Assembly (NCBI RefSeq): GCF_947072685.1
Contig: NZ_CAMTIK010000014.1
Span: 1-49,203 of the forward strand
DNA length: 49,203 nucleotides
From: an uncultured Cetobacterium sp.
GTDB taxonomy: Bacteria; Fusobacteriota; Fusobacteriia; Fusobacteriales; Fusobacteriaceae
Direction of reading: 5' to 3'
Position numbers and translations under genes: made by a program. Of this stretch, positions 1 through 49,203 are shown piece after piece (within the stretch, counting starts at the first letter, position 1; each line of letters begins with the position of its first letter). Below the pieces are notes generated by a model. It saw only the letters and a list, made by a program, of their open reading frames with translations. It was not told where the DNA came from and did no database searches.

Positions 1-44
1 GAAGAACAGTAGCTTCTGGAGTTGTAGCAGAAATTACTAAGTAA
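1..44 (+). CDS. tuf: Elongation factor Tu, C-terminal end (partial)
   Basis: Only the last 13 codons and the TAA stop lie in the window (frame beginning at base 3). They read RTVASGVVAEITK, which matches the conserved end of EF-Tu (GGRTVxxGVV then a short variable tail). EF-Tu delivers aminoacyl-tRNA to the ribosome. The gene starts upstream of the window. It is followed directly by a strong rho-independent terminator, as expected for the last gene of a translation-factor operon. The identification rests on a short stretch, so it is likely rather than certain. Confidence 0.7.
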   Translation, partial: RTVASGVVAEITK

Positions 45-63
45 TCTAACTTATTAAAAATAT

Positions 64-97
64 AAAGAGTTAAGTTTTAAACTTAACTCTTTTTTTA
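64..97 (+). terminator. Rho-independent terminator after tuf
   Basis: A perfect inverted repeat (AAAGAGTTAAGTTT and its complement, arms 64-77 and 79-92) runs straight into a T tract. It lies 20 bases after the tuf stop codon. The stem is long but AT-rich. Confidence 0.85.
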
Positions 98-100
98 TAT

Positions 101-129
101 TTTCTTCATTAATTAAAATGTGCTATAAT
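101..129 (+). promoter_or_regulatory. Extended -10 promoter for the YdjM-like gene
   Basis: TGCTATAAT at 121-129 is a perfect extended -10 element; the -35 region (TTTCTT, 101-106) is poor, as is common with TGn promoters. Its position shows that the ATG at 118 cannot be the true start of the following gene. Confidence 0.7.
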
Positions 130-153
130 ATAGAAAAAATGGAAGGACAATAC

Positions 154-762
154 ATGGTTATAGATTTTACAAAAGTTTTGGAGTTATTAGAATCAATTGG
201 ATTTATAGGAGCGATGTTGATTTGGATGTCCTTTTTAATAGGGATGAAGTTTCCTGATTGGGATTTTAAACTTAAGATAAAACATAGAAATATATTGACT
301 CATAGCCCGATTATATTGTGGGCAATGATTTATTTTTATAACACTCAAAAAGAAGTAGAGGTATTTAGATTTTCAATAATGGGATTTGCATTGGCTATTG
401 GGCTACATATGATTTTTGATTTTTTTCCAAAAGGATGGGCTCGAGGAGCGTTGATATATTTTCCTTATTGTAAACTGTGTTTAGGTGTTAAGGGGAGTAA
501 GGGATTTATTTTTTTTACAGGAATTTATTCAATATTTTTATCAATAAAATATTCAAAAAGTTACATCGAAATAATTTTTTTAAGTTTGATAGGAATCTAT
601 ACTATAACGAAAAATACAAAAAAAGAAGAGAAGTTTTTTAGACCTTTCTCTTTTTTTACAGTGGTAGTTCTACTTTTAAGTGCTGCAAAATATGATGAAA
701 TAAGTAACTCAATCATTTTTGTTGTACACTTAATTTCAGAAAAAATAAGAATCCTATTTTAG
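154..762 (+). CDS. YdjM-like inner-membrane putative metal-dependent hydrolase
   Basis: The 202-residue product is very hydrophobic with about five or six membrane segments. Near the N-terminus it has the motif HRNILTHSP, and later GLHMIFDFFPKGW. A paired HRxxTHS and HxxxD with a following P-GW is the pattern of the YdjM/DUF457 family (called LexA-regulated inner-membrane putative metal hydrolases in E. coli); the substrate is unknown. I chose ATG 154 because GGAAGG (141-146) precedes it at good spacing, whereas an in-frame ATG at 118 lies upstream of the -10 box and would not be transcribed. The gene stands alone between the tuf terminator and the transketolase promoter. Family assignment is from motifs only. 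Confidence 0.6.
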   Translation: MVIDFTKVLELLESIGFIGAMLIWMSFLIGMKFPDWDFKLKIKHRNILTHSPIILWAMIYFYNTQKEVEVFRFSIMGFALAIGLHMIFDFFPKGWARGALIYFPYCKLCLGVKGSKGFIFFTGIYSIFLSIKYSKSYIEIIFLSLIGIYTITKNTKKEEKFFRPFSFFTVVVLLLSAAKYDEISNSIIFVVHLISEKIRILF

Positions 763-796
763 GACAACAAAAATTGAATAAATCCCAACCCTTGTC

Positions 797-826
797 TTGA
801 CAAAAGAAGTCGATTTTTAATATAAT
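797..826 (+). promoter_or_regulatory. Sigma-70 promoter of the transketolase genes
   Basis: Consensus -35 TTGACA (797-802) and consensus -10 TATAAT (821-826) with an 18-base spacer. It lies 33 bases before the chosen start of the first transketolase gene. Both hexamers are perfect, so expression is probably high. Confidence 0.85.
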
Positions 827-858
827 TTAACTAAATAAAAGGATTGAGAGGAGAAAAA

Positions 859-1686
859 ATGAGAGACACAAAATTTTTAGTGGAACAAGCTGCTAAAATA
901 AGAAAAGACATTGTTCAAATGATATGTAAAGCAAAATCAGGGCATCCTGGAGGATCTTTATCTGCAGCTGATATAGTAACAGCACTATATTTCTCAGAGA
1001 TGAACATAGATCCTAAAAATCCAAAAATGGAAGGTAGAGATAGGTTTGTTTTATCTAAAGGTCATGCAGCACCAGTATTATATTCAGCACTAGCAGAAAA
1101 GGGATATTTCGACAGGGAACTTTTAGGTACACTAAGAGCGTATGGGTCGCCTTTACAAGGGCATCCAGATATGAAAAAAGTTCCAGGAATAGAAATATCA
1201 ACTGGGTCTTTAGGACAAGGGTTATCGGTAGCTAACGGAATGGCACTTTCAGCTAGAATATCTGGTGAAAACTATAGAACTTATGTTTTAATGGGAGATG
1301 GAGAGTTACAAGAAGGACAAGTGTGGGAAGCGGCAATGTCAGCAGCTCACTATAAATTAGATTCTGTTTGTGCTTTTATTGATTCAAACAATCTTCAAAT
1401 AGATGGGAATGTTGATAAAATAATGGGCGTTGAACCATTAGATAAGAAATGGGAAGCTTTTGGATGGAATGTAATCCAAATAGATGGACATAATTTTGAA
1501 GAGATATTAGATGCTTTAGATAAGGCAAGAGAAACTAAAGGACAACCAACAGTTATTATTGCTAATACAACAAAAGGTAAAGGGGTTTCATTCATGGAAA
1601 ATGTTTGTGGATTCCATGGAGTAGCACCGACAGTTGAAGAAACTGAAAGAGCAGTAAAAGAATTAGAAAAAGTATCAGAGATATAA
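859..1686 (+). CDS. tktN: Transketolase, N-terminal (TPP-binding) subunit
   Basis: Transketolase moves two-carbon ketol units between pentose-phosphate pathway sugars, using thiamine diphosphate and Mg2+. This 275-residue protein is the N-terminal half: GHPGGSLSAAD near residue 30 and the thiamine-diphosphate motif GDGELQEGQVWEA are visible, along with conserved GHAAP and STGSLGQG. The pyrimidine-binding and C-terminal domains are in the next gene. Split transketolases of this size are usual in many anaerobes and are not truncations. ATG 859 is preferred to the TTG at 844 because the ribosome binding site GAGAGGAG (846-853) lies between them. Its neighbour starts 17 bases after its stop, so the two subunits are surely cotranslated from one mRNA. 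Confidence 0.95.
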   Translation: MRDTKFLVEQAAKIRKDIVQMICKAKSGHPGGSLSAADIVTALYFSEMNIDPKNPKMEGRDRFVLSKGHAAPVLYSALAEKGYFDRELLGTLRAYGSPLQGHPDMKKVPGIEISTGSLGQGLSVANGMALSARISGENYRTYVLMGDGELQEGQVWEAAMSAAHYKLDSVCAFIDSNNLQIDGNVDKIMGVEPLDKKWEAFGWNVIQIDGHNFEEILDALDKARETKGQPTVIIANTTKGKGVSFMENVCGFHGVAPTVEETERAVKELEKVSEI

Positions 1687-1703
1687 TAATTTTGGAGGAT
1701 GAA

Positions 1704-2630
1704 ATGGTGAAGAAATCTACAAGACAGGCTTACGGAGAAGCATTAGTAGAGCTTGGAAAACAGAATAAAAATATAGTAGTTTTAGATGCAGATTTAACAA
1801 AATCAACAAAAACAAACTTATTTCAAGAGGCTTTTCCAGAAAGACATATAAATGTAGGAATAGCTGAAGCGGATTTAGTAGGAACAGCTGCAGGACTTGC
1901 AACTTGTGGGAAAATACCGTTCGCATCAACATTTGCTATGTTTGCTGCTGGAAGAGCGTTTGAACAAATAAGAAATACAGTGGCTTATCCAAAGCTAAAT
2001 GTAAAAATAGCCCCAACTCATGCTGGAATATCTGTAGGAGAGGACGGGGGATCACATCAATCGGTTGAGGATATCGCTTTAATGAGAAGCATTCCAGGAA
2101 TGGTTGTATTGTCACCAGCAGATGCGACTGAAACTAAAAAGATGATATTTGCAGCTGCAGAATATAATGGACCTGTTTATATAAGAATGGGAAGATTGGA
2201 TGTTCCAGTACTATTTGATGAGAGCTATGATTTTCAAATAGGAATAGCAAATACAATAAAAGAGGGAACAGATGTGACGATTGTTGCAACAGGTCTTATG
2301 ACTGCAAAAGCTTTAGAGGCTGCTGAAAAATTAAAAGAGGATGGAATTTCAGTTAGAGTAATTAATGCTGGAACAATAAAACCTTTAGATGGAGAAACAA
2401 TTTTAAAAGCTGCTCAAGAAACTAAATTTATAGTGACAGCAGAGGAGCATTCTGTAATCGGAGGACTTGGATCAGCGGTATCTGAATTCTTATCTGAGAC
2501 ACATCCAACACTTATAAAAAAAGTAGGAATTTATGATGTTTTTGGACAGAGTGGAAAAGCTGAAGAGCTTTTAGAAAAATATGAATTGACGTCAACAAAG
2601 CTAGTATCAGTTGTAAAAGAAAATATATAG
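1704..2630 (+). CDS. tktC: Transketolase, C-terminal subunit
   Basis: This 308-residue protein carries the transketolase pyrimidine-binding domain (about residues 5-170: GIAEADLVGTAAGLA, APTHAGISVGEDGGSHQ) and the C-terminal domain (about 185-308: IVTAEEHSVIGGLGSAV). It pairs with the preceding N-terminal subunit to form the active enzyme at the subunit interface. GGAGG at 1694-1698 sits 5 bases before ATG 1704; the in-frame TTG at 1692 overlaps that ribosome binding site and is rejected. A terminator follows immediately, so the two genes form a complete bicistronic unit supplying pentose and erythrose phosphates. Confidence 0.95.
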   Translation: MVKKSTRQAYGEALVELGKQNKNIVVLDADLTKSTKTNLFQEAFPERHINVGIAEADLVGTAAGLATCGKIPFASTFAMFAAGRAFEQIRNTVAYPKLNVKIAPTHAGISVGEDGGSHQSVEDIALMRSIPGMVVLSPADATETKKMIFAAAEYNGPVYIRMGRLDVPVLFDESYDFQIGIANTIKEGTDVTIVATGLMTAKALEAAEKLKEDGISVRVINAGTIKPLDGETILKAAQETKFIVTAEEHSVIGGLGSAVSEFLSETHPTLIKKVGIYDVFGQSGKAEELLEKYELTSTKLVSVVKENI

Positions 2631-2636
2631 AAATAA

Positions 2637-2673
2637 AAATATAGAGGCGAGTTGAAATGCGCCTCTATATTTT
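2637..2673 (+). terminator. Rho-independent terminator after transketolase genes
   Basis: Arms AAATATAGAGGCG (2637-2649) and its perfect complement (2660-2672) enclose a 10-base loop and are followed by a short T run. The next gene starts only 16 bases further on and I see no convincing promoter between them, so partial read-through into ftsX is possible. Confidence 0.85.
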
Positions 2674-2688
2674 AATTAGGGAGAGCGT

Positions 2689-3486
2689 ATGGAAACAAAA
2701 AAAATAAAGAGAACATTTATAACGTTAGTACTTAGTTTCATGATTTTTAGTTTATTTGTTTCACTGGCATCAAATAGCTATTTTATAGGAAAGATATTGA
2801 AAAATAATTATTTTTTTACAATAGAACTACAAAACGAAAGCACAAGGGAGAGTATAAAAGAGTTTGAAAAATTCCTTATAGAGAATGAAAATGTAAAAGG
2901 AGTTAGATTTTTAGATAGGGATGAAGCTTTTAGAAATCTTCAAAAGGAATTAGAAATTGTAATTCCAAAAAGTGAAAATCCACTTCCAAATTCAGTTATA
3001 GTTTATTTCAAAGATGAGAATAAACTGCATGCAATTCAAGAGTTACTTGATGTAAATCCAATGGTTAGAGAAATATATATAGACAGTAATTTTTTACAAA
3101 GCACCCAAAGAAAGATAAGTGCTGTAAATATATCGCTGTTTCTCTTTTTATTTTTTGCACTGTCAATGTATTTTCAAATATCAACTATATTGAGAGGGAT
3201 CGTTGTGAAAGATTATATGATTTTAAGTATAAAAAACCCTCAAAACAATAGAAATTTTGAAATTGCTAGAAATAGAAATTTAATTTCGTTTATAGGAGCT
3301 GCTGTAATTGGTGGACTTATATTTTTTAATCTATATGTTATTTTTAGAGGCAAATTTCAAGAGATACTTTCAAATTTGGTTTTTCAAAGTTTTAATCAAC
3401 TAGTTTTAATAGATGTTGTAGCCATAGCATTTGTAGTAATTTTTTCATGGAAATCTTCTGGCAAATTGAAAAAAGAAGAGGTTTAG
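2689..3486 (+). CDS. ftsX: FtsX-like cell-division membrane protein
   Basis: The 265-residue protein has the FtsX layout: one membrane segment near residues 12-32, an extracytoplasmic domain of about 110 residues, then three membrane segments (about 148-168, 203-223, 235-255). FtsX works with the ATPase FtsE to relay cell-cycle ATP hydrolysis across the membrane to a periplasmic activator of peptidoglycan amidases. The next gene, three bases downstream, encodes exactly such an activator (EnvC type), which strongly supports the call. The usual partner ftsE is not adjacent and is not found elsewhere in the window. GGGAG at 2679-2683 precedes ATG 2689. Confidence 0.8.
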   Translation: METKKIKRTFITLVLSFMIFSLFVSLASNSYFIGKILKNNYFFTIELQNESTRESIKEFEKFLIENENVKGVRFLDRDEAFRNLQKELEIVIPKSENPLPNSVIVYFKDENKLHAIQELLDVNPMVREIYIDSNFLQSTQRKISAVNISLFLFLFFALSMYFQISTILRGIVVKDYMILSIKNPQNNRNFEIARNRNLISFIGAAVIGGLIFFNLYVIFRGKFQEILSNLVFQSFNQLVLIDVVAIAFVVIFSWKSSGKLKKEEV

Positions 3487-3489
3487 CTT

Positions 3490-4578
3490 ATGAGAGGATT
3501 ATGGATATTTTTTCTGTTATCAGGACTAGTTTTTGGAGATAGTGTAGATAATTTGAAAAATAGAATGAAAAAAATAGAGAGTGAAATTAAACAAAAAAAT
3601 AGTAGAATAGATTATATCAATTCAGAAAAAATAAGTATAGAAAAGCAAGTTGAAAATATAAATAAAGAGATAAGAGATATTGAAAAAGATGCAGTTAGAA
3701 TAAGAGATGAGATAAGTGTTGTAAATAAAAATATTAATTATGGGGAATTAAATTTAGGAGTAAGCAACAAGGCGTTGGAAAGAAAAAAATCAGAATATAA
3801 AGCTAAAATGATTGAAGTTAATAGAATTTCAAATTTATCGAATGAAACTAGAGAGAAAAGCATTGCAAAACGTAGTTTTTCAAGATTACTATATGGGGAT
3901 TTAGAAAGTATGGAACATATAAAAAATGTTCAGTCTTCTATAGAGCATGTAAAAAAGAATATTGAAAAAAATAGAGCGAAACTTACAGATTTAAAAAGAA
4001 AATTAGACTCAAATAGAAGGTCTGTAGAAAATAAAAAAATTGAAAAAAATAGATTGATATCTAAATTAAATAAAGAGAAGACAACTCATGTTAAAACAAT
4101 AAGTAAATTACAAATACAAAAGAAAAATTTAGAAAAAGAGATAGAAAAAATAATAAAAGCAAGAAGTGTCACAAATAAAAATATAAAACTTAATACAGCT
4201 GTTATAAATTTAGGAAAATTTTTTAAACCAGTTTCTGGAAAAACTGTGGTAAAATTTAAAGAGAAAAAAAATGGTGAAGTTGTAAGTAATGGAATAGAGA
4301 TAGAAGCAAAAATGGGTGCAAAAGTAAAGGCAGCTATGAGTGGTAAAGTTATTTATGCAGATAAATTCCAAGGACTAAATAGTGTTGTTATGATTGATTA
4401 TGGTTACAATACAATAGGAGTTTATGGAAATCTTATAGCGGTTGGAGTTAGGTTAAATCAAAAGATAAATAAGGGACAAGATATAGGAGTTTTAGGATTA
4501 ACAACAGAGGGAGAAGCGAATCTTTATTATGAGGTTAGATTTAATTTAAAACCTATAAATCCTGAAAATCTATTTTAG
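3490..4578 (+). CDS. envC: EnvC-type murein hydrolase activator
   Basis: The 362-residue protein has a short signal peptide (about 1-16, ending VFG), a long lysine/glutamate-rich coiled coil (about 18-235) and a C-terminal LytM/M23-fold domain (about 246-362). In active M23 peptidases the domain carries HxxxD and HxH zinc ligands; here the equivalents read NGIEIEA and NLYYEVR, so zinc ligands are missing, as in E. coli EnvC. Such degenerate domains activate periplasmic amidases rather than cut peptidoglycan. The coiled coil is the part that binds the FtsX periplasmic domain, and ftsX is the immediately upstream gene. A direct hydrolase role is unlikely. Confidence 0.85.
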   Translation: MRGLWIFFLLSGLVFGDSVDNLKNRMKKIESEIKQKNSRIDYINSEKISIEKQVENINKEIRDIEKDAVRIRDEISVVNKNINYGELNLGVSNKALERKKSEYKAKMIEVNRISNLSNETREKSIAKRSFSRLLYGDLESMEHIKNVQSSIEHVKKNIEKNRAKLTDLKRKLDSNRRSVENKKIEKNRLISKLNKEKTTHVKTISKLQIQKKNLEKEIEKIIKARSVTNKNIKLNTAVINLGKFFKPVSGKTVVKFKEKKNGEVVSNGIEIEAKMGAKVKAAMSGKVIYADKFQGLNSVVMIDYGYNTIGVYGNLIAVGVRLNQKINKGQDIGVLGLTTEGEANLYYEVRFNLKPINPENLF

Positions 4579-4589
4579 TGGAGGAAATT

Positions 4590-5387
4590 ATGATAGGAAC
4601 TATAATTTATAATGAAGATAAAAACTTAGCTGTAAAATTGAACGAAGAGTACTTAAAGTTTTTTTCAGAGAAAAAAATAGAAATAGTTCCTAATGTTGAG
4701 ATTGAAAAAGCTGATTTTGTGGTGGTAATAGGCGGTGATGGAACTCTTTTAAGAGCATCAAAAAAAATAATTAAAAAAAAAGAAATAGATGTATTTGCAG
4801 TAAATGCAGGCGCATTAGGATTTTTAACTGAGATCCAAATGGAGGAATTCAAACCAACTTTTGAAAATTATTTACTTGGAAAACGAAAAATAGAGGAAAG
4901 AGACTTGTTGGAAATATCTTTCAATGAAGAAAAAATTGATGTTTTAAACGAAATAGTAATTTCGAAGGAAAAAGCGAGCTCTAAAATTTTAAATATCTGT
5001 GTGAATACAGAAAAATCAATAATATGTAGTTATAAAGCAGATGGTTTGATAGTTGCAACACCGACAGGCTCAACAGCGTATTCTTTATCAGCTGGGGGTC
5101 CAATAGTTATGCCGGGGATAAAAGCGATTGTTCTTACACCGTTAGCCCCACATAATTTAACCACAAGACCAATTATATTGAGCGGAGATGAAAAGTTAAT
5201 TCTATCATTAAATGAGAATCAAAAAGGTTGTTTAATAATAGATGGAGAGATTGAAAAAGAGATTTCAAGTGAAGATAAAATCTCTATAAAGTATTCTAAA
5301 AAAAAAATAAGACTTGTACTACCAGAGGGTAGAGATTATTATGGAATTTTAAGAGATAAATTGAAATGGGGAGATAATCTATGTTAA
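4590..5387 (+). CDS. nadK: NAD kinase
   Basis: NAD kinase phosphorylates NAD to NADP in the cytoplasm. The 265-residue product has the invariant GGDGT motif (about residues 48-52, in VVVIGGDGTLLRA), the NE pair in LNEIVI and the glycine-rich PTGSTAYSLSAGGPI substrate-binding motif, all in family order. Its length matches bacterial NadK. ATG 4590 follows GGAGG (4580-4585 region) at good spacing; an in-frame GTG at 4578 overlaps the envC stop and is less likely. Its 3-prime end overlaps the start of recN by seven bases, so the two are translationally coupled. Confidence 0.95.
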   Translation: MIGTIIYNEDKNLAVKLNEEYLKFFSEKKIEIVPNVEIEKADFVVVIGGDGTLLRASKKIIKKKEIDVFAVNAGALGFLTEIQMEEFKPTFENYLLGKRKIEERDLLEISFNEEKIDVLNEIVISKEKASSKILNICVNTEKSIICSYKADGLIVATPTGSTAYSLSAGGPIVMPGIKAIVLTPLAPHNLTTRPIILSGDEKLILSLNENQKGCLIIDGEIEKEISSEDKISIKYSKKKIRLVLPEGRDYYGILRDKLKWGDNLC

Positions 5388-7042
5388 AAGAATTAAAAAT
5401 AGAGAATTTAGCTATAATTCAAAAAGTAGATTTAGAATTTAAAAATGGGTTGATAGTTTTAACAGGAGAAACAGGAGCAGGGAAATCAATAATCTTGAGT
5501 GGAATAAACCTATTGATTGGTGAAAAGGCAAGTGCAGATATGGTTAGAGACGGAGAGGACTTCTTATTAGCTCAAGGAGTTTTTGCAGTTAATGACGAAC
5601 AGGAAGCAGAGCTTAGAGAGCTGGGAATAGATGCTGAAGATAAAGAAGTTATAGTGAGAAGACACATTGATAAAAATGGAAAAGGAAAGGCATTTGTCAA
5701 TAATATTAGAGTTCCGATGTCTAGTTTAAAAGAGATAATGGGAACTCTTGTTGATATAGTGGGCCAACATTCTCACCAAATGCTATTAAATAAAAACAAT
5801 CACTTAAGACTTTTAGATAGATTTTTAGGTGAAAAAGGGACTGGGTTAAAAAAGGTATTAGAAAACATATACAATGAATATTCAAGTTTAGATAGAAGAA
5901 TAAAAGATGTAGAAAAAAACAAAAGAGAAACATTGGAGAAAAAAGAGTTCTATGAGTTTCAGCTTCAAGAGATTGATAAAGTTGATTTAAAAATTGGAGA
6001 GGATGAACGATTGGAAGAGGAGTATAAAAAACTTTTTCATGCAGGAAAAATAAAAGAAAAACTTTCATTGACGGAAGAACTGTTAAAAGATGGAGAGATA
6101 AATGCTTTGAATATACTGTATAACAGTAGAAAAAATTTAGAAATAGTTTCTCAATATGGAAAAGAATTTCAAGAAAACTTGGAAAGGCTTGAAAAAGTAT
6201 ACTATGATTTGCAAGATTGTGTTGATTCAATAAGAGATTTAAATGAAGATATAGAAGCCGATGAAACGAGATTAGAAAGAGTGATCTCGAGATTGGATGC
6301 TATAAATCGTCTAAAAACAAAATATGGAGATGAGTTATCAGAGGTCTTGAACTATAGAAACACAATAGAAGAAAAACTTCAGTTGTTGGATGAAAATAGT
6401 TTTCAAGTAAAGAAACTAGAAAAAGAAAGAGCCGAAGCTAGAAAAAAATATTATGAAATAGCAAAAGGTTTAACTGAAATTAGAAAAGAAAAGGCTAAAA
6501 TAATAGAGAGTAATCTTCAAGAAGAGTTAAGAGGTCTTAGTATGGGGGATGCACAATTTAAAATAGATTTTATAGATAGCCATGTAATGAGTGGGAACGG
6601 CCTAGATCAAGTAGAGTTTATGATTTCTACAAATCTTGGACAAAGTTTAAAACCACTTTGGAAAGTAGCTTCTGGTGGAGAGGTGAGTCGAATAATGTTG
6701 GCGATTAAAGTAATATTTTCAAAAGTAGATAATATTCCGATACTTATATTTGATGAGATAGATACTGGAGTAGGCGGTGAAACCGTTAGAAAAATAGCAA
6801 ATAAATTAAAAGAGATAGGTGGGACAACACAAGTTATGAGTATAACTCATTCACCAGCAATAGCGGCTAAAGCATCCCAGCAATTTTATATTGAAAAAAA
6901 ATTAAAAGAAAAGAAGACAATAACACAAGTTAAAGAGTTAAATTATGAGGAAAGAGTTCAAGAGATTGCTAGAATGTTAGCTGGAAAAAATATATCTGAA
7001 GCGGTAATCAAACATGCAGAAGAACTTTTAGGTGAGGTTTAA
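5381..7042 (+). CDS. recN: DNA repair protein RecN
   Basis: RecN is an SMC-like ATPase recruited to DNA double-strand breaks, helping RecA-dependent repair. The 553-residue protein has the N-terminal Walker A motif GETGAGKS (29-36), a long central coiled-coil region, and the C-terminal ABC signature (ASGGEVSRI) and Walker B (ILIFDEIDTGVGG) with a conserved switch histidine in SITHSPAIAA. Length and architecture match the family. It overlaps nadK and is followed after one base by a recombinase-like gene, in the order recN, xerD-like, era. I see no LexA-type operator in front of it. Confidence 0.95.
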   Translation: MLKELKIENLAIIQKVDLEFKNGLIVLTGETGAGKSIILSGINLLIGEKASADMVRDGEDFLLAQGVFAVNDEQEAELRELGIDAEDKEVIVRRHIDKNGKGKAFVNNIRVPMSSLKEIMGTLVDIVGQHSHQMLLNKNNHLRLLDRFLGEKGTGLKKVLENIYNEYSSLDRRIKDVEKNKRETLEKKEFYEFQLQEIDKVDLKIGEDERLEEEYKKLFHAGKIKEKLSLTEELLKDGEINALNILYNSRKNLEIVSQYGKEFQENLERLEKVYYDLQDCVDSIRDLNEDIEADETRLERVISRLDAINRLKTKYGDELSEVLNYRNTIEEKLQLLDENSFQVKKLEKERAEARKKYYEIAKGLTEIRKEKAKIIESNLQEELRGLSMGDAQFKIDFIDSHVMSGNGLDQVEFMISTNLGQSLKPLWKVASGGEVSRIMLAIKVIFSKVDNIPILIFDEIDTGVGGETVRKIANKLKEIGGTTQVMSITHSPAIAAKASQQFYIEKKLKEKKTITQVKELNYEERVQEIARMLAGKNISEAVIKHAEELLGEV

Positions 7043-7043
7043 T

Positions 7044-7835
7044 ATGGATCTGTTAAAAGAGTTTTTAGAATATAAACTTAAATCGAGCGATATAAAAAAA
7101 GAAACTTTAGAGATGTATCAAGGAGATATAAAAGATTTTCAAAATTTTATACAAAAAAATTTATTAGAAGTGTCTCAAGAAGAGATACTTCATTATGTGG
7201 AATTTTTAAAATCAAGATACCAACCAAATTCTGTTTCAAGAAAAATAAGTACATTAAAAGGATTATATCGCTATCTTTTGAAAAAGAGAATTATAGATTT
7301 TATACCTACGGATGGGATTGTTGTTGAAAAATTTACAGAAAGACAATTGGAGATTTTAGAGGTGTGGGAAATAAATAATATTCTAACAGTGTGTGAAAAA
7401 AATCCCAAAGGAGAGAGAGATAAACTTTTAATTAAATTACTTATGGAAACAAATTTCTCTATAAACGATGTACTGAAAATGAGGTTATTAGATCTTGAAC
7501 TTAGCTCATATGACTATGTATTGAGTGACGATGGAAATGGAAGGATATACATATCTGAAGATCTGAAGGTAGAATTAAAAAACTTTATTGAAAATGATAG
7601 AATAAAAATATTGGAAAATAGTAGTGACTTGCTTTTTTATGGACTATCACGACAGGCTTTTAGAGCTAGATTCATTGGATTGGGAGTAAAAGCTGGGATT
7701 GAAAGGTCTATTTCTCCAAATATGTTGAGAAATACTTTGAAAAGTGTGGTAAAATTAGAGAATGAAAAAGATGGAGTAAACTCTGTTATAGGTATAAAAG
7801 AGAAATATTTCCAAATAGGAATAGGAGATGATTAA
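7044..7835 (+). CDS. Degenerate tyrosine-recombinase-like protein (likely not a recombinase)
   Basis: The 263-residue protein has the layout of XerC/XerD: an N-terminal SAM-like DNA-binding domain (about 1-85: TLEMYQGDIKDF, NSVSRKISTLKGLYRYL) and a C-terminal catalytic-fold domain (about 100-263). Key residues are lost. The first catalytic Arg (TGLRxSEL in XerD) is replaced in TNFSINDVL; the HxLRH box reads PNMLRNTLK, keeping only the arginine; and the LGH box near the end reads VIGIKEK. A tyrosine (KYFQIG) is near the expected nucleophile position. The reading frame is intact and packed between recN and era, so it seems maintained. I infer a DNA-binding role without strand transfer. ATG 7044 has GGTGAGG ahead of it. 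Confidence 0.65.
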   Translation: MDLLKEFLEYKLKSSDIKKETLEMYQGDIKDFQNFIQKNLLEVSQEEILHYVEFLKSRYQPNSVSRKISTLKGLYRYLLKKRIIDFIPTDGIVVEKFTERQLEILEVWEINNILTVCEKNPKGERDKLLIKLLMETNFSINDVLKMRLLDLELSSYDYVLSDDGNGRIYISEDLKVELKNFIENDRIKILENSSDLLFYGLSRQAFRARFIGLGVKAGIERSISPNMLRNTLKSVVKLENEKDGVNSVIGIKEKYFQIGIGDD

Positions 7836-7838
7836 TAG

Positions 7839-8732
7839 ATGAAAGCAGGATTCATAGCAGTAGTAGGAAGACCTAATGTAGGAAAATCTACTCTGATAAA
7901 TAAACTTGTAAATGAAAAAGTAGCAATAGTTTCGGATAAAGCGGGAACAACAAGAGATACAATAAAAGGAATTTTAAACTTCAATAACAATCAATACATA
8001 TTTGTGGATACTCCAGGTATTCATAAGCCAAAACATCTATTGGGAGAGCACATGACAAATAGTGCGCTAAGAGTATTAAGGGATGTTGATGTTATCGCTA
8101 TGGTTATAGATGCATCACAAGAGATCAGTACAGGAGATCTTTTTGTATGGGAAAAAATTAGTGAAGCTAAAAAAACACCTAGAGTTTTAATTGTTAATAA
8201 AATAGATAAAATTAATGATGAAGAGTTAGAGGCTAAAAGAGCTGAGATAAAAGAAAAATTAGGAGAATTCAATGCAATAGTTGAAATAGCAGGTCAATAT
8301 GCTATAGGAATACCAAAATTATTAGATGCATTAGATCCTTTTTTAGATGATGGAGTTAAATACTATCCAGATGATATGTACACAGATATGCCAATGTATA
8401 GAATTATAACAGAGGTTGTAAGAGAAAAAATTCTTGAGAGAACAAGGGACGAAATACCTCATTCAGTTGCAATTGAAATTGTAAATGTGACAAGAAGAAA
8501 TAATGGAAAAGATAAGTTTGATATCAATATCTATGTAGAGAGAGATTCTCAAAAAGGAATAATAATTGGAAAGCAAGGAAAAATGCTTAAAGAGATTGGA
8601 ATTGAAGCAAGAAAAGAGATAGAACAGCTTTTAGGAGTTGGAATCTATATGGAGTTATGGGTTAAAGTAAAAGATGACTGGAGAAAAAAGAAACCATTCT
8701 TAAAAGAGCTGGGTTATATAGAAGAGAAATAA
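7839..8732 (+). CDS. era: GTPase Era
   Basis: Era is an essential GTPase that binds the 3-prime end of 16S rRNA and helps mature the 30S subunit. The 297-residue protein shows the G1 motif GRPNVGKS (10-17), the switch/G2 region with GTTRDTIKG, G3 DTPGIH, G4 NKID, and a C-terminal KH domain (about 205-285) with the motif IIIGKQGKMLKEIG. It starts three bases after the stop of the recombinase-like gene, behind a GGAG sequence, and closes the ftsX-to-era run. A terminator follows at once. Confidence 0.97.
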   Translation: MKAGFIAVVGRPNVGKSTLINKLVNEKVAIVSDKAGTTRDTIKGILNFNNNQYIFVDTPGIHKPKHLLGEHMTNSALRVLRDVDVIAMVIDASQEISTGDLFVWEKISEAKKTPRVLIVNKIDKINDEELEAKRAEIKEKLGEFNAIVEIAGQYAIGIPKLLDALDPFLDDGVKYYPDDMYTDMPMYRIITEVVREKILERTRDEIPHSVAIEIVNVTRRNNGKDKFDINIYVERDSQKGIIIGKQGKMLKEIGIEARKEIEQLLGVGIYMELWVKVKDDWRKKKPFLKELGYIEEK

Positions 8733-8734
8733 AA

Positions 8735-8764
8735 GAAAGTAGCCATTGATTTGGCTATTTTTTA
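8735..8764 (+). terminator. Rho-independent terminator after era
   Basis: A short hairpin (TAGCCA at 8740-8745 and TGGCTA at 8752-8757, six-base loop) is flanked by A-rich and T-rich runs that extend the stem. Confidence 0.75.
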
Positions 8765-8783
8765 TTTGTAAAAATTTATGGGT

Positions 8784-8812
8784 TTGTTTTGGTATGATAA
8801 TTATGTTATAAT
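8784..8812 (+). promoter_or_regulatory. Extended -10 promoter of the tdk operon
   Basis: -35 TTGTTT (8784-8789), 17-base spacer, -10 TATAAT (8807-8812) preceded by TG at 8804-8805. It lies between the era terminator and tdk. Confidence 0.75.
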
Positions 8813-8856
8813 AGAAGACAGAAAAAAATTAGTTATCGATGGAGGAAAAGAAGACA

Positions 8857-9456
8857 ATGCATTTATTATTGACAGAAGGAATGGGTTGGATAGAGGTTGT
8901 TACAGGAAGTATGTTCTCAGGTAAAAGTGAAGAACTTATCAGAAGAATGAGAAGAGCGAAGTATGCAAACCAAAAAATTATAGTTTTTAAACATGCAAGT
9001 GATGATAGATATGATGAAACAAAAGTGGCTTCACATAGTCAAGCCTTCATAGAGGCTGTTCCAGCATCAACGGTAGAAGAGATGAGAGAATTAATAAATA
9101 CAAAGTATAGCGATGCAAGAATTATTGGAATAGATGAAGTTCAATTCTTTGGAAAAGAAGTGGCTGAGTTTTGTGAGGAATTGGCAGATTTAGGAAAAAG
9201 AGTTATTGTTGCAGGATTAGATCAAGATTTTAGAGGAGAACCGTTTAAACCAATGGATGTTTTAATGGCAAGAGCTGAGTATGTAGATAAGTTTAATGCT
9301 ATTTGTGCTTGTTGTGGAAATCCAGCTTCAAGAACTCAAAGGCTAGTAAATGGAGAGCCTGCATATGAAGATGACCCTATAGTTTTAGTAGGGGCTAGCG
9401 AAAGTTATGAGGCTAGATGTAGAAGATGTCATATTGTTAAAAAAAGAGGAGAGTAA
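8857..9456 (+). CDS. tdk: Thymidine kinase (type II)
   Basis: Thymidine kinase phosphorylates thymidine to dTMP in the salvage pathway. The 199-residue protein has the P-loop GSMFSGKS (17-24), the conserved IDEVQFF motif, and two zinc-binding cysteine pairs (CACC and CRRCH) of the type II tetrameric enzymes. I chose ATG 8857 since GGAGG (8841-8845) precedes it; an in-frame ATG at 8839 lies before the ribosome binding site. Its stop codon overlaps by one base the start of the next gene, indicating a common transcript. Confidence 0.95.
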
Positions 9457-10307
9457 TGAATTTAAGGGGCGTTGAAAAAACAGATAAATGGGGTTATATA
9501 TTGACAGTTTTTTACAACGGAGAAAAATTTCACTCATTTGATGAAATGGCTGGGAAAACAACTGTTAAAGGTGAATTTAGAAGAGTAATGAATGAACTGG
9601 GATTTACTTGGGCTAAAGGTATCCAGCAGGGTGGACGAACAGATGCTAAAGTCTCAGCGGAAAGAAATTTGTTATATGTAAGCAGCAATTTTCAAGGAGA
9701 TTTAAAAGAGATTATATTTAAATTTAATGAGAGAATGAAGGAAAGTATATTCATAAGAAAAGTAGAGAAGACATTTCCAAATCTATCTTTTCCAGAGTTT
9801 ATAGAGCAAAGAGAATACTTATACAGATATCCTAAAAAAAGAATAAAAAGACCTTTAGAAGAGATAGAAAAAACTATAAAAGAAATAAGTGGAACTTATG
9901 ATGTGAGTCTTTTTACAGATAAAAAAGGATTAGAATTAAAGGAACACGAAAGAACAGTGGAAGTATCTTATGAAAAAGGGGTCTTAAAATTTATAGGAAA
10001 TTCTTTTATGCCAAAACAGGTCAGAAATATGGTGGGATATATATTTTCCGGAAATGTAGAAACTTACCCCGGAAAATTTCTAACGTTAGAGAGAGTTTAT
10101 ATAAGAAAAGATTTAGATGACAAAATTATATTGTCAGCTCTTGATATTAAAATAGATGGTGTTGAAAAAATTGAAAAAACTAAAGATGAATCTTTGTATA
10201 TATTTTATGTAAAGACAGAAAATAAAGGTGAAGTAATCGGTAAAAATGCTTCAAATATTAAAAATCTTAGAAAAAAGTTTGGAAATATTGTTATAAGGGA
10301 GATTTAA
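9456..10307 (+). CDS. TruA-like tRNA pseudouridine synthase with C-terminal KH-like tail
   Basis: The 283-residue protein resembles TruA, which converts uridines 38-40 of tRNA anticodon arms to pseudouridine. It keeps the catalytic-aspartate motif as GGRTDAKVSAE (Asp 63; TruA normally reads GRTDAGVHA) and the C-terminal motif NSFMPKQVRNMVG. It differs from standard TruA in the residues after the aspartate and in a C-terminal addition (about 252-283) containing VIGKNASNIKNL, which looks like the GxxG loop of a KH RNA-binding motif. It is therefore probably a divergent paralogue with its own RNA target; a true TruA may exist elsewhere. It is coupled to tdk and to the HD-domain gene. Confidence 0.7.
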   Translation: MNLRGVEKTDKWGYILTVFYNGEKFHSFDEMAGKTTVKGEFRRVMNELGFTWAKGIQQGGRTDAKVSAERNLLYVSSNFQGDLKEIIFKFNERMKESIFIRKVEKTFPNLSFPEFIEQREYLYRYPKKRIKRPLEEIEKTIKEISGTYDVSLFTDKKGLELKEHERTVEVSYEKGVLKFIGNSFMPKQVRNMVGYIFSGNVETYPGKFLTLERVYIRKDLDDKIILSALDIKIDGVEKIEKTKDESLYIFYVKTENKGEVIGKNASNIKNLRKKFGNIVIREI

Positions 10308-10727
10308 GTGATTTCTAGATTAAAACAAGGATTATCGTGTATATTTTTAAATTTTGATATAGAAAATGAAAAAGAGATAAAAAATGTTTTAAGTTATGAA
10401 GAGTTCAATATTTTTTTACAGATGAGTGAATATGATAAATTTCACTCTTTTAAAGTATATTCTGGAGTTCTAAAGGATAAAGTTTTAAAAGATGAGGTCA
10501 ACTATTTAAAATTAGCTCTTCTGCATGATTGTGGAAAAGATGATGCCACTCTTTTTAGAAGGGTAAAAAAAGTATTAGTTGGTGATAAAAAATTAGAACA
10601 ACACCCAAATATAGGATTTGAAAAGTTAAAGGGAATAAATTTAGAAGTGGCTACTCTTTGTAGCAAGCATCATAATAAAGACGTAGATTTTAAAATGAGT
10701 ATTTTTCAAAAAATAGATGACAAATAG
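10308..10727 (+). CDS. Small HD-domain protein (putative metal-dependent phosphohydrolase)
   Basis: The 139-residue protein has the full HD-superfamily pattern: His 46 (in KFHSFKV), His 73-Asp 74 (LLHDCGK), His 99 (EQHPNIGFEKL), His 121-122 (SKHHNK) and a terminal aspartate pair (QKIDDK). This fits a single-domain metal phosphohydrolase acting on nucleotides or phosphoesters; the substrate cannot be told from sequence. It starts with GTG directly after the TAA of the TruA-like gene, with GGGAG ahead of it. Its place in a tRNA-modification and nucleotide-salvage operon suggests a nucleotide-related role, but that is inference. Confidence 0.65.
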   Translation: MISRLKQGLSCIFLNFDIENEKEIKNVLSYEEFNIFLQMSEYDKFHSFKVYSGVLKDKVLKDEVNYLKLALLHDCGKDDATLFRRVKKVLVGDKKLEQHPNIGFEKLKGINLEVATLCSKHHNKDVDFKMSIFQKIDDK

Positions 10728-10742
10728 AGATTGAGGAGAGAT

Positions 10743-12515
10743 ATGAGAGTAGATATAGGAAAATACCTAATGTCTGTTGAAAAACCAGCACAGTATTTAG
10801 GAAATGAAATCAATAGTTACCATAAAGATTTAAGTGAAATTAAAGCCAGAATGTGCTTGTTTTTTCCAGATATTTATGAGGTAGGAATGTCTAATTTAGG
10901 AATAAAATTACTTTATACAATTATGAATAAAGTGGATGGATTCTATTTGGAGAGAGGATTTGCTCCAATGGAGGATATGGAAACTTTAATGAGAGAAAAT
11001 GCTATCCCGTCATTTTCATTAGAGACTAAAAGTGAACTTAAAGATTTTGATGTTGTGGGATTCTCATTGTCGTATGAAATGTGTTATCCAAATGTTTTAA
11101 ATGCATTGGATTTAGCAGGAATACCGCTACACGCAAGTGAGAGAGGGGAAGAGTTTCCTTTAATAATGGCAGGTGGAACATGTATGATGAATCCAATTCC
11201 AATGGAGAAATTTTTGGATTTCTTTGTTATTGGAGATGGAGAAGATACAATGACTTTGTTGGCAGAAACTTTGGTTAAATTGGCAGGAAAGTCAAAAGAG
11301 GAAAAGTTAGATGCGATAAAAGATTTTGAGGGTGTTTATATTCCAAAACTACATAAAGGTGTTAAAAGAATCAAAAGAGCTATAGTTCAGGACTTGGATA
11401 AAACACCTTCGTACTCAGATCAATTAGTTCCTTATATACAGATAGTTCACGACAGAGCATCTGTTGAAATTCAAAGAGGCTGTACAAGAGGTTGTAGATT
11501 CTGTCAGGCAGGAATAGTTTATAGACCGGTTAGAGAAAGAAGTTTAGAAAAAAATATAGAATTAATAGAAGATATGCTTTATAATACGGGTTATTCTGAA
11601 ATCTCACTGTCATCTTTAAGCAGCAGTGACTACACAGCAATAACACCTTTAATTGAAAACTTACAAAAGAAGTATGAAAATAAAAACTTAGCTATTTCAT
11701 TACCATCTTTAAGAATGAATACACATTCAGTTGATGTTGCAGTAAATATAAGTGGTGGAAAAAGAACTGGTTTTACATTTGCTCCAGAAGCTGGAAGTCA
11801 AAAAATGAGAGATGTTATAAATAAAGGTGTGACAGAAGATGAAATTATAGAAACAGCAGAAGCTGCAGTAAAAGCTGGTTGGGACAATTTAAAATTTTAC
11901 TTTATGATCGGTCTGCCTTTTGAGACTGATGAGGATGTAATGGGAATATATGAACTTGTAAAAAAAGTTACATACCTATGTAGAAGAATTAGAAAAAGAG
12001 TTAACATAACGGCTAGTATTTCTAATTTTGTTCCAAAAGCCCATACACCATACCAGTGGCATGAACAGATGAACGTGGAGGAAGCTCAAAGAAAACAACA
12101 TATGTTAAGAGATGCTTTTAGAGGAATGAAGGGAGCAACATTGAGAATGCACCCACCTAAGAAATCTTATTTAGAAGGGTTCCTTTCAAGAGGGGATGAA
12201 ATAACTGGAGAGTTAATCGAATTGGCTTTTGTAAAAGGGGCAAAACTTGATGATTATAGAGATAATTTTGAAGTTTGGCAGGAGGCTATGTCCGACTTAG
12301 GAATAACAGAGGAAAGATATTTAGGAGCGAGAGATTTAGATGCGCCATTACCTTGGGATATTGTTGATATCGGAGTGAGTAAAGAGTTTTTAATAAGAGA
12401 GCTTAAAAAGAGTGAAGAACAAGCTTTAACAGTGGATTGTAGAGAAGAATGTGCTGGATGTGGAATGAAAAAACATATAAAAGAATGTGGATCTTTAACT
12501 TTAGATAAAAAATAG
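10743..12515 (+). CDS. B12-binding-domain radical SAM protein (TIGR03960-like)
   Basis: The 590-residue protein has an N-terminal cobalamin-binding-like domain (about 30-200, with FPDIYEVGMSNLG and FDVVGFSLSYEM) and a central radical SAM domain whose 4Fe-4S cluster cysteines are in CTRGCRFC (Cys 247, 251, 254). A cysteine-rich end (CREECAGCGMKKHIKEC) may bind a second metal. The layout matches the widespread uncharacterised family I know as TIGR03960, often found in Gram-positive anaerobes next to RNase E/G genes; that neighbour is not here. Its reaction is unknown. ATG 10743 is preferred to TTG 10731 because GAGGAG (10733-10738) lies between. Confidence 0.75.
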   Translation: MRVDIGKYLMSVEKPAQYLGNEINSYHKDLSEIKARMCLFFPDIYEVGMSNLGIKLLYTIMNKVDGFYLERGFAPMEDMETLMRENAIPSFSLETKSELKDFDVVGFSLSYEMCYPNVLNALDLAGIPLHASERGEEFPLIMAGGTCMMNPIPMEKFLDFFVIGDGEDTMTLLAETLVKLAGKSKEEKLDAIKDFEGVYIPKLHKGVKRIKRAIVQDLDKTPSYSDQLVPYIQIVHDRASVEIQRGCTRGCRFCQAGIVYRPVRERSLEKNIELIEDMLYNTGYSEISLSSLSSSDYTAITPLIENLQKKYENKNLAISLPSLRMNTHSVDVAVNISGGKRTGFTFAPEAGSQKMRDVINKGVTEDEIIETAEAAVKAGWDNLKFYFMIGLPFETDEDVMGIYELVKKVTYLCRRIRKRVNITASISNFVPKAHTPYQWHEQMNVEEAQRKQHMLRDAFRGMKGATLRMHPPKKSYLEGFLSRGDEITGELIELAFVKGAKLDDYRDNFEVWQEAMSDLGITEERYLGARDLDAPLPWDIVDIGVSKEFLIRELKKSEEQALTVDCREECAGCGMKKHIKECGSLTLDKK

Positions 12516-12529
12516 GACAGGAGATGGCT

Positions 12530-13198
12530 ATGTTGAAAATAGGTAATGACTGGGATGATATATTAAAAAGTGAGGTAGAAAAAAACTATTTTTTAGAAAT
12601 GAAAGAGTTTTTGAAAAAAGAATACTCAGAAAAGATAATATATCCGCCTAAAAAAGAGATATTTACAGCCTTTCAACTAACTCCTTATAAAGATGTAAAA
12701 GTGGTAATTTTAGGACAAGATCCTTATCACGGGGAAGGGCAAGCTCATGGGCTTGCCTTTTCTGTTAAAAAAGGAGTAAAAATACCACCATCTTTAAGAA
12801 ATATTTATAAGGAAATTGTAAACGAAGAGGAGGGAGAGGTATTTAATCATGGGTGCTTGACATCTTGGGCAACCCAAGGAATATTTTTACTAAATACATC
12901 TCTGACGGTGAGAGAAGGAGAAGCAAACTCACACAGTAAAATTGGTTGGTGCGAATTTACAGATGAGGTTATAAAAAAATTAAATGAAAAAAAAGAGCCT
13001 ATTATTTTTATATTATGGGGAAATAATGCTAAACAAAAGAAAAAGTTCATAACAAATCCGCAACACCATATTTTAGAAGGGGTTCATCCAAGTCCTTTAT
13101 CAGCAAGTAGAGGTTTTTTTGGATGTAATCACTTTAAAGAAATAAATTCAGTCTTAAAAGAAAAATTTAACAAGCATATTGATTGGAATATTGTTTGA
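12530..13198 (+). CDS. ung: Uracil-DNA glycosylase (family 1)
   Basis: UNG removes uracil from DNA to start base-excision repair. The 222-residue product has the catalytic water-activating motif GQDPYHG (62-68, Asp 64), the motif HGLAFSV, and the C-terminal HPSPLSASRGFFGCNHF with the catalytic histidine. Length is typical. Two in-frame ATGs occur: 12524 directly abuts AGGAG, while 12530 has a six-base spacing and gives the usual IGNDWDD beginning; I chose 12530. It is the last gene of the tdk run, and a new promoter begins just after it. Confidence 0.97.
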   Translation: MLKIGNDWDDILKSEVEKNYFLEMKEFLKKEYSEKIIYPPKKEIFTAFQLTPYKDVKVVILGQDPYHGEGQAHGLAFSVKKGVKIPPSLRNIYKEIVNEEEGEVFNHGCLTSWATQGIFLLNTSLTVREGEANSHSKIGWCEFTDEVIKKLNEKKEPIIFILWGNNAKQKKKFITNPQHHILEGVHPSPLSASRGFFGCNHFKEINSVLKEKFNKHIDWNIV

Positions 13199-13210
13199 TA
13201 ATCAAAGTTA

Positions 13211-13240
13211 TTGACAAACGATACAAAAATAGTTTACAAT
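13211..13240 (+). promoter_or_regulatory. Promoter of the FMN-binding-like gene
   Basis: Perfect -35 TTGACA (13211-13216), 18-base spacer, -10 TACAAT (13235-13240). It begins 12 bases after the ung stop. Confidence 0.8.
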
Positions 13241-13271
13241 AAATGAAACGCTTTATATCAAGGAGGGAATT

Positions 13272-13664
13272 ATGAAAAAATTATTGATATTGTTAACTTT
13301 AGTAGGTGGTATTGCTTCTGCAGCAGAATATAGAAATGGAACTTATAGAGGAGTTTTTATTTCAGGACAAGAAACTCAAGTAGAGATTCAATTTGATTTA
13401 AAAGATGATAAGGTTGAAAAACCAAAATTTAGAACTTTATTTTATAAAGGAGAAGATTTTTTAAAGAATAAAGATCTTCTAAAAAATAAAGCTCAATATG
13501 AAGCTCTTTTAACAAAAATAACAAATGAAAATGTGGATAAAGCTATGGAAACTCTATATTCACCAGCAGATATTGAAAATGCAGGGGCAACAGTTAGAGC
13601 GACTAAAGTTAGATCGGCTATAAAGAATGGTTTAAATTCAGGTGTTTATACACCAGCAAAATAA
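13272..13664 (+). CDS. Small exported protein, FMN-binding-domain-like
   Basis: The 130-residue protein begins with a clear signal peptide (MKKLLILLTLVGGIASA, cleavage before AEY). The mature part starts with YRNGTYRGVF and has, near its end, DIENAGATVRATKVRSAIKNGL. This layout, a DGTYxG start and a D-xxx-GAT segment followed by a helix, resembles FMN_bind domains, in which the threonine of SGAT carries FMN attached by the ApbE flavin transferase. Here the serine is alanine and the following TS is RA, so the match is partial. No ApbE gene is in the window. It is a single-gene unit with its own strong promoter and terminator. Exported location is firm; the flavin role is a suggestion. Confidence 0.5.
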   Translation: MKKLLILLTLVGGIASAAEYRNGTYRGVFISGQETQVEIQFDLKDDKVEKPKFRTLFYKGEDFLKNKDLLKNKAQYEALLTKITNENVDKAMETLYSPADIENAGATVRATKVRSAIKNGLNSGVYTPAK

Positions 13665-13673
13665 AATATATTT

Positions 13674-13703
13674 AAGTAGAGGTTAATCCCTCTACTTTTT
13701 TTT
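13674..13703 (+). terminator. Rho-independent terminator
   Basis: Nine-base arms AAGTAGAGG (13674-13682) and CCTCTACTT (13689-13697) with a six-base loop, then eight more bases of T-rich sequence. Confidence 0.9.
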
Positions 13704-13731
13704 AGATAAATATATAGTTTTTATAAAAAAA

Positions 13732-13740
13732 TGCTATAAT
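13732..13740 (+). promoter_or_regulatory. Extended -10 promoter element for murE-kdsA
   Basis: TGCTATAAT is a perfect extended -10. The expected -35 region is weak. It lies 30 bases before the fusion-gene start. Confidence 0.65.
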
Positions 13741-13770
13741 AGCTATGAATAATATGTGTGAGGAGTTGCT

Positions 13771-16011
13771 ATGGAAAAAATATTTGAAGGAATAGAGTAT
13801 AGAGTTTTAAAAAAAAGTGAGTTAAAAAATAATTATAAAGAGATAGAATATGATTCAAGAAAGATAAAAAAAGGGGATATTTTTGTAGCATTAAAAGGAG
13901 CTCTAGTAGATGGGCATAAATATATTGATAGGGCTGTAGAAAATGGGGCTGTTGCAGTTTTGATTTCAGAAGAGGTTGAGTTAAAACATGATATAGACTA
14001 TATTTTGGTACAGAATCTAAGAGAGAAGTTAGGAGTTATAGCAGCTAATTTTTATGGACATCCAGAAGAAAAATTAAAAATTATTGGGATCACAGGAACT
14101 AATGGAAAGACTACGACAACATATTTAATAGAGCAGTTATTGGGAGAGCAAAAAGTTGCCCGTATTGGAACTGTGGAGTATAAAATAGGGAATGAAATAA
14201 TAGAGGCACCTAACACAACACCAGAGTCTTTAGATATAATAAAACTTTGTAAAAAAGCTGTCGATAAAGGATTGGAATATTTTATAATGGAGGTTAGTTC
14301 ACACGGGTTAACTAGTGGAAGAGTTGATATGCTAAAATTTGATGTGGCAGGATTTACAAATTTGACTCCAGAACATTTAGATTACCATAAGGATATGGAG
14401 GAGTATTTTTTAGCCAAGAGAAGACTTTTTGAAAAATTAAAAAATAAAAAAAATTCAGTTATAAATATAGATGATAATTATGGTGAAAGGTTGTTTGAAG
14501 AGTTTGGAGGAGTAAGTTACTCTTTAAATAAGAAAGCGAATTTAGATAAAGAGATGCTTTTAAAGTTAAAACCAAATTTATTAGGGAAATTCAATATGTA
14601 TAATCTGTTATTAGCTATAGGAATTGCGGATATTTTAAATATAAAATTTGAAGATATATCAGAAAGAGTGGAAAAGATAAAAGGTGCACCTGGAAGATTT
14701 GAGCCTGTTTATGCAGGACAAAACTTTAAAGTAATAGTAGATTATGCACACACAGGAGATGCACTAGAAAATATTCTTCAAGGAGTAAATGATTTAAAAG
14801 GAGACGGAGAGATTATAACTATATTTGGATGTGGTGGTGATAGAGATAAAATAAAAAGACCGGTGATGGCAAAAATTGCTGAGAGATATAGTGATTATGT
14901 AATAATTACCTCAGATAATCCAAGAACAGAAAATCCAGAATCAATAGTAAAAGATATAGTAGCGGGGTTTGAGACAGACAAATACGAAGTTGTAATAGAT
15001 AGAAAAGATGCCATAAAAAAAGCGATAAAAAAAGCTAGAAAAGATGCTATAATATTAATAGCAGGAAAAGGGCATGAAACTTATCAAATTTTTGGAACAC
15101 AGAAGATACACTTTGATGATAGGGAGATTGCAATAGAAGCAATAAACGAATTAAAAGAGGTGAAGCAGTTGAAAATAGTAGAAGAAGTAAAAATGGTTAA
15201 AATAGCAAATAAATTTAATATTGGTGGAAATGAAAGATTTACATTGATAGCAGGACCGTGTGTAATTGAGTCTGAAGAGTTAGTTATGGAAGTAGCTGAG
15301 AAAGCAAAAGAGATTTGTGACAGATTGGGAATTAACTATGTATTTAAAGCATCTTTTGATAAAGCTAATAGATCATCTATTCACTCTTATAGAGGACCAG
15401 GAATAGAGAAGGGTCTTGAAATTTTAAAGAAAGTAAAGGAAAAATTTAATATACCCGTTGTAACAGATGTTCATGAAGTGTGGCATTGTAAAGAAGTTGC
15501 AAAAGTTGTAGATATCATTCAAATACCTGCTTTTTTATGTAGACAAACGGATTTACTAATAGCGGCAGCAGAAACTGGGTTGCCAGTAAATATAAAAAAA
15601 GGACAATTTTTAGCGCCTTGGGATATGAAAAATGTAGTTGTAAAAATGGAAGAGCTAAATAATAAAAATATAATGCTGTGTGAAAGAGGATCGACTTTTG
15701 GATACAACAATATGGTTGTAGATATGAGAGGATTTGCAGAGATGAGAAAATTTGGATATCCTGTTGTGTTTGATGTAACTCATGCTGTCCAAAAACCAGG
15801 AGGTTTAGGAACAGCGACTTCTGGAGATAGAGAGTTTGTGTTCCCACTTATGAGAGCTGGACTTGCTATAGGAGTAGATGCTATATTTGCAGAAGTTCAT
15901 CCTGATCCAAACAATGCAAAATCAGATGGGCCAAATATGCTATTTTTATCGGAGTTAGAAGAGATTTTAAAAGTTGCAATTAAAATAGACGATTTAGTAA
16001 AAGGAAGATAA
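13771..16011 (+). CDS. murE-kdsA: MurE-KdsA fusion: UDP-MurNAc-tripeptide synthetase / Kdo-8-phosphate synthase
   Basis: A single 746-codon frame joins two full enzymes. Residues 1 to about 460 are MurE, which adds the third stem-peptide residue in peptidoglycan synthesis: ATP motif GITGTNGKTTTT (106-117), NTTPES (148-153) and DNPR (382-385), the signature of enzymes adding a diamino-diacid (meso-DAP, or meso-lanthionine as known in Fusobacterium nucleatum). Residues from about 475 are KdsA, which condenses arabinose-5-phosphate with phosphoenolpyruvate to Kdo-8-phosphate: LIAGPCVIES, KASFDKANRSS, TDVHE, and HPDPNNAKSDG. Cys 497 in GPC marks the metal-dependent KdsA class (metal-independent enzymes have Asn). 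At the junction an AGAGGTGA sequence (about 15155-15162) stands before an in-frame TTG (15169) and an ATG is at 15193, so KdsA might also be made alone. kdsD follows after two bases. Confidence 0.92.
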   Translation: MEKIFEGIEYRVLKKSELKNNYKEIEYDSRKIKKGDIFVALKGALVDGHKYIDRAVENGAVAVLISEEVELKHDIDYILVQNLREKLGVIAANFYGHPEEKLKIIGITGTNGKTTTTYLIEQLLGEQKVARIGTVEYKIGNEIIEAPNTTPESLDIIKLCKKAVDKGLEYFIMEVSSHGLTSGRVDMLKFDVAGFTNLTPEHLDYHKDMEEYFLAKRRLFEKLKNKKNSVINIDDNYGERLFEEFGGVSYSLNKKANLDKEMLLKLKPNLLGKFNMYNLLLAIGIADILNIKFEDISERVEKIKGAPGRFEPVYAGQNFKVIVDYAHTGDALENILQGVNDLKGDGEIITIFGCGGDRDKIKRPVMAKIAERYSDYVIITSDNPRTENPESIVKDIVAGFETDKYEVVIDRKDAIKKAIKKARKDAIILIAGKGHETYQIFGTQKIHFDDREIAIEAINELKEVKQLKIVEEVKMVKIANKFNIGGNERFTLIAGPCVIESEELVMEVAEKAKEICDRLGINYVFKASFDKANRSSIHSYRGPGIEKGLEILKKVKEKFNIPVVTDVHEVWHCKEVAKVVDIIQIPAFLCRQTDLLIAAAETGLPVNIKKGQFLAPWDMKNVVVKMEELNNKNIMLCERGSTFGYNNMVVDMRGFAEMRKFGYPVVFDVTHAVQKPGGLGTATSGDREFVFPLMRAGLAIGVDAIFAEVHPDPNNAKSDGPNMLFLSELEEILKVAIKIDDLVKGR

Positions 16012-16013
16012 CT

Positions 16014-16970
16014 ATGGATGTAAAAAAAATTGCACAAGAACTCTTTGATAAAGAGATTTGTGAACTTGAAAAAGTAAAAAATAAAATTTCTGATTCTCTA
16101 GAGGTTGTAGTAAATTTAATCCTTAATTCTAAAGGAAAGGTTGTAATAACAGGTATAGGGAAATCTGGAATAATAGGTAAAAAGATAGCAGCAACATTTG
16201 CTTCAACAGGAACACATGCTGTTTTTATGAATGCCGCAGAGGGATTACATGGAGATTTGGGAATAATCTCAAAAGATGATGTTGTTATAGCTATTTCAAA
16301 TAGTGGAAATAGTGACGAAGTACTTTCAATTATTCCGTCAATAAAGAAAATAGGTGCAGTTTTGGTTGCTATGACAGGGAATCCAAATTCTGGATTAGGA
16401 AAGCTTTCAAATGCTATTTTAAATGTAGGGGTTGAACAGGAGGGATGCCCTTTAAATTTGGCTCCGATGTCTTCAACAACAAGTACTTTAGTTATGGGAG
16501 ATGCCCTTGCGACAGTATTGATAAAAGCTAGAAATTTTAAGCCAGAAAATTTTGCAGTTTATCATCCGGGTGGAAGTTTAGGAAGAAGACTTTTGATGAG
16601 GGTAAAGGATGTAATGCATAAAGATTTACCGATAGTGGATTTGAATAGTGATATGGACAAAATTATTATGACCATGACAAAAAAAAGATTGGGTGTGGTT
16701 TGTATTGTTGAAAAGGACAGATTGTTAGGGATTATAACTGAAGGAGATATAAGAAGAGCTTTAAAAATGAAAGATAAATTTTTCAGTTTAAAAGCAGAGG
16801 ATATAATGACAAAAGACTATACCTATGCTGTCCAAGATATAATGGCATTAGAAGCTTTAGAACTTATGGAGAATAGAGAGAGTCAGATATCTGTACTCCC
16901 AGTATTAGAGGAAAAGAAGGTTGTTGGAGTAGTTAGAATTCATGACCTTTTAAATGTAGTAGGAAAATAA
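16014..16970 (+). CDS. kdsD: Arabinose-5-phosphate isomerase (KdsD/KpsF family)
   Basis: KdsD turns ribulose-5-phosphate into arabinose-5-phosphate, the substrate of KdsA in Kdo synthesis. The 318-residue protein has an N-terminal sugar isomerase (SIS) domain (about 30-180: TGIGKSGIIGKKIAATFASTGT, and the histidine in GLHGDLG) and two CBS repeats (about 205-318: DVMHKDLPIVD, DIMTKDYTYAV). It starts two bases after the MurE-KdsA stop, so the enzyme making the substrate and the one consuming it are cotranscribed. Length matches E. coli KdsD (328). Confidence 0.93.
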   Translation: MDVKKIAQELFDKEICELEKVKNKISDSLEVVVNLILNSKGKVVITGIGKSGIIGKKIAATFASTGTHAVFMNAAEGLHGDLGIISKDDVVIAISNSGNSDEVLSIIPSIKKIGAVLVAMTGNPNSGLGKLSNAILNVGVEQEGCPLNLAPMSSTTSTLVMGDALATVLIKARNFKPENFAVYHPGGSLGRRLLMRVKDVMHKDLPIVDLNSDMDKIIMTMTKKRLGVVCIVEKDRLLGIITEGDIRRALKMKDKFFSLKAEDIMTKDYTYAVQDIMALEALELMENRESQISVLPVLEEKKVVGVVRIHDLLNVVGK

Positions 16971-16999
16971 TTGACAAAAAAAGTAAAGTTTTATATAAT
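16971..16999 (+). promoter_or_regulatory. Consensus promoter of the DUF1858 gene
   Basis: -35 TTGACA (16971-16976), 17-base spacer, -10 TATAAT (16994-16999): perfect in both hexamers and spacing. It starts on the base after the kdsD stop codon. Confidence 0.88.
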
Positions 17000-17034
17000 A
17001 AGTTTGTAATGTAAAAAAAATCAGGAGGAATAAA

Positions 17035-17241
17035 ATGGTAACTAAAGAAATGAATATCTTAGAAGCGGTTCAAAAGCACCCTGTAATATCAAACGTATTT
17101 AAAAGACACGGATTAGGATGTGTTGGTTGTATGGTAGCAGCAGGAGAGACTTTAGGAGAGGGAATTACTGCACATGGATTAAATGCAGATGCCTTAATCG
17201 AAGAGATGAACCAATTAATAAAGGAAACTGAAGCAAAGTAA
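17035..17241 (+). CDS. DUF1858 domain protein
   Basis: The 68-residue protein matches the DUF1858 pattern: an N-terminal segment ILEAVQKHPVISNVFKRHG, then GLGCVGCMVAAGETL with a CxxC pair, then a helical C-terminus. These small proteins are common in anaerobes and resemble the N-terminal part of ScdA/RIC iron-sulfur repair proteins; the cysteines suggest metal or redox binding, but function is not established. It is a monocistronic unit with a perfect promoter, a good ribosome binding site (AGGAGG) and a strong terminator, so it is probably abundant. Confidence 0.85.
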   Translation: MVTKEMNILEAVQKHPVISNVFKRHGLGCVGCMVAAGETLGEGITAHGLNADALIEEMNQLIKETEAK

Positions 17242-17248
17242 GAATTTC

Positions 17249-17279
17249 AAAGGACTCAAATTAAATGAGTCCTTTTTTA
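17249..17279 (+). terminator. Rho-independent terminator
   Basis: Arms AAAGGACTCA (17249-17258) and TGAGTCCTTT (17266-17275) with a seven-base loop and following T run. Confidence 0.9.
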
Positions 17280-17284
17280 ATTTC

Positions 17285-17313
17285 TTGATAACCCTTAGAA
17301 AATTTGGTATAAT
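17285..17313 (+). promoter_or_regulatory. Promoter of the SNF2 gene pair
   Basis: -35 TTGATA (17285-17290), 17-base spacer, extended -10 TGGTATAAT (17305-17313). It is close to consensus and lies directly after the preceding terminator. Confidence 0.85.
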
Positions 17314-17350
17314 ATATTTCAGAAAAAAATAATATACGAGGGAAAAGGGT

Positions 17351-20083
17351 ATGGTATCTAATTTGGAAAAATTAAATGACACAGTTTATTTTATGCTATC
17401 TTGTGACGAAGTAGGAACATATGTTTCTTTAGTAGACATGTATGGAGAAATTGTTGAAGATACAGATATGTATGAAATAACAGATGAAAATGATTTAAAA
17501 ATTATCGATCTAATAAAAGAGATCAAAGAGGACAGTTTTTTCTCTGGTTGGGAAACTGAAAAAAACGAGCTTTATATTGATGAAAATATAGAAATATTAG
17601 ATTATTTAAAAAAAAGTAAGAATTTTGTAACGGGGGAAATGAAACCGGTTGAATGGGTTTTATCAGGGAATAAAATAGTATTGAAAATAAATTTGGTATT
17701 GGATGAAGAGGAGTTATGTCAGGGAAAACTCTTTTTAAATGAAAAAGAGGAGTTTGTAATAATATCTGATAATTATATTTTAAAAGATCATAAAATATAT
17801 TGGTTAGATCTTTCTAAGGATACAATCCATATTTTAAAAGAGATGGAGTCTAAGTTTGCTAAAAAAGAACTTGAAAAATACTTAACACTGGCTTATTCTT
17901 TTGGAAATGGTGTAGAGATTGAGTGTTTTGACTATGAAGTTGTTTTAGGTGGGAATTTAGAGCCAGTTCAAGAGATAGTTATTGAAAAAATATCTCAAGA
18001 TAACAGTCTTTATCTTAAAATAGGTGTTGTTTTATCAACAATATCTTATGAATTTTTAAAAACTCATAATATAGAGAAAGTTATTGTTGTAAAAGATGAG
18101 TTGAAAAAAGTTGAGGTAACAGACGTAAGTCCTATATATTTAGATCATACAGTTGAGGAAATTTTAAAAATAATTGTAAAACATCAGAAGAGTTTGAAAA
18201 TAAAATCAAGTTTTTATGTGGATGAAAATTTTATAATTTTACAAGAACGATTGGCGAGAGAGTTTGTAACACAAGAACTTCTTCAACTTGCAGGGAAATA
18301 TAAAGTTGTGGGAACAGATAATTTGAAAAAATATAGTGTCAAAGCAGTGAAACCAAAAGTTGTGGGGAATTTTAAACATGGAATAGATTTTTTAGAAGGA
18401 AATGTACATTTAGAAATAGAAGGGGAAAAATTCTCTATTGTGGATGTATTGAATAGTTTTAAAAAAGATTCATATATAGTTTTAAGTGATGGGACAAATG
18501 CTCTTATAAATAGAAAATATATGGAGAAATTAGAAAGAGTATTTAAGGATAATGGGAAATCAAATGTTAAAATATCCTTTTTTGATTTACCAATAATAGA
18601 TGATTTAATCGAAGATAAAGTTTTAGCTAATGAAATAAAAAAGACTAGAAGTTTTTATAGAGGAATAAATCAGATTGAAAATTATGATGCACCTCTTCCA
18701 ATAATAAATGCAACGCTGAGAGAGTATCAGGAATATGGCTACAAATGGCTATCTTATTTGATGGATAATAAATTAGGTGGATGTTTAGCAGATGATATGG
18801 GACTTGGAAAAACGTTACAAGCTATAACACTTATAACTAGTTTACATAAGGTAGATGGAAGAAAAAGTTTAATAATAATGCCAAAAAGTTTAATTTATAA
18901 CTGGGAAAGTGAAATAAAAAAGTTTAGTCCAGGATTAAAATGTGGTATATATTACGGGAATTTTAGAGATAGGTCTATTTTTAATGAAGTAGAGGTAATA
19001 ATAACAACCTATGGAACAATAAGAAATGATGTAGAGTACTTAAAAGAGATGAAATTTGATTTGATAGTTTTAGATGAATCACAAAATATAAAAAATGTGA
19101 ATGCCCAAACAACTAAAGCTGTAATGTTACTAGAATCAAAACACAGATTGGCATTGAGTGGAACTCCAATAGAAAATAATTTGGGAGAGTTGTATTCACT
19201 GTTTAGATTTTTAAATCCATCGATGTTTGGAACGATAGATGAGTTCAACTATCACTATGCTAATCCAATTCAAAAGGAAAACGATAAAGAGGCAATTGAA
19301 GAACTAAAAAAGAAAATATATCCTTTTATTTTAAGAAGAGTTAAAAAAGAGGTTTTAAAAGATCTTCCTGATAAGATAGAGAAAACATTATTTATTGGAA
19401 TGAATCCTGAGCAAAAAAAGTTATACGAGGAGAGAAGAACCTATTATTATGGTATGATAAATAGCCAGATTAAAACTCAAGGATTGGGGAAAACACAATT
19501 TTATATACTTCAAGCTCTAAATGAACTTAGACAATTAACAAGTTGTCCAGAGATGAAAAATCCAAATGTAGTTTCAAGTAAAAGAGAAGTTCTTATCAAT
19601 AATGTTCAAGATGCGGTTGAAAATGGTCATAAAGTATTGGTTTTTACAAACTATATAAAGAGTATAGAAAGCATAACATCAGATCTAAAGAAAAGAGGTA
19701 TAAAATATTTAGAGATGACAGGAGCAACAAAGGATAGACAAGGATTAGTGGATCAGTTCCAAAATGATAATAGGTACAAAGTGTTTGTTATGACTTTAAA
19801 AACTGGTGGTGTGGGACTTAATTTGACTGCCGCAGATACAATTTTTATATATGATCCTTGGTGGAATAAAACAGTTGAAAATCAGGCTGTAGACAGAGCT
19901 TATAGATTGGGACAGGATAGAACAGTGTTTTCTTACAAATTGATATTGAAGGATACGATAGAAGAAAAAATATTAAAGCTACAAGAGAGTAAAAGTCAGC
20001 TTCTAGATAATTTGATATCAGATGAAGGAGCTACATTAAAGACTTTAACAGAGAAAGACATTGAGTTCATTCTTGGGGAATAG
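17351..20083 (+). CDS. SNF2-family DNA-dependent ATPase
   Basis: The 910-residue protein has a C-terminal SNF2 motor (from about residue 450): motif I DDMGLGKT (481-488), motif II DESQ (575-578, the bacterial variant of DEAH), motif III LALSGTPIEN, and in the second lobe TLKTGGVGLNLT, YDPWWN and QAVDRAYRLGQ (about 845-855). SNF2 proteins translocate on double-stranded DNA and displace or remodel bound proteins. The N-terminal 450 residues have no motif I recognise; the usual SWIM zinc finger of bacterial SNF2 proteins is absent (no cysteine cluster), though the 360-450 part resembles the SNF2-associated region before the motor. The next gene starts nine bases downstream and probably encodes a partner. 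Cellular role unknown. Confidence 0.85.
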   Translation: MVSNLEKLNDTVYFMLSCDEVGTYVSLVDMYGEIVEDTDMYEITDENDLKIIDLIKEIKEDSFFSGWETEKNELYIDENIEILDYLKKSKNFVTGEMKPVEWVLSGNKIVLKINLVLDEEELCQGKLFLNEKEEFVIISDNYILKDHKIYWLDLSKDTIHILKEMESKFAKKELEKYLTLAYSFGNGVEIECFDYEVVLGGNLEPVQEIVIEKISQDNSLYLKIGVVLSTISYEFLKTHNIEKVIVVKDELKKVEVTDVSPIYLDHTVEEILKIIVKHQKSLKIKSSFYVDENFIILQERLAREFVTQELLQLAGKYKVVGTDNLKKYSVKAVKPKVVGNFKHGIDFLEGNVHLEIEGEKFSIVDVLNSFKKDSYIVLSDGTNALINRKYMEKLERVFKDNGKSNVKISFFDLPIIDDLIEDKVLANEIKKTRSFYRGINQIENYDAPLPIINATLREYQEYGYKWLSYLMDNKLGGCLADDMGLGKTLQAITLITSLHKVDGRKSLIIMPKSLIYNWESEIKKFSPGLKCGIYYGNFRDRSIFNEVEVIITTYGTIRNDVEYLKEMKFDLIVLDESQNIKNVNAQTTKAVMLLESKHRLALSGTPIENNLGELYSLFRFLNPSMFGTIDEFNYHYANPIQKENDKEAIEELKKKIYPFILRRVKKEVLKDLPDKIEKTLFIGMNPEQKKLYEERRTYYYGMINSQIKTQGLGKTQFYILQALNELRQLTSCPEMKNPNVVSSKREVLINNVQDAVENGHKVLVFTNYIKSIESITSDLKKRGIKYLEMTGATKDRQGLVDQFQNDNRYKVFVMTLKTGGVGLNLTAADTIFIYDPWWNKTVENQAVDRAYRLGQDRTVFSYKLILKDTIEEKILKLQESKSQLLDNLISDEGATLKTLTEKDIEFILGE

Positions 20084-20091
20084 GAGATGAT

Positions 20092-21852
20092 ATGGCAATA
20101 AGTAAAGATAGATTTAGAAAAGCTTTAAATGATAGTTATTCGAAAGAAAGCCTTTTTAAAATATTTAAAAGATATTTTTTAGATTGGATTGCGGAGGGAT
20201 ATATAGGAAGCAATTTAGGATTGTTTGAAATATCTTTGATATCTGAAACAACAAATAAACAGACATTTTTAGAGCTTATGGAGCAAATGTACTCGAAGGA
20301 AGAGGCTTTTATAAGTATATTTGAATCCTTGCCAAGAGAGGTTAAAGAGGTCTTTGAAGAGATTGCTTGGAAAGGTAAATTTAAAATAAAGAATAGAGAT
20401 ATATACCTTAAAGAAGAGGAAGGTTATAATATAAAGTCTGAATTGAAAGATGAGTTTATATTTTTCTCTAAATATGGAGATACTAAAAAAGGTGAGTACC
20501 TAACTTTGGATAATGATATAGTTAGAGTTATGAGAAAATTTTTAAAAAAACCGAAAGAGTATTTCATATATAAAGTAAGTGGGTGTAATTCAGAATTTAG
20601 AGAAAATAATGAAGAGAAAATTCAAGAGAACTTAAGGAAATACTACTCTTTCTTTAAAGATGGCAAGATGCAGCTTTCAAGTAGTGGAAAACTTTTAAAA
20701 GAATCAAAAAATAATATGAAAAAATATTGCAATATTCATGAGTATTATGAGGGAATTAAAGATTTAGAATTTTTAAAAACTGAGACCATGGGACTTTTCC
20801 TCTTTCTTTTTAAAGAGGAAAACTTAAATGATGATTTTATTAGATCTAGCAATTTAAAAGAGATAGTAAATGGATTTTTAAATGGAACAGCTATAAAAAG
20901 CGAGGACAATACATATATAAGCCTATATTTGAACTATTTAAAAGGAATAAAGAATGTGGGGAAGTCCAATGATGAAATAAAAAGAGGGCTTGCTACAATA
21001 AAAATGATATTGAACGAATTTCCAGATACTGGATTTGTTTCTATCGATAATATAATTAAAAGTATTTTATATAGGGATGAATTTATTGAAATTATTGATG
21101 TTGAATCAGCATACGCAACACTGTATATAAATGAAGCAAACTATGAAAGAACAAAGATTGTAGGGTATGAAAAATATCTAGCTTATGTAGTGGAGCCATT
21201 TGTCAAATCGGTGTTCTTTATATTGGCATCTCTAGGAGCATTGGAGATATGCTATGAAAAACCATCTTCAACTAATGCATTATATTTAAAAAATGGCTAT
21301 TTAAGCAAATATGATGGAATAAAGTATGTGGGATTGACAGAGTTAGGAAAATATATTTTTAATAGAACAAATACTTATGACTTTAAAGTTATAGAAGATG
21401 AAGGAAAAATTATATTAGAAGACGATAGATTGATTGTTACTGTTATTGGAGAGAGCCCTTTAAGAGTGATGTGTTTAGAAAAGTTAGGTGTAAAGATAGC
21501 GCCAAATAAATTTAAAATATCTGAAGAGAGTATTGTTAAAGGACTTGAAAATAGAGTAGATATTCAAGATAGAATTCAAGAGTTTAAAGAAAAAATCACA
21601 AATGATTTACCAGAAAATTGGTTGAATTTCTTTGAAAATCTTTTAGAAAAAACAGAGTTAATAACTCATGCTCCAGAGTATAAAGTTTTAAAACTAAAAA
21701 ATGATAAAGGATTAATTTCAGCGATAACGAAAGATAAGAGATTTAAACCTTTAATTTTAAAGGGTGAAGATTTGCATATAATTGTAAAAAATGAGAACTT
21801 GGATAAAGTTTCGGTTCTTTTCAAAGAATATGGATATTTTCTAAATATATAA
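20092..21852 (+). CDS. Uncharacterised SNF2-linked protein, C-terminal XPB-N-like domain
   Basis: This 586-residue protein is not recognised as a whole. It is charged and mostly helical, lacks signal peptide, membrane segments and catalytic motifs. A segment around 395-425 (NGYLSKYDGIKYVGLTELGKYIF) looks like a winged helix. The last 110 residues (FKISEESIVKGLENR, then LPENWLNFFENLLEKTELI, then KRFKPLILKGEDLHIIV and a final LFKEYGYFLNI) follow the pattern of the helicase-associated XPB/Ssl2 N-terminal-type domain (PF13625) found with bacterial helicases. It starts nine bases after the SNF2 stop behind AGGAGATG and shares its transcript and terminator, so I infer a DNA-targeting or regulatory subunit of that ATPase. 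Confidence 0.5.
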   Translation: MAISKDRFRKALNDSYSKESLFKIFKRYFLDWIAEGYIGSNLGLFEISLISETTNKQTFLELMEQMYSKEEAFISIFESLPREVKEVFEEIAWKGKFKIKNRDIYLKEEEGYNIKSELKDEFIFFSKYGDTKKGEYLTLDNDIVRVMRKFLKKPKEYFIYKVSGCNSEFRENNEEKIQENLRKYYSFFKDGKMQLSSSGKLLKESKNNMKKYCNIHEYYEGIKDLEFLKTETMGLFLFLFKEENLNDDFIRSSNLKEIVNGFLNGTAIKSEDNTYISLYLNYLKGIKNVGKSNDEIKRGLATIKMILNEFPDTGFVSIDNIIKSILYRDEFIEIIDVESAYATLYINEANYERTKIVGYEKYLAYVVEPFVKSVFFILASLGALEICYEKPSSTNALYLKNGYLSKYDGIKYVGLTELGKYIFNRTNTYDFKVIEDEGKIILEDDRLIVTVIGESPLRVMCLEKLGVKIAPNKFKISEESIVKGLENRVDIQDRIQEFKEKITNDLPENWLNFFENLLEKTELITHAPEYKVLKLKNDKGLISAITKDKRFKPLILKGEDLHIIVKNENLDKVSVLFKEYGYFLNI

Positions 21853-21865
21853 AGAGTTTTAATAT

Positions 21866-21910
21866 TGGGATAAAGCAGTTTACAAATGTATTTTGCTTTA
21901 TCCTATTTTT
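21866..21910 (+). terminator. Rho-independent terminator after the SNF2 pair
   Basis: Arms GGATAAAGCA (21868-21877) and TGCTTTATCC (21894-21903) with a 16-base loop, followed by ATTTTTA. Confidence 0.8.
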
Positions 21911-21994
21911 ATAAAAAAAAACAGATATAAAGAGAAGTAAAATTGTGATAGAATTGTAAGTGTTTAAATTATTTATTTACAGGAGGTGTATAAT

Positions 21995-22648
21995 TTGAAG
22001 AATACATACTTTTATGAAGTTGAAAAAATTTATGCAGAGATAAAAGGTAGAATAGAAAAGCGTTTAGAAGATTTTAAAAACATTTGGAATACAGGTGGGA
22101 ACAAAGATATTTTTTGTGAATTAGCGTTTTGTATACTGACTCCTCAATCGAAGGCCAAAAATGCCTGGAGAGCAATAACAGAATTGAAAGAAAGTGGAAT
22201 TTTATTTAATGGTACCGAAGAGGAGATATTTCCCTATTTAAATATAGTTCGTTTTAATAGAACTAAAGCTAAAAATTTATATCTTTTGAGACATCAGATG
22301 ACTGATAAGGACGGAAATTTTATAACAAAAGATTTCTTTTCAAAATTTGAAAATCCATTTGAAATGAGAGAGTGGATAGTAAAAAATATTAGAGGTATGT
22401 CGTACAAAGAAGCAAGTCATTTTTTGAGGAATGTAGGATTTGGACAGGAGTTAGCAATTTTAGATAGACATATTTTAAAAAATTTAGTAGCTTTAGAGGT
22501 TATCACTGATATTCCTAAAACAATAACACCTAAGCTATATAAAAATATAGAAGAAAAGCTTCGGGTATTTTGTGAGGAGATCAAAATACCGATGGAAAAC
22601 ATAGATTTATTACTTTGGTATTTAGAAGCAAAAGATATATTCAAGTAA
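21995..22648 (+). CDS. ogg: 8-oxoguanine DNA glycosylase/AP lyase, Ogg2 type
   Basis: The 217-residue protein matches the archaeal-type Ogg2 family of bifunctional N-glycosylase/DNA lyases, which excise 8-oxoguanine: CELAFCILTPQSKAKNAW near the start, then the helix-hairpin-helix motif with catalytic lysine (GMSYKEASHFLRNVG, Lys 138) and the catalytic aspartate (AILDRHILKNL, Asp 157). The TTG at 21995 is chosen because AGGAGG (21981-21986) precedes it by eight bases; the in-frame GTG at 21986 overlaps the ribosome binding site. It lies alone between the SNF2 terminator and the miaB promoter. Ogg2 is unusual in bacteria outside anaerobes and thermophiles. Confidence 0.85.
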   Translation: MKNTYFYEVEKIYAEIKGRIEKRLEDFKNIWNTGGNKDIFCELAFCILTPQSKAKNAWRAITELKESGILFNGTEEEIFPYLNIVRFNRTKAKNLYLLRHQMTDKDGNFITKDFFSKFENPFEMREWIVKNIRGMSYKEASHFLRNVGFGQELAILDRHILKNLVALEVITDIPKTITPKLYKNIEEKLRVFCEEIKIPMENIDLLLWYLEAKDIFK

Positions 22649-22666
22649 TAGGAAAACAAAGATTTA

Positions 22667-22696
22667 TTGATAAAAGTTGTATCATTATGGTATAAT
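22667..22696 (+). promoter_or_regulatory. Promoter of the miaB-rho run
   Basis: -35 TTGATA (22667-22672), 18-base spacer, -10 TATAAT (22691-22696) with TGG just upstream. Confidence 0.8.
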
Positions 22697-22742
22697 TTTT
22701 ATCGTAATAAATAGTAATTTTTAGAGTTTTGGAGGAAAAAAA

Positions 22743-24056
22743 TTGAAAAATGCAGTAATAATAACATACGGTTGTCAAATGAATGTCAACGAAAGCGCAA
22801 AAATAAAAAAGATATTACAAAATATGGGATATAATATAACCGAAGAGATTTCTGAAGCAGATGCAGTATTTTTAAATACTTGTACTGTAAGAGAGGGAGC
22901 TGCAACTCAAATATACGGTAAATTAGGAGAGTTAAAAGCTGTTAGAGAAAAAAGAGGAACAATCATAGGAATCACTGGATGTTTTGCTCAAGAGCAAGGG
23001 GAAGATTTAGCTAAAAAATTCCCTATAATAGATATAGTGATGGGAAATCAAAATATAGGAAAAATACCAACAGCTCTTGAAAAAATAGAGTCTGGAGATT
23101 TTAAACATGTTATTTACACAGGTGAAGAAGATGATCTCCCACCAAGATTGGATGCAGATTTTGATTCAAAAAAAACAGCATCAATTCCAATAACTTATGG
23201 ATGTAATAATTTCTGTACATACTGTATAGTTCCATATGTGAGAGGGAGAGAGAGATCCGTTCCAATGGGGCAAATTTTAGATGAGGTAAAAACTTTTGTA
23301 GAAAAAGGATATAAAGAGATAATGCTACTGGGTCAAAATGTAAATTCTTATGGAAACGATCTGGCAACAGGAGAGAATTTTGCTATTCTTTTAGAAGAAA
23401 TCTGCAAAATTGAAGGGGAGTTTTTAGTTAGATTTATATCTCCTCATCCAAAAGATTTTGCTGATGATGTGATGGATGTAATAGCAAAAAATGAAAAGAT
23501 AGCGAGATGTTTACACTTGCCTTTACAGTCGGGATCAACAAAAATTTTAAAACTTATGAATAGAAAATATACTAAAGAACAGTATATGGAACTAGCTGCA
23601 AAAATTAAAAGAAGGGTTCCAGGAGTTTCATTAACAGCCGATATTATTGTAGGATTTCCTAATGAAACGGAAGAGGATTTCTTAGATACCTTGGATGTAG
23701 TAGAAAAAATTGGATTTGAGTCGGCATATATGTTTATGTATTCTCCAAGAAAAGGAACAGCAGCAGCAATAATGGATGGACAGTTAGACCAAGAGGTGAA
23801 AAAAGAGAGACTTCAAAGATTGATAGATTTACAGAACAGAAAATCTAGAGAAGCGAGTGATACCTATAAAGATAAAATAGAGAGAGTTTTAGTTGAAGGG
23901 CCAAGCAGAAAAAATGAAAATGTTTTAACAGGAAGGACATCAACGAATAAAGTTGTTTTATTTGCTGGAGATAAAGAATTAGAAGGAACGTTTGTAAATG
24001 TTAAAATAAATGATTGTAAAACATGGTCGCTATATGGAGAGATAGTGAACGAGTAA
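22743..24056 (+). CDS. miaB: tRNA-2-methylthio-N6-isopentenyladenosine synthase MiaB
   Basis: MiaB adds a methylthio group to isopentenyl-adenosine 37 of tRNAs reading U-starting codons, using two 4Fe-4S clusters and SAM. The 437-residue protein has the MTTase N-terminal domain with Cys 11 (YGCQMN), Cys 47 (NTCTVR) and Cys 80 (TGCFAQ), the radical SAM motif CNNFCTYC (154-161) followed by PYVRGRERS, and a C-terminal TRAM domain. The [11 protein letters not shown] sequence separates MiaB from MtaB and RimO. It starts with TTG behind GGAGG (22731-22735). rho follows after 13 bases. Confidence 0.95.
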
Positions 24057-24069
24057 CCTTGGAGGTATG

Positions 24070-25317
24070 ATGGAAAAACTAGAGAATTTTTTACTAAAAG
24101 AGTTACAAGAGATTGCTAAGCAGATGGAGATAGATTGTTCAAATCGAACTAAAAAAGCAGAGTTAATTAAATTGATAGAAGAGAGCATAGCCTCCAAAGA
24201 TGGACTTTATTTAGCTTGGGGAAATTTAGATGTAATGGCAGATGGATATGGGTTTTTAAGAAATACGAATGTAGAAAAAGATATATATGTTTCGGCATCA
24301 CAGATTAGAAAATTTAAACTTAGGACAGAGGACTTTGTAGTTGGAGAGGTTAGAGAAGCAGTGCAAGGTGAGAAAAATTATGGTCTTCGTAAAGTTATTT
24401 TAATAAATAATGGGACTCTCCAAGAAGCGGAATCAAGAGTTCCATTTGATGAGTTAATACCATCTTATCCTACAGAACAGTTGAAGTTAGAAACAGATTC
24501 TAAAAATGTGTCGGGAAGAATAATTGATTTGATAGCTCCTATTGGAAAGGGTCAAAGAGGGTTGATTGTAGCACCTCCAAAAGCAGGAAAAACAGTTCTA
24601 ATAAGTAATATTGCAAACTCAATAATAGAGAACAACAAGGATATAGAGGTTTGGATACTTTTAATAGATGAGAGACCGGAAGAAGTTACAGATATAAAAG
24701 AGAGCGTGAAAGGAGCTGAAGTCTTTGCTTCAACCTTTGATGATGATCCTAGAAATCATATAAAAGTGACTGAATCTTTACTTGAGAAAGCTAAGAGAAA
24801 GTTAGAAAATGGAGAAGATATAGTTATTCTTATGGATTCCTTAACAAGACTGGCTAGAGCTTACAATATAGTTATTCCATCAAGTGGAAAGCTTATATCT
24901 GGAGGGATAGATCCAACAGCACTATATTATCCTAAGAAATTTTTTGGTTCAGCAAGAAATATAAAAAATGGTGGAAGTTTAACAATTATAGCAACAGCTT
25001 TAGTTGATACTGGAAGCAAGATGGACGATGTAATATATGAAGAATTTAAAGGAACAGGTAATCTGGACATTCATTTAGATAGAAATTTAGCAGAGCTTAG
25101 AATTTACCCATCTATAGACATTCAAAGATCTGGAACAAGAAAAGAAGAGCTTTTGATAGAGAAAAAGAAATTGGAATCTATCTGGAAGATAAGAAGATAT
25201 CTGCTATCTTTAGATAAAGCTTCAGGAACAAAAAAACTTATAGATACTATTTCATCGACAGAGAGCAATGATAAGCTAATAGAGATGTATGAGAACTCTT
25301 TTGCAAGGGGGAAATAG
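24070..25317 (+). CDS. rho: Transcription termination factor Rho
   Basis: Rho is a hexameric RNA-dependent ATPase that ends transcription of untranslated RNA. The 415-residue protein has the N-terminal Rho helix domain (about 1-45), the RNA-binding cold-shock-like domain ([24 protein letters not shown]), P-loop PPKAGKT, Walker B region [15 protein letters not shown], the Q-loop region ([10 protein letters not shown]) and [14 protein letters not shown]. The N-terminal insertion seen in some Gram-positive Rho proteins is absent. Two ATGs occur at 24067 and 24070; the second gives better spacing from GGAGG (24061-24065). It overlaps the start of the next gene. Confidence 0.96.
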
Positions 25318-26339
25318 TGAAGGAAGTATTAAAAGGGTTTGGAATCATAACAGCAGTATTTAGTGCTATGTTAATCATAGTTTTTAAACCATATAGAGCA
25401 GAAGTAGTGGATTTGAAAAATTTTACTGAATATTACTCTGAAACAGCTTCAATAGAAGATGGTGGTGGAGTAGAATTAGTTGATGGAAATTTTTACACTA
25501 TAGAAAAAGAGTATAAAGTAGGAGAGGAAGAAGTTTTTGAAGGGGTACCATTAGAAGAGGTAGACTTGAAAGAAGCTTATGAAATTCCAAAATTAGAGAA
25601 TTATGTGGTGGCTAATGGAGATACTTTAGGTGGTATTGCAGATAAAAATGGGATCTCTTTAGAGGTGTTAAAAGCAAACAATCCAGGATTGTCAAACAAT
25701 TTAAAAGTAGGTCAAAAAATCAACATAGTTAAGTCCAATGGAGTTTTTTATAAAGTTAGAAAAGGGGATTCTCTTTTTAAAATTGCACTTAATTATAAGG
25801 TTGATGTTGAAAATTTAAAAAAATATAATAACTTAAAAAATAATAACATAAGAGCAGGGGAAGAGTTATTTATACATAGCCCAAGTGATGAGACTTTAAA
25901 AAGATTATCATCTAGAGGTGGAAACAGTAGTAGTAGAAAATCGATGGCGATAAAAAACTTTAAAATGCCAGTAAAATGGGCGGGTGTGACAAGTCCATTT
26001 GGAAAAAGATTTCACCCAGTTTTAAAAAGATATATCCAACATGCAGGTGTTGATATGAGGGCAAGATATGTTCCTTTGATGGCGGCAAAAGATGGAACAG
26101 TTGTGTTTGTTGGGTATATGACAGGATATGGAAAAATTATAAAAATAAATCATGGAAGTGGATTTGAAACAAGGTCAGCACATTTAGATAAGATCTATGT
26201 AAAAAAAGGGGACAGAGTTCAGGCAGGACAAGTAATTGGGAAAACAGGTATGTCTGGAAGAGTAACAGGTCCACATTTACATTTTGAAATTAGGAAAAAT
26301 GGAATGGCAAATAATCCGATGAACTATTTAGTTAGATAA
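25317..26339 (+). CDS. Membrane-anchored LysM/M23 peptidoglycan endopeptidase
   Basis: The 340-residue protein has an N-terminal membrane anchor (about 7-24), a short acidic linker, two LysM peptidoglycan-binding repeats (about 95-138 and 143-187), a serine-rich linker and an intact M23 (LytM) zinc endopeptidase domain (about 220-340). Zinc and catalytic residues are all present: His 242 and Asp 246 in QHAGVDMR, His 289, and HLH 320-322. It should cut peptide cross-links in the periplasm. The GTG start overlaps the rho stop by one base, with AAGGGGG ahead of it, so it is cotranslated with rho. Contrast the EnvC-like protein earlier in the window, whose M23-fold domain lacks these residues. 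Confidence 0.9.
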   Translation: MKEVLKGFGIITAVFSAMLIIVFKPYRAEVVDLKNFTEYYSETASIEDGGGVELVDGNFYTIEKEYKVGEEEVFEGVPLEEVDLKEAYEIPKLENYVVANGDTLGGIADKNGISLEVLKANNPGLSNNLKVGQKINIVKSNGVFYKVRKGDSLFKIALNYKVDVENLKKYNNLKNNNIRAGEELFIHSPSDETLKRLSSRGGNSSSRKSMAIKNFKMPVKWAGVTSPFGKRFHPVLKRYIQHAGVDMRARYVPLMAAKDGTVVFVGYMTGYGKIIKINHGSGFETRSAHLDKIYVKKGDRVQAGQVIGKTGMSGRVTGPHLHFEIRKNGMANNPMNYLVR

Positions 26340-26362
26340 CCCTAGTTTTCTAGGGTTTTTTT
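26338..26362 (+). terminator. Rho-independent terminator
   Basis: Seven-base arms AACCCTA (26338-26344) and TAGGGTT (26351-26357), six-base loop, then TTTTT. The stem begins within the preceding stop codon. Confidence 0.85.
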
Positions 26363-26396
26363 CGAATTTATTATTTTAGGAAAAGGAGTAGATGAT

Positions 26397-27440
26397 ATGT
26401 CTAGAGTGGTAAAAGTTGGAAATCTTTTAATAGGTGGAGGAAATGAGATAATAATTCAGTCTATGACAAATACACCAACAAACGATGTGGAAAAAACAGT
26501 TGAGCAGATTAAAAAGCTTCAAGATGAAGGCTGTCAATTGGTAAGAGTCACTATAAATACAAGAGAAGCAGCAGAAAAAATAGCAGAGATAAAAAAAAGA
26601 ATAGACATACCTTTAGTTGCAGATATTCATTTTGATTATAGGTTAGCTCTATTAGCTATAGAAAATGGCATAGACAAGTTAAGAATAAATCCTGGAAATA
26701 TTGGGGATGATAAAAAAGTAGAAGAGGTAATCTTAAAAGCTAAAGAAAAAGGGATCCCTATAAGAATAGGAGTAAATTCTGGATCAATAGAAAAAGGAAT
26801 TTTGAAAAAATATGGTAAACCTACATCAGAGGGTATGGTTGAGAGTGCTATTTATCATATAAAATTATTGGAAAAATATAATTTTGAAGATATTATAATA
26901 TCTTTAAAATCTAGTGATGTAAAAATGATGGTAGAAGCTTACAGAAAACTCGCAAAATTGTATGATTACCCTTTACATCTTGGTGTTACAGAAGCAGGAA
27001 CAGCTTTTCAAGGAACAGTTAAATCAGCTATAGGGATTGGAACTTTATTAGTTGATGGAATAGGTGATACAATTAGAGTTTCATTGACAGAGGATCCGGT
27101 TGAAGAGATAAAAGTTGCAAAAGAGATTTTGAAAGTTTTGGGGTTGAGAGATTTTGGAGTGGAGATAATATCTTGTCCAACTTGTGGAAGAACAGAGATT
27201 GATTTAATAGGACTTGCTCATAAAGTTGAAGAGGAGTTTGAAAAGTGTGATAAAAAGATAAAAATAGCTGTGATGGGCTGTGTTGTAAACGGTCCAGGAG
27301 AAGCAAAAGAAGCCGATTACGGTGTAGCCGGTGGAAAAGGTGTTGGAGTTTTATTTAAAAAAGGTCAAATAGTTAAAAAAGTTCATGAAAATGAAATATT
27401 AGATGAACTAAAAAAATTAATTGAAGAGGATTTTAATTAA
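26397..27440 (+). CDS. ispG: 4-hydroxy-3-methylbut-2-enyl diphosphate synthase IspG (GcpE)
   Basis: IspG performs the seventh step of the MEP isoprenoid pathway, converting MEcPP to HMBPP with a 4Fe-4S cluster. The 347-residue protein has the N-terminal TIM-barrel signature [11 protein letters not shown], and the C-terminal cluster ligands Cys 260 and Cys 263 ([11 protein letters not shown]), Cys 295 ([11 protein letters not shown]) and Glu 302. Length fits the short bacterial form. AAAGGAG precedes ATG 26397. It provides precursors for ispA further downstream. A terminator separates it from the rho cluster, but I see no clear promoter in the 34 bases left. Confidence 0.96.
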
Positions 27441-27467
27441 AACTTTTTTGTTATTTTGAGAGTCTAA
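27440..27467 (+). promoter_or_regulatory. Candidate ECF (sigma-E-like) promoter of the sigma gene
   Basis: AAACTT (27440-27445), a 17-base spacer, then TCTAA (27463-27467). This resembles the sigma-E pattern GAACTT-N16/17-TCTGA and stands 32 bases before the sigma-factor start, where an autoregulated promoter is expected. It overlaps the last base of ispG. The match is partial and the fusobacterial motif may differ. Confidence 0.35.
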
Positions 27468-27498
27468 AACTATAAAGCTAAAATAATGAGGTATTTAA

Positions 27499-27951
27499 AT
27501 GGATTTTGATCAAATATATAATGAGTATTTTGATAGAGTTTACTACAAGATATTGTCAACAGTAAAAAATGCCGAAGATGCCGAAGACATTGCGCAAGAA
27601 GTTTTCATTAGCGTATATAAAAATCTTAGAAATTTTAGAGAAGAAAGTAACATATATACTTGGATTTATAGAATAGCTATAAATAAGACGTATGATTTCT
27701 TTAGAAAGAAAAAACTAAATCTAGAATTAAATGATGAGATTTTGAATGTTGAAAGCAATGAAGATTTTAATGTACCAATTCTTTTAGAAGAGAAATTAAA
27801 AAAACTACCGTTCCAAGAGAGGGAGATAGTTGTTCTAAAAGATATATACGGCTATAAACTAAGGGAGATTTCAGATATGAAAGAAATGAATATATCGACA
27901 GTAAAAACAATATATTATAAAGCTATTAAAGATATGGGTGGTGAGGTATGA
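27499..27951 (+). CDS. ECF-type RNA polymerase sigma factor
   Basis: The 150-residue protein has only sigma regions 2 and 4, the ECF layout. Region 2 carries AEDIAQEVFISVYKNLRNF and YTWIYRIAINKTYDFFRKKK (about 28-72); region 4 has LPFQEREIVVLKDIYGYKLREISDMKEMNISTVKT-like helix-turn-helix sequence (about 108-142). GAGGT (27488-27492) precedes ATG 27499. It overlaps the next gene, for a small membrane protein, and an exported protein gene follows, an arrangement typical of sigma/anti-sigma/envelope stress cassettes. A sigma-E envelope and oxygen stress response has been described in Fusobacterium nucleatum; whether this is its orthologue cannot be settled from the window. Confidence 0.9.
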   Translation: MDFDQIYNEYFDRVYYKILSTVKNAEDAEDIAQEVFISVYKNLRNFREESNIYTWIYRIAINKTYDFFRKKKLNLELNDEILNVESNEDFNVPILLEEKLKKLPFQEREIVVLKDIYGYKLREISDMKEMNISTVKTIYYKAIKDMGGEV

Positions 27952-28277
27952 TGGTTTCTCCAAAAGAAAGAGTGAGAGCAAACATTTACAAAAATTTATT
28001 GGAAGAGGAGAAGAAAAAGAATAAAAAAATATCATTTGTTTCTCTTTCAATTTTTGTAGTTGGTGTTTTTACAGGGACATCTTATGATTTGATAAAGAGA
28101 AACATTATTCCAGCGGAACAATTTGTAGCTTTTGAATCAAAAGATGTAGTTAAGAAAGTTTTAGATAAAAAAGAGAGTGGATTTACAATAGATGATTTAT
28201 TTCAAGCCGATGAGATAAGAATAAACAAAAGAGATTTTAATTCTGAAAATCTTTTTGTTTCAGATCTACAGATTTAG
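27951..28277 (+). CDS. Small single-pass membrane protein, candidate anti-sigma factor
   Basis: The 108-residue protein has a charged cytoplasmic N-terminus (about 1-30), one membrane segment (ISFVSLSIFVVGVFTGTSY, about 31-49) and a periplasmic tail of about 60 residues. It has no recognised zinc-binding anti-sigma (HxxxCxxC) motif. Its gene overlaps the sigma-factor stop in an ATGA junction, so it is coupled to it, which is how anti-sigma factors are usually made. The topology fits an anti-sigma protein, with the N-terminal segment being shorter than usual. The call comes from position and topology, not homology. The second of two adjacent ATGs (27951) has the better spacing to GGTGAGGT. Confidence 0.5.
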   Translation: MVSPKERVRANIYKNLLEEEKKKNKKISFVSLSIFVVGVFTGTSYDLIKRNIIPAEQFVAFESKDVVKKVLDKKESGFTIDDLFQADEIRINKRDFNSENLFVSDLQI

Positions 28278-28288
28278 TGGAGGATTTT

Positions 28289-28699
28289 ATGAAAAAAATA
28301 GCAATGGGACTACTAATTTTTATTTTAAGTATACCATCTTTAGCATCTTCTGGTGTTGGTATTGTAAAGGATGAAGATTTTAGGGCTGTGGGAGTTAGTC
28401 AAGAGAATATTGATAGAGTAAAAACAATAATAGCTGAAGCGAGCACACAGTACAAATTAAAAACACTAGATAAAAAAGCTTTAGAGATTGAGATAAACAG
28501 ATATATTTTAGATGGAACAGAGAAAAATTTAGATAAACTAAATGAATTGGTTGAAAAGGTAGGAGTAGTTGATGCTGAAATAATTAAAGATAGATTGAAA
28601 TATCAAGTAGAAGTTCAAAAATATATTTCGACAGATCAATATTTAAAAGCAAGAGAACTATCTTTGGAAAAAATGACAGAAACGCAACAAAAGCAATAG
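28289..28699 (+). CDS. Small exported helical protein (Spy/CpxP/ZraP-like layout)
   Basis: The 136-residue product has a signal peptide (MKKIAMGLLIFILSIPSLAS, cleavage near residue 20) and a mature part of about 115 residues that is almost entirely amphipathic helix, rich in Lys and Glu, ending in a Gln-rich tail. The layout resembles periplasmic stress chaperones such as Spy, CpxP or ZraP, though the LTxxQ motif is not present. As third gene of the sigma cassette it may be an envelope-stress effector or sensor. GTGGAGG (28277-28283) precedes ATG 28289; the in-frame GTG 28277 overlaps the previous stop and is rejected. Function is inferred only. Confidence 0.5.
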   Translation: MKKIAMGLLIFILSIPSLASSGVGIVKDEDFRAVGVSQENIDRVKTIIAEASTQYKLKTLDKKALEIEINRYILDGTEKNLDKLNELVEKVGVVDAEIIKDRLKYQVEVQKYISTDQYLKARELSLEKMTETQQKQ

Positions 28700-28704
28700 A
28701 GTTT

Positions 28705-28738
28705 AAATCTTCTCTTCAATACAAAGAGAAGATTTTTT
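28705..28738 (+). terminator. Rho-independent terminator after the sigma cassette
   Basis: Twelve-base perfect arms AAATCTTCTCTT (28705-28716) and AAGAGAAGATTT (28724-28735), then TTT. Confidence 0.9.
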
Positions 28739-28759
28739 ATTTTAATTTTAAAGTAAGTA

Positions 28760-28768
28760 TGGTATAAT
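28760..28768 (+). promoter_or_regulatory. Extended -10 promoter of the prfA operon
   Basis: TGGTATAAT is a perfect extended -10; the -35 position (TTTTAA, about 28740-28745) is weak. It lies 40 bases before prfA. Confidence 0.7.
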
Positions 28769-28808
28769 TTATAAGTTAAAGTATAGATATTGAAAAGGAG
28801 TGAATATA

Positions 28809-29882
28809 GTGTTTACGAAATTAGAAGAAGTAGTAGTAAAGTTTGATGAGTTAACAGAAGCTTTAGGTTCTCCAGAAGTTTTAAGCAGTCCTAAAAAAAT
28901 GATGGAGTGTAATAAAGCTTTAAATGATATAACGCCTATTGTTGAAAAGTACAAAGAATATAAAAGATATCAAGAGGATTTAAATTTTATAAAGGAAAAT
29001 ATCAGAGGAGAAAAAGATCCTGATATGAAAGATATGATGCAAGAAGAGATGAAAGAGATAGAGGAGATTATCCCAACTATCGAGCAAGAGATGAAAGTTT
29101 TATTATTACCAAAAGACCCTAACGATGATAGAAACGTTATCATAGAATTAAGAGGGGGAGCTGGAGGAGATGAGGCCGCTCTATTTGCTGGAAATTTATT
29201 TAGAATGTATATGAGATATGCTGAGAGACATAAATGGAAAGTTGAGATTATTGAAAAGCAAGAGATCGGTGTTGGTGGAATAAAAGAGGCTGTATTCTCA
29301 ATCAACGGTCAAGGAGCTTATTCAAGACTTAAATTTGAATCTGGAGTACATAGAGTACAAAGAGTTCCAGAGACTGAATCATCGGGAAGAATACATACAT
29401 CTACTGCAACTGTAGCTGTATTACCAGAGGTAGATGAGGTTCAAGGTGTTAAAATAAATACTGGAGATTTAAAAATTGATACATACAGAGCTGGAGGAGC
29501 TGGAGGACAGCACGTTAACATGACGGATTCGGCAGTTAGAATCACTCACTTACCAACTGGAGTAGTAGTACAGTGTCAAGATGAAAGATCACAGTTAAAA
29601 AATAGAGATAAAGCTATGAAACATTTAGCATCTAAGTTATATGAAATGGAATTAGAAAAGCAAAGAAGTGCTGTAGAAAGTGAAAGAAGACTTCAAGTAG
29701 GTTCTGGAGATAGATCTGAAAAAATCAGAACTTATAATTATCCACAAGGAAGAATAACAGATCACAGAATTAAATATACAGCTCACCAGTTAGAAGCATT
29801 TTTAGATGGAGATATAGACAATATGATAGATGCTCTAATCACATTTGCTCAAGCAGAAATGCTGTCAAGTTCAGCGGAGTAA
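28809..29882 (+). CDS. prfA: Peptide chain release factor 1
   Basis: RF1 ends translation at UAA and UAG. The 357-residue protein has the stop-codon recognition loop in VPETESSGRIHTS (PxT-type, about 187-189, with the RF1-type arrangement rather than RF2 SPF) and the catalytic GGQ (232-234, in GGAGGQHVN). The start is GTG 28809, eight bases after AAGGAG; the in-frame GTG 28800 overlaps that site. The next gene encodes the methyltransferase that modifies the GGQ glutamine, three bases downstream, a widely conserved pair. It heads a run of translation-related genes. Confidence 0.96.
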   Translation: MFTKLEEVVVKFDELTEALGSPEVLSSPKKMMECNKALNDITPIVEKYKEYKRYQEDLNFIKENIRGEKDPDMKDMMQEEMKEIEEIIPTIEQEMKVLLLPKDPNDDRNVIIELRGGAGGDEAALFAGNLFRMYMRYAERHKWKVEIIEKQEIGVGGIKEAVFSINGQGAYSRLKFESGVHRVQRVPETESSGRIHTSTATVAVLPEVDEVQGVKINTGDLKIDTYRAGGAGGQHVNMTDSAVRITHLPTGVVVQCQDERSQLKNRDKAMKHLASKLYEMELEKQRSAVESERRLQVGSGDRSEKIRTYNYPQGRITDHRIKYTAHQLEAFLDGDIDNMIDALITFAQAEMLSSSAE

Positions 29883-29885
29883 TCT

Positions 29886-31025
29886 ATGAAACTACTTGAT
29901 ATATTAAAGTTTTCAGAGGAGTATTTGAAAAAATACTCCTTTTCAAAACCACGTTTAGAGAGTGAAAAGGTGATAGCATCTGTTTTAAAACTTGATAGAA
30001 TAACACTTTATGCATATTTTGATATGGAGCTAAGTTTAGAACAAAAAGATAAAATAAAAGATTGTTTAAAAATTATGGCTAGAAAGAGGGTCGGCTTTGA
30101 GGAGCTACCAAAAGAAGCACTAGAAAAAACAAAAGAGAAAGATTTTAGTTCTGAAAATAGAGAATTGCTTTTAAAAAGTATAGATTACTTAAAAAAAAAT
30201 GAAGTGTTGGATAGTAAATTGGATACAGAATATATTTTTGCACATGTCTTGAATGTAAAAAGAGCAATTCTTTCAATGAATTTAAGAAGAGAAATTACAG
30301 AAAAAGAAAAAGAAATAATCAGAAATCTTTTACATAAAAGAGCAAAAGAAAAAAAACCACTTCAATATATTTTAGGGGAGTGGGAATTTTATGGTTTACC
30401 TTTTAAAGTGGATGAAAGAGTACTTATACCTAGAGCTGATACAGAGATCTTAGTAGAACAGTGTAAATTTATACTAAAAGATCTTGAAACTCCAAAGATT
30501 TTAGATATTGGGACAGGAAGTGGAGCAATTTCTGTGACTTTAGCAAAAGAATTTCCAAAGAGTAGTGTTTTAGGTGCAGATATAAGTTCTGAAGCTTTAG
30601 AGGTAGCTGTTGAAAATAGAAGAATGAACAGTGTTGAAAAGAATTTGAAATTTATAAAATCAGATGTTTTTTCAAATATAAAAGATGTAGATTTTGATAT
30701 GATAATATCTAATCCACCATATATACCACAAGAGGAATATGAGGGACTAATGCCAGAGGTAAAATTACATGAACCTAAAGGAGCTTTAACCGATAAAGGT
30801 GATGGGTATTATTTTTATGATAAAATATCCAAAGAAGCCCCAAAACACTTAAAAGATGGAGGGTATTTAGCTTTTGAAGTTGGATATAATCAGTCACAAG
30901 AAGTGAGCAAAATGATGGCAAAAAGTGGATTTAATATAGTTGCTATAGTTAAAGACTATGGTGGAATAGAAAGAGTTGTAATAGGACGAAAGAGTGGTGA
31001 AAAAGTTGTCAACGAAACTAATTGA
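29886..31025 (+). CDS. prmC: Release-factor glutamine methyltransferase PrmC with duplicated N-terminal domain
   Basis: PrmC methylates the glutamine in the GGQ motif of release factors. At 379 residues it is about 100 longer than usual. The extra length is explained by two tandem copies of the helical PrmC N-terminal domain: residues 1-70 (ILKFSEEYLKKYS, PRLESEKVIASVLKLDRITLY) and 90-166 (LLLKSIDYLKKNEV, SKLDTEYIFAHVLNVKRAIL, then the usual PLQYILGEWEFYG). The methyltransferase domain follows with the SAM site ILDIGTGSGAISVTLA (about 205-220) and the catalytic NPPY (276-279). It follows prfA and its 3-prime end overlaps queA. I infer the second copy, being next to the catalytic domain, is the canonical one. 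Confidence 0.93.
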   Translation: MKLLDILKFSEEYLKKYSFSKPRLESEKVIASVLKLDRITLYAYFDMELSLEQKDKIKDCLKIMARKRVGFEELPKEALEKTKEKDFSSENRELLLKSIDYLKKNEVLDSKLDTEYIFAHVLNVKRAILSMNLRREITEKEKEIIRNLLHKRAKEKKPLQYILGEWEFYGLPFKVDERVLIPRADTEILVEQCKFILKDLETPKILDIGTGSGAISVTLAKEFPKSSVLGADISSEALEVAVENRRMNSVEKNLKFIKSDVFSNIKDVDFDMIISNPPYIPQEEYEGLMPEVKLHEPKGALTDKGDGYYFYDKISKEAPKHLKDGGYLAFEVGYNQSQEVSKMMAKSGFNIVAIVKDYGGIERVVIGRKSGEKVVNETN

Positions 31026-32037
31026 TTATGACTATCACTTGCCTGATGAGTTAATTGGACAAAAACCAAGAGAACCAAGAGACCATTCTAAATTAATGAT
31101 AGTGAATAAAAAACATCAAAATATGGAGCATAAAGCTTTTTTTGATATAATTGATTTTCTAGAAACAGGAGATGTTTTAGTAAGAAATTCGACCAAAGTT
31201 ATTCCAGCAAGACTTTTTGGGAAAAAAGAAACAGGTGGTGTTTTAGAAATACTTCTTATTAAAAGATTATCTTTAGATACATGGGAGTGTTTATTGAAAC
31301 CAGCTAAAAAGCTTAAAGTGGGACAAAAGCTTGAAATTGGAGAGAATCAAGAATTGGTTGCAGAACTTCTAGAGATAAAAGAGGACGGGAATAGAGTTTT
31401 AAAATTTACTTATGAGGGAGCATTTGAGGAAGTTTTAGATAAGCTTGGGAAGATGCCTTTACCTCCATATATAGTAGAGGCTTTGGAAACGAAGGATAGA
31501 TATCAGACAGTCTATGCAATAAAAGGGGAGTCGGTAGCAGCACCAACAGCTGGACTTCACTTTACAGAAGAGCTTTTAGAAAAAATAAAAGCCAAAGGGA
31601 TAGAGGTTTTAGATGTGTTCTTAGAGGTTGGATTAGGAACTTTTAGACCAGTTCAAACCGAAGATGTTTTAGATCATAAGATGCATGAAGAAAATTTTGA
31701 AATACCAGAGCACACAGTGGAAAGAATAAGGAAGGCAAAAGAGGAAAAAAGAAGAATAGTTGCTGTTGGAACAACGACTGTAAGAGCTTTAGAATCATCG
31801 TTGGATAAAAACGGAGAATTGATAGCTAAAACAGGTTCTACAGAGATATTTATCTATCCTGGGTATGAATTTAAGGTTATAGATGCTCTTATAACAAATT
31901 TTCATCTTCCAAAATCAACACTGTTGATGTTGGTATCAGCTCTTTCAACGAGAGAGTTTATGTTAGAAGTATATAAAGAGGCAGTTGAAAAAGAATATCA
32001 TTTCTTTAGTTTTGGAGATGCTATGTTCATCTGCTAA
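31006..32037 (+). CDS. queA: SAM:tRNA ribosyltransferase-isomerase QueA
   Basis: QueA transfers and rearranges the ribose of SAM onto preQ1 in tRNA to make epoxyqueuosine. The protein (about 343 residues) begins with the typical DYDYHLPDELIGQKP and contains RDHSKLM, APTAGLHFTEELL, EVGLGTFRPV, GTTTVRALES and the final ITNFHLPKSTLLMLVSA, all QueA landmarks. The start is uncertain: TTG 31006 gives the family-like N-terminus and has GGTGA before it, while GTG 30994 would add four residues. Either overlaps prmC by 20-32 bases, so translation is coupled. Confidence 0.95.
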   Translation: MSTKLIDYDYHLPDELIGQKPREPRDHSKLMIVNKKHQNMEHKAFFDIIDFLETGDVLVRNSTKVIPARLFGKKETGGVLEILLIKRLSLDTWECLLKPAKKLKVGQKLEIGENQELVAELLEIKEDGNRVLKFTYEGAFEEVLDKLGKMPLPPYIVEALETKDRYQTVYAIKGESVAAPTAGLHFTEELLEKIKAKGIEVLDVFLEVGLGTFRPVQTEDVLDHKMHEENFEIPEHTVERIRKAKEEKRRIVAVGTTTVRALESSLDKNGELIAKTGSTEIFIYPGYEFKVIDALITNFHLPKSTLLMLVSALSTREFMLEVYKEAVEKEYHFFSFGDAMFIC

Positions 32038-32052
32038 TAGGTGAGGTGAAAA

Positions 32053-32601
32053 ATGAGAATTATTGCAGGAGAAGCAAAAGGGAAAAGAATAGAGTGTAGA
32101 AAAGGTATGGATACAAGGCCAACTCAAGATAGTATAAAAGAGTCACTATTTTCTATAATAGCACCATATGTACCAGAGTGTAGAATTTTAGATCTATTTA
32201 GTGGAACAGGAAATATAGCACTAGAAGCTTTGAGTAGAGGAGCTAAGAGAGCTGTAATGATAGAAAAAGATCAGGAAGCGCTTAAGTATATAATTAAAAA
32301 TATAAATAATTTAGGTTATGAAAATAAGTCTAGAGCTTATAAAAATGAAGTGTTAAGAGCTGTAGAGATTCTGGGGAGAAAGGGAGAGAAGTTTGATATA
32401 ATTTTTATGGATCCTCCTTATAAAGATGAAGTTTGTGAAAGAGTGATGAGGTCTATAAGTAAAGCAGGACTTTTAGCTGAGGGTGGACTTATAATATGTG
32501 AACATCATATTTTTGAAGATTTATCTGACGAAGTTGGAGAATTTAGAAAATCTGATGAAAGAAAGTATGGTAAAAAAACTGTAACATTCTATACAAGATA
32601 A
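32053..32601 (+). CDS. rsmD: 16S rRNA (guanine-966-N2) methyltransferase RsmD
   Basis: RsmD methylates G966 of 16S rRNA in the small subunit. The 182-residue protein has the family start MRIIAGEAKGKRIE, TRPTQDSIKESLFS, the SAM-binding motif ILDLFSGTGNIALEALSRGA and the catalytic DPPY (IIFMDPPYKDE). Length is typical. It lies between queA and xseB with good ribosome binding sequence (GGTGAGG) and short gaps, within the prfA-to-ispA run. Confidence 0.94.
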   Translation: MRIIAGEAKGKRIECRKGMDTRPTQDSIKESLFSIIAPYVPECRILDLFSGTGNIALEALSRGAKRAVMIEKDQEALKYIIKNINNLGYENKSRAYKNEVLRAVEILGRKGEKFDIIFMDPPYKDEVCERVMRSISKAGLLAEGGLIICEHHIFEDLSDEVGEFRKSDERKYGKKTVTFYTR

Positions 32602-32619
32602 TAAATGGTGGAGGGTTTC

Positions 32620-32841
32620 ATGAAAAAAGATAGTTTTGAGTATAATATTAACGAGATTGATATGATAATTGAAAAATTAGATGGCGGAGAGCTATCTTTA
32701 GATGAATCTATAAAAGAGTATGAAAAAGCAATGAAATTACTTAAAAAATCGTCAGACCTTTTAAATAAGGCTGAGGGAAAGATAATTAAAGTGAGTTCAG
32801 AAAATAATAACATATCACTTGAGGTGGAAGAGAATGCTTAA
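32620..32841 (+). CDS. xseB: Exodeoxyribonuclease VII small subunit
   Basis: XseB is the small helical subunit of exonuclease VII, which degrades single-stranded DNA. The 73-residue protein has the family features: FEYNINEIDMIIEKLDGGELSLDESIKEYEKAMKL-type sequence (key words EKLDGGELSLDESIKEYE) and a second helix with LNKAEGKI. ATG 32620 follows GTGGAGGG (32608-32615); the in-frame ATG 32605 lies before that site. Its end overlaps the start of ispA by eight bases, as commonly seen for xseB-ispA. The large subunit gene xseA is not in the window. Confidence 0.92.
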   Translation: MKKDSFEYNINEIDMIIEKLDGGELSLDESIKEYEKAMKLLKKSSDLLNKAEGKIIKVSSENNNISLEVEENA

Positions 32842-33715
32842 AAATTATTTAAAAGAAAAAAGAGAACTGGTGGATACAAATATTGAAAGATACTTAAATA
32901 GATTGGAATATCCACTAGTTATAGCTGAAGGTATGAAGTATTCTGTTTTAAATGGAGGAAAAAGACTTAGGCCCATTTTACTTTTAATGATTTTAGAATT
33001 GTATGGGAAATCTTTAGAGTTAGGATTACCTATAGCCGTAGCAATTGAAATGATTCACTCGTATTCTTTAGTTCATGATGATCTTCCAGCATTAGATAAC
33101 GATGATTATAGAAGAGGTAAGTTAACAACTCATAGAAAATATGGAGAAGCACAGGCAATTTTGATAGGGGATTCTCTATTAACTCATTCATTCTCTTTAA
33201 TTGCTGATGAAAGCAAAGGTGTTTCATCCGAAAAACTTGTAAAAATTATAGGGAAGGTTTCTAGATATGCTGGAATTAATGGTATGATTGGTGGACAGAT
33301 GATAGATATCGAAAGTGAAAAAAAGCAAGTTTCATTTGAAGTTTTGAAATATATTCATAGTAATAAAACAGGTAAACTTATAAAATTACCGGTTGAGGTA
33401 GGTGCGATTCTTTGCGATGCAACCCAAAGAGAATTTGAAGCACTATCTAAATATTCTGAGCTTATAGGTTTAGCATTTCAAATAAAAGATGATATTTTGG
33501 ATATTGAAGGGGAATTTGAAAAAATCGGAAAACCTATTGGAAGTGATTTAGAACTTCAAAAGACAACATATCCAAGCATTTTTGGGATAGAAAAAAGTAA
33601 AATGATATTAAAAGAAACAATAGTGGAAGCTAAAAAAAGTTTAGAAATTTTTCCGGAAGAAAAATTGGAAGTATTTATGAGATTAGCTGAATATATTGGG
33701 AATAGAGAAAGTTAA
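32834..33715 (+). CDS. ispA: Farnesyl diphosphate synthase (polyprenyl synthetase family)
   Basis: IspA condenses IPP with DMAPP and GPP to form farnesyl diphosphate, feeding undecaprenyl phosphate and quinone synthesis. The 293-residue protein has the first Asp-rich motif DDLPALDNDD (about 82-91) with RRGKLTTHRKYG, and the second motif KDDILDIEG preceded by LAFQI. Length and motifs fit bacterial short-chain FPP synthases. ATG 32834 has GAGGTGGA ahead of it and overlaps the xseB stop. It is the last gene of the run, facing the convergent pst-phoU cluster over a shared hairpin. Confidence 0.93.
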   Translation: MLKNYLKEKRELVDTNIERYLNRLEYPLVIAEGMKYSVLNGGKRLRPILLLMILELYGKSLELGLPIAVAIEMIHSYSLVHDDLPALDNDDYRRGKLTTHRKYGEAQAILIGDSLLTHSFSLIADESKGVSSEKLVKIIGKVSRYAGINGMIGGQMIDIESEKKQVSFEVLKYIHSNKTGKLIKLPVEVGAILCDATQREFEALSKYSELIGLAFQIKDDILDIEGEFEKIGKPIGSDLELQKTTYPSIFGIEKSKMILKETIVEAKKSLEIFPEEKLEVFMRLAEYIGNRES

Positions 33716-33740
33716 AAGGGAGCTCTTCAGGCTCCCTTTA
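33713..33740 (+). terminator. Bidirectional terminator between ispA and phoU
   Basis: Arms TAAAAGGGAGC (33713-33723) and GCTCCCTTTA (33731-33740). It starts in the ispA stop codon and ends one base from the phoU stop on the other strand, so it probably serves both converging transcripts; T runs flank it on each strand but are imperfect. Confidence 0.7.
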
Positions 33741-33741
33741 T

Positions 33742-34428
33742 CTATTTTTTATTCATATTTTCTAGTTCGATTTTACGTGTATTTTCTCCATTTAAAATAT
33801 ATATTAAATCACTTGCTAGATGTATAATATGATCCGATAATCGCTCAAATTTTTTATCCAAAAGAAGTAAAATAGATCCTCCTAAAACATTGTCAGGAGT
33901 TTCTTTCATTTTAGAAAGAAAATATTCAGTATTTTTATTAACCAGTCCATCTATCTCCTCATCCAAATATAGAATGTTATAGAGAAGAGTGACATCTTCG
34001 TTTAAAAAAGCATCCATATACATTTCAAAAAGAGTTTTAATTTTTCTAGCTACAGGAAAAACTTTTTCGCTCATACCATGAGCGAGATTAGGGGATTTAG
34101 TTTCAATATCTTTTATTAAGGAAAGATTGGCCTTTAAAAGATCACCCATTCTTTCTAAAACACGAACACTATTAATTAGCATAACAAGTTTTCTTAAATT
34201 TTTAGCAGCGGGTTGAAAACGAGCCATTGTTATAATTGAATCCTCTTTTAATTTAACTTCAAAAGCATTTATGAAATCTTCGATCATTTTAGCTTCGCCA
34301 TAAAGGGTGGGATTAAATTTTGAGGTTTGTAGCATTTCTAAATTTACATCAAAATTTCTATTAATATATTTTAATGTTTCTAAATAATGTTCATCTAAAG
34401 CTTTTAAAGATTCATTTAAAGTTTTCAT
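33742..34428 (-). CDS. phoU: Phosphate transport regulator PhoU
   Basis: PhoU links the Pst transporter to the PhoR kinase and represses the Pho response when phosphate is plentiful. The 228-residue product is all-helical with two PhoU repeats (about 10-105 and 120-215), including LRKLVMLINSVRVLERMGDLLKANLSL and KFERLSDHIIHLASDLIYIL, where the conserved ER-GD/ERLSDH motifs bind metal and contact PstB. It is the last gene of the minus-strand operon pstC-pstA-pstB-phoU, behind AAGGAGA, 12 bases after pstB. Confidence 0.92.
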   Translation of the reverse strand: MKTLNESLKALDEHYLETLKYINRNFDVNLEMLQTSKFNPTLYGEAKMIEDFINAFEVKLKEDSIITMARFQPAAKNLRKLVMLINSVRVLERMGDLLKANLSLIKDIETKSPNLAHGMSEKVFPVARKIKTLFEMYMDAFLNEDVTLLYNILYLDEEIDGLVNKNTEYFLSKMKETPDNVLGGSILLLLDKKFERLSDHIIHLASDLIYILNGENTRKIELENMNKK

Positions 34429-34440
34429 AAAGTCTCCTTT

Positions 34441-35202
34441 TTATCCAAATTTTCCAGTTATATAATCTTCTGTCTTTTTTACTCTAGGTGTTGTAAATAT
34501 TTTGGAAGTCTCATCGAACTCTTCTAGTACCCCTTGGTAGAAAAAACCGGTATAATCAGAGATTCTTGAAGCTTGTTGCATATTGTGAGTAACAATGACA
34601 ATACTATAATTTTTAGCTAATTCAACAATAAGTTCCTCGATTTTAGAGGTTGATATTGGATCAAGTGCTGAAGTAGGTTCATCCATAAGTAAAATTTCTG
34701 GATTCACAGAAATAGCACGGGCAATACAAAGTCTTTGTTGTTGCCCACCAGAAAGTCCAAGAGCAGATTGATGTAATTTATCTTTTACCTCATCCCAAAG
34801 AGCAACAGCTTTTAAAGAAGATTCAACAATTGCGTCAAGCTTTTCTTTATTTTTTTCTCCGTGCAATTTTGGAGCATAAACTAAATTTTCATATATTGAT
34901 TTTGGAAAAGGATTAGGTTTTTGGAAAACCATCCCAACTTTTTTTCGAAGCTCAACGATATCGAACTTGCTATCAAAAATATTTTGATCATCTAAAAGAA
35001 TCTCACCTTCATATTTTATTCCATTTATCAAGTCATTCATTCTATTTAATGACCTTAAAAATGTAGATTTACCACATCCAGATGGACCGATAAGAGCAGT
35101 AACTTTATTTTTCATTATATCCATATTAATACTTTTTAAGGCTTTGTAATCACCGTAGTAAAAATCAAAGTCTCTAACAGCAATTCTTACATCCTGTTTC
35201 AT
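34441..35202 (-). CDS. pstB: Phosphate ABC transporter ATPase PstB
   Basis: PstB drives high-affinity phosphate import. The 253-residue protein has Walker [10 protein letters not shown] (39-47), Q-loop [15 protein letters not shown] (the PNPFP sequence is typical of PstB), signature [14 protein letters not shown], Walker [14 protein letters not shown] and switch histidine VTHNMQQA. It lies between pstA and phoU with short gaps and an AGGAGG-type ribosome binding site. Confidence 0.97.
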
Positions 35203-35217
35203 CTATTTTCCTCCTGA

Positions 35218-36057
35218 TTATTTTTCGAATTTATTTCTAATATAGGCTCCAATAAGATTGAAACCAACTGTTATAAACACAAGAACAAATAGAGTGCCAT
35301 GCATATTGGATTCGGGCATATTTGGTACTTGTGTAGAGATTACATATAAATGATAAGGGAGCGCCATAACTTGATCGAAGATCGACTCAGGTAAAAATGG
35401 CAAGTAAAATGCAGCAGCAGTAAATAGTATTGGAGCAGTTTCACCAGCAGCTCTAGAGATGCTAAGGATTACACCTGTCGATATACCAGGTAGAGCAGCA
35501 GGAATAGCAACTTTAGAAATTGTTTCCCATTTAGTAGCTCCTAGAGCTAAAGAAGCCTCTCTTAAACTGTTAGGAATAGCTAAAAGAGCTTCTCTAGTAG
35601 CTGTGATAATAACTGGCAAACACATAATACCTAAAGTGAGAGAACCAGCTAAAATAGATACTCCTAGATTAAAGTATATTACGAAAAGAGCCATTCCAAA
35701 AAGTCCATATATGATACTTGGAATTCCTGCAAGATTAACAATAGTTAGATTTATGATTCTAGTTAAAATATTATCTTGAGCGTATTCAACCAAATAAACT
35801 CCAGTTAAAACTCCGAATGGAACAGAAACAGCAATAGTTCCAAGAGTTAAATAGATTGTACCAACAATAGCAGGAAAAATTCCACCTGCTCTCATCCCTT
35901 TTTTAGGAACCTCTGTTAAAAATTCCCAACTTATTGATGGAATGCCTTTATATAGAATATATCCCAATATAAGAAATATTGGTAAAATAGAGAATAAAGC
36001 GATAGCTTTTATAAAAAATTCGATAGTTTTACCACTTTTTCCTTTTAAAATCTTCAT
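35218..36057 (-). CDS. pstA: Phosphate ABC transporter permease PstA
   Basis: The 279-residue membrane protein has about six membrane segments and the permease (EAA) loop REASLALGATKWETISKVAIPAALPGI, with PstA-type sequences such as GGIFPAIVGTIYL and AAGETAPILFTA. It forms the phosphate channel together with PstC. It starts nine bases after the pstC stop and precedes pstB. Confidence 0.95.
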   Translation of the reverse strand: MKILKGKSGKTIEFFIKAIALFSILPIFLILGYILYKGIPSISWEFLTEVPKKGMRAGGIFPAIVGTIYLTLGTIAVSVPFGVLTGVYLVEYAQDNILTRIINLTIVNLAGIPSIIYGLFGMALFVIYFNLGVSILAGSLTLGIMCLPVIITATREALLAIPNSLREASLALGATKWETISKVAIPAALPGISTGVILSISRAAGETAPILFTAAAFYLPFLPESIFDQVMALPYHLYVISTQVPNMPESNMHGTLFVLVFITVGFNLIGAYIRNKFEK

Positions 36058-36066
36058 TTAACCCTC

Positions 36067-36948
36067 CTATTTTCCCATCAATTTTCTTGATTTACGAATG
36101 TATTTATCAGCAATACTGTTGGTTAAAAAACTTATAGCAAATAGAACTAAACCGATTGCAAATAGAGCGTGATAGTGTTGACTACCTTGAACCACTTCTC
36201 CCATTTCTGCTGCTATTGTAGCAGTGAGCGTTCGAACTGGTGACAGAGGTGAAGAGGCCATAATAGGGGCATTTCCTGTAATCATAAGAACAGCCATGGT
36301 CTCACCAATAATTCTACCAAATCCAAGCATTATTCCTGCAAAAATCCCAGGGAAAGCAGCAGGAAGTAAAACTTTAAACACAGTTTCTAATTTGTTGGCT
36401 CCAAGTGCAAGAGAAGCTTCTCTATAGGAGTTATCTAAGGCTTTTAAAGCATCATCAGACAAACTGACGATAGTAGGGATAGCCATGAAAGAGAGCATAA
36501 CTCCACCAGTTAAAGCGTTTAATCCACTAGTTAGCCCAAAAGTATCTTTAATAAAACCAGAGAGCACATAAAGCCCAAGATATCCTAAAACAACTGATGG
36601 AAGTGCTGACATAGTTTCGATAATAATTTTTAGAGTTTTTCTCGTTTTTTGACTAGCAAATTCAGAGAGATAAATAGTTGTAATTATCCCGATAGGTATA
36701 GAGATACCAAGAGCAACAGCAGTCACCCAAAATGATCCAACCAAAAGAGGTAGGAGCCCATATTTTCCAGATAGAGAGATCCAACTTGTCCCAAAAAAGA
36801 AGTTAGAGATTGGATATTCTTTAAAAAATGCTAAACTATTAATTAAAATAAAAACAAATATAAGAAGAACAATCAGAATGTTAAAGATACCGATAAAGGA
36901 GTTAACTCCTGTCATTGTAGAATCTTTAAACTTTCTTAAATTTAACAT
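36067..36948 (-). CDS. pstC: Phosphate ABC transporter permease PstC
   Basis: The 293-residue protein has six or seven membrane segments and the EAA loop YREASLALGANKLETVFKVLLPAAFPGI, plus IIGETMAVLMITGN, typical of PstC. It is the first gene of the minus-strand pst operon, behind GGAGG, and its upstream region holds a Pho-box array on the same strand. The binding protein gene pstS is divergent rather than in front of pstC. Confidence 0.95.
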   Translation of the reverse strand: MLNLRKFKDSTMTGVNSFIGIFNILIVLLIFVFILINSLAFFKEYPISNFFFGTSWISLSGKYGLLPLLVGSFWVTAVALGISIPIGIITTIYLSEFASQKTRKTLKIIIETMSALPSVVLGYLGLYVLSGFIKDTFGLTSGLNALTGGVMLSFMAIPTIVSLSDDALKALDNSYREASLALGANKLETVFKVLLPAAFPGIFAGIMLGFGRIIGETMAVLMITGNAPIMASSPLSPVRTLTATIAAEMGEVVQGSQHYHALFAIGLVLFAISFLTNSIADKYIRKSRKLMGK

Positions 36949-37008
36949 ATAAACCTCCTAAAAATCTATGTACAAAGAAATTATAATTTAGATATTAATC
37001 TATATCTA

Positions 37009-37062
37009 ATATTATAATTTTTTTGTTAAAAGAAAATTAATATTAGGTAAAAATTGTGTAAA
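37009..37062 (-). promoter_or_regulatory. Pho-box array and promoter for pstC (minus strand)
   Basis: Read on the minus strand, hexamers TTTACA (37062-37057), TTTACC (37051-37046), TTAATT (37040-37035) and TTAACA (37029-37024) recur at exactly 11-base intervals. TTAACA-like hexamers at 11-base period are the binding pattern of PhoB/PhoP response regulators. The -10 follows as TATAAT (37016-37011), overlapping TAATAT (37014-37009). No separate -35 is needed at such activated promoters. Confidence 0.7.
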
Positions 37063-37068
37063 ATCTTT

Positions 37069-37122
37069 TTTACTGTTTGTTTACATTAGATTTAAACTAT
37101 GTTTACATTGATGGGCTATACT
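37069..37122 (+). promoter_or_regulatory. Pho-box array and promoter for pstS (plus strand)
   Basis: Hexamers TTTACT (37069-37074), TTTACA (37080-37085), TTTAAA (37091-37096) and TTTACA (37102-37107) recur at exactly 11-base intervals, followed after nine bases by -10 TATACT (37117-37122). This is the layout of a Pho box replacing the -35. It is the mirror image of the array serving pstC, the two being separated by six bases. Confidence 0.8.
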
Positions 37123-37161
37123 TAGTTCAAAGATAAAATTAAAAATTAGGAGGATTAAAAA

Positions 37162-37992
37162 ATGAAGAGATTTTTTATGATTGGATTAGTTGGTATTATG
37201 GGATTGAATTCAACACTGGCAACAGCTTCTAAAATAGTTCAGGTGAAAGGATCAGATACAATAGTGAATGTTTCCCAATATATAGCAGAAGAATATATGG
37301 GGAAAAATAAAGATGCTAGGATAGCTGTTACAGGTGGCGGTTCAGGTGTTGGGATATCATCTCTTATAAATGGGACAGCAGATATTGGTATGGCCTCAAG
37401 AAGTATTAAACCAAAGGAGTTGGAAGCAGCTAAAGAAAGAGGAGAGGTAATAAAAGAAGTCGTTTTGGGATATGACGGAATAACAGCAATAGTAAATGAA
37501 AAAAATGGGATTAAAAATTTAACACATCAAGATTTGGCTAAAATTTATAGAGGAGAGATAACAAATTGGAAACAGTTAGGCGGAGATGATGCCCCAATAG
37601 TTGTTCTTTCAAGAGATTCTTCATCTGGAACTCATGAGTTTTTTAAAGAACATATAATAAGAGAAGAAAATAAAAATAAAGATGCTGAGTATGGAGAAAA
37701 AACATTGTATATGCCATCAAACGAGGCGATAAAGCAAGAGGTTAAGAGTAACAAATATGCAATAGGATATATTGGAATGGGTTATGTAGATAAGACAGTA
37801 AAAAGTTTAAATATAGATTCAATAGAACCTACAGTAGAAAACGTGGCTAGTAAAAAATACCCAATAGCAAGAGAAGTTTTCTGGTATGTGAAAGATACAG
37901 ATAACAAAGAAGTGGATAGTTTAGTAGATTTTGCATTGTCAAAAGATGGTCAGAAAATAGTTGCTGATGAAGGATTTGTTCCAGTAAAATAG
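37162..37992 (+). CDS. pstS: Phosphate-binding protein PstS
   Basis: PstS captures phosphate outside the inner membrane for the PstCAB transporter. The 276-residue protein has a signal peptide (about 1-22, MKRFFMIGLVGIMGLNSTLA) without a lipobox cysteine, so it is likely a free periplasmic protein. Phosphate-contacting segments are visible: VKGSDTIVNV near the mature start, GGGSGVGISSLINGTADIGMASR, and LSRDSSSGTHEFF. Length is typical of the short bacterial form. AGGAGG precedes ATG 37162, and a four-repeat Pho-box promoter lies upstream. Confidence 0.95.
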   Translation: MKRFFMIGLVGIMGLNSTLATASKIVQVKGSDTIVNVSQYIAEEYMGKNKDARIAVTGGGSGVGISSLINGTADIGMASRSIKPKELEAAKERGEVIKEVVLGYDGITAIVNEKNGIKNLTHQDLAKIYRGEITNWKQLGGDDAPIVVLSRDSSSGTHEFFKEHIIREENKNKDAEYGEKTLYMPSNEAIKQEVKSNKYAIGYIGMGYVDKTVKSLNIDSIEPTVENVASKKYPIAREVFWYVKDTDNKEVDSLVDFALSKDGQKIVADEGFVPVK

Positions 37993-38000
37993 TAAGATAT

Positions 38001-38030
38001 GGTGTCTTTTGTATATGAAGACACCTTTTT
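38001..38030 (+). terminator. Rho-independent terminator after pstS
   Basis: Eight-base arms GGTGTCTT (38001-38008) and AAGACACC (38018-38025), then TTTTT. It separates pstS from the regulator genes. Confidence 0.88.
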
Positions 38031-38046
38031 CTATTTATGGTATAAT
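38018..38046 (+). promoter_or_regulatory. Promoter of the phoB-phoR pair
   Basis: Extended -10 TGGTATAAT (38038-38046); the -35 position (AAGACA, 17-base spacing) lies in the terminator arm. No TTTACA repeats are present, so the regulators seem to have a Pho-independent basal promoter. Confidence 0.65.
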
Positions 38047-38081
38047 CTAAGTGAAAAAATAAAAAATATGAGGGAGAATTT

Positions 38082-38759
38082 ATGAAGGTATTAGTAGTAG
38101 AGGATGATTTAGAGATACAGGCGTTGATAAACTATTATTTTATAAAGGAAGGATATGAAGTGACTGTAGCTTCAGATGGTTTAGAAGGGCTAAAGTATTT
38201 GAAAAAAGAAAAACACGAATTAATAATTTTAGATTTGATGCTACCTAATTTAGATGGAATAAATTTTACAAAGATAGTTAAAGAGATGGATGAAGAGTAT
38301 GGGACACCTTATATAATAATGTTAACAGCAAAAACAGAGGTTGAAGATGTCTTGAAAGGATTAGAGATAGGAGCGGATGATTATATAAAAAAACCTTTTG
38401 ATCCAAGAGAGTTATTGCTGAGGGGGAAAAAACTTTTAAACAAACAAGAAAAAAATAAAAAAATAAGGAATAAATTTTTAACCCTAGAAATTAACGAGGA
38501 TAAGCATTTAGTAACCAATGATGGGGTTGAAGTGGAGCTGTCAAAAAAAGAGTATGACTTATTATTACTTTTAATTAAAAATAGAGGGATTGTTGTAAGT
38601 CGTGAAAAAATTTTGGATAAGGTTTGGGGAAGTAATTACTACACAGGAGATAGGACTGTAGATGTATATATATCTAAATTAAGAGAAAAAATGCCGATTT
38701 TAATAGAGTGTATAAAAACAGTGAAAGGAGTTGGATACAGATTAGAAGAAAAGAGATAA
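38082..38759 (+). CDS. phoB: PhoB-like response regulator (OmpR family)
   Basis: The 225-residue protein has a receiver domain (1-118) with the acidic pocket EDD (7-9), phosphoacceptor Asp 51 (LIILDLMLPNLDG), Thr 82 and Lys 103-104, and a C-terminal winged-helix DNA-binding domain (about 130-225) with LSKKEYDLLLLLIKNRGIVVSREKIL and RTVDVYISKLREK. Its place between pstS and a matching kinase, near Pho boxes with the right period, supports the PhoB/PhoP role: binding 11-bp repeats and activating both pst units. The kinase gene overlaps its 3-prime end. Confidence 0.88.
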   Translation: MKVLVVEDDLEIQALINYYFIKEGYEVTVASDGLEGLKYLKKEKHELIILDLMLPNLDGINFTKIVKEMDEEYGTPYIIMLTAKTEVEDVLKGLEIGADDYIKKPFDPRELLLRGKKLLNKQEKNKKIRNKFLTLEINEDKHLVTNDGVEVELSKKEYDLLLLLIKNRGIVVSREKILDKVWGSNYYTGDRTVDVYISKLREKMPILIECIKTVKGVGYRLEEKR

Positions 38760-40432
38760 TTGCACTTTTATTTATTATTATGATAGAACTTTTTTATATA
38801 GTGGCAAGTGTTTTATTTTTATCCTCACTTTATAAAGAGGGAGTGAGAAATAGTTTAAAAGAAAATGTTTTTATTATATCAAATTTAATAAAAGAGTATG
38901 ACAAAGAAAAATACCAACAAATTTTTAAAGATTCAGATGTGCGATTCAATATAATAGGAACTGATGGAGTTGTTATTTATGATTCTAAAAAATATAATGA
39001 AGAGTATGAATTAGAAAATCATAGTACTAGAAAAGAAGTTGTTGCTGTAAAAAATAATGAGATAGGATTCGATATAAGAAAAAGCTCAATATCAACTCAA
39101 ACAATGGCGTATTATGCTGAAAAAAGAGTGAACAAGGAGGGAGAGAATGTAATTATAAGAGTTTCTAAAAACTATGGAGAAACCCAAAAAACTCTAAAGA
39201 TTATATTGTTAACGGAGCTGTTGTTTTTTACACTCTTAAATGTGGTGATACATTCTTTTTATAAAAATTATTTGAAAAGAGATATGTATCGAAAAATAGA
39301 GATAATTGAAAGGTATTTAAAATATGAAGGAAAAGGTGAAAATTTATATTTTGAAAGGGACACGTGGATCTTAAATCTTTGGGATGTAGTGCAAAAATGG
39401 CAACAACAAAACCTTGAGAATATAGTTGATCTGAATAGAGAAAAGCGTATTTTACATCAGATAATAAGCTCTATTGATGCTTCGATATGTTTATTTGATG
39501 AAAAGTTAAAATTGATTATTAAAAATAGTCGTTTCAATTATCTCTACGAAAAAGATAGAGTGGATTATTTAAATCTAATAAAAGATATAGAAATAATAGA
39601 TGTTATGAAAAAAGCAATAAATCAAAAACAAAATCAAAAATTAGAAGTTTATATACCGAGATTAAAAAGATATTTTAGTGTAAATGTAAAATTTTTAGAC
39701 CAAGATCAGAGATATCTCTTATCTGTAAAAGATATAACTCAAACAAAAGGGATGATAGAGGTTCAAAAAACATTTATAAGTAATGTAAGTCACGAACTGA
39801 AAACTCCATTAACTAATATAAAAGGATATGTAATTGCTTTAGAAGATGCTCCAGAACCTTTGAAAATTCAATTTATTAAAACTATAAAAAATAATATCGA
39901 TAAATTAGAAAATATAATAGTGGATTTTTTAAATATAACAAAAATAGAAGGCTCTAAAATTGTGAATATACAAAAGATACCAGTAGAAAAATTGAAAATA
40001 GAATTAAATTTATCTTTAAGTGAAAGAATAAAAACGAGTGGAGCAGTAATAAAATATAATTTAAATCTTTTAAATAAACAGGAAGAATTGAAAATAGATT
40101 TTGAAAAAATATTGACAATAATAAAAAATTTAGTAGAAAATGCGATAATCTATAAAGGGGATAAAACTCCAGAAATAGAAATTTCTATAATTGAGACTAA
40201 AAGTAGATATAAAATAGGTGTAAAAGACAATGGTATTGGTATGGCCCCAGATGATATGGAAAAAGTATTTGAGAGATTTTATAGAGTTGATAAAGCTAGA
40301 ACAAGTAATAAAGCTGGAACAGGATTGGGTCTTTCGATAGTTAAAGAGTTGGTGGAGATCTGTGGTGGGAAAATAGATATTATATCAAAAGAGGGCAAAG
40401 GAAGTATCTTTATATTTACTATTTTGAAATAA
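38708..40432 (+). CDS. phoR: PhoR-like membrane sensor histidine kinase
   Basis: The protein (up to 574 residues) has a membrane segment (about 17-41), an extracytoplasmic part (about 42-162), a second membrane segment (163-184), a PAS-like region (about 250-345), the HisKA site NVSHELKTPLTNIKG (His 362) and the ATPase domain with N box NLVENAIIY, G1 DNGIGM, F box FERFYR and G2 GTGLGLSIV. The extracytoplasmic part is longer than in E. coli PhoR and like Gram-positive PhoR. The start is uncertain: GTG 38708 overlaps phoB by 52 bases with a weak binding site; ATG 38780 would cut into the first membrane segment. Confidence 0.85.
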   Translation: MYKNSERSWIQIRRKEIIALLFIIMIELFYIVASVLFLSSLYKEGVRNSLKENVFIISNLIKEYDKEKYQQIFKDSDVRFNIIGTDGVVIYDSKKYNEEYELENHSTRKEVVAVKNNEIGFDIRKSSISTQTMAYYAEKRVNKEGENVIIRVSKNYGETQKTLKIILLTELLFFTLLNVVIHSFYKNYLKRDMYRKIEIIERYLKYEGKGENLYFERDTWILNLWDVVQKWQQQNLENIVDLNREKRILHQIISSIDASICLFDEKLKLIIKNSRFNYLYEKDRVDYLNLIKDIEIIDVMKKAINQKQNQKLEVYIPRLKRYFSVNVKFLDQDQRYLLSVKDITQTKGMIEVQKTFISNVSHELKTPLTNIKGYVIALEDAPEPLKIQFIKTIKNNIDKLENIIVDFLNITKIEGSKIVNIQKIPVEKLKIELNLSLSERIKTSGAVIKYNLNLLNKQEELKIDFEKILTIIKNLVENAIIYKGDKTPEIEISIIETKSRYKIGVKDNGIGMAPDDMEKVFERFYRVDKARTSNKAGTGLGLSIVKELVEICGGKIDIISKEGKGSIFIFTILK

Positions 40433-40435
40433 AAA

Positions 40436-40464
40436 TTTACAAAATTTATGTGGTATGTTATAGT
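40436..40464 (+). promoter_or_regulatory. Promoter of the conserved hypothetical gene
   Basis: -35 TTTACA (40436-40441), 17-base spacer, -10 TATAGT (40459-40464) with TG at 40456. It lies directly after the phoR stop. Confidence 0.7.
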
Positions 40465-40498
40465 AAATTAGAACAAAATAACCACAAAGGGGGATAAA

Positions 40499-41185
40499 AT
40501 GGCTAAGATAAAAAGCGTAGTAGTAGCACATGCTGCACAAATGAGTCAACAAATAGGAGGAGCTGTAGATATTTTTGGTTCCTTTGATAACCTTATTCAA
40601 CCAATATTTCCTCATCCAATGATGAGATTATCAATAGTTTTGACTTTTGAAGAGGTAATGAGACCTACAGTTTTTGAAGTGAGATTAAATGGTCCAGATG
40701 ATGATTTGATATCAAGAGGAGAGTTGACTCCTATGATAGACCCATTAGGGGTTGGAAAGAAAATTATAGATATAGATAAGTTCCTTGTAAAAAATAGAGG
40801 AAGATATACAATAGATATTTTTGAAAAAGATGGAGATGAATTAAAATTTATAAAAACAGAGACTCTTTTTATAGCTGAATATCCTCCACAAAGAAGATTT
40901 ACAGAGGAACAAATAGAAGAAATTTCAAAAAATGATGAACTTATAAGAAGTGTAAAAACAGAGTTTAAACCATTTGGATTTGAAAATCCTATAAAGCTTC
41001 AGCATAATCTATTAAAAGGTTCTGTAATAGAGGAAGGGTACCTATCTATTCCGGAAAGTGACAGGCTAGAAATAGAGGGGCAAGAGATAGAATTAACAGG
41101 TGTTAGAAGACAGATAGAGTGGATGTTTGGAAACCCTATTCCTAAAGAAGAAGAGAAAAAAGAGGAAGAAAAAATAGAAGAATAA
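40499..41185 (+). CDS. Conserved hypothetical protein
   Basis: The 228-residue protein is not recognised with confidence. It has no signal peptide or membrane segment. The N-terminal half begins IKSVVVAHAAQMSQQIGGAVDIFGSFDNLIQPIFPHPMM-like sequence (key phrases VVVAHAAQ, VDIFGSFDN, RLSIVLTF) and reads as a beta-sandwich; this recalls DUF6941-type proteins of unknown function. The C-terminal part is charged and ends in a lysine/glutamate-only tail (about 212-228). The gene is monocistronic with its own promoter, AAGGGGG binding site and a strong terminator. Confidence 0.6.
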   Translation: MAKIKSVVVAHAAQMSQQIGGAVDIFGSFDNLIQPIFPHPMMRLSIVLTFEEVMRPTVFEVRLNGPDDDLISRGELTPMIDPLGVGKKIIDIDKFLVKNRGRYTIDIFEKDGDELKFIKTETLFIAEYPPQRRFTEEQIEEISKNDELIRSVKTEFKPFGFENPIKLQHNLLKGSVIEEGYLSIPESDRLEIEGQEIELTGVRRQIEWMFGNPIPKEEEKKEEEKIEE

Positions 41186-41191
41186 TTGATT

Positions 41192-41222
41192 AGAGCTACT
41201 TTTAAAAGTAGCTCTTTTTTTT
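41192..41222 (+). terminator. Rho-independent terminator
   Basis: Perfect palindrome of AGAGCTACTTTT (41192-41203) and its complement (41204-41215), followed by seven further T residues. Confidence 0.92.
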
Positions 41223-41240
41223 AAAAAATAAAAAAAGTAT

Positions 41241-41269
41241 TTGACATCAAAAAAAAAATGTGATAATAT
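41241..41269 (+). promoter_or_regulatory. Promoter of the tRNA-Ser pair
   Basis: -35 TTGACA (41241-41246), 17-base spacer, -10 TAATAT (41264-41269), overlapping GATAAT. The first tRNA begins 12 bases downstream, so its 5-prime trailer is very short. Confidence 0.7.
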
Positions 41270-41280
41270 CTTATTTGTAA

Positions 41281-41364
41281 GGAAGGCTATCCTAACTGGT
41301 AAGGAACCGGTCTTGAAAACCGGCGTCGTAAGACTTCAGAGTTCGAGTCTCTGGTCTTCCGCCA
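41281..41364 (+). tRNA. serT: tRNA-Ser(UGA)
   Basis: An 84-base cloverleaf with encoded CCA. Acceptor GGAAGGC pairs with GTCTTCC (one G-U), discriminator G; D stem TCC/GGA; anticodon stem CCGGT/ACCGG with loop CTTGAAA, giving anticodon TGA (reads UCA); T arm CAGAG-TTCGAGT-CTCTG. The variable arm is type II but short, a three-pair GTC/GAC stem with a GTAA loop. Confidence 0.95.
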
Positions 41365-41370
41365 TAATAC

Positions 41371-41462
41371 GGTGAAGTGGCAGAGTGGCCTAATGCACTC
41401 CCCTGCTAAGGGAGAGTACGGTTAACCCCGTACCGTGAGTTCAAATCTCACCTTCACCGCCA
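41371..41462 (+). tRNA. serV: tRNA-Ser(GCU)
   Basis: A 92-base cloverleaf with encoded CCA, six bases after the previous tRNA. Acceptor GGTGAAG/CTTCACC, discriminator G; anticodon stem CTCCC/GGGAG with loop CTGCTAA (anticodon GCT, reads AGC/AGU); long variable arm with stem GTACGG/CCGTAC; T arm GTGAG-TTCAAAT-CTCAC. Confidence 0.97.
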
Positions 41463-41477
41463 TTTATAGCAATAACT

Positions 41478-41503
41478 AAGGTAGTATATTCTACCTTTTT
41501 TTT
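41478..41503 (+). terminator. Rho-independent terminator after tRNA-Ser pair
   Basis: Arms AAGGTAG (41478-41484) and CTACCTT (41491-41497), then TTTTTT. Confidence 0.88.
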
Positions 41504-41516
41504 ATAACTAAAATAC

Positions 41517-41593
41517 GCACTCGTGGCTCAATTGGATAGAGCACTTGACTACGGATCAGGGGGTTAGGGGTTCGATTCCTCTCGGGTGCGCCA
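41517..41593 (+). tRNA. argT: tRNA-Arg(ACG)
   Basis: A 77-base cloverleaf with encoded CCA. Acceptor GCACTCG/CGGGTGC (with one T-G pair), discriminator G; D arm with GGATAGAGC; anticodon stem CTTGA/TCAGG with loop CTACGGA, anticodon ACG, whose A34 should be deaminated to inosine by TadA; T arm with GGTTCGATTCC. No distinct promoter is evident in the 13 bases after the preceding terminator, so it may depend on read-through. Confidence 0.96.
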
Positions 41594-41608
41594 TTAAACT
41601 TAAAATTA

Positions 41609-41636
41609 AAAGACAGTTTTCACTGTCTTTTTTTGT
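41609..41636 (+). terminator. Terminator between tRNA-Arg and convergent trpS
   Basis: Arms AAAGACAG (41609-41616) and CTGTCTTT (41623-41630), flanked by A-rich sequence on the left and T-rich on the right, so it can end transcription from both directions (tRNA-Arg and trpS). Confidence 0.88.
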
Positions 41637-41646
41637 TTTGCAAATT

Positions 41647-42627
41647 TTATTTATAAGCATTGCCTGCAAGTCCAACAGCAACTTTAGCTTTTGTAATTTT
41701 TTCTTTGGCGATAGCTCTAGCTTTGATAGAACCTTTAGTTAGAACCTCTTTAACATAATCCATATTATTAACTAATTCTTCTCGTCTCTCTCTGGCTTCC
41801 TTAAAATACTCAAGAATAGCATTCAAAAGTTCATTTTTAGCATGACCATATCCATAATTCCCTGCAACAAATTTAGCTTTCATTTCTTCAACTTGTTCTT
41901 TAGTAGCGAAAAGTTCATAAAGTTTTGTGATGTTGTTATCTGGATTTTTAGGTTCTTCTAGTGGTGTCGAATCGGTAACAATACTCATAACCTGTTTTTT
42001 CAATTCTTTTTTAGACGCAAACATATTTATTGTGTTTCCATAAGATTTACTCATTTTCTGACCGTCAGTACCAGGAACAACAGCAAGAGACTCAAGAATT
42101 TGTGGCTCTGGAAGTTTAAAAAGCTCAACATCATATTGTTGATTAAATTTTAAAGCGATATCTCGAGTCATCTCTAGATGTTGCTTTTGATCTTTTCCAA
42201 CAGGTACAATATCAGCATCATACATTAAAATATCAGCGGCCATAAGAACAGGATATGTAAGTAATCCTGTATTTGCACTAAATCCTTTTGCAGTTTTATC
42301 TTTGTATGAATGCCCTCTTTCCAAAAGACCTACTGGCGTAATATTAGAAAGCAACCAAGTTAGCTCTGTATGTTCAGGAACATCTGATTGTAGAAAGATT
42401 GTAGATTTCTCTGGGTTAAGTCCAAGTGCTAAGTAATCCAATACAATGTTGTAAGAGTTTTCTCTTAGTGCTTTAGGGTCAGTAAGAGAGGTCAGTGAGT
42501 GATAGTCAGCAATAAAGTAAAAACCTTCATAGCTGTTTTGGTTATCAATAAATTGTTTCATTGCACCGAAATAATTACCTAAATGTAATATTCCGCTAGG
42601 TTGAATACCTGAAATACTTCTTTTCAT
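41647..42627 (-). CDS. trpS: Tryptophanyl-tRNA synthetase
   Basis: TrpRS charges tRNA-Trp. The 326-residue class I enzyme has the HIGH-type motif in SGIQPSGILHLGNYFGA, the motif GLLERGHSYKDK, the ATP-binding KMSKS in TDGQKMSKSYGN, and the PVGKDQKQHLEMTRDIA sequence typical of bacterial TrpS. It is monocistronic on the minus strand with AAGGAG ahead of ATG 42627. Its promoter overlaps a long inverted repeat (see separate entry). I see no T-box leader; the untranslated region is only about 35-40 bases. Confidence 0.97.
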   Translation of the reverse strand: MKRSISGIQPSGILHLGNYFGAMKQFIDNQNSYEGFYFIADYHSLTSLTDPKALRENSYNIVLDYLALGLNPEKSTIFLQSDVPEHTELTWLLSNITPVGLLERGHSYKDKTAKGFSANTGLLTYPVLMAADILMYDADIVPVGKDQKQHLEMTRDIALKFNQQYDVELFKLPEPQILESLAVVPGTDGQKMSKSYGNTINMFASKKELKKQVMSIVTDSTPLEEPKNPDNNITKLYELFATKEQVEEMKAKFVAGNYGYGHAKNELLNAILEYFKEARERREELVNNMDYVKEVLTKGSIKARAIAKEKITKAKVAVGLAGNAYK

Positions 42628-42642
42628 AAAAAACTCCTTTAT

Positions 42643-42698
42643 ATGTAAAATGATATATTTTTATATATAATTTTACATTATTTTCCTTAAATTATCAA
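42643..42698 (-). promoter_or_regulatory. trpS promoter overlapping a 15-bp inverted repeat
   Basis: On the minus strand: -35 TTGATA (42698-42693), 17-base spacer, -10 TAAAAT (42675-42670). The -10 lies in one arm of a near-perfect inverted repeat (arms 42643-42657 and 42664-42678, outer sequence ATGTAAAAT...ATTTTACAT, one mismatch, six-base centre), which covers the -10 and start region and could be an operator or an mRNA 5-prime hairpin. Confidence 0.6.
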
Positions 42699-42713
42699 TA
42701 GAGTAGATTTTCC

Positions 42714-42742
42714 TTGTGAAAGCGAGTTGAATTGAATATAAT
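42714..42742 (+). promoter_or_regulatory. Promoter of the M32 carboxypeptidase gene
   Basis: -35 TTGTGA (42714-42719), 17-base spacer, -10 TATAAT (42737-42742). It is divergent from the trpS promoter, with 15 bases between the two -35 elements. Confidence 0.75.
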
Positions 42743-42768
42743 AAAAGAAAAAACCAGGAGGTAGAATT

Positions 42769-44256
42769 ATGGAAGAGAAAATTTTAAAATTTAGGGAAAA
42801 AATAAAAGAGAAAAAATTGATAGATTCTATGTTAGCTTTACTTCAATGGGATTTGGAAACTCAGACACCAAAAGGCGGTTATAAATTACTCTCTGAAATG
42901 ATAGGAGAATTGAGTTTAAAAAGTTATAATTTGACTACTTCAAAAGAATTTATTACTCTTGTAAATGAATTGAAGGAAAATGAAAATGGATTAGATGATA
43001 TGTTGAAAAAAGAGATAGAACTTTTAATAGAAGAAATAGACAAGGTGAAAGTTATACCTTCTGAAGAGTATAGAGCATACTCAGAACTGACAGCTAAAGC
43101 TCAAGGTGTATGGGAAAAAGCGAGAGAAGATAATGATTTTAAAAGTTTTGCTCCGATATTAGAGCAGATTTTTTATTATAACAAAAAATTTATAGGATAT
43201 CGAAATACAGGGAAAAGTTTGTACTCGGTTCTATTGAGCGATTATGAAAAAGGGATGGACACGGAGAGATTAGATCTATTTTTTAAAGAATTGAAAAAAG
43301 ATATAGTTCCTCTATTGAGAGAGATATCGAGAAATAAAAGAGATTTTAAGAAGAAAATAGAGTTTAATGTTTCTAAAGAACAACAAAAGTTTCTTTCAAA
43401 AGACATTTTAAAATATATAGGTTTTGATTTGGATAGAGGGTTAATATCTGAGAGTGCACACCCGTTTACTCTAACAGTGAGTAAAGATGATGTTAGATTG
43501 ACAACGAGATACTTTGAAGATATTCCGTTTTCATCTATATTTAGTAGTATACATGAAGGTGGTCATGGCATCTATGAACAAAATGTGGATGAGAAATTAA
43601 AAGATACCATTCTTGCAGATGGAGCATCTATGGGAGTGCATGAGTCACAGTCAAGATTTTATGAAAATATAGTAGGAAGAAGCAAAGAGTTTTGGATAGG
43701 ATATTTTGGTAGAGCTAAAAAATATTATCCAGATTTAGAAAATTTAACGATAGATGAGATATATAAAGGGATAAACCAAGTGGAGCCTTCTTTGGTTAGA
43801 GTAGAGGCTGATGAGTTGACATATTCACTGCACATAATGATCAGATATGAGATTGAAAAAGGGATTTTTTCAGGGGAATATCAGGTTGAAAATCTTCCAG
43901 AAATTTGGAGAGAAAAAATGATGGAATATTTAGGAGTTGAACCGAAAACAGATTCGGAAGGAGTGCTCCAAGATGTTCATTGGTCTTGTGGATTAATTGG
44001 GTATTTTCCATCCTATGCTCTAGGAAATGTTTATTCTGCTCAAATATTAAGCAGTATGAAAAAAGATTTTAATGTCTCAGGAGTTTTGGAAAGAGGAGAG
44101 TTATCTGTAATAAAAGACTGGTTAAATAGCCGTATCCATAGATATGGGAAGTTGAAATCACCTGAAGAGATTATTCAAATGGTCACAGGTGAGGGAATAA
44201 ATCCAAAATATTATATAGAATATTTAAAAGAAAAATATAGAAAAATATACAATTAG
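42769..44256 (+). CDS. M32-family metallocarboxypeptidase (Taq type)
   Basis: The 495-residue cytoplasmic protein matches carboxypeptidase Taq, which removes C-terminal residues from peptides. It has the zinc site HEGGH (262-266, HExxH type) and the family motifs HPFT (231-234), HESQSRFYEN with the third zinc-ligand glutamate, and the late IHRYGKLKSPEEI. LQWDLETQTPKGG near the start is also typical. Length is standard for M32 (about 500). AGGAGG precedes ATG 42769. A sugar kinase gene follows after 10 bases. Confidence 0.93.
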   Translation: MEEKILKFREKIKEKKLIDSMLALLQWDLETQTPKGGYKLLSEMIGELSLKSYNLTTSKEFITLVNELKENENGLDDMLKKEIELLIEEIDKVKVIPSEEYRAYSELTAKAQGVWEKAREDNDFKSFAPILEQIFYYNKKFIGYRNTGKSLYSVLLSDYEKGMDTERLDLFFKELKKDIVPLLREISRNKRDFKKKIEFNVSKEQQKFLSKDILKYIGFDLDRGLISESAHPFTLTVSKDDVRLTTRYFEDIPFSSIFSSIHEGGHGIYEQNVDEKLKDTILADGASMGVHESQSRFYENIVGRSKEFWIGYFGRAKKYYPDLENLTIDEIYKGINQVEPSLVRVEADELTYSLHIMIRYEIEKGIFSGEYQVENLPEIWREKMMEYLGVEPKTDSEGVLQDVHWSCGLIGYFPSYALGNVYSAQILSSMKKDFNVSGVLERGELSVIKDWLNSRIHRYGKLKSPEEIIQMVTGEGINPKYYIEYLKEKYRKIYN

Positions 44257-44266
44257 GAGGGGGAAT

Positions 44267-45214
44267 ATGTATTATTTTGCGGGAGTAGATGTCGGAGGAA
44301 CGAATACTAAAATTGGAATATTGAATGGTGAAGGCGATATTTTGAAGAGTGTGAGTATAAAAACAGAATCTATAATGGGAGTGGATTATACACTAAATAA
44401 AATATGGGAGACCATTTTAGTGTTGTTGGATGAACTGGATATAGATAGAGATGTTATAAAAGGTATAGGTATGGGGATACCGGGGCCAGTTATAGAGCAA
44501 AAAAAAGTTGGATTTTTTGCAAACTTTCCTTGGGAACAAAATGTTAATATAAGTGAAAAAATGGAAAAAATATCTGGAGTAAAAACAAGATTGGAGAATG
44601 ATGTGAATGTTATTGCTCTAGGAGAAACTTTATATGGAGCAGGGAAAGGGTTTTCAAAGAGTATAACGATAGCTCTTGGCACGGGAATAGGTGGCGGTAT
44701 CTTTATAGATGGGAAATTGATTTCGGGTGCTACTGGTGCCGGTGGAGAGATTGGACATATGAAGTTAGAAAAAGATGGGAAACTTTGTGGTTGTGGTCAA
44801 AAAGGGTGTTTTGAAACATACGCTTCAGCTACAGGGGTTATGAGAGAGACTTTATCAAGACTTCAAATGAACAAAGATAACTCTTTATATAAATTTATAG
44901 AAGGTGATTTGAATAGATTAGAGGCAAAACATGTTTTTGATGAAGCTAAAAAAGGAGATAAGTTTTGTTTAGATATAGTTGATTATGTCTCGGAGTATTT
45001 AGCTCTAGGAATTGGAAATGTTTTAAATATTATTAATCCTGAAGTTGTTATTTTAGCTGGTGGAGTTGCTTTGGCAGGAGATATTTTAATGGAGGGAGTG
45101 AAAGAAAAATTGCCACGTTACGCTTTAGGAATAACGATAGAAAATCTAGAAATTAAAATAGGAGAGCTTGGGAATGATGCTGGAATAAAAGGGGCATCGG
45201 CATTAACGATATAA
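44267..45214 (+). CDS. ROK-family sugar kinase (probable glucokinase)
   Basis: The 315-residue protein has the ROK phosphate motif GVDVGGTNTKIGI (about 6-18), the sugar-binding ENDVN and GTGIGGGIFIDG, the glycine-rich GAGGEIGHMKL, and the ROK zinc motif CGCGQKGCFETYAS. These are the features of bacterial glucokinases (GlcK) of the ROK family; fructokinase or N-acetyl sugar kinase activity cannot be ruled out. It is behind AGGAGGGGG and probably cotranscribed with the carboxypeptidase gene. Confidence 0.88.
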   Translation: MYYFAGVDVGGTNTKIGILNGEGDILKSVSIKTESIMGVDYTLNKIWETILVLLDELDIDRDVIKGIGMGIPGPVIEQKKVGFFANFPWEQNVNISEKMEKISGVKTRLENDVNVIALGETLYGAGKGFSKSITIALGTGIGGGIFIDGKLISGATGAGGEIGHMKLEKDGKLCGCGQKGCFETYASATGVMRETLSRLQMNKDNSLYKFIEGDLNRLEAKHVFDEAKKGDKFCLDIVDYVSEYLALGIGNVLNIINPEVVILAGGVALAGDILMEGVKEKLPRYALGITIENLEIKIGELGNDAGIKGASALTI

Positions 45215-45238
45215 AAAATAAATAAAGTTAAGTATTTG

Positions 45239-45267
45239 TTGACAAAGATTCATTAAAAGGTTAAAAT
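45239..45267 (+). promoter_or_regulatory. Promoter of the SatP-like gene
   Basis: -35 TTGACA (45239-45244), 17-base spacer, -10 TAAAAT (45262-45267). Confidence 0.8.
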
Positions 45268-45309
45268 ATTCCTTGCGTAAAAAAAAATTATTAAGGAGTA
45301 TTTGAAAAA

Positions 45310-45921
45310 ATGAATCAAAACAATCATGTTAAAATTGAAGTGGCAGATCCTTCAGCATTAGGTCTTTTAGGTCTTGCAATAGTTACATTTGTGGCATCAG
45401 CTAACAAATTTGGAATCGTAAGTGGAGTGTCTTTGGTAATCCCTTGGGCGATATTTTTAGGGGCATTCGTACAGCTAATAGCTTGTTTAAACGATATTAA
45501 ACATGGAAACGTGTTTGGAACTACAGCTTTTGGAGGATATGCATTCTTCTGGTTTGGAATGGCTATGAGCTGGATGATCCAATTAGGTGTGTTTGGTGAA
45601 GCGATGAAAGCAGCAGCGGATCCAAAAGCTTTTGGATTTGTATTCTTAGGATATTTAATATTTACATTATACATGACAGTAGGGGCTATTGAGACTAATA
45701 AGACGCTATTGATCATATTTGTATTAATAGATTTTCTGTTTATAGGATTAGCAGGAACAGCCTTTGGAATTGCACCTCATGCAATGCATACACTAGCTGC
45801 AGTATCTGAGTTTTTAATAGCTCTAATGTCATTCTATGGATCTGCTGCAAATGTATTGAATAAAACTTTCGGAAGAGAGTTCTTACCATTAGGAAAACCT
45901 TTGGGAATATTCAAAAAATAA
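45310..45921 (+). CDS. satP: Acetate/succinate transporter, GPR1/FUN34/SatP family
   Basis: The 203-residue membrane protein has six predicted segments and the family signature near its start (DPSALGLLGLAIVTF, corresponding to the NPAPLGL motif with two substitutions). Other family features are FGGYAFFWFGMAMSW (the YGxFW-type motif) and a final FYGSAANVLNKTFGREFLPLG. SatP proteins are proton-linked or anion-channel-like acetate and succinate transporters; for a fermentative organism this may export or take up acetate. It is monocistronic with its own promoter. AGGAG stands 11 bases before ATG 45310, rather distant. Confidence 0.88.
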   Translation: MNQNNHVKIEVADPSALGLLGLAIVTFVASANKFGIVSGVSLVIPWAIFLGAFVQLIACLNDIKHGNVFGTTAFGGYAFFWFGMAMSWMIQLGVFGEAMKAAADPKAFGFVFLGYLIFTLYMTVGAIETNKTLLIIFVLIDFLFIGLAGTAFGIAPHAMHTLAAVSEFLIALMSFYGSAANVLNKTFGREFLPLGKPLGIFKK

Positions 45922-45945
45922 TATAGTTACAAACCAAAAAATAAA

Positions 45946-45974
45946 TTGACAAAATAGGAAAAAATCTATATAAT
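45946..45974 (+). promoter_or_regulatory. Consensus promoter of rplM-rpsI
   Basis: -35 TTGACA (45946-45951), 17-base spacer, -10 TATAAT (45969-45974), all perfect, as expected for a ribosomal protein operon. Confidence 0.9.
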
Positions 45975-45980
45975 AGATGG

Positions 45981-46061
45981 GTATAATAAATCCTTTCCCA
46001 CAAAGGAACGCCGTTCGTTATATTAAAATAAATATAACTATTTTCGAGGAGGAAAAAACAC
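45981..46061 (+). promoter_or_regulatory. Structured 5-prime leader of rplM, candidate L13 autoregulatory element
   Basis: The transcript leader of about 80 bases folds plausibly: a stem TCCTTT/AAAGGA around a CCCAC loop (near 45991-46007), a small AACG/CGTT stem next to it, and an outer TATAA/TTATA pairing. L13 leader elements controlling rplM-rpsI are known in Firmicutes; position and size fit, but I cannot confirm the consensus by eye. Confidence 0.4.
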
Positions 46062-46496
46062 GTGAAAAAATACACTGCTATGCAAAGAAAAGAAGACGTT
46101 GTTAGAGAATTCGTTCACTATGACGCAGAAGGAAAAATTTTAGGAAGATTAGCTGCTGAAATAGCTAAGAAATTAATGGGTAAAGATAAAGTTTCTTACA
46201 CTCCACACATTGACGGAGGAGACTTCGTAGTTGTTACAAATATCGAGAAGGTAGCTGTAACTGGAAAGAAATTAACAGATAAAATTTACTACAGCCATTC
46301 AGGATTCCCTGGTGGATTAAAAGAAAGAAGATTAGAAGAGATTCTTGCAAAGAATCCTAAAGAAGCTTTAATGCTAGCTGTTAAGAGAATGCTTCCAAAG
46401 AACAGATTAGGAAGAGAGCAGTTAACAAGATTAAGAATATTTGTTGGAGCTGAGCACGCTCATACTGCACAAAAACCAGTAAAGGTAGAATTTTAA
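46062..46496 (+). CDS. rplM: 50S ribosomal protein L13
   Basis: The 144-residue protein shows the L13 hallmarks: WYHYDAEGKILGRLAAEIAKKLMGKDK-like start (here VHYDAEGKILGRLA), HIDGGDFVVVTN, the signature HSGFPGGLKERRLEEILAKNPKEAL and MLPKNRLGREQLTRLRIFVGAEHAH. L13 is an early-assembly protein of the large subunit. It starts with GTG behind GAGGAGG and pairs with rpsI, as in nearly all bacteria. Confidence 0.98.
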   Translation: MKKYTAMQRKEDVVREFVHYDAEGKILGRLAAEIAKKLMGKDKVSYTPHIDGGDFVVVTNIEKVAVTGKKLTDKIYYSHSGFPGGLKERRLEEILAKNPKEALMLAVKRMLPKNRLGREQLTRLRIFVGAEHAHTAQKPVKVEF

Positions 46497-46512
46497 TTAG
46501 GAGGGATTGACA

Positions 46513-46911
46513 GTGGCAGAAATGATTCAATATAGAGGAACTGGAAGAAGAAAAACTTCAGTAGCAAGAGTAAGACTTATCCCTGGTGGAAAAGGAATCG
46601 AAATAAACGGAAAAACTATGGCAGATTACTTCGGTGGAAGAGAGTTACTTTCTAAAATCGTTGAGCAACCATTAGCATTAACTGAAACTTTAGATAAGTT
46701 CGAAGTTAAAGTAAACGTATTTGGTGGAGGAAATGCTGGTCAAGCTGGAGCTATCAGACATGGACTATCAAGAGCTTTAGTAGAAGCTGACGAGACTTTA
46801 AAAATGGCTTTAAGAGAAGCTGGATTCTTAACAAGAGATTCAAGAATGGTAGAAAGAAAGAAATACGGAAAGAGAAAAGCAAGAAGATCACCACAATTCT
46901 CAAAAAGATAG
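46513..46911 (+). CDS. rpsI: 30S ribosomal protein S9
   Basis: The 132-residue protein has the S9 sequence: [16 protein letters not shown] at the start, [20 protein letters not shown] in the middle and the C-terminal tail [17 protein letters not shown], whose final arginine contacts P-site tRNA. GTG 46513 is chosen as it stands seven bases after AGGAGGG; TTG 46507 is too close and ATG 46522 too far. Cotranscribed with rplM. Confidence 0.98.
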
Positions 46912-46944
46912 TTGTTTGTATCAAATTGTTTTATCAAGAAGTTC

Positions 46945-46979
46945 AAAGCGAATACATTTGTATTCGCTTTTTTTTTCTT
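46945..46979 (+). terminator. Rho-independent terminator after rpsI
   Basis: Eleven-base perfect arms AAAGCGAATAC (46945-46955) and GTATTCGCTTT (46960-46970) with a four-base loop and a long T run. Confidence 0.95.
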
Positions 46980-47204
46980 AATTTTTTTAAAAAAAGCATG
47001 GCATATATATTATATATTTTTAAAATTTAAAAGTTATATATCTAAGTTAAAATACAAGAAGAGCTACATAAAAAAATAACAAGGACACCATACAAACGTT
47101 ATAGTAAACAGGAAAATTCAAATTTAAATTAAAGGAAGTATATAAAAATTAGAACAAAAAGACGTAAAAAAAGTTAAAAAAGTTTGAAAAAAAATAAAAA
47201 AATA
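46980..47204 (+). other. Gene-free AT-rich stretch upstream of the porin
   Basis: Together with its flanks, this is the largest intergenic gap (46912-47302). It is about 80% A+T, with many A tracts spaced irregularly (for example around 47140-47200), and holds no open frame with a ribosome binding site. A-tract-rich DNA just upstream of a strong promoter may act as an UP element or be intrinsically bent. A small RNA cannot be excluded. Confidence 0.5.
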
Positions 47205-47233
47205 TTTACAAATAGGATAAAATATTGTATAAA
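47205..47233 (+). promoter_or_regulatory. Promoter of the FomA-like porin gene
   Basis: -35 TTTACA (47205-47210), 17-base spacer, -10 TATAAA (47228-47233), followed by a leader of about 60 bases with a GGAGGG binding site before the ATG. Confidence 0.7.
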
Positions 47234-47302
47234 CTACATAACGGGAGAAATTTCAAATTAGGGGTTTCTAAAAAACAAAAAAAATAACTGGAGGGAATTT
47301 AT

Positions 47303-48409
47303 ATGAAAAAGTTAGCACTTTTATTAGGTTCTTTATTAGTGGTTGGAGCAACAGCTCACGCTAAAGAAGTAGTAGCAGCACCGGTAGAGGTTTCAAAAGA
47401 GGTTGTAGTTGTAGCTGAGCCAGTAGTTGAGGTTATAGTTGTAGAGGAAGCTTTTAGACCGACTGGATATATTGGGGTAGAATATAGAGCTTACGGAGAA
47501 ACTGAAGGGCATGGAGATAAATTTAGAGGGAATACAGGAACTGTAAATGCACCTGCTGATAACCAAGATACGTGGAACAGAGGAGCTAACAATAGAGCTA
47601 GACTTCAGACAACTTTTGGTATCCAAATGACAGAGAACGCTAAGTTAGAAGGAAGAATTAGAGACTATAGTAATTTAGAAACAGGTTCTGTAAGAAAATT
47701 AGGAAAAACTACAGGAACAGAAACAAGATTAAGATATTACTATAAGCATACTGATACTTTAACTTCAAGATTACAATATAGAGATGAAGAGAACGACTCT
47801 CAAAACTTTGAGTATATGCTAAGAATTAATACATATAAAAATAAAGGTGGACTATTAGAATCATTAGTATTTGCACCAAAACTTTATCACTCTATGGCAG
47901 CTAATAATGGTGGGAACTATACAAATACTTTAGGAATGAATATTGAGTACGCTGGAAATCTTCCATTAGGATTCACTTGGGATGGAGCGGTTTATTTAAA
48001 TCAATATTTCTATAATCAAGATATAACAACAGGTGTTAATGAAACTAAAGATAAAGAGTTCCAAGCTGAAGTAGAGCTTTATTTATATAGAACAGTTGGG
48101 TTATATGCAACTGAAAAATATAATTTAGACTTCAATTTTGAAGGTGGATATGATCCATATGTATTTAGACAATATGATAGATATGCAAAAGATGCTGAAA
48201 AAGGAACTTGGTCACAAACACAAGAGAAGAATACATATAGCTTATATACAGCTATGGATGTTTCTTTAAAGTATCAAATGACACCTGCAGTATCTGTTAA
48301 AGGTGGAGTTGGAGCAGAGTATAGAAACTGGGATAATGAAGCTCAGTCAAGCGCTAATGACTGGAGATGGCAACCATTTGCATTTGTTTCTATGAATGCT
48401 AAGTTCTAA
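47303..48409 (+). CDS. fomA: FomA-like outer-membrane porin
   Basis: The 368-residue protein has a signal peptide (MKKLALLLGSLLVVGATAHA, cleavage before KEV), a short Val/Glu/Pro-rich segment (about 21-48) and a beta-barrel domain to the end: alternating aromatic strands, segments such as NFEGGYDPYVFRQYDRY and GAEYRNWDNEAQSSANDWRWQPFAFVSMNAKF-like final strands with a terminal phenylalanine, the outer-membrane signature. As I recall, F. nucleatum FomA shares the MKKLAL start, the DFNFEGGYD segment and the WRWQP end. It should be a major nonspecific porin. Codon choice is biased toward those of the ribosomal protein genes, suggesting high expression. Monocistronic. Confidence 0.88.
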   Translation: MKKLALLLGSLLVVGATAHAKEVVAAPVEVSKEVVVVAEPVVEVIVVEEAFRPTGYIGVEYRAYGETEGHGDKFRGNTGTVNAPADNQDTWNRGANNRARLQTTFGIQMTENAKLEGRIRDYSNLETGSVRKLGKTTGTETRLRYYYKHTDTLTSRLQYRDEENDSQNFEYMLRINTYKNKGGLLESLVFAPKLYHSMAANNGGNYTNTLGMNIEYAGNLPLGFTWDGAVYLNQYFYNQDITTGVNETKDKEFQAEVELYLYRTVGLYATEKYNLDFNFEGGYDPYVFRQYDRYAKDAEKGTWSQTQEKNTYSLYTAMDVSLKYQMTPAVSVKGGVGAEYRNWDNEAQSSANDWRWQPFAFVSMNAKF

Positions 48410-48426
48410 TAACAATATATAAAATT

Positions 48427-48459
48427 TTATCCCCTTCTAAAATGAAGGGGATTTTTTTT
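48427..48459 (+). terminator. Rho-independent terminator after the porin
   Basis: Arms ATCCCCTT (48429-48436) and AAGGGGAT (48445-48452) then a T run. The AGGAGG of the next gene directly abuts the T run. Confidence 0.9.
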
Positions 48460-48475
48460 AGGAGGTAATAAAATT

Positions 48476-48964
48476 ATGAAGAGATTATTGATATTTTTAT
48501 CTTTAACAAGCACATTGTTTTGTCAGATTCCAGCGAGAGTAGAAACTAATATTTTTCAAGAATCTTTAAATCAAGATAGAGGTAATGGGTATGTTCGAGA
48601 CCAAAAGAGAGCTTTTGAAAGGATTGTAAAAAGTGGAGAAAAAAATGGGCTGACGACTCAAGAAATTGATGAAATAGTTATTAGTTTGGAAAAAGTATAT
48701 GGAAAAAACTATGAGGTTATATACAAATATTTTTCCTATGAGTTAAAAGATAAGAGTGAAGAGAAAAGGCAAAGAACGCAGAAAAATAAAAAAAATGAAG
48801 AATATAAAGTGAAATATGACGATTCTTTAAAAGTAGTAAAAGTTCCTCAAAATGTAAAAGAGTATATTGTAAATCATGCGAAAAATAGATATCCAGATGA
48901 TTATGAAGAAAGACTGTCATATACAGAAGAATTGATTGAATTTTATAACTTTTTAAAAAAATAA
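48476..48964 (+). CDS. Small exported protein of unknown function
   Basis: The 162-residue product has a signal peptide (MKRLLIFLSLTSTLFC, cleavage near residue 17; the Cys 16 is not in a good lipobox, but a lipoprotein is not fully excluded). The mature part is charged and helical: GYVRDQKRAFERIVKSGEKNG, a Lys/Arg/Glu-rich middle (about 95-110), and a C-terminal helix with tyrosines. I recognise no family. AGGAGG (48460-48465) precedes ATG 48476 by 10 bases. It lies directly behind the porin terminator with no promoter of its own visible, so it depends on read-through of that terminator or a promoter inside the porin gene. Confidence 0.6.
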   Translation: MKRLLIFLSLTSTLFCQIPARVETNIFQESLNQDRGNGYVRDQKRAFERIVKSGEKNGLTTQEIDEIVISLEKVYGKNYEVIYKYFSYELKDKSEEKRQRTQKNKKNEEYKVKYDDSLKVVKVPQNVKEYIVNHAKNRYPDDYEERLSYTEELIEFYNFLKK

Positions 48965-49044
48965 AAACTTTTTAAGAATTGGTGGCGTCTTATTAGTTAT
49001 AAAGTGCTAAATTAATTGAGTTTAAAGTAAATTCCCCGTTAAAA

Positions 49045-49080
49045 AATAAACCCTAAATTGTATTGGGGTTTATTTTTTTT
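49045..49080 (+). terminator. Rho-independent terminator
   Basis: Arms AATAAACCC (about 49045-49053) and GGGTTTATT (49066-49074) with an extra T-G pair at the loop side, followed by TTTTTT. It ends the small exported protein transcript about 80 bases after the stop. Confidence 0.85.
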
Positions 49081-49099
49081 AAAAAAATAAAAAAAGTTG

Positions 49100-49203
49100 T
49101 TGACGAAGTTTAAAATTTGTGGTACTATTATATTTGTCAGCGGGAAATACCGCAGACGAAAAACAGAAGGACATTAACAACCGAATAGAGAAAATAGTCA
49201 GAA
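49100..49203 (+). promoter_or_regulatory. Strong promoter and leader, probably of an rRNA operon cut by the window edge
   Basis: -35 TTGACG (49100-49105), 17-base spacer, extended -10 TGGTACTAT (49120-49128). Downstream is no ribosome binding site or start but a hairpin GCGG-GAAATA-CCGC (49140-49153 region) and an A-rich leader (GACATTAACAACCGAATAGAG) like those before 16S rRNA genes in low-GC bacteria. The 16S gene itself would lie beyond the window. Confidence 0.5.

Follow-up and report, generated by a model that had tools for sequence, protein, structure and literature searches.

Genes of the split pst locus

In a 49,203-nucleotide stretch from an uncultured Cetobacterium sp. (contig NZ_CAMTIK010000014.1; referred to here as the window), the pst genes are split into two halves that diverge from the region between pstC and pstS. 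The genes of the locus, with their scores against NCBIfam and Pfam models, are as follows.

33742..34428, minus strand: phoU-like gene, last of the minus-strand pst run (TIGR02135, 100.9 bits, below cut-off; PF01895)
34441..35202, minus strand: pstB (TIGR00972, 416.2 bits, passes cut-off)
35218..36057, minus strand: pstA (TIGR00974, 297.5 bits, passes cut-off)
36067..36948, minus strand: pstC (TIGR02138, 269.7 bits, passes cut-off)
37162..37992, plus strand: pstS, phosphate-binding protein (TIGR02136, 253.6 bits, passes cut-off)
38001..38025, plus strand: hairpin resembling an intrinsic terminator, located between pstS and the regulator gene
38018-38046, plus strand: TG-extended promoter-like site directly after the hairpin
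38082..38759, plus strand: response regulator of the OmpR/PhoB family, which presumably reads the arrays described below (PF00072, PF00486)
38708..40432, plus strand: PhoR/PnpS-like sensor histidine kinase, overlapping the regulator gene; start codon uncertain

The names pstC and pstS, which an initial annotation had given to the flanking genes, thus stand, with both proteins passing their NCBIfam cut-offs. The same annotation had pointed to a PhoB-like gene nearby. This is the regulator gene, which is followed by the kinase gene 3' of pstS; its best NCBIfam model is indeed PhoB (TIGR02154), at 188.8 bits and below the cut-off of 296.2, and we assign the predicted protein to the OmpR/PhoB family and claim no membership in the PhoB equivalog. 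The kinase scored 237.1 bits against PnpS (cut-off, 400) and 205.5 bits against PhoR (cut-off, 334.2), both below the cut-off. A conserved gene for a 228-residue protein that matched no NCBIfam model lies 3' of the kinase gene (window positions 40499-41185) and is found beside the kinase gene in most Cetobacterium relatives.

Two back-to-back arrays between pstC and pstS

The pstC-pstS intergenic region had been described as carrying four hexamers per strand at an 11-bp period, in two arrays placed back to back. On rereading, all eight hexamers were exact to the base.

37009..37014, minus strand: pstC-side -10, TAATAT, 9 nt past the fourth unit
37024..37062, minus strand: pstC-side array, TTTACA-N5-TTTACC-N5-TTAATT-N5-TTAACA (direct reading; exact genome match; relatives)
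37063..37068, no strand: 6-bp centre separating the two first hexamers (direct reading)
37069..37107, plus strand: pstS-side array, TTTACT-N5-TTTACA-N5-TTTAAA-N5-TTTACA (direct reading; exact genome match; kept in relatives)
37117..37122, plus strand: pstS-side -10, TATACT, 9 nt past the fourth unit

The plus-strand hexamers start at 37069 (TTTACT), 37080 (TTTACA), 37091 (TTTAAA), and 37102 (TTTACA), and those of the minus strand occupy 37062-37057 (TTTACA), 37051-37046 (TTTACC), 37040-37035 (TTAATT), and 37029-37024 (TTAACA). The six bases reported between the arrays and both -10 elements were found as described; an alternative minus-strand -10, TATAAT (37016-37011), lies 7 nt from the fourth unit.

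Repeats of this kind could arise by chance in a spacer so rich in A+T, since the intergenic regions are ~78% A+T and TTTA-like words are therefore common. We scored arrays by their matches to (TTWACA)x4 at period 11 (maximum, 24) and compared the window arrays, which score 22/24 and 21/24, with dinucleotide shuffles of the intergenic region. These scores were reached by 0 and 1 of 20,000 shuffles, respectively, and no shuffle (0/20,000) reproduced both arrays. We also searched the 2.15-Mb genome for hexamers at an 11-bp period, as the initial annotation had proposed, using the strict pattern TTNACN6TTNACN6TNNAN7TTNACA and its reversal as a control. The pattern matched exactly twice, at the two pst arrays of the window and nowhere else, and the control had 0 matches. 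When up to two mismatches were allowed, the same genome yielded 34 matches versus 40 for the control, indicating that most weak matches are noise; they were left out of all counts, except for those upstream of the two alkaline phosphatase genes that this genome has. Each of these genes is preceded by a degenerate array, with the start codon 51 bp past the array in both cases.

Contig C2, 26010-27299: alkaline phosphatase gene; array with one mismatch, -10 at N9
Contig C25, 9238-10530: alkaline phosphatase gene; array with two mismatches, no -10 at N9

Judged by sequence, the former is a good candidate for a Pho array and the latter a weak one; the C25 array appears decayed.

Conservation and consensus in Fusobacteriota

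PstS was present in 64 of 98 Fusobacteriota genomes. The divergent pst layout is kept in many Fusobacteriaceae, and the genomes labeled g8, g9, g14, and g15, as well as one g10 locus, have pstS, pstC, pstA, pstB, and phoU all in the same orientation. We compiled 50 pst promoter regions, 33 of which were scored divergent, yielding 83 arrays with the consensus TTTACA-N5-TTTACA-N5-TTAATA-N5-TTWACA-N9-TANNNT. The repeats are conserved and their internal spacing is fixed across these regions. A number of features stand out. (i) The fifth base is a C in 81/83 (unit 1), 83/83 (unit 2), and 82/83 (unit 4) arrays, and in only 4/83 arrays in unit 3. The motif proposed initially, TTTACA-N5 repeated, thus needs a correction at unit 3, which is consistently C-less. 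(ii) TANNNT is found at N9 in all 83 arrays; the handmade seed matrix contained hexamers only, so that the -10 was initially no part of it, although later rounds refined this element. (iii) Promoters with pstS and pstC on the same strand have one array each, on the coding strand, the strand to which the array scan of regions not scored divergent was confined; with the strict pattern applied to both strands, the g8, g9, and g10 loci listed had no partner array on the opposite strand. A provisional score of single was given to the loci of G053, G005, and G035 and to three g10 loci, for which no pstC was seen upstream in the stretch examined.

Array-like sequences were also seen upstream of the PstS-like genes in L052 and L054 (G046) and L041 (G035), which have no pstC-pstA-pstB neighbor in the stretch examined.

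That the C of units 1, 2, and 4 hardly varies among the 83 arrays again argues against chance, as do the near-zero control matches over the 98 genomes. Conservation, shuffles, and controls together rule out a chance origin, to which we assign a negligible probability. The comparison instead supports well the reading of the two window arrays as a conserved, divergent pair of predicted PhoP-type promoters.

Spacing and the 6-bp centre

The two tetramers might alternatively form a single cooperative eight-unit complex across a centre of fixed length, in which case binding on one side would help or require binding on the other. The centre measures 6 bp in 31 of the 33 divergent loci, even though the regions as a whole are anywhere between 162 and 271 bp long, a constancy that was striking at first. 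We compared indels on a tree of the PstC, PstS, and regulator proteins, in which flank lengths vary often. The length of the centre changed twice, versus 3.7 changes expected from flank rates (P = 0.28), and its apparent constraint is hence indistinguishable from the flank indel rates. The 5-bp spacers within the arrays changed zero times versus about 18.6 changes expected from flank indel rates, a count that is partly built in because the array finder imposes the 11-bp spacing. Since non-split operons are served by single arrays as well, we consider a joint eight-unit complex unlikely. The initial proposal of a single platform for the split pst locus is consequently retained in part: the comparison supports one regulator for both halves, whereas the centre is no more conserved than the flanks.

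Predicted regulon and link to the regulator

In the survey of 98 genomes, nearly all of those that have the regulator contained one to eight matches to the strict pattern, and the controls mostly gave 0. From the matches outside the main pst promoters we checked 43 sites, selected to be spread over the genomes and not at random. All 43 were intergenic and outside long reading frames. TANNNT was present at N9 in 38 of them, although the pattern did not demand a -10, and unit 3 had a C at 2 of 40 sites. The genes behind these arrays belong to 19 families. They include (i) alkaline phosphatase, a CehA/McbA metallohydrolase, an Na/Pi symporter, PhnG, and Ppx (exopolyphosphatase); (ii) PhnD-like, 2-aminoethylphosphonate-binding, PstS-like, and PstC-like proteins; (iii) GDPD, a UgpA-like permease, inorganic pyrophosphatase, and PHP and HAD phosphatases; and (iv) a LacI regulator, an SBP_bac_5 protein, and a CbiR-like protein, which have no evident phosphorus link. 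The arrays are thus found upstream of genes expected under phosphate starvation, namely, at the 50 pst promoters and at other phosphorus genes, among them those for phosphonate and glycerol-phosphate transporters, and the consensus is precise enough for genome-by-genome prediction of regulon members. The CehA/McbA-family metallohydrolase, a candidate phosphorus-scavenging enzyme, lies behind an array in four genomes (L136:8729-10075, which had no Pfam match, and relatives in L137, L141, and L145).

Of the 57 genomes that encode a close relative of the window regulator, 56 had arrays, compared to 4 of the 41 without one (Fisher P = 2.7e-21, ignoring phylogeny; Leptotrichiaceae account for most negatives). 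Among the regulator sequences retrieved, the segment GDRTVDVYISKLR(E/D)K of the recognition helix is almost invariant. The proposal that a PhoB-like regulator reads a Pho-type box at both pst halves is supported by these comparisons, since the spacing is fixed, each non-split promoter has one array, the downstream genes are mostly phosphorus genes, and array and regulator co-occur.

The main rival reader is another OmpR-family regulator, such as one like WalR/YycF. Its motif, TGT(A/T)A(A/T/C)-N5-TGT(A/T)A(A/T/C), is this hexamer read on the opposite strand and repeated with an identical period, and predicted YycF sites include pstS and phnD (PMC5405149); the window regulator itself also scores 167 bits against YycF. 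The WalR/YycF box, however, has two units and serves cell wall genes among others, whereas the fusobacterial promoter has a tetramer with a fixed -10 in front of genes devoted mostly to phosphorus scavenging. Furthermore, no array was found in genomes that lack the window regulator but had other candidate response regulators in a first survey, for example, in the thirteen g21 genomes. An array is present in only 4 of the 41 genomes without the pst-linked regulator, which counts against a WalR-like reader. We therefore regard a WalR/YycF-like reader as improbable and retain the regulator of the locus as the presumed one.

Comparison with known Pho boxes

The PhoP box of Bacillus subtilis is given as TT(A/T/C)ACA-N4-6-TT(A/T/C)ACA in a passage of PMC12404567 that cites Liu and Hulett (1998). 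As far as that passage goes, the fusobacterial arrays share its hexamer, its 11-bp period, and its association with phosphate genes; units 1, 2, and 4 fit TT(A/T/C)ACA as 11-nt direct repeats. We scanned the Fusobacteriota consensus over 84,980 species. Among the matches listed, Bacillaceae predominated, and at the majority of the 80 loci examined the next gene was PstS-like. Bacillaceae pstS promoters have the same N9 and -10 as the fusobacterial arrays. Their unit 3 is usually C-less as well: with unit 3 unconstrained, a C was present in 6/31 Bacillota sites (31 of the 32 listed, from twelve genomes), a tally that is biased because these genomes were reached through the consensus scan, which required a C-less unit 3. 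Compared with response regulators from the Bacillota genomes searched, among which PhoP was not distinguished, the window regulator shows only ~37-47% identity. What differs from B. subtilis is that two back-to-back tetramers here serve a split pst locus.

The pho box read by PhoB in Escherichia coli consists of two 11-nt direct repeats with the core CTGTCAT (PMC4415409). It likewise combines head-to-tail 11-nt repeats, an OmpR/PhoB-family regulator, and pst genes but differs in its core (CTGTCAT versus TTTACA) and in having a two-unit box instead of four units per promoter. By sequence comparison, the promoter design is common to Fusobacteriota and Bacillaceae rather than to E. coli.

According to the initial annotation, no Pho motif was known to be described for this phylum. 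No published Pho box of Fusobacterium or Fusobacteriota was found in the openly licensed literature, though one may have been described outside it; the search of that literature also yielded no expression data for the phylum. In kind, the motif is already known: it corresponds to the PhoP box of B. subtilis and picks up pstS promoters of Bacillaceae. As far as the literature searched shows, the divergent pair of predicted PhoP-type promoters is thus new to Fusobacteriota but not in kind, and it gives this phylum a Pho box that is specific and can be tested, together with a predicted phosphate starvation regulon.

Tentatively, and with somewhat less than even odds, the C-less unit 3 may be conserved because it has a function in the promoters of both Fusobacteriota and Bacillaceae. 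Because unit 3 overlaps the position expected for a -35, contacts of the third regulator subunit with DNA may be weak there while sigma region 4 occupies the site, which would imply a common four-subunit activation geometry. If true, this geometry would be distinct from that of the two-unit E. coli box.

Proposed mechanism

In our view, the intergenic region very probably holds two divergent Pho promoters that depend on an activator, the regulator of the locus, under low phosphate. What the sequences and their comparison show directly is the arrays with their spacing, strand logic, and conservation, together with their links to phosphorus genes and the regulator; from these we infer binding, phosphorylation, the direction of control, start sites, and read-through. 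Under low phosphate, the kinase (38708-40432) would phosphorylate the PhoB/PhoP-type regulator (38082-38759), which would bind head to tail on each tetrameric array, covering positions of about -60 to -22 relative to the predicted start, a placement that presumes a start 7 nt past the -10 (near 37129 on the plus strand and 37002 on the minus strand). The PhoP core boxes of B. subtilis lie at about -60 to -20. The bound regulator would then recruit RNA polymerase to a -10 that is not accompanied by a good -35. One array would drive pstC-pstA-pstB-phoU, and the other would drive pstS, plus the regulator and kinase genes by read-through of an attenuating terminator. This read-through from pstS to the regulator gene is likewise predicted, given the hairpin and the promoter-like site between the two genes; a second array between them was looked for in relatives, and none was found. 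The hairpin arrangement suggests that pstS would be made in excess of the regulator, and comparable hairpins are present in several Cetobacterium relatives.
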